Position numbers and translations under genes: made by a program
Shown here: positions 1 through 64,000 of the stretch, piece after piece
Layout of the letters: every line of letters begins with the position of its first letter
Numbering within the stretch: position 1 is the first letter of the stretch
Notes under the pieces: model-generated
The model's database searches: none
What the model was told of the DNA's origin: nothing
The model's input: only the letters and a program-made list of their open reading frames with translations
Assembly: GCF_020514235.1 (NCBI RefSeq)
Contig: NZ_VTLB01000002.1
Span: 186,001-250,000, forward strand
Length of the DNA stretch: 64,000 nucleotides
Reading direction: 5' to 3'
From: Synechococcus sp. MU1617
Lineage (GTDB): Bacteria > Cyanobacteriota > Cyanobacteriia > PCC-6307 > Cyanobiaceae

Positions 1-1
1 C

Positions 2-883
2 CTGCACCGGATCGGTCCAGGCGAAGCCTGCTACTCCGTTCTGCTGAACGAGCGCGGCGGCATTCGCGACGACCTCATCGTTTACGACTGCGGTGCCATC
101 GATGCCGAACGGGGCGCGCTGGTGCTGGTGATCAATGCCGCCTGCGCCGACAGCGACACCGCCTGGATCCGTGCACAGATGGAACCCGCTGGCATAACGG
201 TGACCGACATCAAAAACGGAGGGGTGCTGCTCGCTCTCCAGGGCCCTGACGCCATGGGATTGCTGCAGGAGCTGAGTGGTGAAGACCTCAGCGGCTTGCC
301 CCGTTTCGGCCACCGGATGCTCAGCCTCAACGGCCTGAGCCAGCCGGTGTTCAGTGCTCGCACGGGCTACACCGGCGAAGACGGTGCAGAACTGCTGCTC
401 AACGCCGACGACGGACAAAAGCTCTGGCAGCTTTTGTTGGATCGCGGTGTCGCACCCTGCGGCCTGGGGGCGCGGGACACCTTGCGGCTAGAGGCCGCCA
501 TGCACCTCTACGGCCAGGACATGAACGATGAAACCAACCCCTTCGAGGCGGGGTTGGGTTGGCTCGTGCACCTGGAAATGCCCATGGATTTCGTCGGCCG
601 GCAGGCACTGGAGCAGGCGGCGGAATCCGGCCCCGCCAAACGCCTGGTGGGGCTCAAGCTGCAGGGCCGCGCCATCGCCCGCCACGACTATTCCGTCATG
701 CATAACGGGGAGACAGTCGGCATCGTCACCAGCGGCACCTGGTCCCCCACCCTGGAAGAAGCGATCGCCCTGGCCTACGTGCCCAAATCCCTTGCCAAGC
801 TCGGCACCGAACTGAGCGTGGAGATCCGCGGCAAGGCCCAACCGGCAACGGTCGTTCGCAAGCCCTTCTACAAACGAGCCTGA
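2..883 (+). CDS. gcvT: Aminomethyltransferase, glycine cleavage system T protein (5' truncated)
   Basis: The reading frame is open from base 2, so the gene begins upstream of the window and only about 293 C-terminal codons are present. GcvT transfers the methylene unit of aminomethylated lipoyl-H protein to tetrahydrofolate, releasing ammonia. In cyanobacteria this matters for photorespiratory glycine. The visible part includes the end of the folate-binding domain ([11 protein letters not shown] and [12 protein letters not shown], as in GcvT proteins) and the C-terminal GCV_T barrel domain ([17 protein letters not shown]). It ends KPFYKRA, a usual GcvT tail. The next gene, aspS, starts 49 bases downstream on the same strand. 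The family assignment is secure. The N-terminus and promoter are not visible. Confidence 0.95.
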
Positions 884-932
884 GGCTCACCGCTGCTGTG
901 GGAAACTCGCACTTCTCCAATTGAGACATCCC

Positions 933-2762
933 ATGCGCAGCAACGGTTGCGGCGACCTGCGCGAACAGAACATCGATCAGCAGGTGCAACTGTGCGGCTG
1001 GGTGGATCGACGCCGTGATCACGGTGGGGTGATTTTCATCGACCTGCGGGACCGCAGCGGCACGGTGCAGATCACGGTGGATCCGGATCTGGGCGCCGAA
1101 GCCTTCGCCGTCGCCGAGCATTTGCGCAGCGAAACCGTGCTGCAAGTTGAGGGAAAAGTGCGGGCCCGGCCTGGCGAATCGCTGAACGACAAGCTGGCCA
1201 CGGGTGCCGTGGAAGTGCTCGCGAGCGGCATCACCGTGCTGAACAGCGTGAAGGGCAACCTGCCCTTCCCCGTATCGGTGCACGACGAGGAAAACACCCG
1301 CGAAGAGCTGCGGCTGCGCCATCGCTATTTGGATCTGCGCCGCAAGCGCATGAACGACAACCTGCGGATGCGGGCCCAAACCATCCAGGCCGCCCGTCGC
1401 TTCCTGGAGGACGCCGGCTTCATCGAAGTGGAAACCCCAGTGCTGACTCGCTCCACACCGGAAGGTGCCCGCGACTACGTGCTGCCCAGCCGGGTCTGCG
1501 GCGGCGAGTGGTTTGCCTTGCCCCAGTCCCCCCAGTTGTTCAAGCAGCTGCTGATGGTGGGCGGCATCGAGCGCTACTACCAGGTGGCCCGCTGTTTCCG
1601 CGACGAAGACCTGCGCGCCGACCGCCAGCCGGAATTCACCCAGCTGGACATCGAGATGAGCTTCATGGATCAGGAGCAGATCCTGGAGCTGAACGAATCC
1701 CTGATTTGCGCCATATGGAAGGCCGTAAAGGGCATCGAACTGCCGCGGCCCTTCCCCCGCATGACCTGGCATGACGCCATGGAGCGGTACGGCACCGACC
1801 GGCCCGACACCCGCTACGGCATGGAGCTCACCAACGTGAGCGACATCGTCAAGGACATGGGCTTCAAAGTGTTCAGCGGTGCCGTGAGGTCCGGCGGCGC
1901 AGTGAAGTGCATCGCTGTCCCCGGTGGCAACGACGCGGTGAGCAACGTGCGGATCAAACCCGGCGGAGATGTGTTCAGCGAAGCCCAGAAAGCCGGTGCC
2001 GGTGGCCTGGCCTTCATCCGCGTGCGCGATGGCGGTGAGATCGACACGATCGGCGCCATCAAGGACAACCTCAGCGATGAGCAGAAGCAGGAACTGCTCA
2101 GCCGCACCGGCGCGGAACCCGGCACCTTGCTGCTGTTCGGCGCCGGCGACACCGCCACGGTGAACAAAGCCCTCGACCGGGTGCGCCAATACCTGGCCAA
2201 GGAGCTGGGCATGGTCAAGACCGACCGGGACAACGACCAGTGGAACTTCCTCTGGGTGGTGGACTTCCCGATGTTCGAGTTCAACAGCGACGAGAACCGT
2301 TACGAGGCCCTGCACCACCCCTTCTGCGCTCCCAACGCCGAGGATCTCGGCAGTGATGCGTCGAAATGGGGCGACACCCTGCCAGGAGCCAGGGCCCAGG
2401 CCTACGACCTTGTGCTCAATGGCCTTGAGCTCGGCGGCGGCTCCCTGCGCATCCATGACTCCGCTCTGCAGCGCCAGGTGTTGCAGACGGTTGGCTTGCC
2501 CCTCGAGGAAGCCCAGGAGCAATTCGGCTTCCTGATGGACGCTCTCGATGTAGGCGCACCTCCCCACGGCGGCCTGGCCTTCGGTGTGGACCGAATGGTG
2601 ATGCTGCTGGCCGGCGAGGAATCCATCCGCGACACCATTGCCTTCCCCAAGACCCAGCAGGCCCGCTGCCTGATGACCAATGCTCCAGGGGGCGTGGCCG
2701 ACAAGCAGCTGGAGGAACTGCATGTGGCCAGCACCTGGGTCGAGCCCGACCAGGAGGACTGA
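933..2762 (+). CDS. aspS: Aspartyl-tRNA synthetase
   Basis: A class II aminoacyl-tRNA synthetase of 609 aa, the normal bacterial length, charging tRNA-Asp in the cytoplasm. An N-terminal OB-fold anticodon-binding domain (residues about 1-110) is followed by the catalytic core. Motif 2 ([16 protein letters not shown]) lies near residues 222-236, a bacterial GAD insertion near 300-420, and motif 3 ([12 protein letters not shown]) near 546-560. I chose the ATG at 933. A TTG at 921 would only add four codons. His30 in RRRDHGG is the residue typical of non-discriminating AspRS, which also forms Asp-tRNA-Asn for GatCAB; discriminating enzymes such as that of E. coli have Leu there. That specificity is inferred, not shown. 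Confidence 0.97.
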
Positions 2763-2865
2763 CCACAGAAGCTGAGCTGAGCAGATCCCGAAGGGAATCA
2801 GCGCATTTGTCGCACCGCGGTCAACGGCGAGGAACCCTGAAGTTGGACTTCACCAAGGCCAGCTT

Positions 2866-3999
2866 TTGCCCAGCAAGCCCCGACGGACTGGGGGGACCCG
2901 TGAGCGCCGCAGCAGCGGTACGACGGATCTGCTGCGGCTTTATCTCCAGGACATCGGCCGGGTCGACCTGCTCACCAATGAGGAGGAGGTCACCCTGGCC
3001 CGTCTGGTGCAGCGCCGCGAAGCCCTACTGCTCCAGCAACGGGAGCTGGCCGAAAGCGATGCCGCCATCGGTGAACTGCATCGTCTCGAAGAACTGCAAC
3101 GCCGCGAAGCGAACCAGCACAGCCACTGGCCAACCAAGCAGGAATGGGCCCGAGCGGCAGGACTGCCCTTACCCGAGTTGCAGCAGCGGATTGACCTGGG
3201 CTACCAGGCCTGGGCGAAACAGGCCCAGCTTGAAGCCAAAGATCTGAAGCTGGCCCTCCGCAACGGTCGACGGGCCAAAGATCACATGATTCAGGCCAAC
3301 CTGCGCCTGGTGGTGGCGGTAGCCAAGAAGTACCAACAGCGCGGCATGGAAATCCTGGATCTGGTCCAGGAAGGAACGCTCGGGCTGGAGCGGGCCGTGG
3401 AAAAGTTCGACCCCACCCGCGGTTTCCGGTTCAGCACCTACGCCTACTGGTGGATCCGTCAGGGGATCACCCGGGCGATCGCCACCCAGAGCCGCACCAT
3501 CCGTTTGCCCGTTCATGTCACCGAAAAACTGAACCGGATCAAACGGGCCCAGCAGGAGATTGCGAGCAACGAAGGGCGCATCGCCTCGATCGCGGATCTG
3601 GCGCGCGAGCTCGGGATCAGTGAAGACACCGTGCGCCAGACCCTGGCCCGGGTGCCCCGCTCAGTGTCTCTGGACACCCGCGTCGGCCGCGATCAGGACA
3701 CCCAGCTCGGAGATCTGATCGAGGACGGCCATGCCACCCCCGAGCAAACCCTCACCCACGACGAGTTGCATAACGATCTGGAGGATCTCCTCGATGAACT
3801 CACCAGTCGGGAGGCCGCTGTCCTGCGCAGGCGCTTCGGCTTGGAAGACGACACTCCCCAGACCCTGGCACAGATCGGAGAAGAGCTGAAACTTTCAAGG
3901 GAACGCGTTCGTCAGATCGAAACCCGCGCCCTGCTCAAGCTGCGACAACCCCAACGACGCAGCAAAGTCCGGGATTACATCCAGAGCCTTGATTCCTGA
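2866..3999 (+). CDS. Group 2 (RpoD-like) sigma factor
   Basis: A 377-aa sigma-70 family protein that directs RNA polymerase to alternative promoters. Region 1.2 ([17 protein letters not shown]) is near residues 25-42. Region 2 ([20 protein letters not shown] and then [17 protein letters not shown]) covers about 145-210. Region 3 follows, and region 4 with the helix-turn-helix [10 protein letters not shown] is near 340-352. There is no long acidic region 1.1, so this is a group 2 factor and not the primary RpoD. The start is TTG: no ATG or GTG occurs in frame between it and the upstream stop at 2773, and AAGG lies 7 bases before it. Which cyanobacterial subgroup (SigB to SigE) it belongs to is not decided here. 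Confidence 0.93.
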
Positions 4000-4028
4000 A
4001 CCAACCGTCCAACTCTCCCCACCACGCC

Positions 4029-4499
4029 ATGGACATTGACATCGGTCTTTCCCAAGAGCAGCGCGACACCATCGCCGATGGACTCGGGCGACTTTTGGCG
4101 GACACCTACGTGCTGTACGGGAAAACCCACGGTTTTCACTGGAATGTCACCGGGCCGATGTTCAACACGCTGCACCTGATGTTCATGGAGCAGTACACCG
4201 AGCTTTGGACCGCACTGGATGAAATTGCCGAAAGGATCCGAGCCCTCGGCCTGATGGCCCCCCATGGCGGCAGCACCTTGGCGGGCTTGTCCTCCATCCC
4301 GGAAGCCGAGCAACATCCTCCGGCCTTGGACATGGTGCGCGAGCTGGTGGCCGGCCATGAAGCGGTGGCACGAACAGCGCGCAGCGTGTTCGCCCTTGCT
4401 GATGCGGCCGATGATCAACCCAGTGCAGACCTCTTGACCCAACGCCTCCAGGTGCATGAAAAAACCGCCTGGATGTTGCGCAGCCTGCTTGAGAACTAA
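4029..4499 (+). CDS. dps: Dps-family ferritin-like iron storage / DNA protection protein
   Basis: A 156-aa four-helix ferritin-like protein. Dps dodecamers oxidise Fe(II) with peroxide, store the iron, and often shield DNA. The inter-subunit ferroxidase ligands can be read directly: His37 and His49, Asp64 and Glu68, the spacing of classical Dps proteins ([10 protein letters not shown] at 34-43, DEIAER at 64-69). There is no lysine-rich N-terminal tail, so direct DNA binding is doubtful and peroxide/iron detoxification is the safer role. It stands between the sigma factor and pyrG, with 29 and 69 bases of spacing. The start is the ATG at 4029. Confidence 0.95.
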
Positions 4500-4550
4500 C
4501 GCATCACGCGCGTGGGCCCTGGAGACCATGACCGACGCCAGCTAATTTGA

Positions 4551-6218
<1,668 letters not shown>

Positions 6219-6227
6219 ACCGCGTCG

Positions 6228-6845
6228 ATGGCTGACTCCCAGCGTCTCCCGGTGGTGGAAACGTTCCATTCCCTGCAGGGAGAAGGCCACCATGCCGGAC
6301 GCAGTGCCTTTTTCATTCGCCTCGCCGGCTGCACGGTGGGTTGTTCCTGGTGCGACACGAAGCACTCATGGCCCAGCCAGGGGCACCCTGAGCAGCCCAT
6401 CGATGCCTTGGCTGACGCTGCCCAGATGGCTGCCAAAGCCGGGGCCAGCTTCGTTGTGATCACCGGTGGAGAGCCGTTGCATCACGATCTGCAGCCCCTC
6501 ACCCAGGCCCTCGATGCGCGATGTGGCCTCCCCCTCCACCTGGAAACCAGTGGGGTGGATCCACTGAGCGGACGCTTCGACTGGATCACCCTCTCGCCCA
6601 AGCGACACCAGCCCCCGCGTCAGGAGCTGCTGGACCGCATGCAGGAACTGAAGGTGGTTGTGCATGCTCCTGAAGATCTGCAGTTCGCTGATGCGATGGC
6701 GCAGGCTGGCCAGGTCGAGGCTCTGCAGTATCTCCAACCCGGCTGGGGCAACCCGGAAGGCCAGCAACTCGCGATTGAGCACGTGCGCCATAACCCCGCC
6801 TGGCGCCTGAGTCTGCAAGCCCACAAATGGCTGGGGGTGAGGTGA
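6228..6845 (+). CDS. queE: 7-carboxy-7-deazaguanine synthase (radical SAM)
   Basis: A 205-aa radical SAM enzyme converting 6-carboxytetrahydropterin to 7-carboxy-7-deazaguanine, an early step to preQ0 and queuosine. The 4Fe-4S cluster motif is C35-x3-C39-x2-C42 (GCTVGCSWCDTK), preceded by the family signature ETFHSLQGEG that contacts substrate. TGGEP follows near residue 80. The partner queC lies 2.7 kb downstream, separated by two unrelated genes. The ATG at 6228 puts the substrate motif at the usual distance from the N-terminus. Confidence 0.95.
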   Translation: MADSQRLPVVETFHSLQGEGHHAGRSAFFIRLAGCTVGCSWCDTKHSWPSQGHPEQPIDALADAAQMAAKAGASFVVITGGEPLHHDLQPLTQALDARCGLPLHLETSGVDPLSGRFDWITLSPKRHQPPRQELLDRMQELKVVVHAPEDLQFADAMAQAGQVEALQYLQPGWGNPEGQQLAIEHVRHNPAWRLSLQAHKWLGVR

Positions 6846-6989
6846 TCACCGCCAGAACGCCCAGAAAACGCTCAGTCAGCCCACAGCCTTCACTTGGCAA
6901 GCCTCGCGGCACCTGAGCCACAATGAATTCATAGGGTGGTGGGGATCATCCCTTGCCGCTCCTGGAGTTGTTCGTTTAACTCCTCAGCC

Positions 6990-8681
6990 ATGTCCTCCTC
7001 CATCCGCCGCAGACGCAACTTCCGCCGCCGTCGCTGGCAGGATGATTTTGGTGCAACCCCTGATCGGTCAGGCCAGCTGAATGTTGGTGGCCGCAGCCAA
7101 GGGACTCTGGAAAGGCACGGTGATCGCGATTGGTTTGGCATCAACCTGGACAGCGGAAGCAGTTACCGGGTTGATCTGAAGGGGCAATCGCTGCTGGACC
7201 CACACCTGCGGCTGCGGGATAGCCGTGGGCGAACCCTGGCGGAGATCGACGACACCCCCACCAGCCTCGACCCGAGCGTCCAGTTCAAAGTCTTGCAAGG
7301 CGGACGCTTTTACCTCGATGTGGGCAGTGCCCAGGGAACTTTTCGGGGGAGTTACACCCTCTCCGCCCAACTCTTAAGACCTGCAGAACCCAGGCCTCAA
7401 GCTCAACTCCAGCGCAAATTCAGCCGTGTGGATGGCTATGGCCAGGTGAATGCCAAAGGTGCCTTTGAGGCCCTGCTGAATCGCCCCCTTAACGATCAAG
7501 CTTCCCTCGGAGGCGAGCTCTGGAACCTCGACATGATTGGCGCGCCAGAGGCCTGGGCGACCAACAGCAACGGACGCAGCACGACCGGCAAGGGCGTGAC
7601 CATCGCCGTGGTCGACACCGGCATCGACTACAGCCACAGCGAATTCAAAGGGCGCATTCGGGCTGGCTACGACTTCGTCGATGGCGATTCGATCGCCGAA
7701 GACGCCAACGGACATGGAACCCATGTGGCTGGCACAATCGCTGCGTCGAATGACGGCCGCGGCATCACCGGAGTCGCGCACGAGGCAACGATCATGCCCA
7801 TCCGCGTCCTCGATGAGAACGGAGCGGGGTATCTCTCCGATGCGATTCGAGGCGTTCGCTGGGCCACGAACAATGGCGCCGATGTGATCAACCTCTCCCT
7901 CGGCGGAACGGGCTACAGCCAAGCCATGGCCGATGCAATCCGCCATGCCTCCCGCCGCGGCACCGTCGTGGTGATGGCCGCAGGGAACGCGGGAGGCGCC
8001 TCACCGGAATACCCGGGTGCCCATGCCATCGAACATGGCATCGCTGTGGGGGCTGTCCAACGGGATGGGCGCATCGCGGGATTCTCCAATCGCGCTGGAT
8101 CACGCCCCCTTGATTACGTCACCGCACCCGGCGTCGGCATCACATCCACCCTGCCTGGCAATCGCTATGGCCGCTACAGCGGCACCTCGATGGCGACACC
8201 CCATGTCGCCGGAGTTGCTGGGTTGCTGAAAAGCCAAAACAGCAGTTTGAGCAGCAGCGCCATCGAGGATTTGATCACAGGGACGACACAGGGAAGAAGC
8301 AACACCCAAGGCAACCCAACCGGCACGCCGCGTGCAGGATCGAGATCACTTGGTTCACGGGTGATCACCTTGGAGAACATCGACAGCCTTAGTGCCGATG
8401 CCTTTGACGACCCGCTGATCGGAAGCTTGAGCGGCAACAGCAAAGATCGCCAAGCAACCACGCAAATCATGCGCCGCAGAATTCGCCGCGACCAAGGCAA
8501 GTTTGCGGCCGTCGACGACTTCACCAGTCTCGACAACCGCGATCATCTTTTCGCCAGCGTGGACTTCAACAACGCACCAGGGTCGGATCAACGGGATCTG
8601 CTTCGCACCTTGCTCGCCAACAACCACTTCGATTACTTCGAGATCGACCAAGCGATCCAGCTTGATGTCTTCAGTGCATAA
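6990..8681 (+). CDS. Subtilisin-family serine protease with PPC-like N-terminal domain
   Basis: A 563-aa peptidase S8. The catalytic triad is complete: Asp209 (VVDTGIDYS), His242 (GHGTHVAG) and Ser400 (GTSMATPHVAG). Residues about 25-130 resemble a bacterial pre-peptidase C-terminal beta domain (DRDWFGINLDSGSSYRVDL) placed in front of the protease, not behind it. About 110 residues of unassigned C-terminal sequence follow the catalytic domain. The N-terminus is odd: RRRRNFRRRRW at residues 6-16 and no hydrophobic signal peptide. I chose the ATG at 6990. A GTG at 6936 would add 18 residues but still no signal peptide. A 6-bp hairpin (GGAGTT 6964-6969 with AACTCC 6978-6983) sits just before the ATG. 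The substrate is unknown. Confidence 0.9.
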   Translation: MSSSIRRRRNFRRRRWQDDFGATPDRSGQLNVGGRSQGTLERHGDRDWFGINLDSGSSYRVDLKGQSLLDPHLRLRDSRGRTLAEIDDTPTSLDPSVQFKVLQGGRFYLDVGSAQGTFRGSYTLSAQLLRPAEPRPQAQLQRKFSRVDGYGQVNAKGAFEALLNRPLNDQASLGGELWNLDMIGAPEAWATNSNGRSTTGKGVTIAVVDTGIDYSHSEFKGRIRAGYDFVDGDSIAEDANGHGTHVAGTIAASNDGRGITGVAHEATIMPIRVLDENGAGYLSDAIRGVRWATNNGADVINLSLGGTGYSQAMADAIRHASRRGTVVVMAAGNAGGASPEYPGAHAIEHGIAVGAVQRDGRIAGFSNRAGSRPLDYVTAPGVGITSTLPGNRYGRYSGTSMATPHVAGVAGLLKSQNSSLSSSAIEDLITGTTQGRSNTQGNPTGTPRAGSRSLGSRVITLENIDSLSADAFDDPLIGSLSGNSKDRQATTQIMRRRIRRDQGKFAAVDDFTSLDNRDHLFASVDFNNAPGSDQRDLLRTLLANNHFDYFEIDQAIQLDVFSA

Positions 8682-8684
8682 GTA

Positions 8685-9539
8685 ATGCCAAGCGTTGCTC
8701 TGCTGGGCACCGGACTGCTCGGTGAATCCATTGGCCAACGCCTCCTCCAGCGAGGCGTTTCGCTTTACGTCTGGAACAGAACCCAGGGACGCTGCAGGGG
8801 CTTAATCGAAGCAGGCGCCCAAGCCCTGAACAGCCCATCGGAGGCCGCCCGTTGTTGCGACAGACTGATCACGGTGTTGCGCGACGGCCCCATCACGGCA
8901 GCCGTCTTGAAAGACATCGGCCGCCTCGATGGCTCCACCTTGATCACGATGGGAACCGTGGGAGTCACGGAAAGTCAGGCACTGGCCCAACAAGCTGCTC
9001 AGCAGGGAGGACGCTATCTGGAAGCCCCGGTGCTCGGCAGCAAACCGCAAGCGCTGAATGGATCACTGCTGGTGATGGCTGGCGGTGAAGCGCAGGTCTT
9101 CGAAGCACAACAGCCACTCCTCTCCCATCTCTGCCAAGAGCCCCTGCTCGTAGGCCCCGTTGGCAGTGGAGCTGCCACCAAGCTGGCCCTCAATCAGTTG
9201 ATCGCCAGCCTCACCCACAGCTTCTCCCTCTCCCTGCAGCTGATTCAGCGGGCCGGCGTTCCTGTGGAGACGTTCATGGCCATCCTGCGGCCGTCAGCGC
9301 TCTACGCCCCAACCTTCGATAAGAAGCTGCAACGGATGCTGGATCACACCTACGCCGATCCGAACTTCAGCACCGCCTTGCTGCGCAAAGACCTGCGTCT
9401 GTTCCTGGAGGAAGCGGCAACCGCCGGCCTCCAAGACCAAGGGCTCAGCGGTTTGCTGTCCCTGCTTGAGCAAGCCAAGGGCACCGACCTGGATGAACAG
9501 GACTACTGCGCCCTACATGAACTCACGGTCCTGAGATGA
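8685..9539 (+). CDS. NAD(P)-dependent 6-phosphogluconate / 3-hydroxyisobutyrate dehydrogenase-like protein
   Basis: A 284-aa member of the beta-hydroxyacid dehydrogenase family. A Rossmann GxGxxG motif is at the N-terminus ([10 protein letters not shown], residues 5-14). An all-alpha C-terminal domain contains [12 protein letters not shown], whose lysine (about 166) is the catalytic residue of the family. These enzymes oxidise or reduce small hydroxy- or aldo-acids such as tartronate semialdehyde, succinic semialdehyde or glyoxylate; the substrate cannot be told from sequence. It starts 4 bases after the subtilase stop and overlaps queC by 4 bases, so translation is probably coupled. Confidence 0.85.
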
Positions 9540-10216
9540 GTCAACGCACTTCGATCGCGCTGCTCTCCGGCGGGTTGGATTCCGCCACCGCTGCGGCCCT
9601 TGCCCTTGAGCAAGGTGACCGCGTCATCGGCCTGTCCTTCGACTACGGCCAGCGCCATCGCCGCGAATTGGACGCCGCCGCTGCCATCGCCCAGCAACTT
9701 GGCGTAGCAGAGCATCACTGCATCGCCGTGAATTTGGCCAGCTGGGGGGGCTCAGCCCTCACTGACGCCAGCATCTCAATCCCAACCCATGGCGTTGAGG
9801 AGGGCAGCATCCCTCCCACCTACGTACCCGGGCGCAACACCGTGTTCATCTCGGTGGGCCTAAGCCTGGCGGAAGCACGCGGGGCCGAGCGGTTGGTGCT
9901 GGGGGTGAATGCTGTCGACTACTCGGGTTATCCCGACTGCCGGCCCGACTACCTCAACGCCTTCCAGACCCTGGCAGACCTGGCCAGCAAAGCCGGTCGT
10001 GAGGGCCATGGCGCCCAACTCTGGGCACCCCTGGTGCAGTGGAGCAAGGTGCGCATCGTTGAAGAAGCCCTTCGCCTGGGTGTTCCGATCGAAACAACCT
10101 GGAGCTGTTACAGCGGCGGCACGCACCCCTGCGGCGTCTGCGACAGCTGCCGCATCCGTGATGCAGCACTCCGCGAGGCAGGACGGCCTGATCTCTGCAG
10201 TTCCACGCAGGCATGA
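9536..10216 (+). CDS. queC: 7-cyano-7-deazaguanine (preQ0) synthase
   Basis: A 226-aa ATP-dependent ligase that turns 7-carboxy-7-deazaguanine into preQ0, the nitrile precursor of queuosine. The PP-loop ATP-binding motif [10 protein letters not shown] is at residues 10-19. The C-terminal zinc site is C-x8-C-x2-C-x2-C ([15 protein letters not shown], near 191-206). The length is normal. The start overlaps the upstream dehydrogenase stop (ATGA) and the end overlaps pabB by 4 bases, placing it in a translationally coupled run. Confidence 0.97.
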
Positions 10217-11511
10217 TCCGCCCACAACGGCTTGAACTGGCCTGGCAGGAGCCGGAAGCCATCGCCCGCCAACTGGCCCATGCCTACGGCGAGCAAGGCC
10301 TGATCTGGCTGGATGGTGACGGCAGCAGCCTGGGGCGATGGGCCACCCTGGCGGCCGAGCCGAAGGAGATCGTCTGCTGCCGCGGCCTGCCTGGTGAGCC
10401 CGGAGCCAGCAATCCCTTCGAGGCTCTGCGGGGGCTTGACCCAGGCCATTGGTGCGGCTGGCTGAGCTATGAAGCCGCTGCTTGGGTGGAACCGGGAAAC
10501 CCCTGGGCCAGCGATGGCATGGCCACGCTTTGGATCGCTCGCCACGATCCGGTGCTTCGCTTTGATCTCCAAAAGCGCAAGCTGTGGATCGAAGCCAGCA
10601 GCACGGCTGCTCTGGAACACCTAAGCCAACAGCTGGCCTCCAGCACTGAGCAGCCCAAAGGCGAGCCCCCATCGATCCCCCTAGGGGCTTGGCATCACCA
10701 CACCTCAGCAGATCAATACGCCGCAGGTGTGCAACGCATCCGAGATCTGATCGCAGCAGGCGACCTCTTCCAAGCCAATCTCACGGCCTGTTGCAGCACA
10801 GCCTGGCCACAGAGAAGCAGTGCCTTGGAGCTGTTTCTCACCCTTAGAGATGCCTGCCCTGCTCCCTTTGCAGGGCTGATCATCAGCAACCAGAACGAGG
10901 CGTTGCTGTCATCGTCCCCGGAGCGGTTTCTGCAGGTGAGTGCCCAGGGAGCCGTACAAACCCGGCCGATCAAAGGCACCAGGCCGCGCCATGGCAACCC
11001 TGAACAGGATGCGAACCTCGCCGTGGAACTCGTGTGCAGTGACAAGGACCGGGCCGAGAACGTGATGATCGTCGACCTGCTGCGGAATGACCTCGGTCGG
11101 GCCTGCCAGCCGGGTTCGATCCAGGTTCCCCAACTGGTGGGACTCGAAAGTTATGCCTCCGTGCATCACCTCACCTCGGTTGTGGAGGGACAGCTGAAGG
11201 CCGGATTGAGCTGGGTCGATCTCCTGGAAGCCAGTTGGCCTGGGGGGTCGATTAGCGGAGCACCGAAACTGCGGGCCTGCCAACGTCTGCATGAGCTCGA
11301 GCCCACCAGCCGCGGTCCTTACTGCGGATCCCTGCTGCGGATCGACTGGGATGGCAGCTTCGACAGCAACATCTTGATCCGCTCTTTGCTGCGCCAAGGT
11401 GACACCCTGCGGGCCCATGCCGGCTGCGGAATTGTCGCCGACTCGGATCCCCTCGGCGAAACGGAGGAGTTGATGTGGAAGCTGCAGCCGTTGCTGGAGG
11501 CGCTGACATGA
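10213..11511 (+). CDS. pabB: Aminodeoxychorismate synthase component I
   Basis: A 432-aa chorismate-binding enzyme forming 4-amino-4-deoxychorismate for folate synthesis, working with an amidotransferase subunit that is not in this window. The C-terminal chorismate-binding half has the family signatures [20 protein letters not shown] and a glycine-rich GGSISGAPK. PabB, not TrpE, is favoured because pabC follows at once (4-base overlap) and because the N-terminal half is short. The assignment over anthranilate synthase rests on this context. Confidence 0.9.
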
Positions 11512-12320
11512 CCGCCTCAGTCGCCTGGATCGACGGCCAGTGGGGAACAGCAGCAAGCCTGCAGCTTCCCCTCGACGACCGAGCCCTGCTCCTAGCCGAT
11601 GGCCTCTTTGAAACCGTGCTGATTCACAACGGTGAGCCGCAACTCCTGCAGGAGCACCTGCAGCGATGGAGTGACAGTGCGGCCCTGCTGGGCATGGACC
11701 CGCCACCGCAGCGAGATGCACTGGGGCCTCTGATTGAAGGCGCAATTCAGCGGAGCCAGCTGAGCGAAGCCGATGGAGCCCTGCGCCTCAACTGGAGCCG
11801 TGGCAGCACACCCCAGCGCGGAATCGGGCTTCCGGCCCCAGGACACCACCGCTTTTGGCTCACGCTCCAGGCCTGCGCACCAACGTTTTCAGCCGTCACC
11901 ACCATCACCAGTCGCCATGAGCGCCGCAATGCCTCCAGTCGATTGAGCCATTGCAAGACCTTCGCCTACGGGCAATCGATCCAGGCCCGCCGGGAAGCCC
12001 AGGGCCAAGCTGCCGACGACGCGCTGCTCTTGAACACGGCTGGGTCCCTGTGCTGCGGAACGGCGGCCAATCTGCTGGTCCGGCGTCGCGGACAGTGGCT
12101 GACACCGGCTCTCAGCAGCGGCTGTCTTCCAGGAGTGATGCGAGGCCGTGCACTGGCCCAGGGCATCGCGGTGGAAACCGAGCTGGCAGCAGAGTTCGAA
12201 GCCGATGATCAGGCCGTTCTAATCAACAGTTTGAGCTGTCGACCGATCGCATCGCACAACGGTCAGCCCATGGCGGCAACGACGACTGCAGTGGAACTTT
12301 GGCAATCCTTACTCCATTGA
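11508..12320 (+). CDS. pabC: Aminodeoxychorismate lyase (class IV PLP enzyme)
   Basis: A 270-aa fold-type IV pyridoxal-phosphate protein, which cleaves aminodeoxychorismate to p-aminobenzoate and pyruvate. The PLP lysine lies in SHCKTFAYGQ (about residue 150), and the cofactor-binding stretch is LLNTAGSLCCGTAANLL. The N-terminus VAWIDGQW and DDRALLLADGLFET fit the family. The ATG at 11508 overlaps the pabB stop, which decides the start; a GTG further upstream in frame would run through pabB. Position after pabB favours PabC over a D-amino-acid or branched-chain aminotransferase. Confidence 0.88.
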   Translation: MTASVAWIDGQWGTAASLQLPLDDRALLLADGLFETVLIHNGEPQLLQEHLQRWSDSAALLGMDPPPQRDALGPLIEGAIQRSQLSEADGALRLNWSRGSTPQRGIGLPAPGHHRFWLTLQACAPTFSAVTTITSRHERRNASSRLSHCKTFAYGQSIQARREAQGQAADDALLLNTAGSLCCGTAANLLVRRRGQWLTPALSSGCLPGVMRGRALAQGIAVETELAAEFEADDQAVLINSLSCRPIASHNGQPMAATTTAVELWQSLLH

Positions 12321-12339
12321 GCCAAAGACCAGCGATGGC

Positions 12340-13131
12340 CTAGATCCGAAGAATCCGGCGCACAGCCTCATCCCATCCGCTGGCATGGGGAGCTGCCGCC
12401 AGCTGGAAACGCCCGGCAGCGATCCCTGAACTCAACTCGGAATGGGGTCCGTCGGGCCCGGGCACAACGACAGCGATGTCGGCCACCTCGAGCAACGGCA
12501 GATCGTTGGGGGAATCCCCCAAGGCCAAGACCTTCACGTGCTCAGCACCCAGATGACGCTTCAGGGTGGCCAAGGCCTTGCCTTTGCTGATGCCTGGGCC
12601 CAGCAGATGACCCATGCGGTTGCCCTGCACCACCGTCAGGCCTATCCGCTGCACCAGGGCCTCAAGCCGGCGACGCCCCTCCGCCGAGGGCGGAACAAAA
12701 GGCACGCTGCAGCACCGCCGCTGCGCCTGGCGCAAGGCTTCGCCGCCGAGCCCCAACAACCGCTGACCCTCCTCCTCACTGAGTTCATCCAACGGACGCA
12801 GGGGCTCGCCCAACTCACTCTGCAGGAGCTGCAACTGGGGCTTGAGCTCCGTCCACTCCGGGCCCAATAGCAGCTCCCAGGGCTCCCCTGCTGGGGTTTC
12901 ACCGTGCACGGCGCCACCGTTTTCAACGATGTACGGGTCATGAAGCCCCGCCTCTGCACGAAAGCCGCGCACTTCCTCCGCCGTTTTGCTGGTGCACGGA
13001 ATCACTGGAATCCGCTGCTGTTGCAGCTGGCGGATCAGATCCTTAGCCGGCGACCAGTCGTAGCCGTGATCCAGCAACGTGCCGTCGAGATCGGTCACCA
13101 CCCACCACGCCGTCTCCACACTCGCGGTCAT
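12340..13131 (-). CDS. gpgP: HAD phosphatase, probable glucosyl-3-phosphoglycerate phosphatase
   Basis: A 263-aa HAD type IIB phosphatase. The nucleophile Asp14 and acid/base Asp16 are in TDLDGTLLD, motif II is in CTSKTAEEV, and the magnesium motif is GDSPNDLPLL (near 200-209). It resembles mannosyl-3-phosphoglycerate phosphatases. With gpgS next door the natural substrate is most likely glucosyl-3-phosphoglycerate, giving the compatible solute glucosylglycerate. The ATG at 13131 is preferred to longer in-frame extensions because it places motif I near the N-terminus as usual. Its start overlaps the end of the upstream GH13 gene by 4 bases, so both are read from one message. Confidence 0.85.
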   Translation of the reverse strand: MTASVETAWWVVTDLDGTLLDHGYDWSPAKDLIRQLQQQRIPVIPCTSKTAEEVRGFRAEAGLHDPYIVENGGAVHGETPAGEPWELLLGPEWTELKPQLQLLQSELGEPLRPLDELSEEEGQRLLGLGGEALRQAQRRCCSVPFVPPSAEGRRRLEALVQRIGLTVVQGNRMGHLLGPGISKGKALATLKRHLGAEHVKVLALGDSPNDLPLLEVADIAVVVPGPDGPHSELSSGIAAGRFQLAAAPHASGWDEAVRRILRI

Positions 13132-14855
13132 GGCTGAACCAACCAATGCACCGCATAAGGCTCTAGCGAATGCAACTGATGTGGTGCGAACACATGACCG
13201 CTCAGGCAATCGGCCCAGGGCTGGTTCAGATCGCCACCCAAGCGACTGAGGCGCAAGCTGAGGCGCGCTGCCGTGATGTTGTGAACGGCCACCAGCGTTT
13301 CCCCACCGCGGCAACGCTGCATGATGACGCGATCACTGCGATCCGCACTCAGCACCGTCATCGGGGCATCCGGGTGCAAGGCCGGATGCACAGCCCGCTC
13401 AGCCAGAGCCCGCCTCAGCACAGGGAGCAGGGCTGATGCATCGGCATCGGGATCCGCCAGGCGTCGCTCCAAGGCTTGGGCCGTGAACTGGGGCCGATTG
13501 AGATCCCGTCGATGGCCCGTGCGGCGAAAGCGGGTCAGATCATTGGGAGCCGCCAGCAACGCCGGCAGATAGAAGGCGGGGACCCCGGGCAAGGCCAGGA
13601 TCAACAGTTGGGTGAGCAGGAACCGCTCCCGTTGGAGATAAGTGGGATCAATCCCCCCATCCGCCATGGCACTCCACCAGCTGATGTTGATCTCGTAGGG
13701 AACTTCGTCGCCGGAGCTCAGCATCCTGTGGCTGACCAGTCCACCCCGCTGTTCACAACCGATCAACAGCTGGAGCAAGCGCTTCTGGGGCATCAGGCCC
13801 TCCAGGGGCCTCAAGCCGATGCCGTCGTGACAGGCGGTGAAATTGAGCAGCCCTGTTTGCGGAGGCAGGTCGGGCCAACGACTCAGCCAGGCATTGAGAA
13901 GGTCGGCACGGCCACTGACGCTGGCCTCAAGCAGCAAGGGCGGCAAGGGAAAGTTGTAGGCCAGATGCGCTTCATCACCACTCCTCAAATAGGAGAGGTT
14001 TTCCTGCTCCGGCACGTTGGTCTCGGTGACCACAACGCCATCGGGTCCCACCTGATCGAGCAGCAGGCGCAGCACCTTCACCAGTTGATGGGCCTGCGGC
14101 AGATGGATGCATGAGGTGTGGGGTTCCTTCCAGACGAAACCCACGGCATCCAGACGGATCCAACGCACCCCATGCCCAGCCATGCGCTGCATCAGGCGGG
14201 CAAAGCCAAGCAGCACCTCCGCAGAACGCCAGTTGAGATCCACCTGATCGGGACCAAAGGTGGTCCAGACCTGGCGCGCGCCCTTAGGCCCCCTCAATTG
14301 CGTGAACAGATTGGAACTGCGCGGACGAACAACATCCGCCCAGCACGGATCAGGCGCGGCCTCCAGCACACAGGAGCGGCCGGGCTGTTCATCCCGCATG
14401 AACTGCTGCACCCAGGGGTGAGAGGCCGACACGTGATTGAGAACGAGGTCGGCCATCAGCCGTCGGCCCTGCGCCAAAGCAGCGAGGTCGCTCCAATCGC
14501 CGAAACGAGGCTCGAGCTTGGTGTGGCTGGCCACCGCAAAACCACCATCACTGGTGGATTGCATGAACGGCAGCACATGAACCACCGCTGCGAAGGGGTG
14601 CAGATGGCGATTCACAAACGACTTCAGCGCTTGAAGACCAGGCACACCCGCGTCAGCAATGGTGTCGGCGTAGGTGATCAAGACCACATCGCTGCCTGCC
14701 CAGCGGTCCATGGGTTCTGCCATATCGCCATCTCCTGACGATTGGCTCAAGATCTGCAGCAATTGCGACGACAACTCCTGGCCATCCCCGGAAGAATCAT
14801 TCGGGTACAAATCGCCAAGCAGGGTCCGCAGCGTTTCGTCGCGCGGGGGCTGCAT
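13128..14855 (-). CDS. GH13_18 sugar phosphorylase-like protein, probable glucosylglycerate phosphorylase
   Basis: A 575-aa glycoside hydrolase family 13 protein of the sucrose-phosphorylase type. The beta-4 nucleophile lies in WIRLDAVGF (near residue 235) and the acid/base Glu in VVTETNVPEQ (near 276). FTACHDGIG carries the conserved third carboxylate region. GH13_18 enzymes phosphorolyse sucrose, glucosylglycerol or glucosylglycerate. Because it is coupled to gpgP and divergent from gpgS, glucosylglycerate is the best guess, which would make this the recycling enzyme of the solute. The start at 14855 is supported by a strong AGGAGG six bases upstream; a GTG at 14873 is in frame but lacks such a site. 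Confidence 0.8.
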   Translation of the reverse strand: MQPPRDETLRTLLGDLYPNDSSGDGQELSSQLLQILSQSSGDGDMAEPMDRWAGSDVVLITYADTIADAGVPGLQALKSFVNRHLHPFAAVVHVLPFMQSTSDGGFAVASHTKLEPRFGDWSDLAALAQGRRLMADLVLNHVSASHPWVQQFMRDEQPGRSCVLEAAPDPCWADVVRPRSSNLFTQLRGPKGARQVWTTFGPDQVDLNWRSAEVLLGFARLMQRMAGHGVRWIRLDAVGFVWKEPHTSCIHLPQAHQLVKVLRLLLDQVGPDGVVVTETNVPEQENLSYLRSGDEAHLAYNFPLPPLLLEASVSGRADLLNAWLSRWPDLPPQTGLLNFTACHDGIGLRPLEGLMPQKRLLQLLIGCEQRGGLVSHRMLSSGDEVPYEINISWWSAMADGGIDPTYLQRERFLLTQLLILALPGVPAFYLPALLAAPNDLTRFRRTGHRRDLNRPQFTAQALERRLADPDADASALLPVLRRALAERAVHPALHPDAPMTVLSADRSDRVIMQRCRGGETLVAVHNITAARLSLRLSRLGGDLNQPWADCLSGHVFAPHQLHSLEPYAVHWLVQP

Positions 14856-14924
14856 CGCCTTCCTCCTCAACACCGTTCAGGTATGGGGCAGGACTCTGAC
14901 CTCTGTTGTTGCATCGAACACCAC

Positions 14925-16175
14925 ATGGATTTTCAGCAGGGCCTGATCAGCACCGTCCATGACTACAGCTTGGGCAATCTCGATGCGGTTGCCTTCAACC
15001 GGGAACTGAGTCAGCGACCCACCACCCTGCTGATCCCCTGCCTGATGGAGGAATTCAGCCGACCAGCCTTAGGCCTGATTCGAGACACACTTTCAGGTCT
15101 GAAGGGGCTCAACGAGCTGGTGGTGGCGTTGGCGGCCACCAGCGCCGAAGACGTCAAAGCGGCAGAAAAGTTTTTCGAAGGGATGCCCTTCCCCGTTCGG
15201 GTGCACTGGACCAACGGCCCCGCCGTCCGGGACTTGCTCGAATCCGTCGGTGAACTGGGGCTCGACGTGACCGGACCACCGGGCAAGGGCTGGGCCGTCT
15301 GGCAGGGGCTCGGGGTGGCATGCCAAGACGCTGAGGTGGTTGGCCTGTTCGATGCCGACATCAGAACCTTTGGATCGGCATATCCAGAGCGCATGCTCCG
15401 CCCCCTGCTGGATCGATCCCACGGCATTGCCTACGTGAAGGCGTTCTACAGCCGTCTTTCCCTCGAGACCCAAGCGCTTCAGGGCCGAGCAACCCGTCTC
15501 TTTGTCGGCCCACTGCTGGCCAGCCTGGAACAGGTTTTCGGCCCCCTGCCCTACTTGGCGTATCTCCAGTCATTCCGCTATCCCCTGGCTGGCGAATTCG
15601 CCTTCACCACCGATCTGGCGATGAATCTGCGGATCCCGTCGGACTGGGGACTGGAGGTGGGCCTGCTGTCTGAGGTGTATCGCCATGTGGCCTCCAGCCG
15701 AATTGCTCAAGTTGATCTGGGGTTGTTCGACCACAAACACAAGGAGCTGGGTCAGCAACCCAGCGAAGGCCTGCAACGCATGGCAGGCGAAATTTTCGGC
15801 ACGGTGTTGCGCGGCCTGATGGAACACGAAGGTTGCGTGATGTCGATGGATCAACTGCCGACACTTGAAGTGCTTTACCGGCGAGTTGGCGAGGATCGCG
15901 TGCGGCAATTCGGCCTTGATTCAGCGATCAATCGGTTGCCTTACGACCGCCACGGCGAAGAACTGGCTGTTCAAAACTTCGCCGGCCTCCTACGCCCCGG
16001 CCTGGCAAAACTGATGCAAGCGCCGATTGCCCATCAACTGCCCAGCTGGTCGCGACTGCGCAGTTGCAATTCAGCCCTTCAAGCTGATCTGGCAGCAGCA
16101 GGCCAGGCAGATCGCACATCCCTGAAACGGCCGAACCACAACCCGCAACGTTTGACCTCTGAGCTCGCTGCATAA
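14925..16175 (+). CDS. gpgS: Glucosyl-3-phosphoglycerate synthase
   Basis: A 416-aa retaining GT-A glycosyltransferase (GT81-like) moving glucose from an NDP-glucose to 3-phosphoglycerate, the first step of glucosylglycerate synthesis. The metal-binding DxD is in GLFDADIRTF near residue 143. An N-terminal nucleotide-binding segment (TTLLIPCLMEEFS) and the acceptor region with YPLAGEFAFTTDLAMN match GpgS proteins of cyanobacteria. The ATG at 14925 begins MDFQQGLI; frames open further upstream would run into the divergent gene. The 69-base intergenic space to the divergent phosphorylase gene must hold both promoters. Confidence 0.9.
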   Translation: MDFQQGLISTVHDYSLGNLDAVAFNRELSQRPTTLLIPCLMEEFSRPALGLIRDTLSGLKGLNELVVALAATSAEDVKAAEKFFEGMPFPVRVHWTNGPAVRDLLESVGELGLDVTGPPGKGWAVWQGLGVACQDAEVVGLFDADIRTFGSAYPERMLRPLLDRSHGIAYVKAFYSRLSLETQALQGRATRLFVGPLLASLEQVFGPLPYLAYLQSFRYPLAGEFAFTTDLAMNLRIPSDWGLEVGLLSEVYRHVASSRIAQVDLGLFDHKHKELGQQPSEGLQRMAGEIFGTVLRGLMEHEGCVMSMDQLPTLEVLYRRVGEDRVRQFGLDSAINRLPYDRHGEELAVQNFAGLLRPGLAKLMQAPIAHQLPSWSRLRSCNSALQADLAAAGQADRTSLKRPNHNPQRLTSELAA

Positions 16176-16192
16176 AGCCAACGCGTCAAGCC

Positions 16193-16375
16193 TCAGCTCA
16201 ACTGATCGCGCTGGCGGGTCACCCAAGCTGTTGCAGCGCGCTGGGAATGCCATGCCTGAAGCAATTGTTTGGCCAACACTTGCAGCTGTTGTGGATCGAG
16301 GGTTGATTCAATCGCGCGATTCATCCGCTCGACATCGAATTGCTGAGTCACACTCAGGCTGACTGATTCTTCCAT
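16193..16375 (-). CDS. Small NblA-like protein
   Basis: A 60-aa protein without cysteine or membrane segment, predicted to be helical. Residues 5-15 read VSLSVTQQFDV, very close to the N-terminal helix of NblA, the small adaptor that marks phycobilisomes for proteolysis (SLSVEQQFDL in freshwater NblA). The rest, LDPQQLQVLAKQLLQAWHSQ and then RAATAWV, keeps the NblA pattern of a second helix ending in a charged and aromatic stretch, and the length is also that of NblA (about 55-65 aa). The similarity is judged by eye. The ATG at 16375 is chosen over open frame further upstream because it gives this length. It is convergent with gpgS, 17 bases apart. Confidence 0.6.
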   Translation of the reverse strand: MEESVSLSVTQQFDVERMNRAIESTLDPQQLQVLAKQLLQAWHSQRAATAWVTRQRDQLS

Positions 16376-16428
16376 CCCGCAATCCCCCATATCGACAAAA
16401 CAATCATGCAAACAGCGGCAAAAAAGAT

Positions 16429-16447
16429 TTGTTTCAATCGAAACGAA
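16429..16447. promoter_or_regulatory. Palindromic operator-like site
   Basis: GTTTC (16431-16435) and GAAAC (16440-16444) form a perfect inverted repeat around AATC. It extends almost perfectly outward (TTGTTTC with GAAACGAA). It lies 54-72 bases upstream of the NblA-like start, where a promoter operator would be expected. A second inverted repeat, GATACA (16523-16528) with TGTATC (16543-16548), is in the same 244-base divergent region. No regulator is identified. Confidence 0.3.
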
Positions 16448-16619
16448 AGAGTCGCGATGTTTGATCTTCAAAACCCTGAGCGGCACCCAACCCACCAAGG
16501 GGCGACCGGAATCGTGATGATCGATACAAAAGCAATCAACTCTGTATCAACTCATCTGTACCAAATCTAAAGGCGTCCTGATTCGGTGATCAATCAAACA
16601 CTTCACTTGCCAAGGGGAC

Positions 16620-16895
16620 ATGAGATTGGCAGCATTCAAGATGCTCAAAATGATTGAGTGCGTTTACCAAAACGACACCAGCCGGATGGTGATCGTGAAA
16701 TGCATTGGTGCCAACCACTTCTATCGAGAGAAGGTGGTGATGCCCACGGAGGTTTTTTGGTTCCAAGCGCCCAAGGATGCGCGCTTGGAAATCTGGAAAA
16801 TGTCGATGACAGGGCAGATGCTGCACGTTCGTGCCGATGTGAGCGACTACGCCACGAATGAAGAGCCTGCGACCGAATCCCTCTGGGCCAGCTGA
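16620..16895 (+). CDS. DUF1830 family protein
   Basis: A 91-aa protein of the cyanobacterial DUF1830 family, function unknown. The core IECVYQNDTSRMVIVKCI followed by FYREKVVMPTEVFWFQAP and DARLEIW matches the family pattern of two short beta-rich halves around a phenylalanine/tyrosine-rich centre. The C-terminal 15 residues are acidic and probably disordered. AAGG stands four bases before the ATG at 16620. Met8 and Met11 are weaker alternative starts. It is divergent from the NblA-like gene and convergent with urtE (33-base gap). Confidence 0.8.
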   Translation: MRLAAFKMLKMIECVYQNDTSRMVIVKCIGANHFYREKVVMPTEVFWFQAPKDARLEIWKMSMTGQMLHVRADVSDYATNEEPATESLWAS

Positions 16896-16928
16896 ACTGA
16901 CCCAGGAGAAGCCATCAAGAGCGAAGCC

Positions 16929-17639
16929 CTAAACGCTCAGGAACTGGTCAACAACCGTCTGACTGAGTTCGCTGGTTGAACCACTAGCAACAATGCCGCC
17001 ACGTTGCATGGCGTAGTAGCGGTCAGCCTGGCGAACGAAATGGAGATGTTGCTCCACCAGCAACACCCCAATCCCAGTGTCGGCGATGATTCGCCGAACA
17101 GCAGCTTCAATGTCTTGAACAATGTTGGGCTGAATGCCCTCGGTGGGCTCATCCAACAGCAGCAACTTTGGCTTGCCGAGCAACGCACGGGCAATGGCCA
17201 ATTGTTGTTGCTGACCCCCACTCAAATCCCCGCCCTTGCGCGGTAGAAACTCCTGAAGAATCGGAAACAGCTCATATACGAATGGATCGATGTGGCGATT
17301 CCGCGCCAATCCACCCGGCAACGCCTCCATCCCCAAAAGCAAGTTTTCTTCCACTGTGAGCTGGGGAATGATCTCGCGACCTTGCGGCACGTAGCCAATC
17401 CCGGCCCGAGCGCGCTGATGGGGAGCCTGACGATCCAGTTGAGAACCGTCGAGCGCCATGGTTCCGGAGCGAGGGCGCAACAGACCGATCAGTGATTTCA
17501 ACAGGGTGGTTTTACCCACACCATTGCGACCGATCAAACACACCATCTCGCCCGATTTCACGCTGAGATCAACATCCCGAAGAATGTGACTTTCACCGTA
17601 AAAAGTGTTGAGGCCTTGGATCTCCAGCAAATTCGTCAT
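16929..17639 (-). CDS. urtE: Urea ABC transporter ATP-binding protein UrtE
   Basis: A 236-aa ABC ATPase (LivF type), one of the two ATPases powering high-affinity urea import across the inner membrane. Walker A is IGRNGVGKTTLL (about 36-47), the ABC signature LSGGQQQQLAIA is near 139, and Walker B LLLLDEPTEG follows near 158. The start overlaps the urtD stop by 4 bases, so translation is coupled. As last gene of urtABCDE it would be transcribed least if the message decays or terminates progressively. Confidence 0.96.
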   Translation of the reverse strand: MTNLLEIQGLNTFYGESHILRDVDLSVKSGEMVCLIGRNGVGKTTLLKSLIGLLRPRSGTMALDGSQLDRQAPHQRARAGIGYVPQGREIIPQLTVEENLLLGMEALPGGLARNRHIDPFVYELFPILQEFLPRKGGDLSGGQQQQLAIARALLGKPKLLLLDEPTEGIQPNIVQDIEAAVRRIIADTGIGVLLVEQHLHFVRQADRYYAMQRGGIVASGSTSELSQTVVDQFLSV

Positions 17640-18391
17640 GGCGTCTCCTCCTCAGTGGTGCCGAGATAAACCTCAATCACCCGGGGATCGGCCTGCACCT
17701 GATCCATCGTGCCCTCACAAAGAACATGACCCTGGTGCAGCACCGTCACCGGACTTTCAAGTCGTCGAATGAATTCCATGTCGTGCTCAATCACCAACAC
17801 GGTGTGATCCCCCGCCAACGACTTGAGCAGATCCGCCGTCAAATCGGTCTCCTCGTCCGTGAGCCCAGCCACCGGCTCATCCACCAGCAACAGGTCGGGA
17901 TCCTGGCCCACCAGCATGGCGATCTCAAGCCACTGTTTCTGGCCATGGGACAACGACCCAGCAGCCCAATCGGCACGGTTCTGCAGATTGACAATGCTCA
18001 TCAAGTGATGAACACGGTCTCGCTGCTGCCCATTCAGGCCCCTCACCAGCAATGACCAGGGCTGCTTCGGCTGGCTCACCGCCAGAGCCAAGTTCTCCTG
18101 AACGCTGAGCTTCTCAAAAACACGAGGGCTCTGAAACTTGCGGCCGATGCCGAAGCGCGCGATGCGGTGCTCCCGTTTTCCCACCAGAGAGCGTCCCTTG
18201 AACACCACATCCCCTTCAGTGGGAGCGGTCTTGCCGGTAATCACATCGAGGAACGTGGTCTTGCCGGCGCCATTCGGACCGATCACAGCGCGCAGCTCCC
18301 CAGGCTGAAGGCTGAGGTTGAGATCGCGGAGCGCCAAAAAGCCATCAAAACTGACGGTGATTTGGCGCAACTCCAATAAAGCTGTACTCAT
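17636..18391 (-). CDS. urtD: Urea ABC transporter ATP-binding protein UrtD
   Basis: A 251-aa ABC ATPase (LivG type), partner of UrtE. Walker A is IGPNGAGKTTFLDV. The signature is the less usual LSHGQKQWLEIAM, typical of UrtD, and Walker B is LLLVDEPVAGL. It overlaps urtE and urtC by 4 bases each (ATGA), a tightly coupled operon. All ATPase motifs are intact. Confidence 0.96.
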   Translation of the reverse strand: MSTALLELRQITVSFDGFLALRDLNLSLQPGELRAVIGPNGAGKTTFLDVITGKTAPTEGDVVFKGRSLVGKREHRIARFGIGRKFQSPRVFEKLSVQENLALAVSQPKQPWSLLVRGLNGQQRDRVHHLMSIVNLQNRADWAAGSLSHGQKQWLEIAMLVGQDPDLLLVDEPVAGLTDEETDLTADLLKSLAGDHTVLVIEHDMEFIRRLESPVTVLHQGHVLCEGTMDQVQADPRVIEVYLGTTEEETP

Positions 18392-19515
18392 GACTGAACC
18401 TCTTCCTGACCTTCAAGATCGAGACGTGGATAGGTCTCACTCCGACGGGCAATACCGAATCGGTTGAGCCAATTGCGAGGGCCATCACCTCGGAACCAAC
18501 CAATGACGCCCTCAGGCAAGGCGGTCACCACGAGGATGAACAGGCCCCCTTGGATGAACAGCCAACTCTGGGGGAGCGCTTCGCTCACCAAACTCTTGGC
18601 GTAGTTGATGACTACGGCGCCAAGAATGGCTCCCACAAGCGTGCCTCGACCACCCACTGCAACCCAGATCACCATCTCAATCGAGAAGGGAACAGTCATG
18701 TACTGCGGCGAAACGATGCCCGACTGAACGGTGTAAAGCGCACCACCAATTCCTGCCAAACCACCAGCGATGGCGAAGACGATCGTCTTGAACAGAGTTG
18801 GGTTGTAACCCGCAAAGCGCAGCCGAGGTTCGTCATCGCGAATGGCGATCAACACATCACCGAACCGGCCCCGCACCACCCAGCGCAGAAACAGCCAGGC
18901 CAGGATCACCACCACAGAGGTCAACCAGAAGAAACCCCGCTGCATCTCCGGGGAACCCACCATCTGTCCGAACAGCTGGGTTACATCGGTTTTAAGACCG
19001 TTGGTGCCATTAATCAGCTTCTGCTGTCCGTTGAAGAAATTGAAGAAAACGAGCAGGGCAGCCTGGGTGAGGATCGAGAAGTAGACCCCCTTGATCCGGT
19101 TGCGGAACACCAGGTTGCCGAGCACAGCGGCCAAGACGGCTGGAACCAGCCAGATCGCCACCAGGGTGAACAACGGGGAATGGAACGGTTCCCAGAAGGC
19201 GGGCAAACGATCCAAGCCGTAGAGGCTGAAGAACTCGGGAATGCCGTTGGGAAGATCACCCGAGCTGTTCAGCTGCAGATACATGGCTGCCACGTAGCCG
19301 CCAAGGGCAAAAAAGATGCCCTGGCCAAGGCTGAGCAAACCGGTGAAGCCCCAGATCAAGTCGATGCCCAGGGCAACGATCGCCAGGGAGAGGAAGCGAC
19401 CCAACAAATTCAGCCGAAACACCGGCAGAACAGCAGGCGCAGCAACGATGGCCGCAACGATCACCACCCAAAGGATGATCAAGGACCAACGACGTTGTTG
19501 AAATGCTTGGAACAT
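18388..19515 (-). CDS. urtC: Urea ABC transporter permease UrtC
   Basis: A 375-aa LivM-type membrane permease with about 9-10 hydrophobic segments, forming half of the urea translocation channel. The segment FRLNLLGRFLSLAIVALGID, the loop GFTGLLSLGQGIFFALGGY and the later EMVIWVAVGGRGTLVGA are characteristic of UrtC/LivM, the last being the coupling loop that contacts the ATPase. The start lies 4 bases from the urtB stop; the end overlaps urtD by 4 bases. Confidence 0.95.
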   Translation of the reverse strand: MFQAFQQRRWSLIILWVVIVAAIVAAPAVLPVFRLNLLGRFLSLAIVALGIDLIWGFTGLLSLGQGIFFALGGYVAAMYLQLNSSGDLPNGIPEFFSLYGLDRLPAFWEPFHSPLFTLVAIWLVPAVLAAVLGNLVFRNRIKGVYFSILTQAALLVFFNFFNGQQKLINGTNGLKTDVTQLFGQMVGSPEMQRGFFWLTSVVVILAWLFLRWVVRGRFGDVLIAIRDDEPRLRFAGYNPTLFKTIVFAIAGGLAGIGGALYTVQSGIVSPQYMTVPFSIEMVIWVAVGGRGTLVGAILGAVVINYAKSLVSEALPQSWLFIQGGLFILVVTALPEGVIGWFRGDGPRNWLNRFGIARRSETYPRLDLEGQEEVQS

Positions 19516-19519
19516 CAGA

Positions 19520-20698
19520 TCAAGCCTCCACCATGCGTCCCTTCTGCGGGAATAGACCCGCGGGACGGAATTGAAGGAACACCACGATCAGAGCGAACAC
19601 CATCACTTGAGCCATGCTCGTGGTGGCAAAGAAATTCACCGCACCGGCCAGGGGAGCCGGCATGTCAGGCCAGATCGTCAGCAGTCGGCCAGCACCGATC
19701 AAGTCGGTGAGCAAGCCGATGGCAAAGGAAGCGAGCACGGTGCCCAACAGGTTTCCGACGCCACCGAGCACCACCACCATGAAGCAGCCCACGATGTAAG
19801 ACCCGCCCACGTTGGGGCCCACCGAACCCAGCAGGGAAACAGCCACCCCCGCCACCCCGGCCAGACCGGAGCCGATGCCAAAGGTGAGCACATCAACGGT
19901 GTCGGTGGGGATCCCCAGGCAATCACTCATCGAACGGTTCTGGGTAACGGCACGAATACGCATGCCCCACACGCTTTTGTTGAGGAACCACGTCACCCCA
20001 ACCACAGCAACGATCGTGATCACGATGATCACCAGACGCGGCACAGGAAAGGTGATGTCTATGAATTCGATCCCACCGCGCATCCATTTGGGTGCCGTCA
20101 CATCCACGTTGCGGGAGGTGGCTCGGGCGATGCGGCTGATTTGTGAAGCCAGGCCACCCGCCAACAGCACGCCTCCCAGGGCGGAAACAGCCCAACTCCC
20201 CGCACGCACCAAGCGTGCTCGAGGCCCCGCCAGGAGAGAGGAGGGAAGCAGCAGCGGGAGGCCAAAGCCCAGCACCAGCGCCAGGATCAGGCCGGCGGCA
20301 TGAGCCAGGGGAACACTCCGCACAAACTGCTGAAGAATCAAGCTGACACCCCATGTCGCCAACAACGTCTCCAGCGGGTTGCCGTAGAGCCGGCGAATCA
20401 CGGTGCGTTCCAGCAGGATGCCGACCACACCACTGACGATGAAGGCCAGGGGAAGCGCCACCAGCACGTAGGCGTAGTAAACCGGCTGCAGAGCAGGAAG
20501 CTTGAAGATCAGCTGCACCACGTAGGTGGTGTAGGCCCCAAGCATGATCAGCTCGCCATGGGCGAGGTTGATCACGCCCATGAGGCCAAAGACAATGGCC
20601 AGTCCGAGGGCGGCCATCAGCAGCACCGAGCCGATGGCAACACCGTTGAACAGGCTTTCGAGAAGCAGTTGCACGGACGTGTGAAACGAAGCGTTCAA
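19520..20698 (-). CDS. urtB: Urea ABC transporter permease UrtB
   Basis: A 392-aa LivH-type permease, the second half of the urea channel. SLFNGVAIGSVLLMAALGLA and INLAHGELIMLGAY match the start of UrtB proteins, and SDCLGIPTDTVDVLTFGIG with GSYIVGCFMVVVLGGVGN forms the cytoplasmic coupling region. Length and hydrophobicity are normal. The 69 bases to urtA contain a strong hairpin (20712-20737), so expression is likely lower than that of urtA. Confidence 0.95.
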   Translation of the reverse strand: MNASFHTSVQLLLESLFNGVAIGSVLLMAALGLAIVFGLMGVINLAHGELIMLGAYTTYVVQLIFKLPALQPVYYAYVLVALPLAFIVSGVVGILLERTVIRRLYGNPLETLLATWGVSLILQQFVRSVPLAHAAGLILALVLGFGLPLLLPSSLLAGPRARLVRAGSWAVSALGGVLLAGGLASQISRIARATSRNVDVTAPKWMRGGIEFIDITFPVPRLVIIVITIVAVVGVTWFLNKSVWGMRIRAVTQNRSMSDCLGIPTDTVDVLTFGIGSGLAGVAGVAVSLLGSVGPNVGGSYIVGCFMVVVLGGVGNLLGTVLASFAIGLLTDLIGAGRLLTIWPDMPAPLAGAVNFFATTSMAQVMVFALIVVFLQFRPAGLFPQKGRMVEA

Positions 20699-20711
20699 TG
20701 AAACGACGAAA

Positions 20712-20737
20712 GGAGGAGCCCGTCACCGGGCTCCTCC
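20712..20737 (-). terminator. Intercistronic hairpin between urtA and urtB
   Basis: A perfect 11-bp stem (bases 20712-20722 pairing with 20727-20737) around a 4-base loop, followed in the minus-strand direction by TTTCGTCGTTT. The broken T-run suggests a leaky terminator or a 3' stabiliser that keeps urtA mRNA more abundant than the downstream permease and ATPase messages, as is common after binding-protein genes. Confidence 0.7.
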
Positions 20738-20767
20738 CTGGAGAGCAATCAGGCTGTGATCAAAAGA

Positions 20768-22060
20768 TCAGAGCTTGTACTTCTCGCCCTTGGCGGCATC
20801 GGTCCAGTCGCAAGCGAAGCCCTTGGAGCTGGGCTCGAACTGGTTCCAGGCCTGAGGCGCCACAGGACCATCGGTGGATTCGAGGATCTCGAACTGACCG
20901 TCAGCAGTGATCTGGCCAATGCGCACGGTCTGGGACAGGTGGTGGTTAGGCATCACGGTCACAGGACCCTGAGGCGCGTCGAACTCGATGCCGACCAGGG
21001 CCTCACGCACCTTGTCGTCGTCGAAGCTGTTGGCCTTCTCGACAGCCTTCTTCCAGAGGTAAACCATGTTGTAAGCCGACTCCTGAGGGTCAGCGACCTG
21101 CCTATCGGCGCCGTACTTGGCCTTGAAGTCAGCAGCGAACTTCTTGGATGCCGGGGTGTCGATCGACATCATGTAGTTCCAAGCGCCGTAGTGGCCCTCA
21201 AGGAACTCAGAACCGATGGTGCTGATCTCCTCTTCCGCAATGGAGTAGCTCATCACGTAGTAGCCGTTATCGGGGGTGATGCCGGCGTCCTGGATCTGCT
21301 TGAAGAAGGCAACGTTCTGGTCACCGTTCAGGGTGTTGATGATCACACCGCCGTCAGGCAGGGCCTTCTTGATCTTGGCGATGATCGGAGCAACCTCGGT
21401 GTTGCCCAGGGGCAGATAGTCCTCACCGACCACTTCGCCACCCAGGGACTTGAGCTGTTCCTTGGTGATGGTGTTGGAGGTGCGGGGGAAGACGTAGTCC
21501 GAACCCACGAGGAAGAAGGGCTTGCCAGCAGCAGGCGACTTCTCATACATGAACTTGGTGGCAGGCTCCGACTGCTGGTTCGGAGTTGCACCGGTGTAGA
21601 AGATGTTGTTGGAACACTCCTGACCCTCGTACTGAATCGGGTAGTAGAGGAAGGCGTCCTTCGACTCGTACACAGGCAGCATCGCCTTGCGGCTGGCGGA
21701 GGTCCAACCACCGAAGACGACGGGCACCTGATCCTGGTCGATCAGCTTCTTGGACTTCTCAGCGAAGGTGGGCCAGTCGGAGGCACCGTCCTCGACGATG
21801 TACTCGATCTTGTACTTCTTACCGTCAACCTCGACGCCACCGGCGGCATTGATCTCATCGATCGCCATTTTCTCGGTGTCCACCAGGGTGGACTCGGAGA
21901 TGGCCATGGTGCCGGTCAGCGAGTGCAGGATGCCGACGGTGACGCTGTCGTCGTAATCAACGTTGGCAGCCTTGTCATCGCCACCGCAAGCGGTCACGGC
22001 AAGACCCAGCGACGCCGCGGCCATGCCGGCAAACAGACGCTTAGAAAGTGAAGAGCTCAT
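20768..22060 (-). CDS. urtA: Urea ABC transporter substrate-binding lipoprotein UrtA
   Basis: A 430-aa periplasmic binding protein of the amide/urea type (FmdD/UrtA). A lipoprotein signal ends at Cys25 (LAVTACGG), so the mature protein is anchored in the membrane outer leaflet. The family blocks VGILHSLTGTMAISE, PVVFGGWTSASRKA and YPIQYEGQECS are intact. I chose the ATG at 22060, which gives the short signal peptide; an in-frame open stretch reaches 22138 but would spoil it. It begins the urtABCDE operon, and an NtcA-type promoter lies just upstream. Confidence 0.96.
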   Translation of the reverse strand: MSSSLSKRLFAGMAAASLGLAVTACGGDDKAANVDYDDSVTVGILHSLTGTMAISESTLVDTEKMAIDEINAAGGVEVDGKKYKIEYIVEDGASDWPTFAEKSKKLIDQDQVPVVFGGWTSASRKAMLPVYESKDAFLYYPIQYEGQECSNNIFYTGATPNQQSEPATKFMYEKSPAAGKPFFLVGSDYVFPRTSNTITKEQLKSLGGEVVGEDYLPLGNTEVAPIIAKIKKALPDGGVIINTLNGDQNVAFFKQIQDAGITPDNGYYVMSYSIAEEEISTIGSEFLEGHYGAWNYMMSIDTPASKKFAADFKAKYGADRQVADPQESAYNMVYLWKKAVEKANSFDDDKVREALVGIEFDAPQGPVTVMPNHHLSQTVRIGQITADGQFEILESTDGPVAPQAWNQFEPSSKGFACDWTDAAKGEKYKL

Positions 22061-22102
22061 GGTGTTCCACAACACAGGGATGTGCCTGACGGCAGCTGAC
22101 GG

Positions 22103-22145
22103 AAGGTACGAATCAGCACGCCCTTGCTTTGGTATCAATCAGAAC
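22103..22145 (-). promoter_or_regulatory. Probable NtcA-activated promoter of urtA
   Basis: On the minus strand GTT-N8-TAC (22145 to 22132, GTTCTGATTGATAC) is followed after 23 bases by TACCTT (22108 to 22103), the spacing and TAnnnT box of NtcA-activated promoters. A second related site, GTG-N8-TAC (22119 to 22106, GTGCTGATTCGTAC), shares the CTGATT centre and overlaps the -10. The start of urtA is 43 bases further on. The site deviates from GTA-N8-TAC at one base. Confidence 0.55.
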
Positions 22146-22171
22146 CAAATGGCGAGACCAGCGGCTGCGGA

Positions 22172-22777
22172 TCAACGATTCGGTAGCTGTTGCAACAAGA
22201 AGCCCACCACCTGCTCCAAACCTTCGCCGCTGTGGAGATTGGTGAAACACCAGGGCCGGTCTCCACGCATTCGCAGGGTGTCCTGTTCCATCACCGAAAG
22301 ATCGGCACCAACCTGGGGAGCCAGATCAATCTTGTTGATCACCAGCAGATCAGAGCGGGTGATGCCAGGCCCCCCTTTACGGGGAATCTTGTCGCCAGCT
22401 GCCACGTCGATCACATAGATGCAGAGATCCACCAGTTCAGGACTGAAGCTCGCCGCCAGGTTGTCGCCACCGCTTTCAACCAGAACAAGATCCAGGTCAG
22501 GGAATTGCGCCTCCAGCTCTGCCACAGCGGCTCTATTGATCGAGCAGTCTTCGCGGATCGCCGTGTGGGGGCAACCACCCGTCTCCACTCCACGGATCCG
22601 CTCTGGATCCAGGGCACCGGCACGGGTGAGGAACTGGGCATCCTCCTGGGTATAGATGTCATTGGTGACCACCGCGAGCTGCAGGTCGTCGCGCAAGCGG
22701 CGACAGAGCGCCTCCACCAGTGCGGTCTTGCCGGATCCCACAGGACCCGCCACCCCCAGGCGCAGTTTGCTGCTCAT
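22172..22777 (-). CDS. ureG: Urease accessory GTPase UreG
   Basis: A 201-aa SIMIBI-class GTPase delivering nickel to urease with UreD, UreF and UreE. The P-loop [12 protein letters not shown] is at residues 10-21. [15 protein letters not shown], the metal-binding [11 protein letters not shown] and the G-motif NKIDLAP are all present. It overlaps ureF by a single base (stop/start), giving ureE-ureF-ureG on one message. The stop lies 26 bases from the distal end of the urtA promoter region. Confidence 0.97.
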
Positions 22778-23448
22778 CAGCTTCGAAACAGGCGTGAATA
22801 CAGCTCAGCATGGGCAAGCTGCGCCATGCCCGCACCCACACCGCTGCTCCAGAGCTGCTGCGGATCGGCCGCCTGAAGCAGCTGCGCTTGCGAGGCAATC
22901 AGCGGCAACAGCCGTTGTTGCAGCACCTGTGCTCGGGACGGACCCAACGGCAGCAGCCGGACCGAAGCACTGAGCTGATTGGCAACCCAGCCGTAGAGGT
23001 ATCCCTCAACCATGTCTCCTGCTGAAACCGACAAGCACACAGCGGCCCAGGCCCAGGCCGCTGGCCAGCTAAGGGCAACGGGTTCAGGCAAGTCGTGCCC
23101 CATGTCAGACATCAACTGCAGCAGCGACATCCCCATCTGACGCTGCTGGGCTCGCAGCTCCGCTGCTTCACGGGTGGCCAACAGCCAACCATCCAGATCG
23201 ATCAGGCGCACCTTGGCCGCCGCATCGGCCTGAGTGGACCACCCCACCAAAACCTCCGCAAACGGCCTTAACGCCGCGGCTTCCAGCCGCACCGCGCCCC
23301 GTTGCAGTTCAGCCTCCAACCAAGCCTGAATGGCCTGCTCATCGGCGATGGATCCCGCCTGAATCAACACCTCCAGGCCCTCTGAATAGCTGAAGGCACC
23401 CACGGGCAGGGCCGGGCTGACCAATTGCAACAACGCCAGGGAGGTCAT
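22777..23448 (-). CDS. ureF: Urease accessory protein UreF
   Basis: A 223-aa all-helical chaperone that bridges UreD-urease and UreG during active-site assembly. [20 protein letters not shown] at residues 6-25 is the family signature. The middle is helical and alanine/leucine rich, and the C-terminal [17 protein letters not shown] fits. It overlaps ureE by 4 bases. Length is in the normal range (about 220-230 aa). Confidence 0.95.
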
Positions 23449-23897
23449 CCGTGCTGATGGCCTCCGTAGGCGCCGCCCTCAGGGGCAAACGGCTGCAGAC
23501 AGCGGCTGACCGTCAATCCACGCCCTTCCAGCATCGTGGCGAGCACGGAATCCTCAGGCAGCAACAGCTCCTGCTCATGCAGCTCCAGGGCGACATGTCG
23601 ATTGCCCAGGTGATAAGCCGCCTGCAACAGCTCCAAGGGATGCGAGCCCTGCACCCGCAGCAACGCCTCCGGCGCTGCCGTCACCTCCACAACGGTCGAC
23701 CCAGACTGATCCCCTAGCAGATCACCCGGCTGCAGCGATCCCACACGAGGCAACTGAAGCAGCACCGGACAACCGCAGGAAGTGGTGCGACGACCACGCA
23801 GCACCGTGCGCTCTTCGGCCGTCAACGGCAACTGCAGGGTTGCCGTGGCACTGCTGTTCTGCAGGCGCTGCTCCAGCACGACCATCGCATCCGTCAC
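23445..23897 (-). CDS. ureE: Urease accessory nickel chaperone UreE
   Basis: A 150-aa metallochaperone. The peptide-binding N-terminal domain contains LTAEERTVLRGRRTTSCG, and the C-terminal metal domain has AAYHLGNRHVALELHEQEL with the dimer-interface histidine. The tail [10 protein letters not shown] is a short nickel-binding histidine end. The start is chosen at GTG 23897 because AGGAGG lies exactly five bases upstream; a GTG at 23903 would overlap that site, and the ATG at 23885 would lie too far from it. ureD diverges from here with an 84-base spacer. Confidence 0.93.
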   Translation of the reverse strand: MTDAMVVLEQRLQNSSATATLQLPLTAEERTVLRGRRTTSCGCPVLLQLPRVGSLQPGDLLGDQSGSTVVEVTAAPEALLRVQGSHPLELLQAAYHLGNRHVALELHEQELLLPEDSVLATMLEGRGLTVSRCLQPFAPEGGAYGGHQHG

Positions 23898-23981
23898 GAG
23901 CACCTCCTCTCCAGATCCATAACGAAAGCGTGCCGATCAATCACCAGCACTTTGGTGTGCATTGCTACAGAGTTGAAGCCG

Positions 23982-24938
23982 ATGGCGGCGGAGCGTGAGG
24001 CCATGCAACGTCTTGATCCTTGGCACGGCCACTGCAACCTGCAGTTTCATGCCACCAACGGCAGCACCAAACACCAGGGGGGCTGCACAGCTCCATTCAA
24101 GTTGCTCCGCAGTGAACGCGGTGATGACGGACGCTGTGAGCTGCCGGTGCTACACACCGCTGGAGGCCTGGTGGGCGGCGATCAACTCAGCCTGGATATC
24201 AAGCTTGAAGCCAACAGCCGCTGCCTAATCACCAGCGTGGCGGCGCAAAAGGTTTATGGATCCATCGGCCGCAGCCGCCTGCAACCCGAGGGTTGCTTTG
24301 CCCATCAACAGGTGCGCTGCTCGCTGGCCAGCGGCAGTGATCTCGAATGGCTGCCGCAGGAACTGGTGTTGTACGCCGATGCCTTGTTCGAGCAGCAGCT
24401 GACGGTGACCCTGCCCCAAGACGCCTCCTTCCTCAGTGCAGAGATCGTGCGCTTGGGCCGAACCGCCGCTGCTGAAACCCTGCAGCAGGGACGTTGGCGG
24501 TCGAGCCTCACCATTCAGCGCCTCGCGGCCAGCAGCTCAACCTGGGAGCTGGCGGATCGTGTGGAACTCGGCGACGCCAGCCTGGACAGCCCGCACGGGT
24601 TGGGAGGAGCCCCGGTGTTCGGAACACTGGTTTGGGCGGCGCCGATGACCATGGGCACCGAAACAACAGCAACGCTGCTGGAGGGAGCGCGGGCCGACCG
24701 AGAGGGACTGACGGGGACGATGCGCTGCGGTGCCCTCAATCAGGGCCTGATCGCCCGCTATTCCGGCGAATCGAGCCGTGATGCCCGCTTCTGGTTCAGT
24801 CGAATCTGGGAGCGAACGCGAATGCTCCGGGGGCTGAAACGGCCTCGCATCCCCAGGTTCTGGCCCCTGCAGGAAGAGCCTCTGCGCCGACAAACGTCCA
24901 CTGTGAACGCTTTCAGGGCTGCTGCGGAGACACACTGA
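23982..24938 (+). CDS. ureD: Urease accessory protein UreD
   Basis: A 318-aa scaffold protein that binds apo-urease and carries nickel through its tunnel. CTAPFKLLRSE, LHTAGGLVGGDQLSLDI and TSVAAQKVYGS are UreD blocks, and YSGESSRDARFWFSRIWE closes the protein. Start choice is uncertain: the ATG at 23982 gives MAAEREAMQRL, while the ATG at 24003 gives MQRLDPWHG, nearer the usual N-terminus. A weak NtcA-like GTG-N8-TAC (23955-23968) lies only 13 bases before the first ATG, too close to be an obvious activator site. Confidence 0.93.
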   Translation: MAAEREAMQRLDPWHGHCNLQFHATNGSTKHQGGCTAPFKLLRSERGDDGRCELPVLHTAGGLVGGDQLSLDIKLEANSRCLITSVAAQKVYGSIGRSRLQPEGCFAHQQVRCSLASGSDLEWLPQELVLYADALFEQQLTVTLPQDASFLSAEIVRLGRTAAAETLQQGRWRSSLTIQRLAASSSTWELADRVELGDASLDSPHGLGGAPVFGTLVWAAPMTMGTETTATLLEGARADREGLTGTMRCGALNQGLIARYSGESSRDARFWFSRIWERTRMLRGLKRPRIPRFWPLQEEPLRRQTSTVNAFRAAAETH

Positions 24939-24956
24939 AGGAGACCGAGCTTCGCC

Positions 24957-25259
24957 ATGCATCTCAGTCCCCAGGAAAAGGACAAGCTCCTGATCGTGAC
25001 CGCGGCACTGCTTGCCGAGCGGCGCTTGAACCGTGGCCTCAAGCTCAACCATCCCGAAGCAGTGGCCTGGCTCAGTTTTCTGGTGTTGGAAGGCGCCCGT
25101 GACGGCAAGAGCGTGGCGGAGCTGATGCAGGAAGGCACCACCTGGCTGCGTCAGGACCAGGTGATGGAAGGCGTGCCTGAGCTCATCCATGAGGTGCAGA
25201 TCGAAGCCGTCTTCCCCGATGGCACAAAGCTCGTCACCCTGCACGACCCGATTCGCTGA
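24957..25259 (+). CDS. ureA: Urease gamma subunit
   Basis: A 100-aa structural subunit of the nickel enzyme that splits urea to ammonia and carbamate. [20 protein letters not shown], the helical [20 protein letters not shown] and the C-terminal [15 protein letters not shown] are standard. It follows ureD by 18 bases and precedes ureB by 10, in the plus-strand operon ureDABC. Confidence 0.98.
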
Positions 25260-25269
25260 GGCAGAACCC

Positions 25270-25590
25270 ATGGCACCTCTCATTCCAGGCGAACTGCTTC
25301 CCGAACCGGGTGAACTGGAGCTGAATGCAGGCCGACCCGTCACCACGCTGAGCGTCTCCAACAGCGGCGACCGGCCGGTGCAGGTGGGCTCCCATTTCCA
25401 TTTCGCCGAAGCCAACGCCGCCCTGCAGTTCGACCGGGCCGCAGCCCGCGGTCAACGGCTCGACATCCCCGCCGGCACCGCCATCCGCTTCGAACCCGGC
25501 GACAGCCGTGACGTGCACCTGATTCCCTTCGCCGGTGCGAGACGCGTCATCGGCTTCAACGGCCAGATCAACGGACCCCTCGACGCCTGA
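25270..25590 (+). CDS. ureB: Urease beta subunit
   Basis: A 106-aa beta-structured urease subunit. [17 protein letters not shown] opens the protein, [14 protein letters not shown] and [13 protein letters not shown] are family signatures, and the end ([16 protein letters not shown]) is typical. The ATG at 25270 gives the usual length; open frame upstream overlaps ureA and is not used. ureC begins 4 bases after the stop. Confidence 0.98.
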
Positions 25591-25593
25591 CCC

Positions 25594-27303
25594 ATGCCCT
25601 ACCGCATCTCCCGCCAGGCCTACGCCGAGACCTACGGACCCACCACAGGCGACCGGGTTCGTCTGGCCGACACCGATCTGATCCTGGAAGTCGAGAAGGA
25701 CTACACCGTCTACGGCGATGAGGTGAAGTTCGGCGGTGGCAAGGTGATCCGCGACGGCATGGGCCAATCCCAGACCCCTCGAGCCGAGGGCGCCGTCGAC
25801 ACGGTGATCACCAATGCCCTGATCCTCGACTGGTGGGGCATCGTCAAAGCCGATGTCGGCCTCAAGGACGGCCGGATCGTCGGCATCGGCAAAGCCGGTA
25901 ACCCCGACACCCAAGAAGGGGTGACAATCGTGGTGGGTCCAGGCACCGAAGCCATCGCCGGGGAAGGACACATCCTCACGGCCGGTGGCATCGACACGCA
26001 TATCCACTTCATCTGCCCCCAGCAGATCGAAACGGCTCTGGCCAGCGGCGTCACCACGCTGATGGGCGGCGGCACCGGACCAGCCACCGGCACAAATGCC
26101 ACCACCTGCACCCCCGGCGCCTTCCACATCGGGCGGATGCTCCAGGCCGCTGAAGGCCTGCCGGTGAACCTGGGCTTTTTCGGCAAGGGCAATGCCAGCA
26201 CCCCGGAAGCACTGGAAGAACAGGTGCGCGCCGGCGCCTGCGGCCTGAAGCTGCATGAAGACTGGGGCACCACGCCAGCCACGATCGATGCCTGTCTATC
26301 GGTGGCCGATCGGATGGATGTGCAGGTGTGCATCCACACCGACACCCTGAATGAGGCCGGCTTCGTGGAAGACACGATCGCCGCCATCAAGGGACGCACG
26401 ATTCACACCTTCCACACCGAAGGTGCCGGCGGCGGCCATGCCCCGGACATCATCAAGATCTGCGGCGAGGCCAACGTGCTGCCGAGCAGCACCAACCCCA
26501 CCCGGCCTTACACCCGCAACACGCTCGAGGAGCACCTCGACATGCTGATGGTGTGCCACCACCTCGATCCGAAGATCCCCGAGGACGTGGCCTTCGCCGA
26601 ATCTCGGATCCGGCGCGAAACGATCGCCGCCGAAGACATCCTTCACGACCTGGGTGCCTTCTCGATCATCGCCAGCGACTCCCAGGCCATGGGCCGCGTG
26701 GGCGAAGTGATCACCCGCACCTTTCAGACCGCCCACAAGATGAAGGTGCAGCGTGGTGCCCTGCCGGAAGACTCCACTCGCAACGACAACCATCGCCTCA
26801 AGCGCTACATCGCCAAGGTGACGATCAACCCAGCGTTGGCCCACGGCATCAGCACCGAAGTGGGGTCGATCGAAACCGGCAAGCTCGCCGATCTCGTGCT
26901 GTGGAAGCCAGGCTTCTTCGGCATTCGCCCGGAACTGGTGGTGAAGGGCGGTTCCATCATCTGGGCCCAGATGGGCGACGCCAACGCCTCAATTCCCACC
27001 CCTGGCCCCGTGCACGGCCGGCCGATGTTTGGCGCCTTCGGCAAAGCCCTCGCCCCAAGTTGCCTCACCTTCGTGAGCGAAGCAGCGATGGACGCCGACA
27101 TCCAACGCCAGCTAGGGCTGGAGCGCACATGCATGGCGGTGAAGGAGACCCGCAGCGTCGGCAAGAGCGCCCTCAAGCTGAATTCAGCACTGCCCAAGGT
27201 GAGCGTGGACCCGCAGACCTATGAGGTGTTCGCCGACGGTGAACTGCTCACCTGTGAGCCCGCCGAGGTGCTGCCCCTGGCCCAGCGCTATCTGCTGCTT
27301 TGA
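25594..27303 (+). CDS. ureC: Urease alpha (catalytic) subunit
   Basis: A 569-aa metal-dependent amidohydrolase. Nickel ligands are visible: the HxH in GGIDTHIHF, the carbamylated Lys219 in [10 protein letters not shown], His residues in CIHTDTLNE and [15 protein letters not shown], and the Asp in ASDSQAMGR. The flap with catalytic His is in MVCHHLDPK. Length is the family norm. The stop codon TGA is shared with the TTG start of the following amidotransferase gene. Confidence 0.99.
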
Positions 27304-28058
27304 GCCCCACGCTGTTGGTGGTCCAACACGTTGACCACGAAGACGCCGCACTGGTGGGAGAACTGGCGCGGCAACGGGGCCTGACCCTCCAGACCCTGAG
27401 GCCCGACCGGGGCGACCCCCTGCCGGACCCCAGGACGGATGCGAACAGCATTGCGCTGGTGCTGGGGGGACCGATGAGCGTGAACGATCACGACCAACCG
27501 GGCATGGACTGGTTGCGGAAGGAACTGGACTGGTTGACGGCCTGGCACCAGCAGCGCCGGCCGGTGCTGGGCATCTGCCTGGGGGCTCAGCTCCTGGCTG
27601 TTGCTGGAGGGGGCTGCGTGAAACCCCTGCAAGTTGGAGCACCACCACAGCATCTGAAGGAATTGGGCCTCGGCGCGATCCACTGGGTCGCGGATCCGAG
27701 CGATGAGACCCTGTTGCAGGGGCAACAAAGCAGCAGCTTGGTGCTGCATTGGCATGGCGATCGCATCCACCTGCCGGCTGATGCAACGCTGCTGGGTTCC
27801 TCGCTGCACTGTGCGGAACAGGTGTTTCGGATTGGAGCCCACGCCATTGGCCTGCAATGCCACTTCGAGGTCGACGGTGATGCGCTGCAGCACTGGATCG
27901 TCAATGACCACGACTATGTGGTGAGTGCCCTTGGGCCCCAAGGGCCCGATCGCCTGAGCCTGGACTGGCACAGGCTTGGCGCCACGCTCCAGGAACAAGG
28001 CCGACGCTTCTTTAATGCTGCACTTGATCAGCTGATTGACATCAGCCAGGCCCACTAA
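27300..28058 (+). CDS. Class I glutamine amidotransferase-like protein
   Basis: A 252-aa GATase1 domain protein related to the glutaminase half of GMP synthase. The catalytic triad is complete: Cys93 (GICLGAQLL), His188 and Glu190 (QCHFEVD). Stand-alone proteins of this kind release ammonia from glutamine or cleave gamma-glutamyl amides; the substrate is unknown. The start is TTG overlapping the ureC stop by 4 bases, and no nearer ATG exists, so it looks translationally coupled to the urease operon. About 190 bases without another gene follow. Confidence 0.85.
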
Positions 28059-28152
28059 TTCCTACGGATAAAAATAAACAAAACCGAAAACTTTTCTGAA
28101 CAAGTATCCGCCCGAACACCACTTAGGCATTTGCAGGGGCTTCAATACTTCT

Positions 28153-28166
28153 GTAGCAACAGCTAC
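28153..28166 (+). promoter_or_regulatory. NtcA consensus site before the DUF4278 gene
   Basis: GTAGCAACAGCTAC is an exact GTA-N8-TAC match, the NtcA consensus, 83 bases before the ATG at 28250. No good TAnnnT box is visible 22 bases downstream, so it may act differently or be a chance match. The rest of the 28059-28249 gap is AT-richer than the surroundings and holds a small stem (CTTCGC with GCGAAG, around 28177-28193). Confidence 0.4.
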
Positions 28167-28249
28167 CGATCGTTCACTTCGCATCGCGCGAAGCGCAGTT
28201 CGTCTCAGGCCATGGAACGGGGACCTGAGCTTGCTTCGAGGACCATCCA

Positions 28250-28417
28250 ATGACCACCCTTCTTTATCGCGGGCATCAGTACCAGCAAAACAACGCCACT
28301 GAGGGCAAGCCTTCAGTGCAGCTGGTCTACCGCCGCAACGTGTACCAAGCCCGCCAGATCAACGGCCATAGGGCTCCGGTGCAACTCGTGTACCGCGGTG
28401 TGGGCTACACGCGCTAG
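28250..28417 (+). CDS. DUF4278 micro-protein
   Basis: A 55-aa basic protein beginning MTTLLYRGHQYQ, with the duplicated motif VQLVYR at residues 23-28 and 44-49 and several YR/RG pairs, as in the cyanobacterial DUF4278 family of unknown function. There is no signal peptide or cysteine. The coding frame runs from an ATG to a TAG with normal codon use. GAGGACC about five bases before the ATG can serve as ribosome site. A consensus NtcA-type site lies upstream. Confidence 0.75.
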   Translation: MTTLLYRGHQYQQNNATEGKPSVQLVYRRNVYQARQINGHRAPVQLVYRGVGYTR

Positions 28418-28491
28418 GGCAACTTCTCAATCCGTAGCAACTCGAACATTCCATTTGCACGGATTGGGGCGTAATAGATCCAGCTTCAGCA

Positions 28492-28716
28492 ATGACGTTG
28501 GATCTCATCACTACTCGCCTCGACCAAGGTCTCGTGCAGGTAAACCCCTCCAGCGTGCATGGCGTGTTCTGGCTGCAAACGCACTTTCCAGCTCAGGAAT
28601 GGGATGCCCTGCTGTCTGGACAAGCCGCTTTTGGCATGGATTGCATCGACGATCTGATCACTGACGCCCGTCAGGCTGGCCTGAAGGTGGAGTGGGAAGC
28701 TTCCGTCCCCAGCTGA
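28492..28716 (+). CDS. Conserved small protein of unknown function
   Basis: A 74-aa acidic soluble protein with one cysteine (GMDCIDDL, residue 51). I do not recognise a family. It has a mixed alpha/beta composition (VNPSSVHGVFWLQTHF, EWDALLSGQAAFG, DARQAGLKVEWE). It starts with ATG after GTAATAGATCC and ends before a strong bidirectional terminator, so it is probably a separate transcription unit or the last gene after the DUF4278 micro-gene. Confidence 0.65.
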   Translation: MTLDLITTRLDQGLVQVNPSSVHGVFWLQTHFPAQEWDALLSGQAAFGMDCIDDLITDARQAGLKVEWEASVPS

Positions 28717-28730
28717 AATCCACTGAATTC

Positions 28731-28769
28731 AAAGAAGCCCTGCAACACCGGTGTGTGCGGGGCTTCTTT
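28731..28769. terminator. Bidirectional terminator between convergent genes
   Basis: AAAGAAGCCC (28731-28740) pairs perfectly with GGGCTTCTTT (28760-28769). The A-rich and T-rich ends give a T-run in both directions. The loop contains a second small palindrome (CACCGGTG, 28746-28753). It separates the 74-aa gene on plus from the DUF1028 gene on minus. Confidence 0.85.
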
Positions 28770-28793
28770 AATGGCGTTGGCGAATGTGAATGC

Positions 28794-29468
28794 TCAAGCC
28801 ACCAAGCGGTTGAGCATGGGCAATTCCGACAGTTCATCCCTCCACTCCTGGGCCCAAAGGTCCTGACTGCGCTCGTACACCTCCATCAACTGCTCCACGG
28901 CGCGCTCGTGGAAATCAACGCGCAGATCTAGCAGTGGAAAGGCGGCTTCACCGCTCACCTGCACCGCCGCTGAGGTACAGAGATTGGAACGGTGATCACC
29001 GCCAGCCGCTTCCCCGGCTTGAAGAGCCATCATCAGGCGGCGGCCCAGTTTCAAGCTGGGGTCGCTGGTGAGAAAGGCCTGCTCCATCGCCGCCAACACG
29101 GCCTCATCCACCAAGCAATTGCCAGCAACGGACAGGTCACGCTGATGGCGATGCCCTGCCCAAGGGCCGCAATCCTGCCCCGTCCAACAGGCGGTGCGAC
29201 CGTCCAGGTCAATCAGGTGAAACTGACGCCGGTCACGGTGCTGATCATCGGCAAGCAGGCTGGCCAGAACGCTCTCAGCATCCGAACTCTGCTCTAGGCG
29301 CTCCAAACCACAAATCCCCAGATAGGGATTGGTGTGGGCCTGGGTGGCGACAGCACCAACCCCTGCGCGGATGTGGGGCACGGTGGATCCAACAGCCAGA
29401 TGACAGGTAGCCACAGCCACACCAAAGCGACCGTTGCTGGGGTCCCGGGCCAGGATCGAAAAGGTCAC
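28794..29468 (-). CDS. DUF1028 family protein (Ntn-hydrolase-like)
   Basis: A 224-aa DUF1028 protein. The family has an Ntn-hydrolase-type fold and no settled biochemical role. The start is the GTG at 29468 overlapping the stop of the M20 gene by 4 bases (GTGA). After removal of the first residue the N-terminus would be Thr2 (TFSILARDPSNGRFGVAVAT), which suits an N-terminal nucleophile and supports this start over the longer open frame. HIRAGVGAVATQAHTNP and LSVAGNCLVDEAVLAAM are family blocks. It is last in a minus-strand cluster with amidohydrolase, AsnB-like and carbamoyltransferase genes. Confidence 0.85.
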   Translation of the reverse strand: MTFSILARDPSNGRFGVAVATCHLAVGSTVPHIRAGVGAVATQAHTNPYLGICGLERLEQSSDAESVLASLLADDQHRDRRQFHLIDLDGRTACWTGQDCGPWAGHRHQRDLSVAGNCLVDEAVLAAMEQAFLTSDPSLKLGRRLMMALQAGEAAGGDHRSNLCTSAAVQVSGEAAFPLLDLRVDFHERAVEQLMEVYERSQDLWAQEWRDELSELPMLNRLVA

Positions 29469-30766
29469 GGCAGCTGACGGTCGAGCCGCAGCAACGTTTC
29501 CAGCAGGACCGCAGTGCCCGCCCAGCACTGCTCATCGCTGGTGAACTCTGCAGCGGAATGACTCAAGCCACCCCGGCTGGGCACAAAAATCATGCCCATC
29601 GGCCAGCGACGGCCGACCTCCTGGGCATCGTGGCTGGCTCGGCTGGGGAGATGGCTGTGGGACAGGCCGAGATCGGCTGCGGCCTCAGTGATCGTGGCCA
29701 TCACCAAAGCATCAGCAGGGGTGGGATCAACGCTGAACTGAGGATCCACCGCAATCGGACAGCCCGTTTCAGCACCGATGCGTTCCACCTGCTGCATCAA
29801 CTCCTCCACCAACTGATCAAGAACGGTCGGATCCACATCCCTCAGGTCAACCGTTAGGGCGACAGCGCCAGGAACAACGTTGGCGGCATTGGGCCAAACC
29901 TCCAGTCGACCCACGGTCGCCACCGGATCTCCGGGATGACGGGCGGCCATGGCCTCGACGGCAAGAACAAGACGCGAGGCCGCCACGAGGGCGTCCTGTC
30001 GCAGCCCCATCGGTGTCGTGCCGGCGTGGTTGGCCTGGCCCTGCACCTTGATGCTGAACCGACGCTGACCGACAACACCCTCCACAACACCAATGGCATC
30101 ACCGCGTTGCTCGAGAACACCGCCCTGCTCAACATGCAATTCCAGGAAGGCGGCATAGGCCTCATCTGAGCGTCGGGCCGAAGCCAAAGACGGCCAATGC
30201 CCGCCGATGCGCGCCAGGTTGTCCTGAATCGGCTGGCCATTGCTAGTGGCATAACTCTCCGGGGAATCGGATGCCGTCCCCGTCAAACCCTTGCAACCCA
30301 CCATCGTCGACTCCTCGTCGGCAAAGGCGATCAACTCGATGCCATGCCGCAGGCGGATGCTCTGGTCTTGAAGCGCACGGCAAGCTTCCAGGCCGGCCAA
30401 CACCCCCAGAGCACCGTCAAAGCGTCCACCGGTGGGAACCGTGTCGAGGTGCGACCCGGTCACCAAGGCAGGACGGTGGGGATCGAGGCCTTCCAGGCGT
30501 CCGATCAAGTTGCCAGCGGCATCAACACGCACCTGCATGCCGAGCTGCTTCATCCAGTGGGCCAGCAACTCACGACCCTGCACATCCTCAGGCGAAAACC
30601 CACGTCGACAGACGCTGCCATCGGGCTTGGCGCCAATGCTGGCCAACTGTTCAATCGTTCCGATCAGCCGGTCACGGTTCGGACGTGCGACAACTTTGCT
30701 TGGCTCGATCCCGGTAGGGGTGGTCGGAGAAGCCGAGATGAGCGTGGGCAATGCCGTGACCTTCAT
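29465..30766 (-). CDS. M20-family amidohydrolase of the hydantoinase/carbamoylase type
   Basis: A 433-aa zinc amidohydrolase of the family holding N-carbamoyl-amino acid hydrolases, beta-ureidopropionase and allantoate amidohydrolase. The binuclear metal ligands are all present with the right spacing: His106 (GSHLDTV), Asp117 (GRFDGALGVL), Glu152 (ADEE), His211 (LELHVEQG) and His379 (SRASHDAQ). PNAANVVPG and DLRD line the substrate pocket and dimer interface. The substrate is an N-carbamoyl or ureido compound, not further resolved. It overlaps DUF1028 by 4 bases and follows the AsnB-like gene by 79. Confidence 0.88.
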   Translation of the reverse strand: MKVTALPTLISASPTTPTGIEPSKVVARPNRDRLIGTIEQLASIGAKPDGSVCRRGFSPEDVQGRELLAHWMKQLGMQVRVDAAGNLIGRLEGLDPHRPALVTGSHLDTVPTGGRFDGALGVLAGLEACRALQDQSIRLRHGIELIAFADEESTMVGCKGLTGTASDSPESYATSNGQPIQDNLARIGGHWPSLASARRSDEAYAAFLELHVEQGGVLEQRGDAIGVVEGVVGQRRFSIKVQGQANHAGTTPMGLRQDALVAASRLVLAVEAMAARHPGDPVATVGRLEVWPNAANVVPGAVALTVDLRDVDPTVLDQLVEELMQQVERIGAETGCPIAVDPQFSVDPTPADALVMATITEAAADLGLSHSHLPSRASHDAQEVGRRWPMGMIFVPSRGGLSHSAAEFTSDEQCWAGTAVLLETLLRLDRQLP

Positions 30767-30845
30767 TTCAAACGGAGGTCAATACTCACCCGAAAACCCG
30801 TGGAACCTTGTAGCTAGCGCAACGATTTAATCCTGACCAAAGAAT

Positions 30846-32870
30846 TCAAACGGGCATCAGCACCCGCCAGCCCAGTCGGTCCGCCTCCCGGCGGGCCAAC
30901 GCGGGCACGTCTTCGGCCACAAACATGCGGTGCAGCATCTGCACACCCAGCAGGTGGTTGATCACCGCATCCATCTGCACACGCTCTGCATCGGTGGTGG
31001 CCGGGTCCTCGTGACGCGCAAACAAGGCGCGAACGCCGGCCTTGCTCAACAAACCAGCGGCGTCGATCGCCTCATCACTGAGGTAATCATCGGCGAGCTG
31101 CTTCATCTGCTCCCACTTCTCAGGCTCCGTATGGGCTGGCGGCGCCATGAAGGCGAACTTCTCACGCCGGTACAACACATCCGGCAACAGGCCCGCCATG
31201 GCCTCCCGCAGCACGTATTTCTCGGTTTTTCCCTTGATCCGAAGTTCGGGCGGCACCTGCACCGCAACCGCGGCCAGATGGTGATCCAGGAAGGCCGGTC
31301 GCGCCTCCATGGAATTGGCCATGTCGACCCGGTCGCCACCCCAGGTGAGGATCTGGCCCTCCAGCATGGTCTTGATCCAGACGTACTGGGCCTTGTCCAG
31401 GGCATGGCGCCCGTCCAGTTGATCCGCATCCAGTTGCTCGGCAATCGCCTTGCCCGGGGAGTAACCCTTCAGGGCTGCAGCGTGGGACTCCGACAAAAGC
31501 TCCGGCACCAAGGGCGCGCAGGCCAGCCACGGCTGCAGACAACTGGGGGTGAAGCCGATCACAGCGTCGAGATCGGGGTCATCCACTTGGTTTTCAGCCA
31601 ACATCGCCCCCTTCACCAAGGCATTGGACTGCTGCAGCAAGCTTTCCCAGCTGGCGCGCTCCTGCTGCGGCAGGTCATCAAGACCGTGGAGGAACATGTC
31701 CCGGCGAAAGGCGGGATAGCCGCCGAACAGCTCATCTGAGCCTTCACCGGTCATCACAACTTTGTAGTCCACGTCGTTGACATGGCGGCTCATCAAGAAC
31801 TTCGCGACCGCCAAGGTGTTGTAGATCGTTCTCTCGGCGTGCCAGATGGTGCGCTCCATGTGGCCATAGAGCTCCTGGCCCGAAAGACGCATCAGATCCT
31901 GCTCAGCACCCGTGGCCTCGGCCATCTCCCGGGCGATCGGCGACTCGTCGTAACGGGCGTCATCAAATCCGATCGTGAACGCCTTCACCGGTGCCTGGCT
32001 GACGGCTGACGCCAAGCCGAGGATCGAACAGCTGTCGATGCCGCCGGAGAGGTAACAACCCACGGGCACGTCGGCCACCATGCGCAGCTCAACGGCCTCC
32101 AGCAACGCGGCACGAACGGCAGCGATGTGCTCGGCCTCAGTTCGGTTGGAGTCCCGCTCGTCTTTACGCGGAAAGTCGACATCCCAGTAGGTCGACTCCG
32201 ACACCTCCAGCCGCCCACTCACCCGTTGCACCTTCAGCACATGGCCGGGCTTCACCTGGTGCACCCCAGCAAAAGCCGTGGTGCCGGGAACCATGGTCTG
32301 CATCAACTGGTGAAAGAGGCCCTCCGAGGTAAAGCGTCGCTCCACCGCCGGATGGGCGAAGAGCACCTTCAACTCGGAACCGAACACCAGACCCTCGGGC
32401 GTCATCGCCCAGTACTGCGGTTTGATGCCGAAGCGATCCCGCACCAGGTAAAGGCAGTCTTCGGCTCGATCAAACAAGGCGAAGGCGAACTCACCGCGCA
32501 ACAAGGGCAGAGTCGCCTCCAATCCCTGGCGCTGGTACAGCCGCAGCAGGATCTCGGAATCGCTCTTGCTGCTAAATCGCACCCCTTGGGCGGTGAGGTC
32601 CGCCCTGATGCGCTGAAAGTCGTAGAACTCACCGTTGTGCGCCATCAGCACCTCACCGTCATCGGTGAGGAAGGGCTGCCGGGCCCGTGACTCGTTCAAA
32701 TCAATGATCGAAAGGCGGGCATGGCAGAAGCCGACCCCGGCCTGATCCAGCACCTCGACGCCGAAGCCGTCGGGCCCGCGATGGGCCTGAATCGCCGCCA
32801 TGTTGACCAGCAGCTGGCGGTCCACCGTCTGATGACGGTCTGCGTTGAAAACACCTCCGATTCCACACAT
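30846..32870 (-). CDS. asnB: Asparagine synthase-type glutamine amidotransferase
   Basis: A 674-aa class II amidotransferase. Cys2 is the N-terminal glutaminase nucleophile (MCGIGGVF), with HRGPDGFG and AHNGEFYD in the same domain. The synthetase domain has the PP-loop YLSGGIDS (273-280) and VVMTGEGSDELFGGY. It would normally convert aspartate to asparagine with glutamine and ATP. It is about 50-100 aa longer than E. coli AsnB and sits 9 bases after a carbamoyltransferase paralogue, so a role in amidating another carboxylate cannot be excluded. No frameshift or lost catalytic residue is seen. Confidence 0.88.
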   Translation of the reverse strand: MCGIGGVFNADRHQTVDRQLLVNMAAIQAHRGPDGFGVEVLDQAGVGFCHARLSIIDLNESRARQPFLTDDGEVLMAHNGEFYDFQRIRADLTAQGVRFSSKSDSEILLRLYQRQGLEATLPLLRGEFAFALFDRAEDCLYLVRDRFGIKPQYWAMTPEGLVFGSELKVLFAHPAVERRFTSEGLFHQLMQTMVPGTTAFAGVHQVKPGHVLKVQRVSGRLEVSESTYWDVDFPRKDERDSNRTEAEHIAAVRAALLEAVELRMVADVPVGCYLSGGIDSCSILGLASAVSQAPVKAFTIGFDDARYDESPIAREMAEATGAEQDLMRLSGQELYGHMERTIWHAERTIYNTLAVAKFLMSRHVNDVDYKVVMTGEGSDELFGGYPAFRRDMFLHGLDDLPQQERASWESLLQQSNALVKGAMLAENQVDDPDLDAVIGFTPSCLQPWLACAPLVPELLSESHAAALKGYSPGKAIAEQLDADQLDGRHALDKAQYVWIKTMLEGQILTWGGDRVDMANSMEARPAFLDHHLAAVAVQVPPELRIKGKTEKYVLREAMAGLLPDVLYRREKFAFMAPPAHTEPEKWEQMKQLADDYLSDEAIDAAGLLSKAGVRALFARHEDPATTDAERVQMDAVINHLLGVQMLHRMFVAEDVPALARREADRLGWRVLMPV

Positions 32871-32879
32871 CAGCCCGCC

Positions 32880-33995
32880 TCAGATCACATCCATCACGCG
32901 TTCGGCCCGGTTCACCATGCAGGTGAGCAGCGCCATCCGCAGGAACACGGCACCCCTGGCCTGGCTGAAGTACCAGTTGTGGGGCGTGTCATCCAAGCAG
33001 GTGCTCAGTTCCGCTCCCCGCGCCAAGGGGTGAAGCACGATCGCTTCCGGCTTGAACGGCATGTCGCGGGTGAGGCGAAATCCGCCGCCATGCACTTCAT
33101 AAGAGTCGCCCACCCAGGCGATGGCATTGATGTAAACGACATCGAGATCGGGCACTTCAGCCTGCAGATCGGTGCTGCAGCGCACCTTCATTCCACAAGC
33201 TTCGAGCTCCTCCAACTGCCCTGGGTCGAATAGCGGCTGATCCGGCTCCAGTCCGGGGGCGTGAATCACCACCACCTCATCCACGGTCTGGGGGAATTTG
33301 GCCAGGATCCTCAGCAGTGAGCGTACCGTTCGCATCCGCGACGGAATTCCGACGATTCCAATGCGGATGCGATCAGCCGGAGCCACCTCAACTTCAGTGA
33401 GCTTGGGCCGCCACTTGAAGATCGTGTACAGATCCGCCATCGCCTGCGTCGGATGTTCATCAATGCCGTTGCCCGCATTGATGATGGGAATCCGCAGGGT
33501 TGACGTCATCGCATAAACAGCACCGGGATCGCTGTCCCGTAGCACCACGCAATCGCCGTAGTTGTTGAACATGTGGGCGACATCTTCAAGGGACTCGCCC
33601 TTGGCAATCCCCGTGGTAGCCCTGTCGGTGATGTTGATCGAACTGCCGCCAAGACGATGCCAAGCACTGTCAAATGACAGGCGGGTGCGGGTGCTCGGCT
33701 CGTAGAACGCGTTGATCAGAATCTTTCCCGTCAGCGGCGTGTTGTGGCGGCAATACCGATCTGGATTGCTCTCGAACTTCGCCGCCAAGCGGAACACCTG
33801 CAACAAGGCCTCAGGTCGAAACGGTTGGATCGACACCACATGCTGATTCACCAGATCCAGCAACGGCTCTCCGTCCTCGACAATCGCGGCCAGCAGCTCC
33901 TGGGGTTGGTTCTGCCCGTAGACATCGGGACCCATCGGCTGAAACCGAATCTGTACCGACGTCGCGTCCACGACTGCTGAATTGGCCTGTGCCAT
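32880..33995 (-). CDS. Aspartate/ornithine carbamoyltransferase paralogue with altered substrate loop
   Basis: A 371-aa protein of the transcarbamylase family with a 50-residue N-terminal extension. The carbamoyl-phosphate site is intact: STRTR (101-105), Lys132 in the 80s-type loop (AKGESL) and HPTQ (181-184). The nearest relatives are ATCases (NAGNGIDEHPTQ, TPHNWYFSQARG). The loop that binds aspartate in PyrB (TRVQKER) is replaced by NAIAWVGDSYE (290-300), and HPLPR by HPLAR (322-326). The substrate is therefore probably not aspartate. It heads a tight pair with the AsnB-like gene. A 161-base gap with no gene lies upstream; it holds a weak GTG-N8-TAC but no convincing promoter. Confidence 0.85.
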   Translation of the reverse strand: MAQANSAVVDATSVQIRFQPMGPDVYGQNQPQELLAAIVEDGEPLLDLVNQHVVSIQPFRPEALLQVFRLAAKFESNPDRYCRHNTPLTGKILINAFYEPSTRTRLSFDSAWHRLGGSSINITDRATTGIAKGESLEDVAHMFNNYGDCVVLRDSDPGAVYAMTSTLRIPIINAGNGIDEHPTQAMADLYTIFKWRPKLTEVEVAPADRIRIGIVGIPSRMRTVRSLLRILAKFPQTVDEVVVIHAPGLEPDQPLFDPGQLEELEACGMKVRCSTDLQAEVPDLDVVYINAIAWVGDSYEVHGGGFRLTRDMPFKPEAIVLHPLARGAELSTCLDDTPHNWYFSQARGAVFLRMALLTCMVNRAERVMDVI

Positions 33996-34156
33996 AGCGG
34001 GATCGGATCAACACTCTGTTTGCCAAACCGAGTGCTAAAGCCAGGAACTACATCTTTTACCGGTAACAACAACCACACTCCTGCGTCCACGAAGAAACAG
34101 CTTCTTAAGCAAAGATCCGGAAAAAATGTTCAGACCGTTACTAACAACTGCAGCCG

Positions 34157-34306
34157 TCACCACACTCGACCATTCCTCCACTCAACCCACCAAATCAGCA
34201 GCAACACGAGCACAGACAGCACCAAAGCGAGCTGACTGACCACCAGAAGAAACTGAAAGCCAGACAGGCCAACAACGCTGGCCGTCAAAGGAAGACTTTG
34301 AATCAT
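34157..34306 (-). CDS. Micro-protein with one membrane helix, coupled to the symporter
   Basis: A 49-aa ORF whose ATG overlaps the symporter stop (ATGA at 34306-34303) behind the very strong ribosome site GGAGGAGGG, although that site is also coding sequence of the symporter. Residues 17-42 are almost wholly hydrophobic (FQFLLVVSQLALVLSVLVLL, then IWW), followed by a basic/aromatic tail VEWRNGRVW. This topology is that of small accessory subunits of membrane transporters. No homologue is known to me; reality rests on coupling, ribosome site and composition. Confidence 0.6.
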   Translation of the reverse strand: MIQSLPLTASVVGLSGFQFLLVVSQLALVLSVLVLLLIWWVEWRNGRVW

Positions 34307-35733
34307 CCCTCCTCCTGCAACAAAGTGAAGTCAAACCGTTCCGGCCAAGTGCGACTGCCGATCAGCATCACGACTGCTGACACGGCCGCCGAAAACACAG
34401 CGGCGCAGTAGGGCGCGATCAGCACATAAGCGAGCAGGCCAACAACGCTGCCGGCGAGCATGGCCGCAATGGCAGCCCTGCGATTGGCCGTGCGCCAGTA
34501 CAGGCCGCAGGCCACAGGCCAGACCGTGGAGGCCACCAGTGCACCGGTGAAGAACAGCACCGACGCCAGCGAATCCAGCCGCGGCCAGGACAGCGCCAGG
34601 GTGACAACCGCCAAGCCCACCACCATCAGCCGCGCCGCCTGCTTGAGCTGCAAGTCACTGGCCTGGGGCCGCAACAGGCGGAAGTACACATCCTCCGCCA
34701 ACAGATCGGCGGTGGACGCCAGCAGCGAGTCCAGGGTGGAGGTGAGCGAAGCAAACACCACCACAAACACGAGAGCCGCGCCGCCGGCCCCGAGCAGATC
34801 GGCTGCCATCACGGGGAACACCATGTTCACCTGCTCGAGAGGCAACTCACGTGCCAGGGCCACCAGGCCAATGGAGCCCGTCACCATCGGCACACTCATC
34901 CAGGCGACCCCCCCCAACACAAAGGAGGTCATCACCACCGAGCGCCGGCTGGCGAAGACCCTTGACCACCAGATGTTGTTGTGAAACACCTCGCCCATTG
35001 AAAAGAGGGCGGAATTCCAGGCGATCAACAAGCCCGCCGGCAGCAGCAGATCAAGCCGATCGGGATGCCGGGCCAGCAAGGAGGCATGCACCTCAGGCAT
35101 CGGGAATTGTCGGAAGGCGAGCACCGCCACCACCGCCAGCAACACCATGATCAACAGCGACTGAATGAAATCGGTGCCGATCACGGCCCGCATTCCGCCG
35201 AACAGGGTGTAGACGGTGGCGACACCAATCACCACCACCATCCCCACGTGGTAATCGAAACCTGAAAGGGCCTGCAGCAGCAGGCCAGCACCCATCGCCT
35301 GGGTCATCAGAAAGCCCAGGGTGTAGATCGCGGTGATCACCATGAACACCCACCAAGCCAGACGCCCGTAGCGCAGGCGAATGAAGTCGCCGCTGGTGCG
35401 CCCGTTGGGCATCAGCTGCTTGATCCGCGAGGCCAGGGGGGCGAACAGGATCAGGCCAAGCCCGGCCAGGGCATAGCTGAACATGCCCCAAAGCCCGGTT
35501 TTGTAGCCGAATTCAGGGGCGAGCAGGGTGGTGTTGCCGGTGACCCATGAGGCCATCAACGTGGCCGTGCTCAGGGCCAGCCCGATGTTGCGCCCCGCCA
35601 GCATGTAGTCGTCGGCATTGCCTTGACCGCGCCGGCCCCAGGCAATCCCGAGCGCCACCCAGAAAACAGAGAACAGCACCACCAGCGCCCAGGCGATTCC
35701 GGGCTGGAGGAAGGGAACCGAGTCAGCGGACAT
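34303..35733 (-). CDS. Sodium:solute symporter family transporter
   Basis: A 476-aa inner-membrane transporter of the SSS family with about 12-13 hydrophobic segments. DDYMLAGRNIG is the family N-terminal signature, GFLMTQAMGAGLLLQALSGF and SLTSTLDSLLASTADLLAED match the sodium-site helices (TM1/TM8 region) of the LeuT-like core. Relatives carry urea, proline, pantothenate or other solutes. MASWVTGNTTLLAPEFGY recalls Dur3-type urea carriers, but the substrate is not determined. It is flanked on both sides by tiny membrane ORFs that overlap it, and is first in the minus-strand cluster. Confidence 0.85.
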   Translation of the reverse strand: MSADSVPFLQPGIAWALVVLFSVFWVALGIAWGRRGQGNADDYMLAGRNIGLALSTATLMASWVTGNTTLLAPEFGYKTGLWGMFSYALAGLGLILFAPLASRIKQLMPNGRTSGDFIRLRYGRLAWWVFMVITAIYTLGFLMTQAMGAGLLLQALSGFDYHVGMVVVIGVATVYTLFGGMRAVIGTDFIQSLLIMVLLAVVAVLAFRQFPMPEVHASLLARHPDRLDLLLPAGLLIAWNSALFSMGEVFHNNIWWSRVFASRRSVVMTSFVLGGVAWMSVPMVTGSIGLVALARELPLEQVNMVFPVMAADLLGAGGAALVFVVVFASLTSTLDSLLASTADLLAEDVYFRLLRPQASDLQLKQAARLMVVGLAVVTLALSWPRLDSLASVLFFTGALVASTVWPVACGLYWRTANRRAAIAAMLAGSVVGLLAYVLIAPYCAAVFSAAVSAVVMLIGSRTWPERFDFTLLQEEG

Positions 35734-35848
35734 CCGTCGATCCCCTGCGGTTCCAATAGAGATGTCCGCGCAGAATCATCACCACCGTCGCCGCAGTCAC
35801 AACGGCTCCAAGGGCAAAGATCAGTCGGGCCCAGAGCAGTTCATCCAA
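35723..35848 (-). CDS. Possible micro-membrane protein upstream of the symporter
   Basis: A 41-aa frame from a TTG at 35848, whose stop overlaps the symporter start by 11 bases. Residues 8-28 (ARLIFALGAVVTAATVVMIL) form one membrane helix and the tail is basic (RGHLYWNRRGSTDVR). The frame stays open to 35941, where another TTG would give 72 aa. No ribosome site is convincing. It is kept because coupling and composition mirror the 49-aa ORF on the other side of the symporter. Confidence 0.35.
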   Translation of the reverse strand: MDELLWARLIFALGAVVTAATVVMILRGHLYWNRRGSTDVR

Positions 35849-36049
35849 GACGAAGACCGTTTGAACTCCAGAAACAGATAAGCAAAAGAGGTTCTCAGGC
35901 CTAACCCTGTGCCCTCCATACAGGTGCCTACGGATACCCAAACATCAAGCGATCAGCGCCCTGTCGCCAGAAATTGCGGAATGTGTAGCAACTACAACCC
36001 GAAGGGGGTTGGGGCGACGCCTTGGATGACTTGCGTCCAGACCATCGGA

Positions 36050-37525
36050 ATGTTCACCGACTACAAGCCCACGGTCGGCTTCGACGAATATTTCTGCAGT
36101 GAAACGGCGAGGCCTCGCGAAGATCTGGCCACGCTGCTTGCATCGCTGGGGCAGATGGGGTTGCCCGAACTGAACCGAAGCCATGCCTCCGCCAGCCAGC
36201 TGCTGCGTCGCCTCGGTGCCACCTTCCGCCTGAACGATTCTGGCCTCAAGGGCAGTGAACGGATTCTTCCTTTCGATCCTTTGCCCCGACTGATCGGCCG
36301 CAGCGACTGGATCAACCTGGAGCGGGGACTGCTGCAACGCCTGGAAGCCATCGACTGCTTCCTCGCCGACATCTACGGCCCCCAGCAGATCCTCAACGAC
36401 GGTGTGATCCCGCGGGAAGACGTGGAAAGTTCCTCCGGCTGGCGACCTCAGATGCAGGGCATCAGCCTGCCCCTCAACCGCTGGTGCCACATCTCCGGAC
36501 TCGACCTGATCCGCGACGGCAATGGCACCTGGCGTGTCCTGGAAGACAACCTGCGCTGTCCATCGGGGGTGGCCTATTTCCTCGAGAATCGTCGGGTGAT
36601 GAAACGGTTGTTCCCTGGCCTGTTCGAGGGCCGTGCCGTTCAACCGATCGACGCCTATCCCTCCCATCTGCTGCGCACCCTTCAGGACCTGGCGCCCTGG
36701 AGTGACAGTCCCCGCGTAGCAATCCTGACGCCCGGGGTATTCAACAGCGCCTATTTCGAGCACAGCTATCTGGCCCAGCAGATGGGCATTGCACTGATTG
36801 AGGGACGCGACCTGGTGTGCGAAGACGGCCGGGTGTGGATGCGCAGCACCAACGGCCTCAAGCCCGTGGATGTGATCTACCGCCGCATCGACGACGATTT
36901 TCTCGATCCCACCGTGTTCCGCCAGGACTCAATGCTGGGGGTTCCGGGCCTAATCGACGTGCTGCGGCAAGGACGGGTCGCCATCGCCAATGCCCCTGGC
37001 ACCGGCGTCGCCGACGACAAGCTGATCTACGCCCACGTGCCGGCGATGATCCGCTACTACCTCGATGAGGATCCGATCATCGAGAACGTTCCCACCTATC
37101 TCTGTGCCCGGCCGGACGACCAGCGCTATGTGCTTGAACACCTCGAGCAGCTGGTGGTGAAATCGGTGGCGGAAGCCGGAGGTTACGGAATGCTGATCGG
37201 CCCCCAGGCCAGCCGATCGGAGCTGGCGGACTTCGACACGAAGATCCGTGCGAATCCCCGCAACTTCATCGCGCAGCCCACACTGCAGCTCTCCACCGTG
37301 CCATCCCTCAGTGACGGTGAGCTCTACCCCTGCCACGTGGATCTGCGCCCCTATGTGCTGCGCGGCGCAAGCACCTGGGTGAGCCCAGGGGGGCTGACGC
37401 GGGTGGCCCTGAAGCGCGGCTCGCTGGTGGTGAATTCGTCCCAGGGGGGCGGCTGCAAGGACACCTGGATCGTCGACGACCAACGAATAGCAGCACCGCA
37501 GCCCCAGGAGGCTGTGCCGTGTTGA
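36050..37525 (+). CDS. Circularly permuted ATP-grasp protein
   Basis: A 491-aa member of the circularly permuted ATP-grasp type 2 family (former DUF404/407), thought to form amide bonds between amino acids or peptides with ATP. ERILPFDPLPRLIG and AIDCFLADIYGPQQILNDGV open the fold. WRVLEDNLRCPSGVAYFLEN and EAGGYGMLIGP, then VSPGGLTRVALKRGSLVVN, are the nucleotide- and metal-binding blocks. The start at 36050 (MFTDYKPTVGFDEYF) matches where homologues begin; a GTG at 35909 would add 47 residues including three cysteines. It is first of a three-gene operon with alpha-E and transglutaminase genes. Confidence 0.85.
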   Translation: MFTDYKPTVGFDEYFCSETARPREDLATLLASLGQMGLPELNRSHASASQLLRRLGATFRLNDSGLKGSERILPFDPLPRLIGRSDWINLERGLLQRLEAIDCFLADIYGPQQILNDGVIPREDVESSSGWRPQMQGISLPLNRWCHISGLDLIRDGNGTWRVLEDNLRCPSGVAYFLENRRVMKRLFPGLFEGRAVQPIDAYPSHLLRTLQDLAPWSDSPRVAILTPGVFNSAYFEHSYLAQQMGIALIEGRDLVCEDGRVWMRSTNGLKPVDVIYRRIDDDFLDPTVFRQDSMLGVPGLIDVLRQGRVAIANAPGTGVADDKLIYAHVPAMIRYYLDEDPIIENVPTYLCARPDDQRYVLEHLEQLVVKSVAEAGGYGMLIGPQASRSELADFDTKIRANPRNFIAQPTLQLSTVPSLSDGELYPCHVDLRPYVLRGASTWVSPGGLTRVALKRGSLVVNSSQGGGCKDTWIVDDQRIAAPQPQEAVPC

Positions 37526-38514
37526 GCCGTGTTGCTGATTCGCTGTATTGGATCAACCGCTATCTGGAACGCGCCGAAAACATCTCGCGCTTTCTGGAAG
37601 TCAGTGAAGCGATGGCGCTGGACTGTCCTCCGGGCAGCGCCGAACCGTGGCTGCCGCTGGTGGAGGTAACGGGGGATCGCCACCGCTTCGATACGACCTA
37701 TCCCGATGCGACGCCCAAACAGGTGGTGCGCTTCCTGCTGCTGGACCGCAGCAATCCCAACAGCATCGTGAGTTGCATTGCGATGGCCCGGGAAAACGCG
37801 CGGCAGATCAGGGATGTGATCACCACGGAGATGTGGGAGCAGATCAATGATCTGCACTGGAGCCTGCAGGACGACGAAGACATCTGGCGGGAACAGGTGC
37901 AGGAGCAACTGCGGATCATTCGGCGTGGCTGCCAGCTCGTTTACGGGATCACCGACACCACCCTGAGCCGTGATCTGAGCTGGCTGTTCAGTCAGCTGGG
38001 ACGTTTGATCGAACGCGCCGACAAAACGTCGCGCATCCTCGACGTCAAATATTTCCTACTGCTGCCCTCCCCCGAGGAGGTGGGCGGCGTGCTGGATGAA
38101 CTGCAGTGGATCACCCTGCTGCGCACAGCAGGCGCCTATCAGATGTACCGCCAGAGCGTGCAGCAAGCCATCAGCCCGGCGTCCGTGGCCCGCTTTTTGC
38201 TGCTGGATCCGAGCTTTCCTCGTTCGGTTCGGTATTGCCTCCAGGGCATCAGCAACACCTTGCAACAGATCCAGCAGCACCCGAGCCAAGACACGCCGGA
38301 TGACCTCGACTGCTTGCGCGGACAGCTCCTGGCCCGCTGGAGCTACGTGCGGATCGACAACCTGATCGAAGCCGGTCTGCATGAAGCCATTGACCAACTT
38401 CAGCAGGACCTCAACCAACTCCACAGCCTGATCCAGACCCGCTACTTCACCAGCGCCGACCTCCGTTCCATCCCCACCGATCCCGCATGCGCGCTCTCAT
38501 CGTTCACCGCCTGA
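37519..38514 (+). CDS. Alpha-E domain protein
   Basis: A 331-aa all-helical alpha-E protein (former DUF403). LSRVADSLYWINRYLERAEN at the N-terminus is the family signature, and LGRLIERADKTSRILDVKYF repeats the same ERA..R pattern halfway, showing the duplicated helical unit. The function is unknown, but the gene nearly always goes with ATP-grasp and transglutaminase genes. It begins with GTG at 37519, overlapping the ATP-grasp stop by 7 bases, and overlaps the next gene by 28 bases. Confidence 0.88.
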   Translation: MLSRVADSLYWINRYLERAENISRFLEVSEAMALDCPPGSAEPWLPLVEVTGDRHRFDTTYPDATPKQVVRFLLLDRSNPNSIVSCIAMARENARQIRDVITTEMWEQINDLHWSLQDDEDIWREQVQEQLRIIRRGCQLVYGITDTTLSRDLSWLFSQLGRLIERADKTSRILDVKYFLLLPSPEEVGGVLDELQWITLLRTAGAYQMYRQSVQQAISPASVARFLLLDPSFPRSVRYCLQGISNTLQQIQQHPSQDTPDDLDCLRGQLLARWSYVRIDNLIEAGLHEAIDQLQQDLNQLHSLIQTRYFTSADLRSIPTDPACALSSFTA

Positions 38515-39386
38515 CGTATCGGTATGACGCCGCGGTTGTCCTGGGGGAGCACCGCCTCTGCCTGAGGCCTCGCGGGCAGGGGTTCCAGACCCTGCTGGAG
38601 CATCAACTCAGCGTGCTGCCTGAACCGGAACAACGTCGGGAACTAGTGGCCGCCAGCGGCGACGAAATCCAACGGCTCCGTTTTCTCGGCAGTACCGATG
38701 AACTCGTCTTTGAGGCTCGCAGCTTGGTGGAGACCCGACCGGCACCTCCGCTAGAGAGCTGCTTCAACGGACTCGAACCACCCTTGCCATACCCGCAAGG
38801 CCAGCTCAACAGCGATCTGCAGGGGGCCTTGGAAGGCTGGTTGCCCAATGGCCAGCACGAACCTGCGGCCATCGATCTAACTCAAGAAGCCCTGATGGGC
38901 AGCAACCAGCAGACCCTGGCCTTTCTGAAGCAACTCATTGAACTGATTCAAGAGCGGGTGAAATACACCCAACGCCATGTGGGGCCGGCCTGGCCCGCGG
39001 GCCGAACCCTGCGCGAGCGGATCGGCTCCTGCCGTGATCTGGCGATGCTGATGGTGGCCTGCTGCCGCGTGGTGGGTCTTCCCGCCCGCTTCGTGAGCGG
39101 CTATCAACTGCAGCAACCTCCACCGAAGGACTACGACCTGCATGCCTGGGCGGAGGTCTACCTGCCCGGAGCGGGATGGCGCGGCTTTGACCCCAGTGCC
39201 GGGATGGAAGTCAACGATCGCTATGTGGTGCTGGCCACCTCATCCAAGCCGGAACTCACCGCAGCCGTGAGCGGCAGCTTCAGTGGTCCCCTCGGAACAA
39301 GCAGTGAACTGAATTGGCAAATTCAGATCAATGAAGAAAAATCCGGAACGAAACCCCCCTCACGCAACCTGGTTCAGGCCGCCTGA
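38487..39386 (+). CDS. Transglutaminase-like cysteine protease / amidase
   Basis: A 299-aa protein with an N-terminal beta domain (residues about 1-110, bacterial transglutaminase-like N) and a papain-fold transglutaminase core. The triad is Cys182 (GSCRDLAML), His219 (DLHAWAEVYLP) and Asp235 (GFDPSAG). Such proteins cleave or exchange amide bonds. Together with the ATP-grasp and alpha-E genes it forms a predicted system for making and trimming an unknown peptide or amide. Its end overlaps the convergent cupin gene by 13 bases. Confidence 0.9.
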   Translation: MRALIVHRLTYRYDAAVVLGEHRLCLRPRGQGFQTLLEHQLSVLPEPEQRRELVAASGDEIQRLRFLGSTDELVFEARSLVETRPAPPLESCFNGLEPPLPYPQGQLNSDLQGALEGWLPNGQHEPAAIDLTQEALMGSNQQTLAFLKQLIELIQERVKYTQRHVGPAWPAGRTLRERIGSCRDLAMLMVACCRVVGLPARFVSGYQLQQPPPKDYDLHAWAEVYLPGAGWRGFDPSAGMEVNDRYVVLATSSKPELTAAVSGSFSGPLGTSSELNWQIQINEEKSGTKPPSRNLVQAA

Positions 39387-39865
39387 AGCAGAGGTTCCAC
39401 CCCATGCAACTGGGGCTTCGGAGCCGAGCTCAGGGTGGCTGCCATCAAGGCCGGAATCTCAGCGCTGTTGTAGACGCGAAATTCCTGCACCAGAGAAGCG
39501 CCTTCCTCACGAACCGCCTGGTTCAAAACGACGGAACCATCGGGATCGGAGATCGAGCGGTGGAAGGTGCCGGGGGGGATACGAAGGATGTCACCACCGC
39601 TCTCGAGCCGAACGATGTGGAATGGCTTTTCCCATGCCAGGTTCACCAAGAAGAAGGTTCTGCCGCCACTGGCCGCAAGCAGATTGTCTTCCTGATGGGG
39701 ATGCAGATAAAACTGCCAGGCTCCGCTCTCAGGATCATTGGGGGGCGACACCGCCGGGCCGCTGTGAATCACCAGGTCGCGCGCATTCGAGGTGTCCACG
39801 GTGACGTCGAAAAAACGAACCGACGGGGTGTCGCGAAAGCGCTCGTAGGCCAGCAGTTCAAACAT
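39374..39865 (-). CDS. Cupin-domain protein of unknown function
   Basis: A 163-aa single-domain beta-barrel protein. HPHQEDNLLAASGGRTFFLV and IPPGTFHRSISDPDG carry the two cupin motif regions, with histidines that could bind a metal. It resembles the RmlC-like cupins that act as dTDP-sugar epimerases or small oxygenases; the reaction is not determined. The ATG at 39865 is chosen because AAGGA lies 9 bases upstream; a TTG at 39922 would add 19 residues. It is convergent with the transglutaminase gene and is followed upstream by moaA on the same strand. Confidence 0.75.
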   Translation of the reverse strand: MFELLAYERFRDTPSVRFFDVTVDTSNARDLVIHSGPAVSPPNDPESGAWQFYLHPHQEDNLLAASGGRTFFLVNLAWEKPFHIVRLESGGDILRIPPGTFHRSISDPDGSVVLNQAVREEGASLVQEFRVYNSAEIPALMAATLSSAPKPQLHGVEPLLQAA

Positions 39866-39944
39866 GTCGATGGATCCTTTTGGATCCTTCAGCTGCCCCG
39901 TTGTACCGGGAGCATCACGCAAAAACGGTGACGATCACGACGGT

Positions 39945-40988
39945 TCAGCCCCCCAGGTACGCCATTTCCGCATGAGTTGAAGCACCGGCGGCTGGATCAC
40001 GCTCCTCGCTGTAGCGGTCTTGGCGCCGCTGCCAGAGCTGGCGCATGGCCTGCTCAAGCTGAAGCTCCGACGCAAGCGCGGGCTTGAGATCCGTGCCATC
40101 AGCCGAGAACAAACAGGTGAACGCCTGCCCATCGGCGGTGACACGCAACCTGTTGCAATCGCCGCAGAACGGCTCACTGATCGAGGCGATCACACCGATG
40201 GATCCTGCGCCATCGCCATAGCTCCAACGTCGGGCCGTCCCACCCCGCGGACGACCCATAGGTTCAAGGGGCCAACGGGCATGAATACGCTCCAGCATCT
40301 GCGACGCCGGCAGCACCTGGTCCAGCGTCCACTGGTTGCGATTGCCCACATCCATGTATTCGATCAAGCGCAGCTCCATCCCCTGCAGCCGCGCCAAACC
40401 GGCCAAGGGCAGCAGCTGATCGTCATTGATCCCCCGTTGGATCACAGCATTGAGCTTGAGCTCACCGAAGGAGGGGTCAAAACCAGCGGCCCGTGCCGCC
40501 GCGATGCCGTCCTGCACTTGGCGCACCAGGCGGTCCCCAGCCACGGCGCCACCCTGCAGACCAGCCATGCGCGCCGCTGCCTCCCCTTCCGCTGCATCGA
40601 GGCTGATGGTGATGCGATCCAGCCCTGCGGCACGCAACGCCCGCGCCATCGTTTCCGATAACAACACCCCGTTGCTGGTGAGCGCCACCGACTGAAGACC
40701 GGCGATCGGATCCGAACAATCCCGCCGGGCCTGCGCCACCGCCTCCAGCAAAGGCAACAAGCGCCGGCTCAACAACGGCTCTCCACCGGTGAGCCGCAGT
40801 GTCTGTGCCCCCAGGCGCGCGGCCACACGAATGACGCGCAGCTGCTGCTCAAGCGTGAGCAGACCAGGGGGCTCCTCCACATCCGGACAGCAGTACGGAC
40901 AGGCGAGATTGCAACGGGCCGTGAGCGACAGCCGCAACACCCCGATGGGCCGGTTGAAACGATCTGCGAGCGGCAGCGGAGTGCTCAT
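39945..40988 (-). CDS. moaA: GTP 3',8-cyclase (molybdenum cofactor synthesis)
   Basis: A 347-aa radical SAM enzyme that starts molybdopterin synthesis from GTP. The N-terminal cluster is C26-x3-C30-x2-C33 (CNLACPYC). The C-terminal cluster that binds GTP is C275-x2-C278-x13-C292 (FCGDCNRLRV). The protein ends in Gly-Gly (YLGG), as required of MoaA for activity. It overlaps mobA by 4 bases. The Moco made here serves nitrate reductase NarB, whose gene lies 2.5 kb away. Confidence 0.96.
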   Translation of the reverse strand: MSTPLPLADRFNRPIGVLRLSLTARCNLACPYCCPDVEEPPGLLTLEQQLRVIRVAARLGAQTLRLTGGEPLLSRRLLPLLEAVAQARRDCSDPIAGLQSVALTSNGVLLSETMARALRAAGLDRITISLDAAEGEAAARMAGLQGGAVAGDRLVRQVQDGIAAARAAGFDPSFGELKLNAVIQRGINDDQLLPLAGLARLQGMELRLIEYMDVGNRNQWTLDQVLPASQMLERIHARWPLEPMGRPRGGTARRWSYGDGAGSIGVIASISEPFCGDCNRLRVTADGQAFTCLFSADGTDLKPALASELQLEQAMRQLWQRRQDRYSEERDPAAGASTHAEMAYLGG

Positions 40989-41569
40989 TCCTCCAACGCT
41001 GCCAGATCTGCAGGGCAGTTGGCATTCAACAAAGCTTCTGCAGGCAAGCGCACCGTCTGATGGGGAACGCGGGTCAACCAGTCCATCCAGCGCAACTCTC
41101 CGCGTTGGAGTTGCTGATCGAGGCAGGAGCGGAAGGGAGAACCTGAGGGGATCACCGCCAGCAAGGGCTGCAGCCGCTGCCCGTCATGGGCCACCGATGC
41201 TTGCTCCGGGGCACGATTCCAGGCTGCGATGAGCTGCTGGACAACGGCGGTGCGCAAAAGCGGCATGTCCACCGGCAGCACCAGCAAGGCCTCGCCGGGC
41301 ATCGGAGACAGCACCTTGGCCAACGCCTGCAAGGGGCCATTCCAGGGAGGGAGCTCCAGCAGCACGGAACATCCGGGCCGGTGGGCCAGCAGCTCTGCGT
41401 GCGCGGCATGGCGACTCAACACCTGCACCGGATGGCCGAGGGGCAGCAGCTGGTCGACCAGGGCCGTGAGCCAGACACCGCCAGAGGGATGCGGCAACAG
41501 CGCCTTGTCACGCCCCATGCGACGGCTGCTTCCGCCACTGAGCAAACAAACGCGCAAGCCTTGGTTCAC
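40985..41569 (-). CDS. mobA: Molybdenum cofactor guanylyltransferase
   Basis: A 194-aa nucleotidyltransferase-like enzyme that joins GMP to Mo-molybdopterin, giving the guanine dinucleotide form used by NarB. The N-terminal pyrophosphorylase motif LLSGGSSRRMGRDKALL is intact and PVDMPLL holds the metal aspartate. The start is uncertain: GTG at 41569 gives VNQGLRVCLLSGG, at the usual distance from the motif. TTG codons at 41581 and 41614 are alternatives. No ribosome site stands out. It is the first gene of a mobA-moaA pair divergent from nrtP. Confidence 0.92.
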   Translation of the reverse strand: MNQGLRVCLLSGGSSRRMGRDKALLPHPSGGVWLTALVDQLLPLGHPVQVLSRHAAHAELLAHRPGCSVLLELPPWNGPLQALAKVLSPMPGEALLVLPVDMPLLRTAVVQQLIAAWNRAPEQASVAHDGQRLQPLLAVIPSGSPFRSCLDQQLQRGELRWMDWLTRVPHQTVRLPAEALLNANCPADLAALEE

Positions 41570-41616
41570 ATCGCCGACCAACAATCTGCACCAGCGAAGT
41601 CCAACAGCCCGCAAAA

Positions 41617-41725
41617 GTTATAACCGCTACCAAATCATTGCGGCACAAGAACATCTGATCCAATCAATCAGCCCCGTTGATGTTTGCTCCGGTACAGAAA
41701 AACAGAAATCGGTAACCAATCTGAC
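41617..41725 (+). promoter_or_regulatory. NtcA-like sites upstream of nrtP
   Basis: Three near-consensus sites occur in the 274 bases between mobA and nrtP: GTT-N8-TAC at 41617-41630 (GTTATAACCGCTAC), GTT-N8-TAC at 41682-41695 (GTTTGCTCCGGTAC) and GTA-N8-GAC at 41712-41725. The third is followed after 23 bases by TGATTAACT, a possible extended -10. None is a perfect match. On the minus strand TATAAC (41622-41617) could be a -10 for mobA. Confidence 0.35.
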
Positions 41726-41843
41726 CAAACGTGGGCCCGACGAATTGATTAACTGCGCGGGTTAAACGGATTCTTTTTTCGACCGTTTTGCCATCCCCGG
41801 GCACCTTTCATTTTGAAGCCCGAGGTTCCTTTTCTTCTCCTCA

Positions 41844-43385
41844 ATGCTTGGCGACCTTTGGTCGTTCCAGGGCAGGTACCGAACCCTTCACCTGACCTGG
41901 ATCGCCTTCTTCCTGACCTTCGTGGTCTGGTTCAACCTGGCCCCTCTGGCCACCACCGTGAAAGCGGACCTGGGACTGACCGTTGGTCAGATCCGCACCG
42001 TGGCCATCTGCAACGTGGCCCTCACCATTCCGGCGCGCGTGCTGATCGGCATGCTGCTGGACAAATTCGGACCCCGGATCACCTACTCATCGATTCTGGT
42101 GTTCTCGGCGATTCCCTGCCTGCTGTTTGCCTCCGCTCAGGACTTCAACCAGCTGGTGGTGGCCCGTCTGCTGCTCTCCATCGTTGGCGCCGGCTTCGTG
42201 ATCGGCATCCGCATGGTGGCCGAGTGGTTCCCGCCCAAGGAAATCGGCCTGGCTGAAGGGATCTACGGCGGCTGGGGCAACTTCGGCTCCGCCTTCTCAG
42301 CTCTCACCATGGTGGCCCTCGCTGGCTTCCTCTCCTTCTCAGGTGGCTTCGAACTGCCCACCGGCGCCGTACTGAACTGGCGCGGTGCCATCGCTCTGAC
42401 CGGCATCGTCTCAGCTGCCTACGGCTTCTTCTACTTCTTCAACGTCACCGACACCCCCCCCGGCAAGACGTATCAACGCCCTGCCAAGACCGCAGGTCTG
42501 GAAGTCACCTCCATGCGCGACTTCTGGGGTCTGCTGGGCATGAACGTGCCCTTCGCAGCCATTCTCTGCGTGCTCTGCTGGCGCCTCTCCAAGGTTGGCT
42601 TCCTCACCGCTGCCACCTATCCCCTGGCCCTCGGTGCCGTCGCCGTCTGGTTTGCCTTCCAAACCTGGGGAATCATCCGCACCAACCGCGACCTGATCCT
42701 CGGCAACAAGGTCTACCCCAAGGAAGACCGCTACGAGTTCCGCCAGGTGGCGATCCTCGAGCTCACCTACATCGTGAACTTCGGCTCCGAACTGGCCGTG
42801 GTTTCGATGCTTCCCACCTTCTTTGAAACCACCTTCGACCTGCCGAAGGCCACCGCCGGAATCCTGGCGTCCTGCTTCGCTTTTGTGAACCTGGTCGCCC
42901 GCCCTGCCGGTGGTCTGATCTCCGACCGCGTCGGCAGCCGCAAGAACACCATGGGCTTCCTCACGGCCGGTCTCGGCGTGGGCTACCTGGTGATGAGCAT
43001 GATCAAGCCGGGCACCTTCACCGGCACCACCGGCATTGCCGTTGCCGTGGTGATCACCATGCTGGCCTCCTTCTTCGTGCAGTCCGGTGAAGGCGCCACC
43101 TTCGCGCTGGTGCCCCTGGTCAAACGTCGCGTCACCGGTCAGGTGGCCGGCCTGGTGGGTGCCTACGGCAACGTTGGCGCTGTGACTTACCTGACCATCT
43201 TCAGCCTCCTGCCGATGTGGATGGGCGGCGGCGGCGAACCCACCCCCGAGGTGATCGCGGCTTCCAACAGTGCCTTCTTCCAGATCCTGGGCGTGGCTGG
43301 TCTGATCGTTGCCTTCTTCTGCTTCTTCTTCCTGAAGGAGCCCAAGGGGTCCTTTGCAGATCTGCACGAAGGCGAAACCGCCTGA
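41844..43385 (+). CDS. nrtP: Nitrate/nitrite permease (MFS)
   Basis: A 513-aa major facilitator of the NNP family (also called NapA), the nitrate and nitrite importer of marine cyanobacteria. Twelve hydrophobic segments can be counted. GIRMVAEWFPPKEIGLAEGI and FGSAFSALTMVALAG carry the nitrate-signature region of TM5, and FVNLVARPAGGLISDRVGSR the second one. The central cytoplasmic loop (DLILGNKVYPKEDRYEF) is enlarged as in cyanobacterial NrtP. It is followed by a strong terminator and then narB. Confidence 0.96.
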   Translation: MLGDLWSFQGRYRTLHLTWIAFFLTFVVWFNLAPLATTVKADLGLTVGQIRTVAICNVALTIPARVLIGMLLDKFGPRITYSSILVFSAIPCLLFASAQDFNQLVVARLLLSIVGAGFVIGIRMVAEWFPPKEIGLAEGIYGGWGNFGSAFSALTMVALAGFLSFSGGFELPTGAVLNWRGAIALTGIVSAAYGFFYFFNVTDTPPGKTYQRPAKTAGLEVTSMRDFWGLLGMNVPFAAILCVLCWRLSKVGFLTAATYPLALGAVAVWFAFQTWGIIRTNRDLILGNKVYPKEDRYEFRQVAILELTYIVNFGSELAVVSMLPTFFETTFDLPKATAGILASCFAFVNLVARPAGGLISDRVGSRKNTMGFLTAGLGVGYLVMSMIKPGTFTGTTGIAVAVVITMLASFFVQSGEGATFALVPLVKRRVTGQVAGLVGAYGNVGAVTYLTIFSLLPMWMGGGGEPTPEVIAASNSAFFQILGVAGLIVAFFCFFFLKEPKGSFADLHEGETA

Positions 43386-43423
43386 TCCATCTCCCTCCGT
43401 AGCACCCTGTCGCTGCACAACGA

Positions 43424-43458
43424 CCCGGAGCTTCGGCTCCGGGTTTTGTTCTTTTTTT
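43424..43458 (+). terminator. Intrinsic terminator between nrtP and narB
   Basis: CCCGGAGC (43424-43431) pairs perfectly with GCTCCGGG (43436-43443) around a TTCG tetraloop, followed by TTTTGTTCTTTTTTT to 43458. This is a textbook intrinsic terminator, yet it ends only nine bases before the narB ATG. Confidence 0.9.
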
Positions 43459-43467
43459 GGTTCTTGC

Positions 43468-45699
43468 ATGGCCAACTCACCCCGCAGCGTGCGCAGCCAG
43501 TGCCCCTACTGCGGCGTGGGTTGTGGCCTCGAGCTCTTGCCTCCTGCCGTGAAGGGTGAGGCGGTAAAGCGGGATGCTGAGGGCAATCCAATGTGGACCG
43601 CCCGCGGCGACCGCGAGCACCCCTCCAGCCTTGGCCAGGTCTGCATCAAGGGCGCCACCGTCGGCGAAACCCTGGCCCCAGGCCGCCTGCGCCAACCCCT
43701 GTTCCGCCAGACCCTCGAGGACGACTTCACGCCGATCAGCTGGGACGACGCCCTCAACAAAATCACCGGTCAGATCCAGTCGAGCGTGGCCCGGCGCGGC
43801 AACGCCGATGGCATTGCCATGTATGGCTCCGGTCAGTTCCACACCGAGGATTACTACCTGGCCCAGAAACTGCTAAAAGGCGCCCTGGGCACCAACAATT
43901 TCGACGCCAACTCGAGGCTGTGCATGAGCTCAGCGGTGGCGGGCTACACCCGCAGCCTGGGCTCCGATGGTCCCCCCTGCAGCTATGCGGACCTCGACCA
44001 CTGCACGGTGGCGTTTCTGATCGGCACCAATACGGCGGAATGCCACCCGGTGCTGTTCCAGCGGCTGCTGAAGCGAAAACGCAAAAACCCCGGCAGCGTC
44101 AAGATTGTGGTGGTAGATCCACGCCGCACTGATACCGCTAAAGCCGCCGATATCCACCTGCCGATTGCACCGGGAAGCGACCTGGCCCTGCTGCACGGCA
44201 TAGCCCACCTCGTGCTGCGAGAAAACGGCCAGGACCCGGCCTTCATCGACGATCACACCGAGAATTACGACGCCTTTTTTGACGTCGCCGCCCGCTGGAC
44301 TCCAAGGCGGGTGGCTCTGTTCTGCAACATCCCCGAAAAACGCCTGCGGGAAGTGGCAGCTCTATTCCACCGGCGCGAGAAGGTGCTCAGCCTTTGGTCG
44401 ATGGGGGTGAACCAACGCCGTGAAGGAACGGCCGTGGTGCAAGGGTTGATCAACCTGCATCTGCTCACCGGCCAGATCGGCAAGGAAGGAGCAGGTCCGT
44501 TTTCCCTCACCGGCCAACCCAATGCCATGGGCGGACGCGAGGCCGGAGGCTTGGCCCACCTCCTGCCGGGCTACCGCCTGGTGACCAACGCGGAGCACCG
44601 CGCCGAGGTGGAACAGGCCTGGCAGCTGCCGGCAGGACGGATCAACGCCAATCCCGGATTGGCGGCCTGGCAACAGATCGAAGCCATGGAACAGGGAGCG
44701 CTGGATCTGTGGTGGGTGGCAGCCACCAACCCCCTGGTCAGCCTCCCGGATCTCGACCGGGTGAAGTCAGCCATGAACAAGTGCCCGCTGGTGGTGGTGA
44801 GCGAGGCCTACGCCGACTCGGAAACGTCCCACTACGCCCACCTGCTTTTGCCCGCAGCCCAGTGGAGCGAAAAAGCAGGCGCCATGACCAATTCCGAACG
44901 GCGGGTGACCTACTGCCCGGCCTATCGACGCCGCTTCGGCGAGAGCCGTCCCGACTGGGAGGTGTTTGCCGACGTGGGCCGCCGCCTGGGCTACACCGAG
45001 CAGTTCAGCTTCGATTCAGCGGCTGAGGTGTACGCCGAATTCACAGCTCTCACCCGAGGCAGGCTTTGCGATGTGAGCGGCCTGAGCCATGGGCTGCTGG
45101 AAGGCGAAGGACCGCAGCAATGGCCCTATCCCAGCGGCAGCACACCCACCACAGCAGCCAAACGCCTCTACGAAAACCATCAGTTCGCCACCCCCAACAA
45201 ACGCGCCCGCTTCAGCGCCGATCAACCACTCGGACTGGCGGAACCTCCCTGCGAGACCTATCCGCTGGTGCTGACGGTGGGCCGCTACCTGGGCCAATGG
45301 CACACGATGACCCGCACCGGCAAGGTGGAGCGGCTGATGAAACAGCATCCCGAGCCACTGCTGGAGATACACCCCGGTGATGCTCAGGAGTTGAAACTGC
45401 GCAACGGCGAACTGGCGGCGATCAGCTCACGCCGCGGCCACCTCACCGCCACCGTGAAGGTCACCGATCGCATTCGGCGTGGTTCGGTCTTCCTGCCGAT
45501 GCACTGGGGATTCACCCAGGAGAAGGCCTGCGAAGCGAACACCCTGATGCATGACGAGGCCTGCCCAGTATCAAAGCAACCGGAACTCAAAGCCTGCGCG
45601 GTGATCGTGGCTCCGGCCGTCTCAGTGGTGAAGCCCGTTGAACAGCAGAAAGGAAGGCTGGAGGCCCTGCGCCGGCTGCTCACACCAGCACTTCGCTGA
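43468..45699 (+). CDS. narB: Ferredoxin-dependent assimilatory nitrate reductase
   Basis: A 743-aa molybdenum-bis-MGD enzyme reducing nitrate to nitrite with ferredoxin. The single 4Fe-4S cluster is held by C12, C15, C19 (CPYCGVGCG) and C59 (GQVCIKG). Molybdopterin-binding blocks such as MYGSGQFHTEDYY, VDPRRTDTA and LSLWSMGVNQR are present. The C-terminal beta-barrel carries VLTVGRYLGQWHTMTRTGKV. The ATG at 43468 starts right before the cluster motif; open frame upstream runs through the terminator and is not used. No Shine-Dalgarno sequence is seen. It overlaps narM (convergent) by 20 bases. Confidence 0.97.
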   Translation: MANSPRSVRSQCPYCGVGCGLELLPPAVKGEAVKRDAEGNPMWTARGDREHPSSLGQVCIKGATVGETLAPGRLRQPLFRQTLEDDFTPISWDDALNKITGQIQSSVARRGNADGIAMYGSGQFHTEDYYLAQKLLKGALGTNNFDANSRLCMSSAVAGYTRSLGSDGPPCSYADLDHCTVAFLIGTNTAECHPVLFQRLLKRKRKNPGSVKIVVVDPRRTDTAKAADIHLPIAPGSDLALLHGIAHLVLRENGQDPAFIDDHTENYDAFFDVAARWTPRRVALFCNIPEKRLREVAALFHRREKVLSLWSMGVNQRREGTAVVQGLINLHLLTGQIGKEGAGPFSLTGQPNAMGGREAGGLAHLLPGYRLVTNAEHRAEVEQAWQLPAGRINANPGLAAWQQIEAMEQGALDLWWVAATNPLVSLPDLDRVKSAMNKCPLVVVSEAYADSETSHYAHLLLPAAQWSEKAGAMTNSERRVTYCPAYRRRFGESRPDWEVFADVGRRLGYTEQFSFDSAAEVYAEFTALTRGRLCDVSGLSHGLLEGEGPQQWPYPSGSTPTTAAKRLYENHQFATPNKRARFSADQPLGLAEPPCETYPLVLTVGRYLGQWHTMTRTGKVERLMKQHPEPLLEIHPGDAQELKLRNGELAAISSRRGHLTATVKVTDRIRRGSVFLPMHWGFTQEKACEANTLMHDEACPVSKQPELKACAVIVAPAVSVVKPVEQQKGRLEALRRLLTPALR

Positions 45700-46147
45700 A
45701 GGCTGCTTCGAGGTTGTGGTGATCGTGCCCCGGCCGGGCCAACTTGCACAACGCAAAGCGATCCAGCTCACTGAGCTGGATCCATTGCTCCAGGGTCAGG
45801 ACCACACCCCGCGCTGTGGCGGCCTCCTGCACCACAGCGGGCAGCTCCGCCTGCTGTTGCCAGAGCGCACCGCTCACCGGTGGCAGATCCTTGGCCATGC
45901 CATCGGCCATGGGGCGCGTGCAATCGCGCAGGTGTTGGCGAAGCTGCTCGAGAGCATCAGCTGCATCCGGCCAATCCACCAAGGCTTGACGTTGCTCCTG
46001 GGAGAGTTGAAGCCAGTGGTTGAGCTTTAACTTCACCCCACAGAGATCCAATTTGCGTCGCACACACAGAGGGATGCAGCGCCAGTTACCGATGAAATCC
46101 TGCTCAAAGGCAAAGCAATGGCTGGCGGAATGACGACGGCTGGACAT
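45680..46147 (-). CDS. narM: Nitrate reductase-associated protein NarM
   Basis: A 155-aa protein of the NarM family, needed for active NarB in cyanobacteria by an unknown mechanism. CFAFEQDFIGNWRCIPLCVR then KLDLCGVKLKLNHWLQLSQE is the family signature at residues 11-50. The rest is helical and charged. The ATG at 46147 is used (MSSRRHSASH). It is convergent with narB. A GTA-N8-AAC element (46218-46205 on minus) lies about 58 bases upstream but has no good -10 behind it. Confidence 0.92.
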   Translation of the reverse strand: MSSRRHSASHCFAFEQDFIGNWRCIPLCVRRKLDLCGVKLKLNHWLQLSQEQRQALVDWPDAADALEQLRQHLRDCTRPMADGMAKDLPPVSGALWQQQAELPAVVQEAATARGVVLTLEQWIQLSELDRFALCKLARPGHDHHNLEAAFSEVLV

Positions 46148-46230
46148 CAACCAAAGCCTTGATCGGTGTCAATGATGACAACGAAAGACCATGAAAACAG
46201 AGATGTTTACTTCGATACAAATGTTGGTCT

Positions 46231-46401
46231 GTGCGCTTCGCCCTCTCCCTTGGAATGTTGCTGGGAATGTCCCATGGATGGGTCACAGCTGAAGCACTCC
46301 AACAGCAGCCCATGCAGGGCTTTGATCCCATAAAAACTGTTAATTCCGCTACACAATTCAGCGCGTTTAGTAGTCGTTCACACCAATTCTTTCCATACTG
46401 A
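46231..46401 (+). CDS. Possible micro-protein with signal peptide
   Basis: A 56-aa frame from GTG with a hydrophobic N-terminus that could be a signal peptide (RFALSLGMLLGMSHGWVTA, cleavage after VTA or AEA), then a polar glutamine/serine-rich tail. No good ribosome site is seen, and a promoter-like TACACAAT for the next gene lies within it near 46350. The remainder of the 46148-46425 gap holds the narM promoter and nothing else I recognise. Confidence 0.3.
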   Translation: MRFALSLGMLLGMSHGWVTAEALQQQPMQGFDPIKTVNSATQFSAFSSRSHQFFPY

Positions 46402-46425
46402 AGCTCTGTTCAAAGAGTTCCTGCC

Positions 46426-46737
46426 GTGACCAGCAGCATCTCGTCCGCTTCCGGCCGCAGCCCCATCACCCTGGCCGCCGGCTTCCTGGGTGCCTTCATC
46501 GTTGGTTCCCTTGCCGTGCAACTGGTGCGCAGCCAGACGGCCTCCATTCAGGCCGGCGCTACTGGCGTCGAGCCGGTGATCGCCGGTCCTGCCGCTCTCT
46601 GGGCTCCCTTGGCCGAGCGCGATATCGCCAGCGCCAACACAGCCGCAACCGCCCAACCCGCTGCTGCCATCCAGCCCGCTGTGGAGCCTGTTGTGGGTTC
46701 CGAAGCCACCCTCTGGGCACCCTTCGGCGAGCGCTGA
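46426..46737 (+). CDS. Small single-pass membrane protein with LWAP repeats
   Basis: A 103-aa protein starting with GTG. Residues 13-34 (ITLAAGFLGAFIVGSLAVQL) form one membrane helix. The rest is alanine/proline-rich and carries a duplicated unit: EPVIAGPAALWAPLAER (about 49-65) and EPVVGSEATLWAPFGER (about 87-103). No family is recognised. The ORF has neighbour-like codon use and sits 26 bases before the carbonic anhydrase gene. A role in the periplasm or thylakoid lumen would fit but is not shown. Confidence 0.6.
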   Translation: MTSSISSASGRSPITLAAGFLGAFIVGSLAVQLVRSQTASIQAGATGVEPVIAGPAALWAPLAERDIASANTAATAQPAAAIQPAVEPVVGSEATLWAPFGER

Positions 46738-46763
46738 TCACACGGCCTAAATAAGGTGGCGGC

Positions 46764-47462
46764 ATGGGGATTCAGCGCCGTCACTTCCTCCAGCGTACGG
46801 GCGGTCTGGCCTTGGCCGCCCTGATGCAAGCGCGCCCCGTTGAGGCAGCAGAGGAGCGGTTCTGCACCCCGAATGATCCACTCCAGGCCCTGATAGCGGG
46901 GAACCGCCGGTTCGCCGAGGCCTGGCGCCACGCCGAGCAAGACGAAGGAACGACGCACCGAACGGCGGATCCGGACCCGCGCTGCTTCAACTCACCCAAG
47001 GCTTTGGCCACCAGCCAACATCCCTGGGCCACCGTGCTCACCTGCTCTGATTCACGGGTGTCGCCGAGCTGGGTGTTCGACACCACCCCTGGCGAGCTGT
47101 TCGTGATCCGCAATGCCGGCAACAGCGCCTTCGATGAAGCGATGGCGTCGGTGGAGTACGGCGTCAGCGTTCTCAAGACGCCACTGCTGATGGTGATGGG
47201 ACACAGCGGCTGCGGAGCCGTCACGGCGGCGATGGACGCCAATCCGCTGACCCCTTCACTGGACCGTCTGATCCAACCCATCCGGAAGAACATCAACGGC
47301 AGCAGCGATCTCGAGGAAGCCGTGAAGCGCAATGCCCTCGCCAGCGCCTCCACGTTGATTCAACGCAGCGCCGTTCTGGCCGATGCCAAAGCCAGCGGTG
47401 CGCTGAAACTGGTGGTGGGTTATTTCCAACTCAGCAGCGGTGTTGTCACCTTGATCGAATGA
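46764..47462 (+). CDS. Beta-carbonic anhydrase with Tat signal
   Basis: A 232-aa zinc enzyme interconverting CO2 and bicarbonate. Zinc and catalytic residues are complete: Cys94, Asp96, Arg98 (CSDSR) and His147, Cys150 (GHSGC). The N-terminus [17 protein letters not shown] is a twin-arginine signal with probable cleavage after VEA, so export to the periplasm as a folded enzyme is likely. It ends with an ATGA overlap into moaC, coupling it to Moco synthesis genes for no obvious reason. Confidence 0.92.
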
Positions 47463-47935
47463 CGCAAAACCTGAGTCATCTGAACCAGCAAGGCGAGGTT
47501 CACATGGTGGACGTGGGGGACCGTCCGGCCACCAACCGCGAGGCCCATGCACGAGGGGCCATTCGCATGGAAGCCTCAACCCTCAGCATGATCCAGCGGG
47601 GCGAGACACCAAAAGGAGATCTTCTCGCAGTCGCCCGGGTGGCGGCGATTCAGGCGGCCAAACACACCTGGGAGCTGATTCCCCTTTGCCATCCCCTGCC
47701 ACTCAGTGGCATGGATGTGACGATCGACGCCGACGCCTCCCTGCCTGGCCTGGTCGTCCACTGCCGTTGCCGTACCACAGGCCAGACCGGGGTGGAAATG
47801 GAAGCGATGACGGCGGTGTCCGTGGGGTTGCTGACCCTTTACGACATGCTCAAAGCGGTCGATCCAGCCATGACGATCGAGGCGATCCAGCTGGAGTCCA
47901 AAGAAGGAGGGCGGAACGGTGTCTGGAAACGCTGA
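47459..47935 (+). CDS. moaC: Cyclic pyranopterin monophosphate synthase
   Basis: A 158-aa enzyme that completes the second half of the first Moco step after Moa[31 protein letters not shown] and [20 protein letters not shown] are MoaC signatures, including the conserved His and Glu/Met residues of the active site; KEGG near the C-terminus is also typical. It overlaps the carbonic anhydrase gene by 4 bases and moeA by 17. Confidence 0.97.
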
Positions 47936-49169
47936 GCCCTACGGACGCGAAGGGCTCCCCCTGGACGAGGCACGTCAACGGGTTCTCACGGCGCTCCAGC
48001 CGATCACTACCAGCAGCACGGTGGCCCTGCAGCAGGCCCTCGGCCGGGTGAGCACAGCTGCTGTGCTGGCCAGTGCGGCCGTTCCGGGATTCCGAGCCTC
48101 AATCATGGACGGCTACGCCCTCGGGCAAAGCCACCAGCCCAAACTTGGGGAGACCTGGCAGCTGAAGGGACGTTCCGCCGCTGGCCAGCCCTTCAACGGG
48201 ACCCTGGACAACGGCGATGCGATTCGAATCCTCACCGGCGCTCCACTTCCAGACGGTGCTGGCTGGGTGCTGCCCCAAGAGCTCATCACCGTGGAAGGCA
48301 CCAGCCTCCAACTGACGAAAGAGGCATCGGATCGTCCGTGGATTCGCCCCGAGGATGAGGAATGCCAGCCGGGGGACCTGCTACTGGCCGCTGGAGAACG
48401 CCTGGGTGCCGCCGATCTCGCACGCCTCGCTGGCTGCGGCATCGCCGACCTAACCGTTGCGCAGCAACCCCGCATCGGGCTGCTGATCAGCGGAGACGAA
48501 CTGGTACCACCCGGAACAGCGCGGCACCCCGGTGCCATCTGGGAGAGCAACGGCACGCTTCTGGAGACGATGCTCCGGGCCCTCGGGCAATCGGTGACCC
48601 AGCGAAGGGTGGTGGCTGATCAACCCGACGCACTGCGGCAGGCCCTCCTTGATCTGGCCCATGACTGCGATGTGGTGGTGAGCACCGGCGGCGTCTCCGC
48701 CGGCGACACCGATTGGATCCGACCGCTGGTGGCGGAGCTGGGTGCCGTGGACTTCTGGAAACTGTTCCTGCGCCCAGGTCGCCCCTTCGCCTTCGGCAGC
48801 ATCGGTGAGGGCGTGCCATTTTTCGGACTGCCGGGCAATCCCGTGGCGGCGGCGGTCACTGCCCTGCAACTGCTCTGGCCCGCCCTGCAGGTCCTGGAGG
48901 GCCAGCGCGAACCGGAGCTGTTCCCCCGGGTGATGGTGGAACTCGCCGACCCGTTGTCCCGCCGACCGGGACGACCGGAACTGGCACGGGCCCGCCTCGA
49001 CACCAACGCCGCAGGAACGCTGCTGGCACGGGTGGATGGCTCGCAGGCCTCGTCCCGGATCGGTTCCCTGCAACACGCCGATCTGCTGCTGGAACTACCA
49101 GCGGAAGCCGGCCCGCTCGAAAGCGGCACCCGTCTCTGGGCCCAGGTGATTCGTCAGCGGATTTTCTAA
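47919..49169 (+). CDS. moeA: Molybdopterin molybdenumtransferase
   Basis: A 416-aa enzyme inserting molybdate into molybdopterin. [27 protein letters not shown] and the MogA-like domain [15 protein letters not shown] with [12 protein letters not shown] are all intact. GTG at 47919 gives [18 protein letters not shown], the usual spacing to the first motif. The end overlaps the convergent hypothetical gene by 4 bases. Confidence 0.96.
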
Positions 49170-49963
49170 GCCGGATCAGGCTGAAAGGAGTGGCGCTCCC
49201 AGGCCATGAGCTGGCCCGATGCATCGAAATGGATGCTGATCTGCTGAAACAGGGCAGCGCCGAGACGGCCACCGATCTCGAGGCTGAAGGGCTCACTGGG
49301 GAGCTCACTGGGCACCGAGAACACCAAGCCGTCGGGCATCACAGCTGAGCAGTCGTTGTGCAACAGCTGGCTTGGATCGAAAACCAGCGGAGTGGCGTCC
49401 TCAGCCTGGCCGTTCACCCCCGCCTGCGGCCTGAGCATCTGCCGCTCGCCACTCCATCCCTGCACCGGCGCCAGCAGGGCCTCGGGTGTCCCGCATGCGG
49501 GACGGTCGGGTTCGGGATCGGTGCTGTTCAAGCAACGGAAACCCACCGCCCCAACACGCTGCAAACGCCAGCCGCCGTCAAGCGGTTCCCAGAGCAGCAC
49601 CAGCATCGAGCGGGAACGACCGCAGAACAGGTTGATCTCATGGCCGAAGCGGGGACGATCGGGATCAAGCCCCAGGCTGGACTGACCTCCTGCCCCGGGA
49701 AACTGCCAGCAGCCTCCACCAGCGTTGTAGGTGGCTCGACTGATGGGATAGGTGGCCTGCCCCCCGGGAGCAAAGGCCAAACCCGAACCATCCCACACCC
49801 CGTGGTCGTCATCGGAAAAGGAAATCACGTAGGTGGTGGGGTGGATCCGACGGGTCGGACGCTGGAGGTCCAACCGACCGCTGCCATCCCTCTCAAACCA
49901 ATGGCCACAGCCCTGCCAATGACCGGCGAAATTGCGGCGGTTGAGGGTCCATTGATCGGTCAT
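49166..49963 (-). CDS. Conserved hypothetical protein, lipocalin-like
   Basis: A 265-aa soluble protein rich in Trp and Gly. NFAGHWQGCGHWFERDGSG at the N-terminus and later beta-rich stretches (TYVISFSDDDHGVWDGSGL, RSMLVLLWEPLDGGWRL) suggest two consecutive beta-barrel halves like those of DUF3598 or the CpcS-type lipocalins of cyanobacteria. This is a tentative reading by pattern; no catalytic motif is evident. It is convergent with moeA and divergent from the epimerase-like gene, with 59 bases between them. Confidence 0.6.
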   Translation of the reverse strand: MTDQWTLNRRNFAGHWQGCGHWFERDGSGRLDLQRPTRRIHPTTYVISFSDDDHGVWDGSGLAFAPGGQATYPISRATYNAGGGCWQFPGAGGQSSLGLDPDRPRFGHEINLFCGRSRSMLVLLWEPLDGGWRLQRVGAVGFRCLNSTDPEPDRPACGTPEALLAPVQGWSGERQMLRPQAGVNGQAEDATPLVFDPSQLLHNDCSAVMPDGLVFSVPSELPSEPFSLEIGGRLGAALFQQISIHFDASGQLMAWERHSFQPDPA

Positions 49964-50022
49964 GTCAGTGACGGCATGGAACGGTCGATCTCCTTAGGGT
50001 CGCGCCAACAGCCATCCCCGCC

Positions 50023-50886
50023 ATGGACCTGACGATCGTTGGCTGCGGCTATGTGGGGCTCGCCCTGGCGGAGCGGCTGCAAGTGAGACGGCCCCAGCTG
50101 AAGCTGACGCTGACCACCACAAGCAGCGAAAGGCTGGAGCAACTCAATCCCCTGGCAGACCGGGTGCAGATCTGCGATGCCACTGACCCCACCCAGCTGT
50201 TGGACGCCCTGAGACAAAGCAGCAGCGCCGTGTTCTGCCTCGGGCCCAAGGGAGATCGCCAGGTGGATGCCAACGGCTACCGCCACACCTTCGTCGACAG
50301 CTTCCGCTGCCTGACGTCGCTGTTGCCACAACTGCCGGAACTGCGGCAGATCGTCTACACGGGCAGTTGCTCGGTGTACGGCGATGCCGAAGGGAACTGG
50401 GTGGATGAGCAAACGCCACCCGAGCCAGGTCGGGGCCATGGCAATGTTCTGCTGGAAGGCGAACAACTGCTCAAGGGCATCGGCAACCGGCGGGTGTGCA
50501 TCCTGCGCCTTGGGGCGCTGTATGGCCCTGGCCGCGATCTCGAGCGGCGCCTGCGCGGGCTCGCCGGACTGGAACGCCCTGGAAGCGGAGCGACTTACAG
50601 CAACTGGCTGCATGTGGCGGATGCCGCCGGTGCCCTGGAGGCAGCACTCGATGCCGAATGGACCGGCGTAGTGAATGTGGTAAACGACGAGCCAATTCGG
50701 CTGCGGGATTTGGTGGGGCGCAGCCTGCAGCGCCAGGGTCTGGCCCCCGTGCGCTGGCTTGGGCAGGACGAACCGGGTTCAGGGGGCCGACGGATTCGCA
50801 ACACCCGACTCAAACAGTTGGGCTACCAACTGCAGCACCCGAGCCTTGATCAGAGCGGCGTGTTCGCCGCCAGCCAGGTGCCCTGA
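50023..50886 (+). CDS. NAD(P)-binding epimerase-like SDR protein
   Basis: A 287-aa atypical short-chain dehydrogenase. The nucleotide motif is IVGCGYVGLALAERL (GxGxxG at 7-12). QIVYTGSCSVYGDAEGNWVD carries the Ser/Tyr region, but the YxxxK catalytic lysine is not where extended SDRs have it, and the active-site stretch reads RGHGNVLLEGE. It resembles E. coli YeeZ-type proteins of unknown function. The 3' end overlaps convergent moaE by 37 bases. Confidence 0.8.
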   Translation: MDLTIVGCGYVGLALAERLQVRRPQLKLTLTTTSSERLEQLNPLADRVQICDATDPTQLLDALRQSSSAVFCLGPKGDRQVDANGYRHTFVDSFRCLTSLLPQLPELRQIVYTGSCSVYGDAEGNWVDEQTPPEPGRGHGNVLLEGEQLLKGIGNRRVCILRLGALYGPGRDLERRLRGLAGLERPGSGATYSNWLHVADAAGALEAALDAEWTGVVNVVNDEPIRLRDLVGRSLQRQGLAPVRWLGQDEPGSGGRRIRNTRLKQLGYQLQHPSLDQSGVFAASQVP

Positions 50887-51278
50887 CCAGCGCACCACTC
50901 CCGCTTCCAAAACGGGGCCTGGTGCTTGAGTTGCTCCAACAACGCGGCCGAGCAGCGCTGCGCCGCCCCACGACGATCGGCCTGCACCGCCACCAGCACG
51001 ATCGGCTCACCAGGGAGGAGTCGGCCCACCCGATGCAACACCAAAATTGGCCCCGCCCGGTGCTCCTGCTGCAGACCCTGTGCCATGGCCGTGATCTGAC
51101 GTTCGCAGAGGCCGGGGAAGTGCTCCAGCTCCAGCGCCTCCAGAGGCCGGCCATCCATCGTGGTGGGACGCACCCGACCAATGAAGATCGCCGCAGCCGC
51201 CGCAGCCCCACTCCAAAGCGCAAGCTGCTGCCAAGGATCAAAGGGATCCGGGCACACCTCCACACGGCAACCGGTCAC
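50850..51278 (-). CDS. moaE: Molybdopterin synthase large subunit
   Basis: A 142-aa subunit that, with MoaD, adds two sulfurs to precursor Z. FIGRVRPTTMDG, LELEHFPGLCE and VLHRVGRLLPGEPIVLVAV are family blocks, and the catalytic lysines are in LKHQAPFWKRE. The start is GTG at 51278, three bases after the moaD stop, so moaD-moaE are one message. Its 3' end runs 37 bases into the convergent epimerase-like gene. Confidence 0.95.
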   Translation of the reverse strand: MTGCRVEVCPDPFDPWQQLALWSGAAAAAAIFIGRVRPTTMDGRPLEALELEHFPGLCERQITAMAQGLQQEHRAGPILVLHRVGRLLPGEPIVLVAVQADRRGAAQRCSAALLEQLKHQAPFWKREWCAGQGTWLAANTPL

Positions 51279-51281
51279 GCT

Positions 51282-51518
51282 TCAACCCCCTGTGAACGGT
51301 GGAAGAAAGGCCAGCTCATCTCCGGCCTGCAACGGCTGATTCGCACCAACCAACTCCTGATTCACGGCAATGCTGATGCACTCGAGCGGGCCAAGATCCA
51401 ACTGATTCCAGACCTCACGGGCCGTCGAGACCCCTGGCGTGAACGGAAGGAAACGCTCAGACCAACCGGCGCGTTCGCGCAGGGAAGCGAACAGCAGCAC
51501 CTTCAGCACCACGTCCAT
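51282..51518 (-). CDS. moaD: Molybdopterin synthase sulfur carrier subunit
   Basis: A 78-aa ubiquitin-like sulfur carrier ending FLPPFTGG, the Gly-Gly C-terminus that becomes thiocarboxylated. VLKVLLFASLRERAGW opens the beta-grasp fold. The ATG at 51518 gives the normal length; longer in-frame open sequence runs antisense through moaB and is discarded. It is divergent from moaB with 45 bases between. Confidence 0.93.
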   Translation of the reverse strand: MDVVLKVLLFASLRERAGWSERFLPFTPGVSTAREVWNQLDLGPLECISIAVNQELVGANQPLQAGDELAFLPPFTGG

Positions 51519-51563
51519 GGCAGCTTGAGCGGTTCTAGCGTCCGGAGGCTGCGCCGCTGTGCC

Positions 51564-52061
51564 ATGGGCCTGTCCATCGCCCTGCTCACCATCTCCGACA
51601 CACGCACTTTGGCGGACGACAGCAGCGGAGATCAGCTGCAGCGCAGCCTTGAAGCCGCCGACCATCGGCTTCACGAGCGACAACTCTGCCCGGATGATCG
51701 CTATCAAATCCGCCGTGAACTGAGCCGCTGGATCGCCGATCCTGCGGTTGATGTGGTGATCACCAGCGGAGGCACCGGTCTCACCGGCCGAGATGGAACC
51801 CCCGAAGCGGTGGCACCACTGCTGGACAAAAGAATCGAAGGATTCGGGGAACTGTTCCGCGTGCTCTCCTTCGAGAGCATCGGCACCAGCACCCTGCAAA
51901 GCCGCTGCCTTGCCGGCGTGGCCAACGGCACCTTTGTGTTTGTGCTGCCGGGATCTCTTGATGCCGTGACCACGGCTTGGGACCGACTCATCCGTGCTCA
52001 ACTCGATGCCGACACCCAACCTTGCAACCTGGCCCAGCTCCGGGCTCGCTTGAAGGAATAA
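51564..52061 (+). CDS. moaB: MoaB/Mog-type molybdopterin adenylyltransferase
   Basis: A 165-aa protein of the MoaB/MogA family, which activates molybdopterin with AMP before molybdate insertion by MoeA. ALLTISDTRTLADDSSGD is the N-terminal block and VVITSGGTGLTGRDGTPEAV the molybdopterin-binding loop, with VLPGSLDAVTTAW near the end. The ATG at 51564 gives the standard N-terminus; open frame further upstream lies antisense to moaD/moaE. It is convergent with cobA. Confidence 0.94.
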   Translation: MGLSIALLTISDTRTLADDSSGDQLQRSLEAADHRLHERQLCPDDRYQIRRELSRWIADPAVDVVITSGGTGLTGRDGTPEAVAPLLDKRIEGFGELFRVLSFESIGTSTLQSRCLAGVANGTFVFVLPGSLDAVTTAWDRLIRAQLDADTQPCNLAQLRARLKE

Positions 52062-52072
52062 AGCGGGGATGG

Positions 52073-52861
52073 TCAGAACGGAATCGGCATCGTGACCGCT
52101 GCCGGCGTGGGCATGCAGGCTTCAACCTGCTGATCAATCACCTCTCCCACCACAACAATCGAGGGTGACTTGAAGGCTTCGGCTCGGCATTGATCGGCAA
52201 CGTCAACCAGGGTTGCCTTGAGGCAGCGTTGCCCCGCCACCGTGCCCTGCTGGATCACCGCCACAGGGGTTGTCGCAGCCAAACCGCCCGCCATCAGTTC
52301 CTCTGCGATCCGGGGCAGGTTGTGCAGCCCCATGTAGATCACCAATCCGTCACTGGCCGCGGCCAGGGCACGCCAATCCACGGAAGGACGGCGCTTGTCG
52401 ATTTCCTCGTGACCGGTGACGAAGGTCACCGATGACCCCGCCCGCCGGTGGGTGACGGGAATTCCGGCGTAGGCAGGGGCGGCAATGCCAGCGGTGACAC
52501 CAGGCACCACCTGAACAGGGATGTTCCGCTCCGCCAGGTAAGCCGCTTCTTCGCCTCCACGGCCGAAGAGGAAGGGATCACCCCCCTTCAAGCGCACCAC
52601 CGTGCGGTGCTTCTGAGCCATTTCAACGAGCACGGCATTGGTGCTTGGTTGTGGCACCGAATGATGTCCACGACGCTTGCCAACAAAACGGCGTTCGCAG
52701 GCTGCCGGCACAAGATCCAGCACTTCCTCGGGCACCAGCGAGTCGTACACCAGGGCATCGCACTGGCTCAGCAGCCGATGCGCCTTCAGCGTGAGCAATT
52801 CGGGATCGCCGGGACCGGCTCCCACCAGATAAACGGTTCCGGTTTGTTCAGCGGTGGTCAC
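52073..52861 (-). CDS. cobA: Uroporphyrinogen-III C-methyltransferase
   Basis: A 262-aa SUMT enzyme making precorrin-2 from uroporphyrinogen III with two S-adenosylmethionines, the branch point to siroheme and cobalamin. VYLVGAGPGDPELLTLKA, VRLKGGDPFLFGRGGEEA and VTHRRAGSSVTFVTGH are the SAM-binding signatures. No fused Met8-like dehydrogenase domain is present, unlike CysG. The start is GTG overlapping the chelatase gene stop by 4 bases. The product serves siroheme of NirA, encoded 1.2 kb away. Confidence 0.95.
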   Translation of the reverse strand: MTTAEQTGTVYLVGAGPGDPELLTLKAHRLLSQCDALVYDSLVPEEVLDLVPAACERRFVGKRRGHHSVPQPSTNAVLVEMAQKHRTVVRLKGGDPFLFGRGGEEAAYLAERNIPVQVVPGVTAGIAAPAYAGIPVTHRRAGSSVTFVTGHEEIDKRRPSVDWRALAAASDGLVIYMGLHNLPRIAEELMAGGLAATTPVAVIQQGTVAGQRCLKATLVDVADQCRAEAFKSPSIVVVGEVIDQQVEACMPTPAAVTMPIPF

Positions 52862-53520
52862 GGCAGGGAAACAAGCAGATCGATCAGGGCCTGACGGGTG
52901 GGGGGATGCTCAAGCAGAGGAGGCAATCCACCAGCTTCGCTCAACGCCTCCGTCATGCGGTTCGGCGCGAGGGTTAATGGAAGTGGCCGGGCCCTGGGGT
53001 GGCGCTGCTGGAACTCGGGCCACGCATCAAAGGCAACCAATGGCAAGCCCAGGCGAGACGCCAGCATCGCGAGGAAGCGATCCGCCACTCCCGGGCGCAG
53101 GGGGTGGTGCACCAGCACGGCATCAGCGCGATCAGACGCCGGAAGTGCTGAAAGCACAGCGTTCCACCAGATGATCCAAGAGCCCAGAAAGGGAAGCAAA
53201 CGCACACTGGATCCGGCTCCACGAAGCCTGTTCCGAATCGCCGGCACGTCCGTTCGGGCATGCTCCCCAGGCAATAGCAGCAACGGAACAATCCAAGAAG
53301 ATTGGGGAAGCGCCGACAAGGATTGTTCAGCCGTTAACACTTCCAGCTGCACAGGCGCTGATCGCCGCGGGGCCAGGAGATCGGGCAGGGAGGCCAAACA
53401 GTCCGGAACGATGCCGCCACTGCGGCCATGCACCACCAAATGCAACCCATGCCGCCGCCCATCAGAAGCGTCATTCCGTAGCAATGGCCACGGATCGATG
53501 ACCGCACCAGCTGATGTCAT
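52858..53520 (-). CDS. CbiX/SirB-like chelatase, probable sirohydrochlorin ferrochelatase
   Basis: A 220-aa protein of the type II chelatase superfamily. His31 (LVVHGRSGG) and His88 (LLLPGEHARTDVP) match the two metal-site histidines of CbiX/SirB. The second half (VLVHHPLRPGVADRFLAMLA) keeps the fold pattern but lacks a second histidine pair, so only one active site is expected in a double-length protein. Coupling to cobA and closeness to nirA favour iron insertion into sirohydrochlorin. The ATG at 53520 is used; longer open frame overlaps the divergent gene. Confidence 0.8.
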   Translation of the reverse strand: MTSAGAVIDPWPLLRNDASDGRRHGLHLVVHGRSGGIVPDCLASLPDLLAPRRSAPVQLEVLTAEQSLSALPQSSWIVPLLLLPGEHARTDVPAIRNRLRGAGSSVRLLPFLGSWIIWWNAVLSALPASDRADAVLVHHPLRPGVADRFLAMLASRLGLPLVAFDAWPEFQQRHPRARPLPLTLAPNRMTEALSEAGGLPPLLEHPPTRQALIDLLVSLP

Positions 53521-53547
53521 CGGTTCGTTGTGAACGTTGGATGAGTC

Positions 53548-53832
53548 ATGGCACCCCGCCGTAGTTTTGATCGTGCCCCATTGGACAGCCGTTCCTACCG
53601 GGAGCCGCTTGACGGACGCATTGAGCGGTACGACCGGTACGACGTCCGGGACGACCGGTACAGCCAGGGATACGAGCCGAGGGAGACCCGTTATGACCGG
53701 TACGACCGACGCTTCGACCGACCCGCTGGACCCTCCGAGCTCGACCAAGACTTCGCTGCGATGAAGCGCGTTTGGCAGATGCTCCGGGCCGGAGCGGTGC
53801 GCATGGTTGGCGAAATTGGACGCCAATACTGA
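53548..53832 (+). CDS. Low-complexity Arg/Asp/Tyr-repeat protein
   Basis: A 94-aa protein with no recognised family. Residues 17-60 are built of irregular DRYDR-type units (RIERYDRYDVRDDRY, RETRYDRYDRRFDR), mirrored in DNA by repeated GACCGGTACGAC. The C-terminal 30 residues (LDQDFAAMKRVWQMLRAGAV and on) look like an amphipathic helix. Arg- and Tyr-rich segments of this kind often bind nucleic acid or phase-separate; that is only a possibility here. It diverges from the chelatase gene (27 bases) and precedes the nirA promoter. Confidence 0.65.
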   Translation: MAPRRSFDRAPLDSRSYREPLDGRIERYDRYDVRDDRYSQGYEPRETRYDRYDRRFDRPAGPSELDQDFAAMKRVWQMLRAGAVRMVGEIGRQY

Positions 53833-53877
53833 GGCCGAAACAGGTTGCCTTTTACGGCTTCGCGGGAACCCCCAGAT

Positions 53878-53949
53878 GTAGCCGGCATTACAAATCAGGC
53901 AGAACATAGCCCTGGCATTGATCAACGCCAAAAGTGTTTTCTTTGTTAC
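53878..53949 (+). promoter_or_regulatory. Tandem NtcA sites upstream of nirA
   Basis: An exact GTA-N8-TAC (53878-53891, GTAGCCGGCATTAC) and a near match GTT-N8-TAC (53936-53949, GTTTTCTTTGTTAC) lie 58 bases apart. The second is followed 25 bases later by TATTCA (53975-53980), a possible -10, which would leave a leader of about 100 bases before nirA. The rest of the 257-base gap shows nothing else I recognise. Confidence 0.55.
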
Positions 53950-54089
53950 GGACCAGGGTTGCCATCGCAGTGTTTATTCAGTCATCCCAACGCTCCCCTT
54001 CGTTTTGAAGCGTTGCCGGTCTTCGGGCCATCTCGATTGATTCGCGCCTCATCTTTGAGCAATCAATCCGCCCACTCGTTAATCGACTT

Positions 54090-55631
54090 ATGACCATTAG
54101 CTCTCCCTCCAGGCCTTACCTGGATGGCAAGAAGCTCAACAAGATCGAGCAGAACAAGGCGGCCAAAGATGGCCTGTTGGTCGGCAGCGAAATCGAAAAA
54201 TTCGCCGAGCTTGGCTGGGAGCAGGTGGATGAAACCGACCTTCAGCTGCGTTTGAAGTGGTACGGCATGTTCTGGCGCCCGAAAACGCCAGGCAAGTTCA
54301 TGCTCCGGCTGCGGGTGCCCAATGGCGTGCTCTCGGCCGATCAGCTGCGGGTGGTTGGCTCCATCGTTGAGCGCTACGGCGAAAACGGCAGCTGTGACAT
54401 CACGACGCGTCAGAACCTGCAACTGCGCGGCGTGCTGCTGGGCGACCTACCCGAAATCCTCAAGCGGCTGAAGGAAGCCGGCCTAAGCACGATCCAATCC
54501 GGCTTCGACAACCCTCGCAACGTCACCGGAAATCCCATCGCCGGCATCGATCCCAACGAGATCGTCGACACGCGGCATTACACCACCGAGCTGCAGAACT
54601 TCCTCACCAACAACTGCCAGGGCAACCCGGAGTATTCCAACCTGCCCCGCAAATGGAACACCGCCGTTGCCGGCGCGAAGGACAACTTCCTGCTCCACAA
54701 CGACATCGTTTTTCATCCCGTGGAACGCGATGGGTTGATGGGGTTTGGTGTGTGGATCGGCGGTGTTCTGTCATCGCAGATGAACGCCTATGCCGTTCCC
54801 CTGAACGCCTGGGTGAAACCAGACGAAATCTGCAAGATGACCGACGCCGTGATCCGGCTCTGGCGGGACAACGGTGAGCGCGACAAGCGCCCCAAAGGCC
54901 GCTTCCGCCTCTACCTGGATCAAGTGGGCCACGACGTGTTCCGCAGCCAGGTTGAAGAACTCTTCGGTCCGTTGACCCCCGATCCTGGGTCCGTGTTCAA
55001 CACCACGCCCCGCTCCCACTACGGCTTCCATCCCCAGAAACAGGAAGGGCTCTCCTACGCAGGTCTTCACGTTCCTGTTGGTCGCCTGACCGCCCAGGAT
55101 CTGCAGGATCTCGCAACCACCAGCCTCAATTACGGCAGTGGGGAAGTGCGTCTCACGGAAGACCAGAACGTCATCCTCGTGGGGCTTCCCAACGACAAGC
55201 TCGAGGCTTTAAAGGCTGATGCCCTGGTGCAGCGCTTCCCACTGGAGCCCGGTCACATCTCCGCAGGGACGGTGTCCTGCACCGGCAACACCTACTGCGG
55301 TTTTGCCCTCACCAACACCAAGGACCAAGCCCTGGAAGCGGCCAAGCAACTCGACCAAGAGCTCAATCTTCCTGAGGAGCTGAAGATCCACTGGACCGGC
55401 TGCCCCAACACCTGCGGCCAGGCCTACATGGGTGCCATCGGCCTCACCGGCACCAAGGCCAAAAACAGTGAAGGCGTGATGGGCGAGGGCTACACGATGA
55501 CCATCGGTGGGTCCCAAGGTGCCAACCCGAGCATCGGCGAAATCCATCGCAAAGCCATCCCTGCCGATGAGATCAAAGCCGCTCTCAAAGAGGTCTTGAT
55601 CGACAAGTTCGGGGCCACCCCCAAGGCCTGA
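54090..55631 (+). CDS. nirA: Ferredoxin-nitrite reductase
   Basis: A 513-aa siroheme/4Fe-4S enzyme reducing nitrite to ammonium with six electrons from ferredoxin. Cluster and siroheme ligands are C397-x5-C403 (SCTGNTYC) and C438-x3-C442 (GCPNTCG). Repeated ferrite-reductase half-domains are seen at GKFMLRLRVPNGVLS and GLHVPVGRLTAQDL, and ITTRQNLQLRG binds siroheme. The ATG at 54090 is used. No strong ribosome site is present. A hairpin follows the stop, then a 44-aa gene and the nitrite transporter. Confidence 0.97.
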   Translation: MTISSPSRPYLDGKKLNKIEQNKAAKDGLLVGSEIEKFAELGWEQVDETDLQLRLKWYGMFWRPKTPGKFMLRLRVPNGVLSADQLRVVGSIVERYGENGSCDITTRQNLQLRGVLLGDLPEILKRLKEAGLSTIQSGFDNPRNVTGNPIAGIDPNEIVDTRHYTTELQNFLTNNCQGNPEYSNLPRKWNTAVAGAKDNFLLHNDIVFHPVERDGLMGFGVWIGGVLSSQMNAYAVPLNAWVKPDEICKMTDAVIRLWRDNGERDKRPKGRFRLYLDQVGHDVFRSQVEELFGPLTPDPGSVFNTTPRSHYGFHPQKQEGLSYAGLHVPVGRLTAQDLQDLATTSLNYGSGEVRLTEDQNVILVGLPNDKLEALKADALVQRFPLEPGHISAGTVSCTGNTYCGFALTNTKDQALEAAKQLDQELNLPEELKIHWTGCPNTCGQAYMGAIGLTGTKAKNSEGVMGEGYTMTIGGSQGANPSIGEIHRKAIPADEIKAALKEVLIDKFGATPKA

Positions 55632-55642
55632 TCGCTGCGGTC

Positions 55643-55671
55643 GCCGTGACGCTTCCTTTTGAAGTCACGGC
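55643..55671 (+). other. Intercistronic hairpin after nirA
   Basis: GCCGTGA (55643-55649) pairs with TCACGGC (55665-55671), with an inner stem CTTC/GAAG around CTTTT. No T-run follows, so it is more likely a processing or stability element between nirA and the downstream genes than a terminator. Confidence 0.55.
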
Positions 55672-55700
55672 TCCCCGCATCGACCACCCCCCTCACCGTC

Positions 55701-55835
55701 ATGGCCAACCGCAACGACGTGTTCTCTCGTTTCGTCAACTGGCTCAGCGCCAGTGGTCGCGACGGAGCCGCCATCAACCGTCAGGGCGGCAGCCCTGATC
55801 TGTTCTCCCGCCTGATGAACCGCATCAGCGGTTGA
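55701..55835 (+). CDS. 44-aa micro-protein between nirA and the nitrite transporter
   Basis: ATG to TGA encodes 44 residues, basic (several Arg, few acids) and without cysteine. Two similar units flank a glycine-rich centre: FSRFVNWLSASG (8-19) and FSRLMNRISG (35-44). No homologue is known to me. Codon use is like the neighbours, and it lies 69 bases after nirA and 35 before the transporter, within a likely nirA-FNT transcript. No classical ribosome site is seen, as for several genes here. Confidence 0.6.
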   Translation: MANRNDVFSRFVNWLSASGRDGAAINRQGGSPDLFSRLMNRISG

Positions 55836-55870
55836 CATCAAAACCTTCGTCCAACTCTCAATCTCATCCG

Positions 55871-56758
55871 ATGGACTACGTCCTCCCCAATGAGCTTGTC
55901 GACGGCATGATTGCCGCCGGCGGCAAAAAATCAACGGTCAGCGTGAAAAACCTGCTGATCCGTGGCTTTTACTCCGGAGCCATTCTCGGCCTGGCAGTGA
56001 TCCTGGCCCTCACCGTGGGCATCACCGTCAAAGCCCCCTTCGTGGGCTCACTGCTCTTCCCCTTCGGCTTCGCCAGCATCGTGCTGTTCGGCATGGAGCT
56101 GGTAACCGGCAACTTCGCTCTGCTGCCGATGGCCACCTGGGCTGGCAAAAGCACCTGGGGTGCCACCTTCCGCAACTGGGCCTGGGTGTGGATCGGCAAC
56201 TGGATCGGCACCGCCGTTGTGGCCGTGATCATGGCCATCAGCCTTACCAGCGGCACTATGGACGGCGCTGCTGACAACGTCGGCCCACCGATCTGGGATG
56301 CCGTGGCTCAGAAGATCATGGCCCTCAATCAAATCAACGTTGAGAAGAAGTACGAGGCCCTGGGAAGCATGGGCTTCTTCCTCGCCTTCCTGCGCGGACT
56401 GGTGGCCAACTGGTTGGTTTGCCTGGGCGTGACCATGGCTCTGGTGAGCAAGAGCGTTCCCGGCAAGATCCTGGCCTGCTGGCTTCCGATCACCGCCTTC
56501 CAATCGATGGGCATGGAGCACATCGTGGTGAACCAGTTCCTGCACACCGCCGGCCCGATCCTCGGTTCAGGCGTCCCCTTCACCAAGGTGATCTTCTGGA
56601 ACTTCCTGCCTGTCACCCTCGGCAACATCGTTGGCGGCATGGTGTTCATCGGCATGCTCTTTTACAGCACCCACCGCACTCCGATGGAGAACGTGCTGCC
56701 GACCGAGCACGATGAAAAGCTGGAGCGTGAGCTCGCTGCTGAATTGGGTGCCCGCTGA
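55871..56758 (+). CDS. Formate/nitrite transporter family protein
   Basis: A 295-aa FNT channel, six membrane helices, forming pentamers that pass nitrite, formate or hydrosulfide with protons. Signatures: FGMELVTGNFALLPMATWAG for the first re-entrant loop and LRGLVANWLVCLGVTMAL for the second half. QSMGMEHIVVN holds the central histidine. Placed after nirA, nitrite uptake or export is the likely role. The ATG at 55871 gives MDYVLPNELVDGMI; a TTG at 55832 overlapping the micro-gene is disfavoured. Confidence 0.9.
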   Translation: MDYVLPNELVDGMIAAGGKKSTVSVKNLLIRGFYSGAILGLAVILALTVGITVKAPFVGSLLFPFGFASIVLFGMELVTGNFALLPMATWAGKSTWGATFRNWAWVWIGNWIGTAVVAVIMAISLTSGTMDGAADNVGPPIWDAVAQKIMALNQINVEKKYEALGSMGFFLAFLRGLVANWLVCLGVTMALVSKSVPGKILACWLPITAFQSMGMEHIVVNQFLHTAGPILGSGVPFTKVIFWNFLPVTLGNIVGGMVFIGMLFYSTHRTPMENVLPTEHDEKLERELAAELGAR

Positions 56759-56765
56759 TCCATCC

Positions 56766-57488
56766 ATGAACGAGGAAGCCGTTCTCTGGGAACGGCTCGC
56801 CCGATCACGACGCGCTCCATTGGAGCCTTCTTGGCTGGGGGAGGTCTACTCCCCCAGCCTTTCTGTTGATCTGCGACGAGCCCTCTGCGAAAAACTGGGG
56901 ATGCAAGCCGAGCGCGGCTGGCCCGTGATTCAAGAACTCCTCGCTAGCCATGGGGTTCTGCCCGATTTAGTGATGGCAGCAGGGCTATGCCACCAGAGTG
57001 AGGCCCGAGATTGGTTGTTGGCTCAACTCGAGCAAACTTCGGACGATGAGGACGCCAATCTGATGGTGGTTCAGGCTCTGGCTTGCTGGGGCGCCGAAGT
57101 TCCGCAATCCGTGGTGGTGAATTGCCTGCATCACCCAGGCCAACTGCACCGACTGGCCGGCCTGCAACTGCTCAGCTTCCGGTCCCACTGCCTTGACGAC
57201 GATGAACTGCTGCAGTTCTGCCAAGAGGTGTTGAATGATTTTCGCGATCCAGTCGTTGTGGCGGCCATTCGGGTTCTGCAACGCCGCGATGGCGCGTTGA
57301 TCAGCGAAAAGCTGGCAGACCTGTGTCGCAACGGTTCACTGCCTGTTGCCGAGGCCGCGTTCCGCGCGCTCGGTTGTATCGCCACACCTGCCAGTCAGCG
57401 TTGTCTTCTGGAGTTGAGCCAGGACCTGAATGACGAAAATCGACGCAAGATGGCCAGCACCCAACTAAGCCAACAGTTCCGCCAATAA
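56766..57488 (+). CDS. HEAT-repeat protein of unknown function
   Basis: A 240-aa helical repeat protein. Units such as VVAAIRVLQRRDGALISEKL and PVAEAAFRALGCIATPASQR recur about every 30-35 residues from residue 70 on, the pattern of HEAT/PBS-lyase-like solenoids used as protein adaptors. Some cyanobacterial nir operons carry an accessory gene (nirB) for full nitrite reductase activity; position in the nirA unit suggests a similar role here, but homology was not tested. It starts 7 bases after the transporter stop. Confidence 0.7.
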   Translation: MNEEAVLWERLARSRRAPLEPSWLGEVYSPSLSVDLRRALCEKLGMQAERGWPVIQELLASHGVLPDLVMAAGLCHQSEARDWLLAQLEQTSDDEDANLMVVQALACWGAEVPQSVVVNCLHHPGQLHRLAGLQLLSFRSHCLDDDELLQFCQEVLNDFRDPVVVAAIRVLQRRDGALISEKLADLCRNGSLPVAEAAFRALGCIATPASQRCLLELSQDLNDENRRKMASTQLSQQFRQ

Positions 57489-57511
57489 AAAGGCCCCGCT
57501 GTTGCGGGGCC
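57486..57511 (-). terminator. Intrinsic terminator of cynS
   Basis: GGCCCCGC (57492-57499) pairs perfectly with GCGGGGCC (57504-57511) around a 4-base loop. In the minus direction the stem is followed by TTTTTA, so it terminates cynS. On plus the stem lies just after the HEAT gene stop, but without a T-run. Confidence 0.88.
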
Positions 57512-57541
57512 ATGATGCCCTCAATCAAGGCATTTGGTTGT

Positions 57542-58027
57542 TCACCACTTTTTGTAAGGCAGGAACTTGCCGCACATGGTGATTTTGACGCGATCACCCT
57601 TGGGATCCTCCACTTTGTCGACATCAAGCGTGAAGTCGATCGCGCTCATGATGCCGTCACCAAAATGTTCCTGAATAACATCTTTCAGAGGCATTCCATA
57701 GACCTGCATGATCTCGTAGAAGCGATAGATCAAGGGATCAGTGGGAATCACAGGATCGAGGCTTCCCTTGGTGGGGAACTCCTGCAAAGCGGCGGTGATG
57801 GCCGGATCAAGGGAGAGCAGCTCAGCCAGCTTTTCAGCCTCTTCCTTGGAGGCCGTGGCTTGTCCATAGAACAAGGAAGCAATCCAGACCTCATCAAGGC
57901 CCATGGCCGACTCCAGATCGGCAAAGCTCATTCCCTTGGCTTTCTTGGCGGCCATCAAGGTCGCGGTGACGGTCTCCTGAGAAGGAGCTGACAACGACGG
58001 GGTCGAAGGAACAGCTGAAACAGTCAT
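57542..58027 (-). CDS. cynS: Cyanate hydratase (cyanase)
   Basis: A 161-aa decameric enzyme converting cyanate and bicarbonate to ammonia and CO2. The catalytic triad Arg102, Glu105 (YRFYEI) and Ser128 ([10 protein letters not shown]) keeps the E. coli spacing. The N-terminal helical domain ([20 protein letters not shown]) is DNA-binding-like as in all cyanases. The N-terminal tail is a few residues longer than in E. coli. No cyanate ABC transporter genes adjoin it, so it may handle internal cyanate formed from carbamoyl phosphate or urea. The 195 bases upstream show no clear NtcA site. Confidence 0.97.
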
Positions 58028-58222
58028 GATTGAACGAAAAGTTGTTATGGCCGCTTCAAAAACAGCGTCCCAAGCTGGAACGTCTCAGCAGCAAAGAAAC
58101 TGTTGCGCAAACGCAGGCTTAACAATGAAGCATCAGCTACAAAACAACAGCCTATTTTGAAGCAACAAGCACAGCAAACAAACCCATGATGCGGGTGAAA
58201 TTAGTTAGAGAAGAAATTTGAA

Positions 58223-58393
58223 ATGAGCCAATTTTTCCAATCCATGGCAACCCTGCTTCAGGCGCAATTCCTTCCTCCAATAACAGCGCCCCAACTGATC
58301 CTGGAACGGCTCTATTACGCCGAAGGACGCCACCACCCTGAGCATCCACGTCATGGCAGCTTCGAAGGGTTATCACGGCTGAGCAGGCCCTGA
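58223..58393 (+). CDS. 56-aa micro-protein
   Basis: ATG to TGA encodes 56 residues: an amphipathic start (MSQFFQSMATLLQAQF), then LILERLYYAEGRHHPEHPRH and GSFEGLSRL. The YYAEGR..PEHP..G pattern recalls small conserved proteins of marine picocyanobacteria, by memory only. GAGAAG lies 9 bases before the ATG as a possible ribosome site. It fills the middle of the 438-base space between cynS and the TrpD2-like gene; the remainder (58028-58222) is AT-rich and shows no further gene. Confidence 0.5.
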   Translation: MSQFFQSMATLLQAQFLPPITAPQLILERLYYAEGRHHPEHPRHGSFEGLSRLSRP

Positions 58394-58399
58394 GCTTTC

Positions 58400-58413
58400 G
58401 TAGCAATTGCTAC
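58400..58413 (+). promoter_or_regulatory. Palindromic NtcA consensus site
   Basis: GTAGCAATTGCTAC is a perfect palindrome and an exact GTA-N8-TAC match, 53 bases before the TTG start of the TrpD2-like gene. A clean TAnnnT box at the usual 22-23 bases is lacking (TGAAGACT is found). It also lies about 373 bases upstream of cynS on the other strand, too far for classical activation. Confidence 0.5.
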
Positions 58414-58465
58414 CCCTACCGGGTGAGTCGCTCCTGAAGACTGGCCACAGCTTGAGGCCGGACCT

Positions 58466-59536
58466 TTGACGAGCGCAGTTCTCTCCGGCCGCGACCGCTT
58501 CAAGCAGCACCTGCGCAAGGTGGGAAGCGGCGAACACACCAGCAAAGGGATGAGTCGCGAGGAAGCGGCTGATGCCATGGAGCTGATGCTGCAGGGCGAA
58601 GCGACGCCCGCACAGATCGGCGCCTTCCTGATTGCCCATCGCATCCGACGACCCGAGCCCCAAGAACTCACGGGGATGCTCGACACCTACCGAACCCACG
58701 GACCGGTGCTGCAATCCACCGCTGGCAGTCGAACACCGCTCTGTTTCGGCATGCCCTATGACGGGCGCACGCGCACAGCGCCGATATACCCGCTCACCGC
58801 GCTGGTGCTGCTGGCCTGTGGTCAGCCGGTGGTTCTGCAGGGCGGTGACCGGATGCCGATCAAATACGGCGTCACCGCTATTGACCTGTTCCGCCTTCTC
58901 AATCTCGACCTCACAGGTCTGCCGATCAGCGCCGTTGCAGAGGGGTTCCAGCAGAACGGCTTCGCCCTAATCCACCAACCGGATCACTTCCCCATCGCGG
59001 AAACCCTGATCGGCTACCGCGAGGAGCTGGGCAAGCGTCCCCCGGTTGCCAGCCTGGAACTCCTCTGGACACCCCATCAAGGCGACCATCTTCTCGTGAG
59101 TGGCTTTGTCCACCCACCAACAGAAGCCCGCGCCTGGGAAGCCCTGAAGCAAGCCGGAGAAACCGATGTCCTCACCGTGAAAGGGTTGGAAGGAGGAACC
59201 GACCTGCCCATCGGCAGGGCCTGCATCACGGCCCGGGTGCGGAACGGCGAAGCGGAACGATTGATCCTGCACCCCCGGGACCATGGCTGTCACGACGCCG
59301 ATGTGGAATGGACTGACGACAACACCTGGGCCGATCAGGCGCGAAACGCACTGCAGCACAAAGGCCCTCTTTGCGACGCCGTGCGCTGGAACGCCGGCGC
59401 CTATCTGTGGTTCTCCGGCTGCTGTGAATCCCTGGAACAAGGCATTCAACTGGCAGCGTCTGCTCTGCAAACGGGCCAGGCCCGAGCCATGCTCGATCAA
59501 CTCTGCGCTTGGCGGAGCAGCTTGACCATCCGATAG
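58466..59536 (+). CDS. Anthranilate phosphoribosyltransferase-family protein (TrpD2-like)
   Basis: A 356-aa member of the nucleoside phosphorylase type III / TrpD fold, of the TrpD2 subgroup whose reaction is unsettled. The helical N-terminal domain carries GMSREEAADAMELMLQGEAT and AQIGAFLIAHRIRRPEP. The glycine-rich phosphate loop of true TrpD (GTGGD) is absent; in its place stands FGMPYDGRTRTAPIYPL, so normal PRPP chemistry is doubtful. The start is TTG with GAGG seven bases upstream; the next ATG would remove 28 residues. A consensus NtcA site precedes it. The 3' end overlaps the GNAT gene by 40 bases. Confidence 0.82.
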   Translation: MTSAVLSGRDRFKQHLRKVGSGEHTSKGMSREEAADAMELMLQGEATPAQIGAFLIAHRIRRPEPQELTGMLDTYRTHGPVLQSTAGSRTPLCFGMPYDGRTRTAPIYPLTALVLLACGQPVVLQGGDRMPIKYGVTAIDLFRLLNLDLTGLPISAVAEGFQQNGFALIHQPDHFPIAETLIGYREELGKRPPVASLELLWTPHQGDHLLVSGFVHPPTEARAWEALKQAGETDVLTVKGLEGGTDLPIGRACITARVRNGEAERLILHPRDHGCHDADVEWTDDNTWADQARNALQHKGPLCDAVRWNAGAYLWFSGCCESLEQGIQLAASALQTGQARAMLDQLCAWRSSLTIR

Positions 59537-59964
59537 CGCTCGAACGGAACGCCTCCAATCAGGATCGTCTCCGGCGTTTCCACACACCAGCCACGTCGCT
59601 CCAGCAACGGTCGGCTGAACTGGCTGGCCTCCGTTCGCAGATGCCGGACGCCGGACGCCAGCGCATCCGCCTCAATCCGGTTCAGAAGCGCACTGCCATG
59701 CCCCCGCCTCGACGCACAACCACGGCAATAGAGCAGCGACAAACGATCTTCGGGATGGCGGATCGCAAACGCTGAACCATCGGTGGTGAGCCATCCCGAG
59801 CCTTCCCGAAAGCTCGCGTCGAGCACGCCGGGCAACCAAGCCAGGGCCGCCCAAGCCCTGACTTGTTCATCTGAATAAAGGAGGGGAGCCTGCGATTCGA
59901 TCGCATCGGCATAGATCTCCCGCAACAGCGGTTGATCCTCCGGAGCAATCGGACGCAAAGCCAT
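59497..59964 (-). CDS. GNAT-family N-acetyltransferase
   Basis: A 155-aa acetyl-CoA-dependent acetyltransferase. The acetyl-CoA loop is YCRGCASRRGHGSALL (motif A, R/Q-x-x-G-x-G/A) near residues 92-107. LRPIAPEDQPLLREIYADAI starts the fold and LERRGWCVET ends it. The substrate is unknown. The ATG at 59964 lies in CATG and shares its bases with the start of the divergent MFS gene, and the 3' end overlaps the TrpD2-like gene. Confidence 0.85.
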   Translation of the reverse strand: MALRPIAPEDQPLLREIYADAIESQAPLLYSDEQVRAWAALAWLPGVLDASFREGSGWLTTDGSAFAIRHPEDRLSLLYCRGCASRRGHGSALLNRIEADALASGVRHLRTEASQFSRPLLERRGWCVETPETILIGGVPFERYRMVKLLRQAQS

Positions 59965-61252
59965 GGCAGCCGCCTGTTGGAATGTGAGTCTCTCCTGCGT
60001 GGCAGCAAGCTTGCAGCGTCCTCGGATTCCCACACTGCTCAGCGCGTTTCTCACGCTGCTTAACGACCGGCTCAGCGAAAGCATTGTTTTTCCGCTGTTG
60101 CCCTTTCTCCTCGCCCAGTTCGCCCCAGACGGACGAACCCTGGGTTTGTTGGCGGGAAGCTATGCCCTCGCTCAGTTCCTGGTCACCCCATTGATCGGCG
60201 CGCTGAGTGATCGGTACGGCCGCCGCCCCGTGATCAGCATCTGCGTCGCAGGATCCGTGGTGGGACTCGGCCTGTTTGCAGTAACGGTTTCACTGCCTTG
60301 GCCCAGCCAAAGCCTGCTTCCCCTGTTGCTGCTGTTCGCAGCTCGGATCATTGACGGCATCAGTGGCGGTACGGCAGCGACGGCCAGCGCCGTGCTGGCG
60401 GACATCACTCCTCCCGACAAGCGGGCCCGTGCCTTCGGCTTGATCGGCGTGGCCTTTGGCTTGGGGTTCATCCTTGGGCCCTTCGTTGGCGGGCAACTGG
60501 CCCAGGTGTCGGTGTCCCTTCCCGTTTGGGTGGCCACAGGCTTCGCTGCTCTCAACCTCTTGGTGGTGCTCAATCTGCTGCCGGAAACCCATCCTCAGGA
60601 CTCGCGCAAAAGCCTGCCCAGAAAACGCGACCTAAATCCTTTTGCACGACTCAGCCAGGTGCTGATGAACCCCAGCGTGGGGCGACTGTGCGGAGCCTTT
60701 TTCCTGTTCTTTCTGGCCTTCAACGGGTTCACCGCCATCCTGGTGCTCTATTTCAAGCAACGCTTCGGCTGGGGCCCTGAACTGGCCACCACAGCGTTCC
60801 TTGTCGTGGGGGTCGTCGCCACCGTGGTCCAAGGAGGGCTAATCGGGCCCCTGGTGAAACGGTTTGGTGAATGGCGTCTGACCTTGCTGGGCCTGGGCCT
60901 GGTGATCATTGGATGCCTGCTGATACCGAGCGTCGGTGCATCCGATCGGGCCGGCGCCATCTTCATCGCCGTCGGCATCCTGGCCCTGGGCACCGGCCTG
61001 GTCACACCAAGCCTGCGCAGCCTGGTGTCACGGCGCCTAGGTCGGGAGGGGCAAGGCAGCGCCCTCGGCAGCCTTCAGGCCCTGCAAAGTTTGGGCAGTT
61101 TTCTCGGTCCACCCTTGGCGGGATTGAGCTACGACCTTCTGGGTCCAGTGAGCCCCTTTGCCGCAGCGGCAACCGTGTTGGTGATCGTGATCGGCCTAGT
61201 GGCCGGCAGCCCTCTGCCGGACATCTCCGACACACAACCAAGCCAGTCCTGA
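59963..61252 (+). CDS. MFS efflux transporter (tetracycline-resistance-protein type)
   Basis: A 429-aa 12-helix major facilitator of the DHA1 drug:H+ antiporter group. The loop 2-3 motif is GALSDRYGRRPVI, motif C region GLIGVAFGLGFILGPFVGG, and D(R)xSES in NDRLSESIVFPLLPFLLA at the first helix. The exported compound is unknown. The ATG at 59963 shares bases with the divergent GNAT start; a GTG at 59984 would remove seven residues and leave some spacer, and may be the real start. Confidence 0.88.
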   Translation: MAAACWNVSLSCVAASLQRPRIPTLLSAFLTLLNDRLSESIVFPLLPFLLAQFAPDGRTLGLLAGSYALAQFLVTPLIGALSDRYGRRPVISICVAGSVVGLGLFAVTVSLPWPSQSLLPLLLLFAARIIDGISGGTAATASAVLADITPPDKRARAFGLIGVAFGLGFILGPFVGGQLAQVSVSLPVWVATGFAALNLLVVLNLLPETHPQDSRKSLPRKRDLNPFARLSQVLMNPSVGRLCGAFFLFFLAFNGFTAILVLYFKQRFGWGPELATTAFLVVGVVATVVQGGLIGPLVKRFGEWRLTLLGLGLVIIGCLLIPSVGASDRAGAIFIAVGILALGTGLVTPSLRSLVSRRLGREGQGSALGSLQALQSLGSFLGPPLAGLSYDLLGPVSPFAAAATVLVIVIGLVAGSPLPDISDTQPSQS

Positions 61253-61297
61253 TTGCTACGTTTCGGCTAACGACACCAGCGCCGAGACGTTCAGCCC

Positions 61298-63436
61298 ATG
61301 TGCGCAGCAGCATTAGCCCCGGAGCACTACATCAACCGGGAGCTGAGCTGGATCGCCTTCAACGAGAGGGTGCTGGCCCAGGCCCTGGATCCGCGCACAC
61401 CTCTGCTCGATCAAGCCAAGTTCAGCGCCATCTTCAGCAACAACCTCGACGAATTCTTCATGGTTCGCGTGGCGTCACTGAAGTCTCAGGTGGAGGCGGG
61501 CGTCAGCAAACCGAGTGAGGACGGGAAGTCACCCCTGGAGCAACTGCTGGCGATCCGAGAGCGACTGATTCCCCTGCTGCGAGAGCAACAGGTGCATTAC
61601 CGCCAACATCTGAGGCCGAAGCTGCTCGAGCACAAGGTTGAGCTACTCGATTACAAACAGCTCAACGACGACCAACGCCAGTGGGTTGATAACACCTTCC
61701 AGACGTCGGTGTTTCCGGTGCTCACACCCCTGGCTGTGGACCCCGCCCATCCGTTCCCCTTCGTCAGCAACCTGAGCCTGAACGTTGCCGCCGTGGTTGT
61801 TGATCCAGAAACAGGACAACGACAATTTGCACGGGTCAAAGTTCCCCAGAAAAATCTTCCTCGCTTCATCGCCATCCCGTCAGACCTGAGCGGCCAGGAG
61901 CACAAACCCGTTCACACTGCCATTGCTCTCGAACAGGTGATCGCCTTCAACCTGAAGGAGCTGTTCCCTGGCATGACAATCGAAGGGCACTACTTCTTCC
62001 GAGTGACCAGGGATGCAGATCTGGAACTGAGGGATCTGGAAGCTGATGACCTGATGCTGGCCTTGGAACAAGGGCTGCGAAAACGACGAATGGGCGGAGA
62101 GGTGGTGCGCCTCGAAGTTCCCAACGAGATGCCTCAGGACGTGGTGGAGATGCTGATGACGGGACTCAGCGTTGAAGTGGAAGACCTCTATGTCATCGAT
62201 GGCCCCCTGGGGCTGGACGACCTGCTCAGCCTGACTTCACTACCGCTACCGAACCTCAAGAGCCGAACCCACGGGGGCCAGACACCAACGTTGCTTGCCC
62301 GCAGTCAGCAACACCTGGTGGAAGAAGGAGCGATCAAGCCGGATGAATTCGAATCCATTTTTTCGGTGATTCGCCGTCAGGACATCCTTCTGCACCATCC
62401 CTACGAACTGTTCTCGACAACCGTCGAAGAGTTCATCAACCAGGCAGCGGACGATCCCCAGGTGATGGGCATCAAGATGACGCTCTACCGCACGTCAAAA
62501 GATTCCCCGATCATCGCTGCACTAATCCGAGCCGCCGAAAACGGCAAGCAGGTGATGGCCCTTGTGGAATTGAAAGCGCGATTTGACGAAGACAACAACA
62601 TCCAATGGGCCCGGCACCTGGAGCAGTCCGGGGTTCATGTTGTTTACGGGGTGCTCGGGCTAAAAACCCACACCAAGATTGTTCTGGTGGTGCGCAAGGA
62701 AAAGGAGAAGCTTCAGAGCTATGCGCACATCGGAACGGGCAACTACAACTCCAAAACCTCCAAGCTCTACACCGACCTGGGCCTGCTCACAGCCAACCAG
62801 GAACTGGGGCAAGACCTGGTGGAACTGTTCAATTACCTCACCGGTTTTTCCAAGCAGCAAAGTTTTCGTCGCCTGCTCGTGGCCCCCGTCACCCTGCGGA
62901 AAGGCATGGAACTGTTGATCCGCCGCGAAATTGAACATGCCCAGCAGGGCCAAAAGGCCGTAATCCGAGCAAAAATGAACTCCCTGGTGGACCCAACGAT
63001 CATTGCGCTTCTTTATGAAGCGTCCCAAGCCGGAGTCAGGATCGAATTGATCATTCGCGGCATGTGCAGCCTCTATCCCGGTCGCGAAGGACTGAGTGAA
63101 AACATTCGGGTGATCAGCATCATCGGCCCATTCCTGGAACACTCGAGAATCTTCTCGTTCGCCAACGGCGGCGCTCCGGAGGTTTACATCGGTAGTGCCG
63201 ACTGGATGAGCCGCAACCTCGACCGCCGCATTGAAGCGGTCACACCGATCGAACATCCAGAACATCGCCAGAAACTAGAACGCCTACTGCAGCTGTACTT
63301 CAATGACAACCAGGGAGCCTGGGACATGGAGAGCGACGGCACATTTGTGCAGCGCAAACCGGAAAATGGTGACTCAGAACGTAATTCCCAGATGCAATTG
63401 GTCAAGGAATGGAGCAACGGCATCCAATCCTTGTGA
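61298..63436 (+). CDS. ppk: Polyphosphate kinase
   Basis: A 712-aa PPK1 that builds polyphosphate from ATP reversibly. The autophosphorylated His458 is in GLKTHTKIVLV and His477 in YAHIGTGNYN, the same 19-residue distance as in E. coli. YINRELSWIAFNERVLAQA and FSNNLDEFFMVRV open the N-terminal domain, and RRQDILLHHPYELF starts the phospholipase-D-like catalytic half. The ATG at 61298 is used. The 206 bases to the next gene hold no second ORF that I trust. Confidence 0.98.
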   Translation: MCAAALAPEHYINRELSWIAFNERVLAQALDPRTPLLDQAKFSAIFSNNLDEFFMVRVASLKSQVEAGVSKPSEDGKSPLEQLLAIRERLIPLLREQQVHYRQHLRPKLLEHKVELLDYKQLNDDQRQWVDNTFQTSVFPVLTPLAVDPAHPFPFVSNLSLNVAAVVVDPETGQRQFARVKVPQKNLPRFIAIPSDLSGQEHKPVHTAIALEQVIAFNLKELFPGMTIEGHYFFRVTRDADLELRDLEADDLMLALEQGLRKRRMGGEVVRLEVPNEMPQDVVEMLMTGLSVEVEDLYVIDGPLGLDDLLSLTSLPLPNLKSRTHGGQTPTLLARSQQHLVEEGAIKPDEFESIFSVIRRQDILLHHPYELFSTTVEEFINQAADDPQVMGIKMTLYRTSKDSPIIAALIRAAENGKQVMALVELKARFDEDNNIQWARHLEQSGVHVVYGVLGLKTHTKIVLVVRKEKEKLQSYAHIGTGNYNSKTSKLYTDLGLLTANQELGQDLVELFNYLTGFSKQQSFRRLLVAPVTLRKGMELLIRREIEHAQQGQKAVIRAKMNSLVDPTIIALLYEASQAGVRIELIIRGMCSLYPGREGLSENIRVISIIGPFLEHSRIFSFANGGAPEVYIGSADWMSRNLDRRIEAVTPIEHPEHRQKLERLLQLYFNDNQGAWDMESDGTFVQRKPENGDSERNSQMQLVKEWSNGIQSL

Positions 63437-63642
63437 TTCTTTTGATTTTGAGAAGTGAATGCGTCTGTGACGTCCGATACACAACATTGCTTCAAAAACA
63501 AACTTGAAGCGGCCACGATCACAGCCAAATCAGTTGTTTTGAAAGGCCAAAGATTCAGCTCCTGAAATTCTTTCGATTCGAAACAGTCAACGCTGTTGCC
63601 TGGTGCTAAGTTCAGCCCAAATTCATTCAGGAGACCAGGGTG

Positions 63643-64000
63643 ATGGGGATCCCTCTGGAATCTTCCGGCACGACAAAAAAGTCGTCTCGGAAGGAACCTG
63701 CGTTGCCGTCCACTGGACGTCGACCATCAACTCGACAAGGAGGACGGCTTGCCACCGACTCCATCGGTTTTTATCTGAGCAGCATCGGGCGCATTCCCTT
63801 GCTGACGGCAGCTGAAGAGATCGAACTTGCACACCATGTGCAAGCGATGAAGCAACTTCAGGAGTTGCCGGAGGAGGAGCTGACCTCCCGGCATCGTCAC
63901 AAGATCCGCATGGGCAAACGCGCCCGCGACCGGATGATGGCCGCCAACCTCCGTCTCGTGGTGAGCGTGGCGAAGAAATACCAGAACCAGGGCCTGGAAC
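63643..64000 (+). CDS. Group 2 (RpoD-like) sigma factor (3' truncated by window)
   Basis: The first 119 codons of a second sigma-70 family protein; the rest lies beyond the window. After a basic Ser/Thr-rich leader, region 1.2 reads DSIGFYLSSIGRIPLLTAAEE (about 45-65), and region 2 begins MAANLRLVVSVAKKYQNQGL. It is a paralogue, not a copy, of the sigma factor at 2866. AGGAG (63629-63633) serves either the GTG at 63640 or the ATG at 63643. TGGTGCTAAG near 63600 may be the promoter -10 region. Confidence 0.92.
   Translation, partial: MGIPLESSGTTKKSSRKEPALPSTGRRPSTRQGGRLATDSIGFYLSSIGRIPLLTAAEEIELAHHVQAMKQLQELPEEELTSRHRHKIRMGKRARDRMMAANLRLVVSVAKKYQNQGLE

Follow-up and report, generated by a model that had tools for sequence, protein, structure and literature searches.

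The window (the whole 64,000-nucleotide stretch of Synechococcus sp. MU1617 DNA that was analyzed) contains a minus-strand gene cassette that is likely to make, import, and recycle N-carbamoyl-glutamine amide (CGA), a salt-protecting solute. This compound, known for decades, is a familiar entry among bacterial osmolytes, yet its genes have apparently never been identified before, and our search of the literature accessible outside subscription journals found none. The CGA reading is supported by a conserved gene set, by the near-perfect co-occurrence of a carbamoyltransferase paralogue (CT) with an AsnB-type amidotransferase (ASN), and by the loss of the aspartate-binding residues from CT. The occurrence of the cassette in a known CGA producer and in bacteria of saline habitats, and its link with ggpS, support it as well, as do the same logic in the synthesis of NAGGN and a best model for the M20 enzyme, below its cut-off, of an N-carbamyl-L-glutamate hydrolase.

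Five genes and two micro-ORFs were confirmed at the positions, in the order, and with the families given by a first-pass annotation:

35723..35848, minus strand: micro-ORF of 41 aa with a single TM segment and a TTG start, overlapping the symporter start
34303..35733, minus strand: SSF-family sodium:solute symporter (PF00474, 4e-31)
34157..34306, minus strand: micro-ORF of 49 aa with a single TM segment, overlapping the symporter stop
32880..33995, minus strand: CT, with the ATCase fold and carbamoyl-phosphate residues and without RxQxER
30846..32870, minus strand: ASN (PF00733, 7e-93; Cys2 and SGGIDS motifs)
29465..30766, minus strand: M20 enzyme of the N-carbamoyl-amino-acid hydrolase type (TIGR01879, 397 bits, above the cut-off)
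28794..29468, minus strand: DUF1028 protein with a GTG start and Thr at position 2 (PF06267, 7e-67)
28731..28769, no strand assigned: inverted repeat, a probable operon terminator, with a 10-bp perfect stem and A/T-rich ends in the sequence

The fine structure also agreed with the annotation. ASN begins 9 bases past the end of CT, and DUF1028 starts at the GTG at 29468, so that its first 4 bases (GTGA) also hold the M20 stop. A longer DUF1028 ORF reaching 29528 is an over-extension: in all of the loci checked, an ATG, GTG, or TTG start immediately precedes the Thr, so that the Met-Thr start is kept in each. At loci L130, L131, and L133, DUF1028 lies on the reverse strand but still adjoins the M20 gene. 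The annotated terminator was found as the inverted repeat AAAGAAGCCC...GGGCTTCTTT, which the automatic scan had overlooked because its loop is long; a promoter scan returned no match. Both micro-ORFs are in frame and at the same positions in most cyanobacterial relatives, and a larger membrane-anchored protein occupies the place of the 41-aa micro-ORF in gammaproteobacteria. The 41-aa product is possibly an accessory peptide of the symporter.

The order symporter, CT, ASN, M20, DUF1028 was invariant at 14 loci of the same genus, three of which have different flanking genes, which is far beyond chance. Among 251 Cyanobiaceae genomes, 44 carried both CT and ASN, none carried CT only, one carried ASN only (truncated), and 206 carried neither; the scattering of orthologues that the first-pass annotation had named as counter-evidence was thus not seen, and the pairing of CT with ASN was essentially perfect. 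ASN adjoins CT at 77 of the 80 orthologous loci, two exceptions being contig ends. An M20 match was present at 53 of the 80, and many gammaproteobacterial loci were without one. The conserved core is CT plus ASN, to which M20 is an add-on together with either DUF1028 or, in purple sulfur bacteria, an isochorismatase-fold hydrolase in the place of the cyanobacterial DUF1028.

CT is a third transcarbamylase next to PyrB and ArgF. Complete genomes of the same genus carry both of the latter in addition, so CT is not the PyrB or ArgF of the cell, and the doubt raised in the first-pass annotation that it might be the only PyrB was removed. Fold comparison gave Z scores of about 33-35 to the E. coli ATCase catalytic chain, and a Z of 35.8 to ATCase was also recorded. 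The superfamily motifs SxRT and HPxQ are present and invariant as STRT and HPTQ; the third motif, HxLP, reads HPLA across the clade, and variation of this motif is known in the superfamily. Despite HPLA, CT stays in the transcarbamylase superfamily on account of its fold and of the SxRT and HPxQ motifs.

In ATCase, the beta-carboxyl group of aspartate is anchored by R229 and Q231 and the alpha-carboxyl group by R167 and K84 (PMC4581275). CT retains STRT, R153, H181, Q184, K132, and R222, the last of which corresponds to R167 of the E. coli enzyme. At the R229 position, however, none of 103 CT orthologues has R (A, S, or T instead), and at the Q231 position none has Q (mostly A or S); both are A in the protein studied here. 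In the full count of 105 rows, R and Q appear in two, and these match L040 and L041, which are PyrB-like genes on plasmids. When plasmids were searched with CT and ASN, only PyrB-like and unrelated AsnB genes were returned. Loss of R229 and Q231 with retention of the alpha-carboxylate residues points to an acceptor whose side chain is non-acidic and whose alpha-carboxylate is free, and from these residues CT should carbamoylate a non-acidic amino acid.

CT resembles PyrB in its fold, carbamoyl-phosphate site, and alpha-carboxylate arginine but differs in having HPLA for HPLP and, in place of the RxQxER of the 240s loop of aspartate transcarbamylases (PMC4581275), A291-I-A293-W-V-G. Its score against TIGR00670 was 196 bits, under the cut-off of 237. 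With the ureidoglycine, ornithine, diaminopropionate, and putrescine transcarbamylases it would share the carbamoyl-phosphate-dependent carbamoylation of an amine; however, it lacks the H(T/S)LP of ureidoglycine transcarbamylase (HPLA instead), the DxxxSMG loop of ornithine transcarbamylase, and HDLP. CT was accordingly not assigned as a ureidoglycine, ornithine, or diaminopropionate transcarbamylase.

ASN contains PF13522/PF13537 (GATase) and PF00733 (synthase) domains, with invariant MCGIGG (Cys2 nucleophile) and SGGIDS motifs, and scored 428 bits against TIGR01536, above the cut-off. The concern that it might be the only asparagine synthase of the cell was examined as well: ASN is the only AsnB-type gene of the genome, but the asparagine of proteins does not depend on it. 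GatB is present, no asparaginyl-tRNA synthetase reached the cut-off in the genome, and 133 of the 251 relatives have no match to ASN at all. An assignment to NAGGN synthesis was also rejected; ASN reached 302 bits against TIGR03104 (NAGGN amidotransferase; cut-off, 570), and it occurs in Idiomarina, Kangiella, and Nitrosomonas halophila, in which nothing exceeded that cut-off. The NAGGN system nevertheless offers a close analogy. There, in the asnO-ngg genes and the PA3459-PA3461 trio, an AsnB-type enzyme amidates a glutamine-derived alpha-carboxylate to give an uncharged osmolyte, and this system, in which the AsnO-type amidotransferase shares one operon with an N-capping enzyme and a hydrolase, is required for high-salt growth (PMC8070244). 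The difference is that Ngg makes an acetyl-dipeptide, whereas the N-cap from the cassette would be a carbamoyl group provided by a transcarbamylase. CT is probably annotated as aspartate carbamoyltransferase and ASN as asparagine synthase, and the cassette reading would correct both.

The M20 enzyme belongs to the hydantoinase/carbamoylase subfamily (TIGR01879, 397 bits against a cut-off of 204), as do N-carbamoyl-L-amino-acid hydrolase, ErtE, and allantoate amidohydrolase. Its best NCBIfam match was ErtE, N-carbamyl-L-glutamate amidohydrolase, at 432 bits (cut-off, 520), and it scored below the cut-offs of ErtE, AllC, and related equivalogs. We propose that it removes a carbamoyl group and that DUF1028 is a putative amidase; the isochorismatase-fold enzyme is likewise a putative enzyme for the amide.

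The CT-ASN pair probably serves the synthesis of CGA, whose producer, Ectothiorhodospira marismortui, was reported to make carbamoylglutamine amide (PMC1224877); the strain is DSM 4180T (PMC7824335). In the genome of E. mobilis/marismortui DSM 4180 (L117), CT and ASN lie side by side, so that the compound predicted for the cassette is one made by a holder of the adjacent pair. This organism has three CTases, PyrB (with RxQxER), ArgF (with DxxxSMG), and CT, and no other orphan transcarbamylase. Its ASN orthologue scored 1026 bits and the next AsnB 276. Since the organism has a true NAGGN amidotransferase too, along with other AsnB genes, another AsnB could possibly carry out the amidation of CGA there.

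We infer the chemistry of the whole cassette. CT would use carbamoyl phosphate to carbamoylate the alpha-amine of L-glutamine, and ASN would then activate the free alpha-carboxylate of N-carbamoyl-glutamine with ATP and form the amide from glutamine nitrogen, in the manner of AsnO in NAGGN synthesis. Both charges would thereby be masked, leaving the solute neutral. Retrieval of CGA would be the task of the SSF symporter, perhaps aided by the small membrane partners. When salt drops or nitrogen becomes short, decarbamoylation by M20 and removal of the amide, by DUF1028 in cyanobacteria or by the isochorismatase-fold hydrolase in purple sulfur bacteria, would recover the nitrogen.

Glutamine, over asparagine or another neutral amino acid, is proposed as the acceptor solely from the E. 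marismortui link, and the same chemistry might act on one of those other amino acids, or its product might chiefly store nitrogen and not serve as an osmolyte. We regard this as unlikely. The CT active site specifies a non-acidic side chain and an alpha-carboxylate, the recycling enzymes and neighboring urease would fit a store, and a Prochlorococcus-sized genome (G256) without ggpS retains CT and ASN; however, the known CGA producer has CT as its sole orphan transcarbamylase, and the distribution tracks salinity. Across the 251 genomes, CT was associated with the salt-adaptation gene ggpS (odds ratio 31, p 1e-16; within genera, P 8e-6), although ggpS is absent from four of the 44 CT-holding picocyanobacteria, which counts against the CGA reading. 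Outside cyanobacteria, the symporter-CT-ASN unit was found in marine, soda-lake, and halophilic bacteria; the named holders are nearly all of these kinds (Ectothiorhodospira, Thioalkalivibrio, Idiomarina, Kangiella, Alteromonas halophila, and Nitrosomonas halophila), and symporter homologues 39-50% identical to ours lie immediately upstream of CT in halophilic gammaproteobacteria.

The first-pass annotation had proposed that the genes import and process, or build and recycle, a ureido or amide compound, with its nitrogen joining urea and nitrate assimilation. Building and recycling agree with the CT-ASN core and its M20 add-on; nitrogen scavenging is not supported. The correspondence between the CT-ASN pair and a known compatible solute goes beyond that annotation. 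The cassette could degrade an imported environmental compound to ammonia, with CT running in reverse to make carbamoyl phosphate, and the presence of the M20 carbamoylase, DUF1028, and symporter in one operon and of urease beside many loci would suit this. We consider it quite improbable, since an ATP-consuming ASN in the conserved core and a carbamoyl-phosphate-consuming CT follow a biosynthetic logic, M20 is missing from many gammaproteobacterial loci, and no carbamate kinase was recognized among the cassette genes. Linkage to urease is not kept at L031, L035, and L036, and the cassette distribution follows salt adaptation, not the urea locus. Nitrogen control through NtcA was likewise rejected: no NtcA box was found at the cassette promoter, and the only nearby box (28153-28166) lies away from it. 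A ureido secondary metabolite or signal unrelated to salt is very improbable; AsnB-like enzymes also serve peptide tailoring (weak lasso cyclase matches), but there are no further biosynthetic genes, a dedicated transporter gene is present, and the wide conservation of the cassette takes in marine phototrophs, heterotrophs, and sulfur oxidizers that are unrelated to one another.

The CGA reading offers a specific two-enzyme hypothesis for CGA synthesis. If it is true, CGA is predicted in organisms without reported production, including abundant marine phototrophs, and the transcarbamylase family gains a new specificity. A wider view, which we hold with belief and doubt in equal measure, is that a CGA cassette with new glutamine transcarbamylase and amidotransferase specificities has spread horizontally and is common to many halophilic gammaproteobacteria, marine Synechococcus, and a single genome of Prochlorococcus size, and that CGA, which they would both make and import, may be exchanged as a nitrogen-rich currency in the surface ocean and in soda lakes. 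The tree suggests horizontal transfer; the GC content of the cassette is the same as that of its surroundings, so composition gives no sign of it.

A four-nitrogen osmolyte would be expensive in nitrogen-poor seas, which speaks against the CGA reading. For marine Synechococcus, glucosylglycerol, glucosylglycerate, and glycine betaine have been reported as osmolytes, and CGA is not listed (PMC12834511); the cassette genes are not mentioned in the main texts of three papers on salinity. A genome survey of osmoadaptation leaves CGA as a guess, for example in Thiorhodospira sibirica, which was described without annotated osmotic-stress genes (PMC7824335). In support of the CGA reading, our analysis showed that T. 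sibirica carries both CT and ASN, at unlinked positions.

The cassette in the window encodes a symporter, a carbamoyltransferase paralogue (CT), an AsnB-type amidotransferase (ASN), an M20 hydrolase and a DUF1028 protein, and it probably makes, imports and recycles the osmolyte N-carbamoyl-glutamine amide (CGA). Its features are as follows, in transcription order:

35848-35723, minus strand: 41-aa single-TM ORF, TTG start
35733-34303, minus strand: SSF symporter
34306-34157, minus strand: 49-aa single-TM ORF
33995-32880, minus strand: carbamoyltransferase homologue CT
32870-30846, minus strand: AsnB-type amidotransferase ASN
30766-29465, minus strand: M20 carbamoylase-type hydrolase
29468-28794, minus strand: DUF1028 (last gene; start GTG at 29468)
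28769-28731: inverted repeat, after DUF1028

The CT model has an ATCase-like fold (mean pLDDT 83.9) and matches Plasmodium ATCase with a Z of 35.8 and an rmsd of 2.2 over 309 residues. Its carbamoyl-phosphate residues are all invariant, as are R222 and K132, the alpha-carboxylate residues (R167 and K84 in E. coli). In ATCase, R229 and Q231 anchor the beta-carboxylate of aspartate (PMC4581275). The PyrB of the same cell keeps both; however, all CT orthologues, including that of the known CGA producer E. marismortui, have Ala, Ser or Thr at the R229 position and mostly Ala or Ser at the Q231 position. Since the former two sets of residues are kept and R229/Q231 replaced, the structure-based roles of these residues predict an acceptor amino acid whose side chain is neutral and which CT would carbamoylate on its alpha-amine.

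Scanning 85,000 species genomes once with a CT profile yielded 118 relatives, and the 80 best were kept for analysis. Within these 80, the non-cyanobacterial sequences were 57-65% identical to CT, and their holders (Kangiella, Idiomarina, Aliidiomarina, Pseudoalteromonas, Alteromonas, Thalassotalea, Kordiimonas and similar, together with Thioalkalivibrio, Ectothiorhodospira, Thiorhodospira and Nitrosomonas halophila) were nearly all marine, soda-lake or halophilic. ASN adjoined CT in 77/80 loci, a symporter match lay upstream in 72/80 (not in Ectothiorhodospira), and an M20 gene was nearby in 53/80. In 20 loci, from Ectothiorhodospira, Thioalkalivibrio and a few others, M20 was accompanied by an isochorismatase-fold hydrolase, whose nearest named families were biuret amidohydrolase and RutB, all below cut-off. 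Many gammaproteobacteria encode a small membrane-anchored protein just 5' of the symporter, at the position of the 41-aa ORF, which is possibly its reduced form; this protein has a C-terminal TM helix and no Pfam family over cut-off (L086:5974-6399, L058:5889-6425 and other loci). In the CT tree, several inner forks of which were weakly supported, the family was separate from PyrB, and the cyanobacterial sequences formed one supported clade (99*) amid sequences from proteobacteria, pointing to a single transfer.

In the proposed route, the transcarbamylase would cap the alpha-amine and the AsnB-type enzyme would then amidate the remaining carboxylate, giving an uncharged N-carbamoyl amino acid amide. 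The choice of glutamine as acceptor rests on E. marismortui, whose type strain is DSM 4180 (PMC7824335). There, CT and ASN are adjacent. Of the three transcarbamylases in its genome, two can be clearly assigned, as PyrB (RxQxER) and ArgF (DVWASMG), leaving CT as the only unassigned one. A search of the openly accessible literature found no CGA genes. The route would repeat the logic by which N-acetylglutaminylglutamine amide (NAGGN) is made: there, AsnO amidates a glutamine derivative that carries an N-cap (PMC8070244). ASN itself was rejected as a NAGGN enzyme: Idiomarina, Kangiella and Nitrosomonas halophila have it without a match over cut-off to TIGR03104, the NAGGN amidotransferase model. 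From their company with M20, we guess that DUF1028 and the isochorismatase-fold enzyme are amidases. In the relatives checked, Thr directly follows the DUF1028 start codon, which would suit an N-terminal-nucleophile hydrolase.

CT occurs in 24/34 same-genus genomes, as a third CTase besides PyrB- and ArgF-like genes, and was absent from 25/25 sampled cyanobacteria outside the genus. Gene order is identical in 14 own-genus cassettes, three of which (L031, L035, L036) have neither urease genes nor the window's ATP-grasp cluster alongside. That cluster (circularly permuted ATP-grasp, alpha-E and transglutaminase genes; PF14403, PF04168, PF01841; 35909-39386, plus strand) is divergent from the cassette in most other own-genus loci. 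Near the urease genes, a class-I glutamine amidotransferase-like gene (27300-28058, plus strand) lies immediately 3' of ureC, with no match in L030 and L032, though both have ureC; a palindromic NtcA-like box, GTAGCAACAGCTAC (28153-28166), lies between it and the cassette's probable terminator. Among 251 Cyanobiaceae genomes, 45 have an ASN orthologue (480 bits or more, against 223 for the next best match). CT orthologues (580 bits or more, against 84) occur in 44 genomes, every one of them among these 45; the sole genome with ASN and without CT is a 74%-complete draft (G189) in which a contig end cuts ASN. In two picocyanobacteria, a CT-ASN pair that has diverged occupies a separate site (G229:C1:1680760-1683884 and G240:C1:1642128-1645253), in G229 on top of a standard copy. 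A Prochlorococcus-sized genome of 1.7 Mb (G256, locus L129) has CT, ASN, M20 and DUF1028 on a long branch, with no symporter match within the stretch read.

For Thiorhodospira sibirica, a genome survey found no annotated osmotic-stress genes and proposed CGA among other solutes (PMC7824335); this species has CT and ASN, unlinked. Freshwater picocyanobacteria almost entirely lack the salt-adaptation marker ggpS, the gene for glucosylglycerol-phosphate synthase (PMC9361551). Across the 251 genomes, CT and ggpS occurred as 40/4/51/156 (both, CT only, ggpS only, neither). Within genera where both vary, a comparison that only partly removes kinship inside genera, 17 genomes had both genes versus 10.0 expected (P 8e-6).
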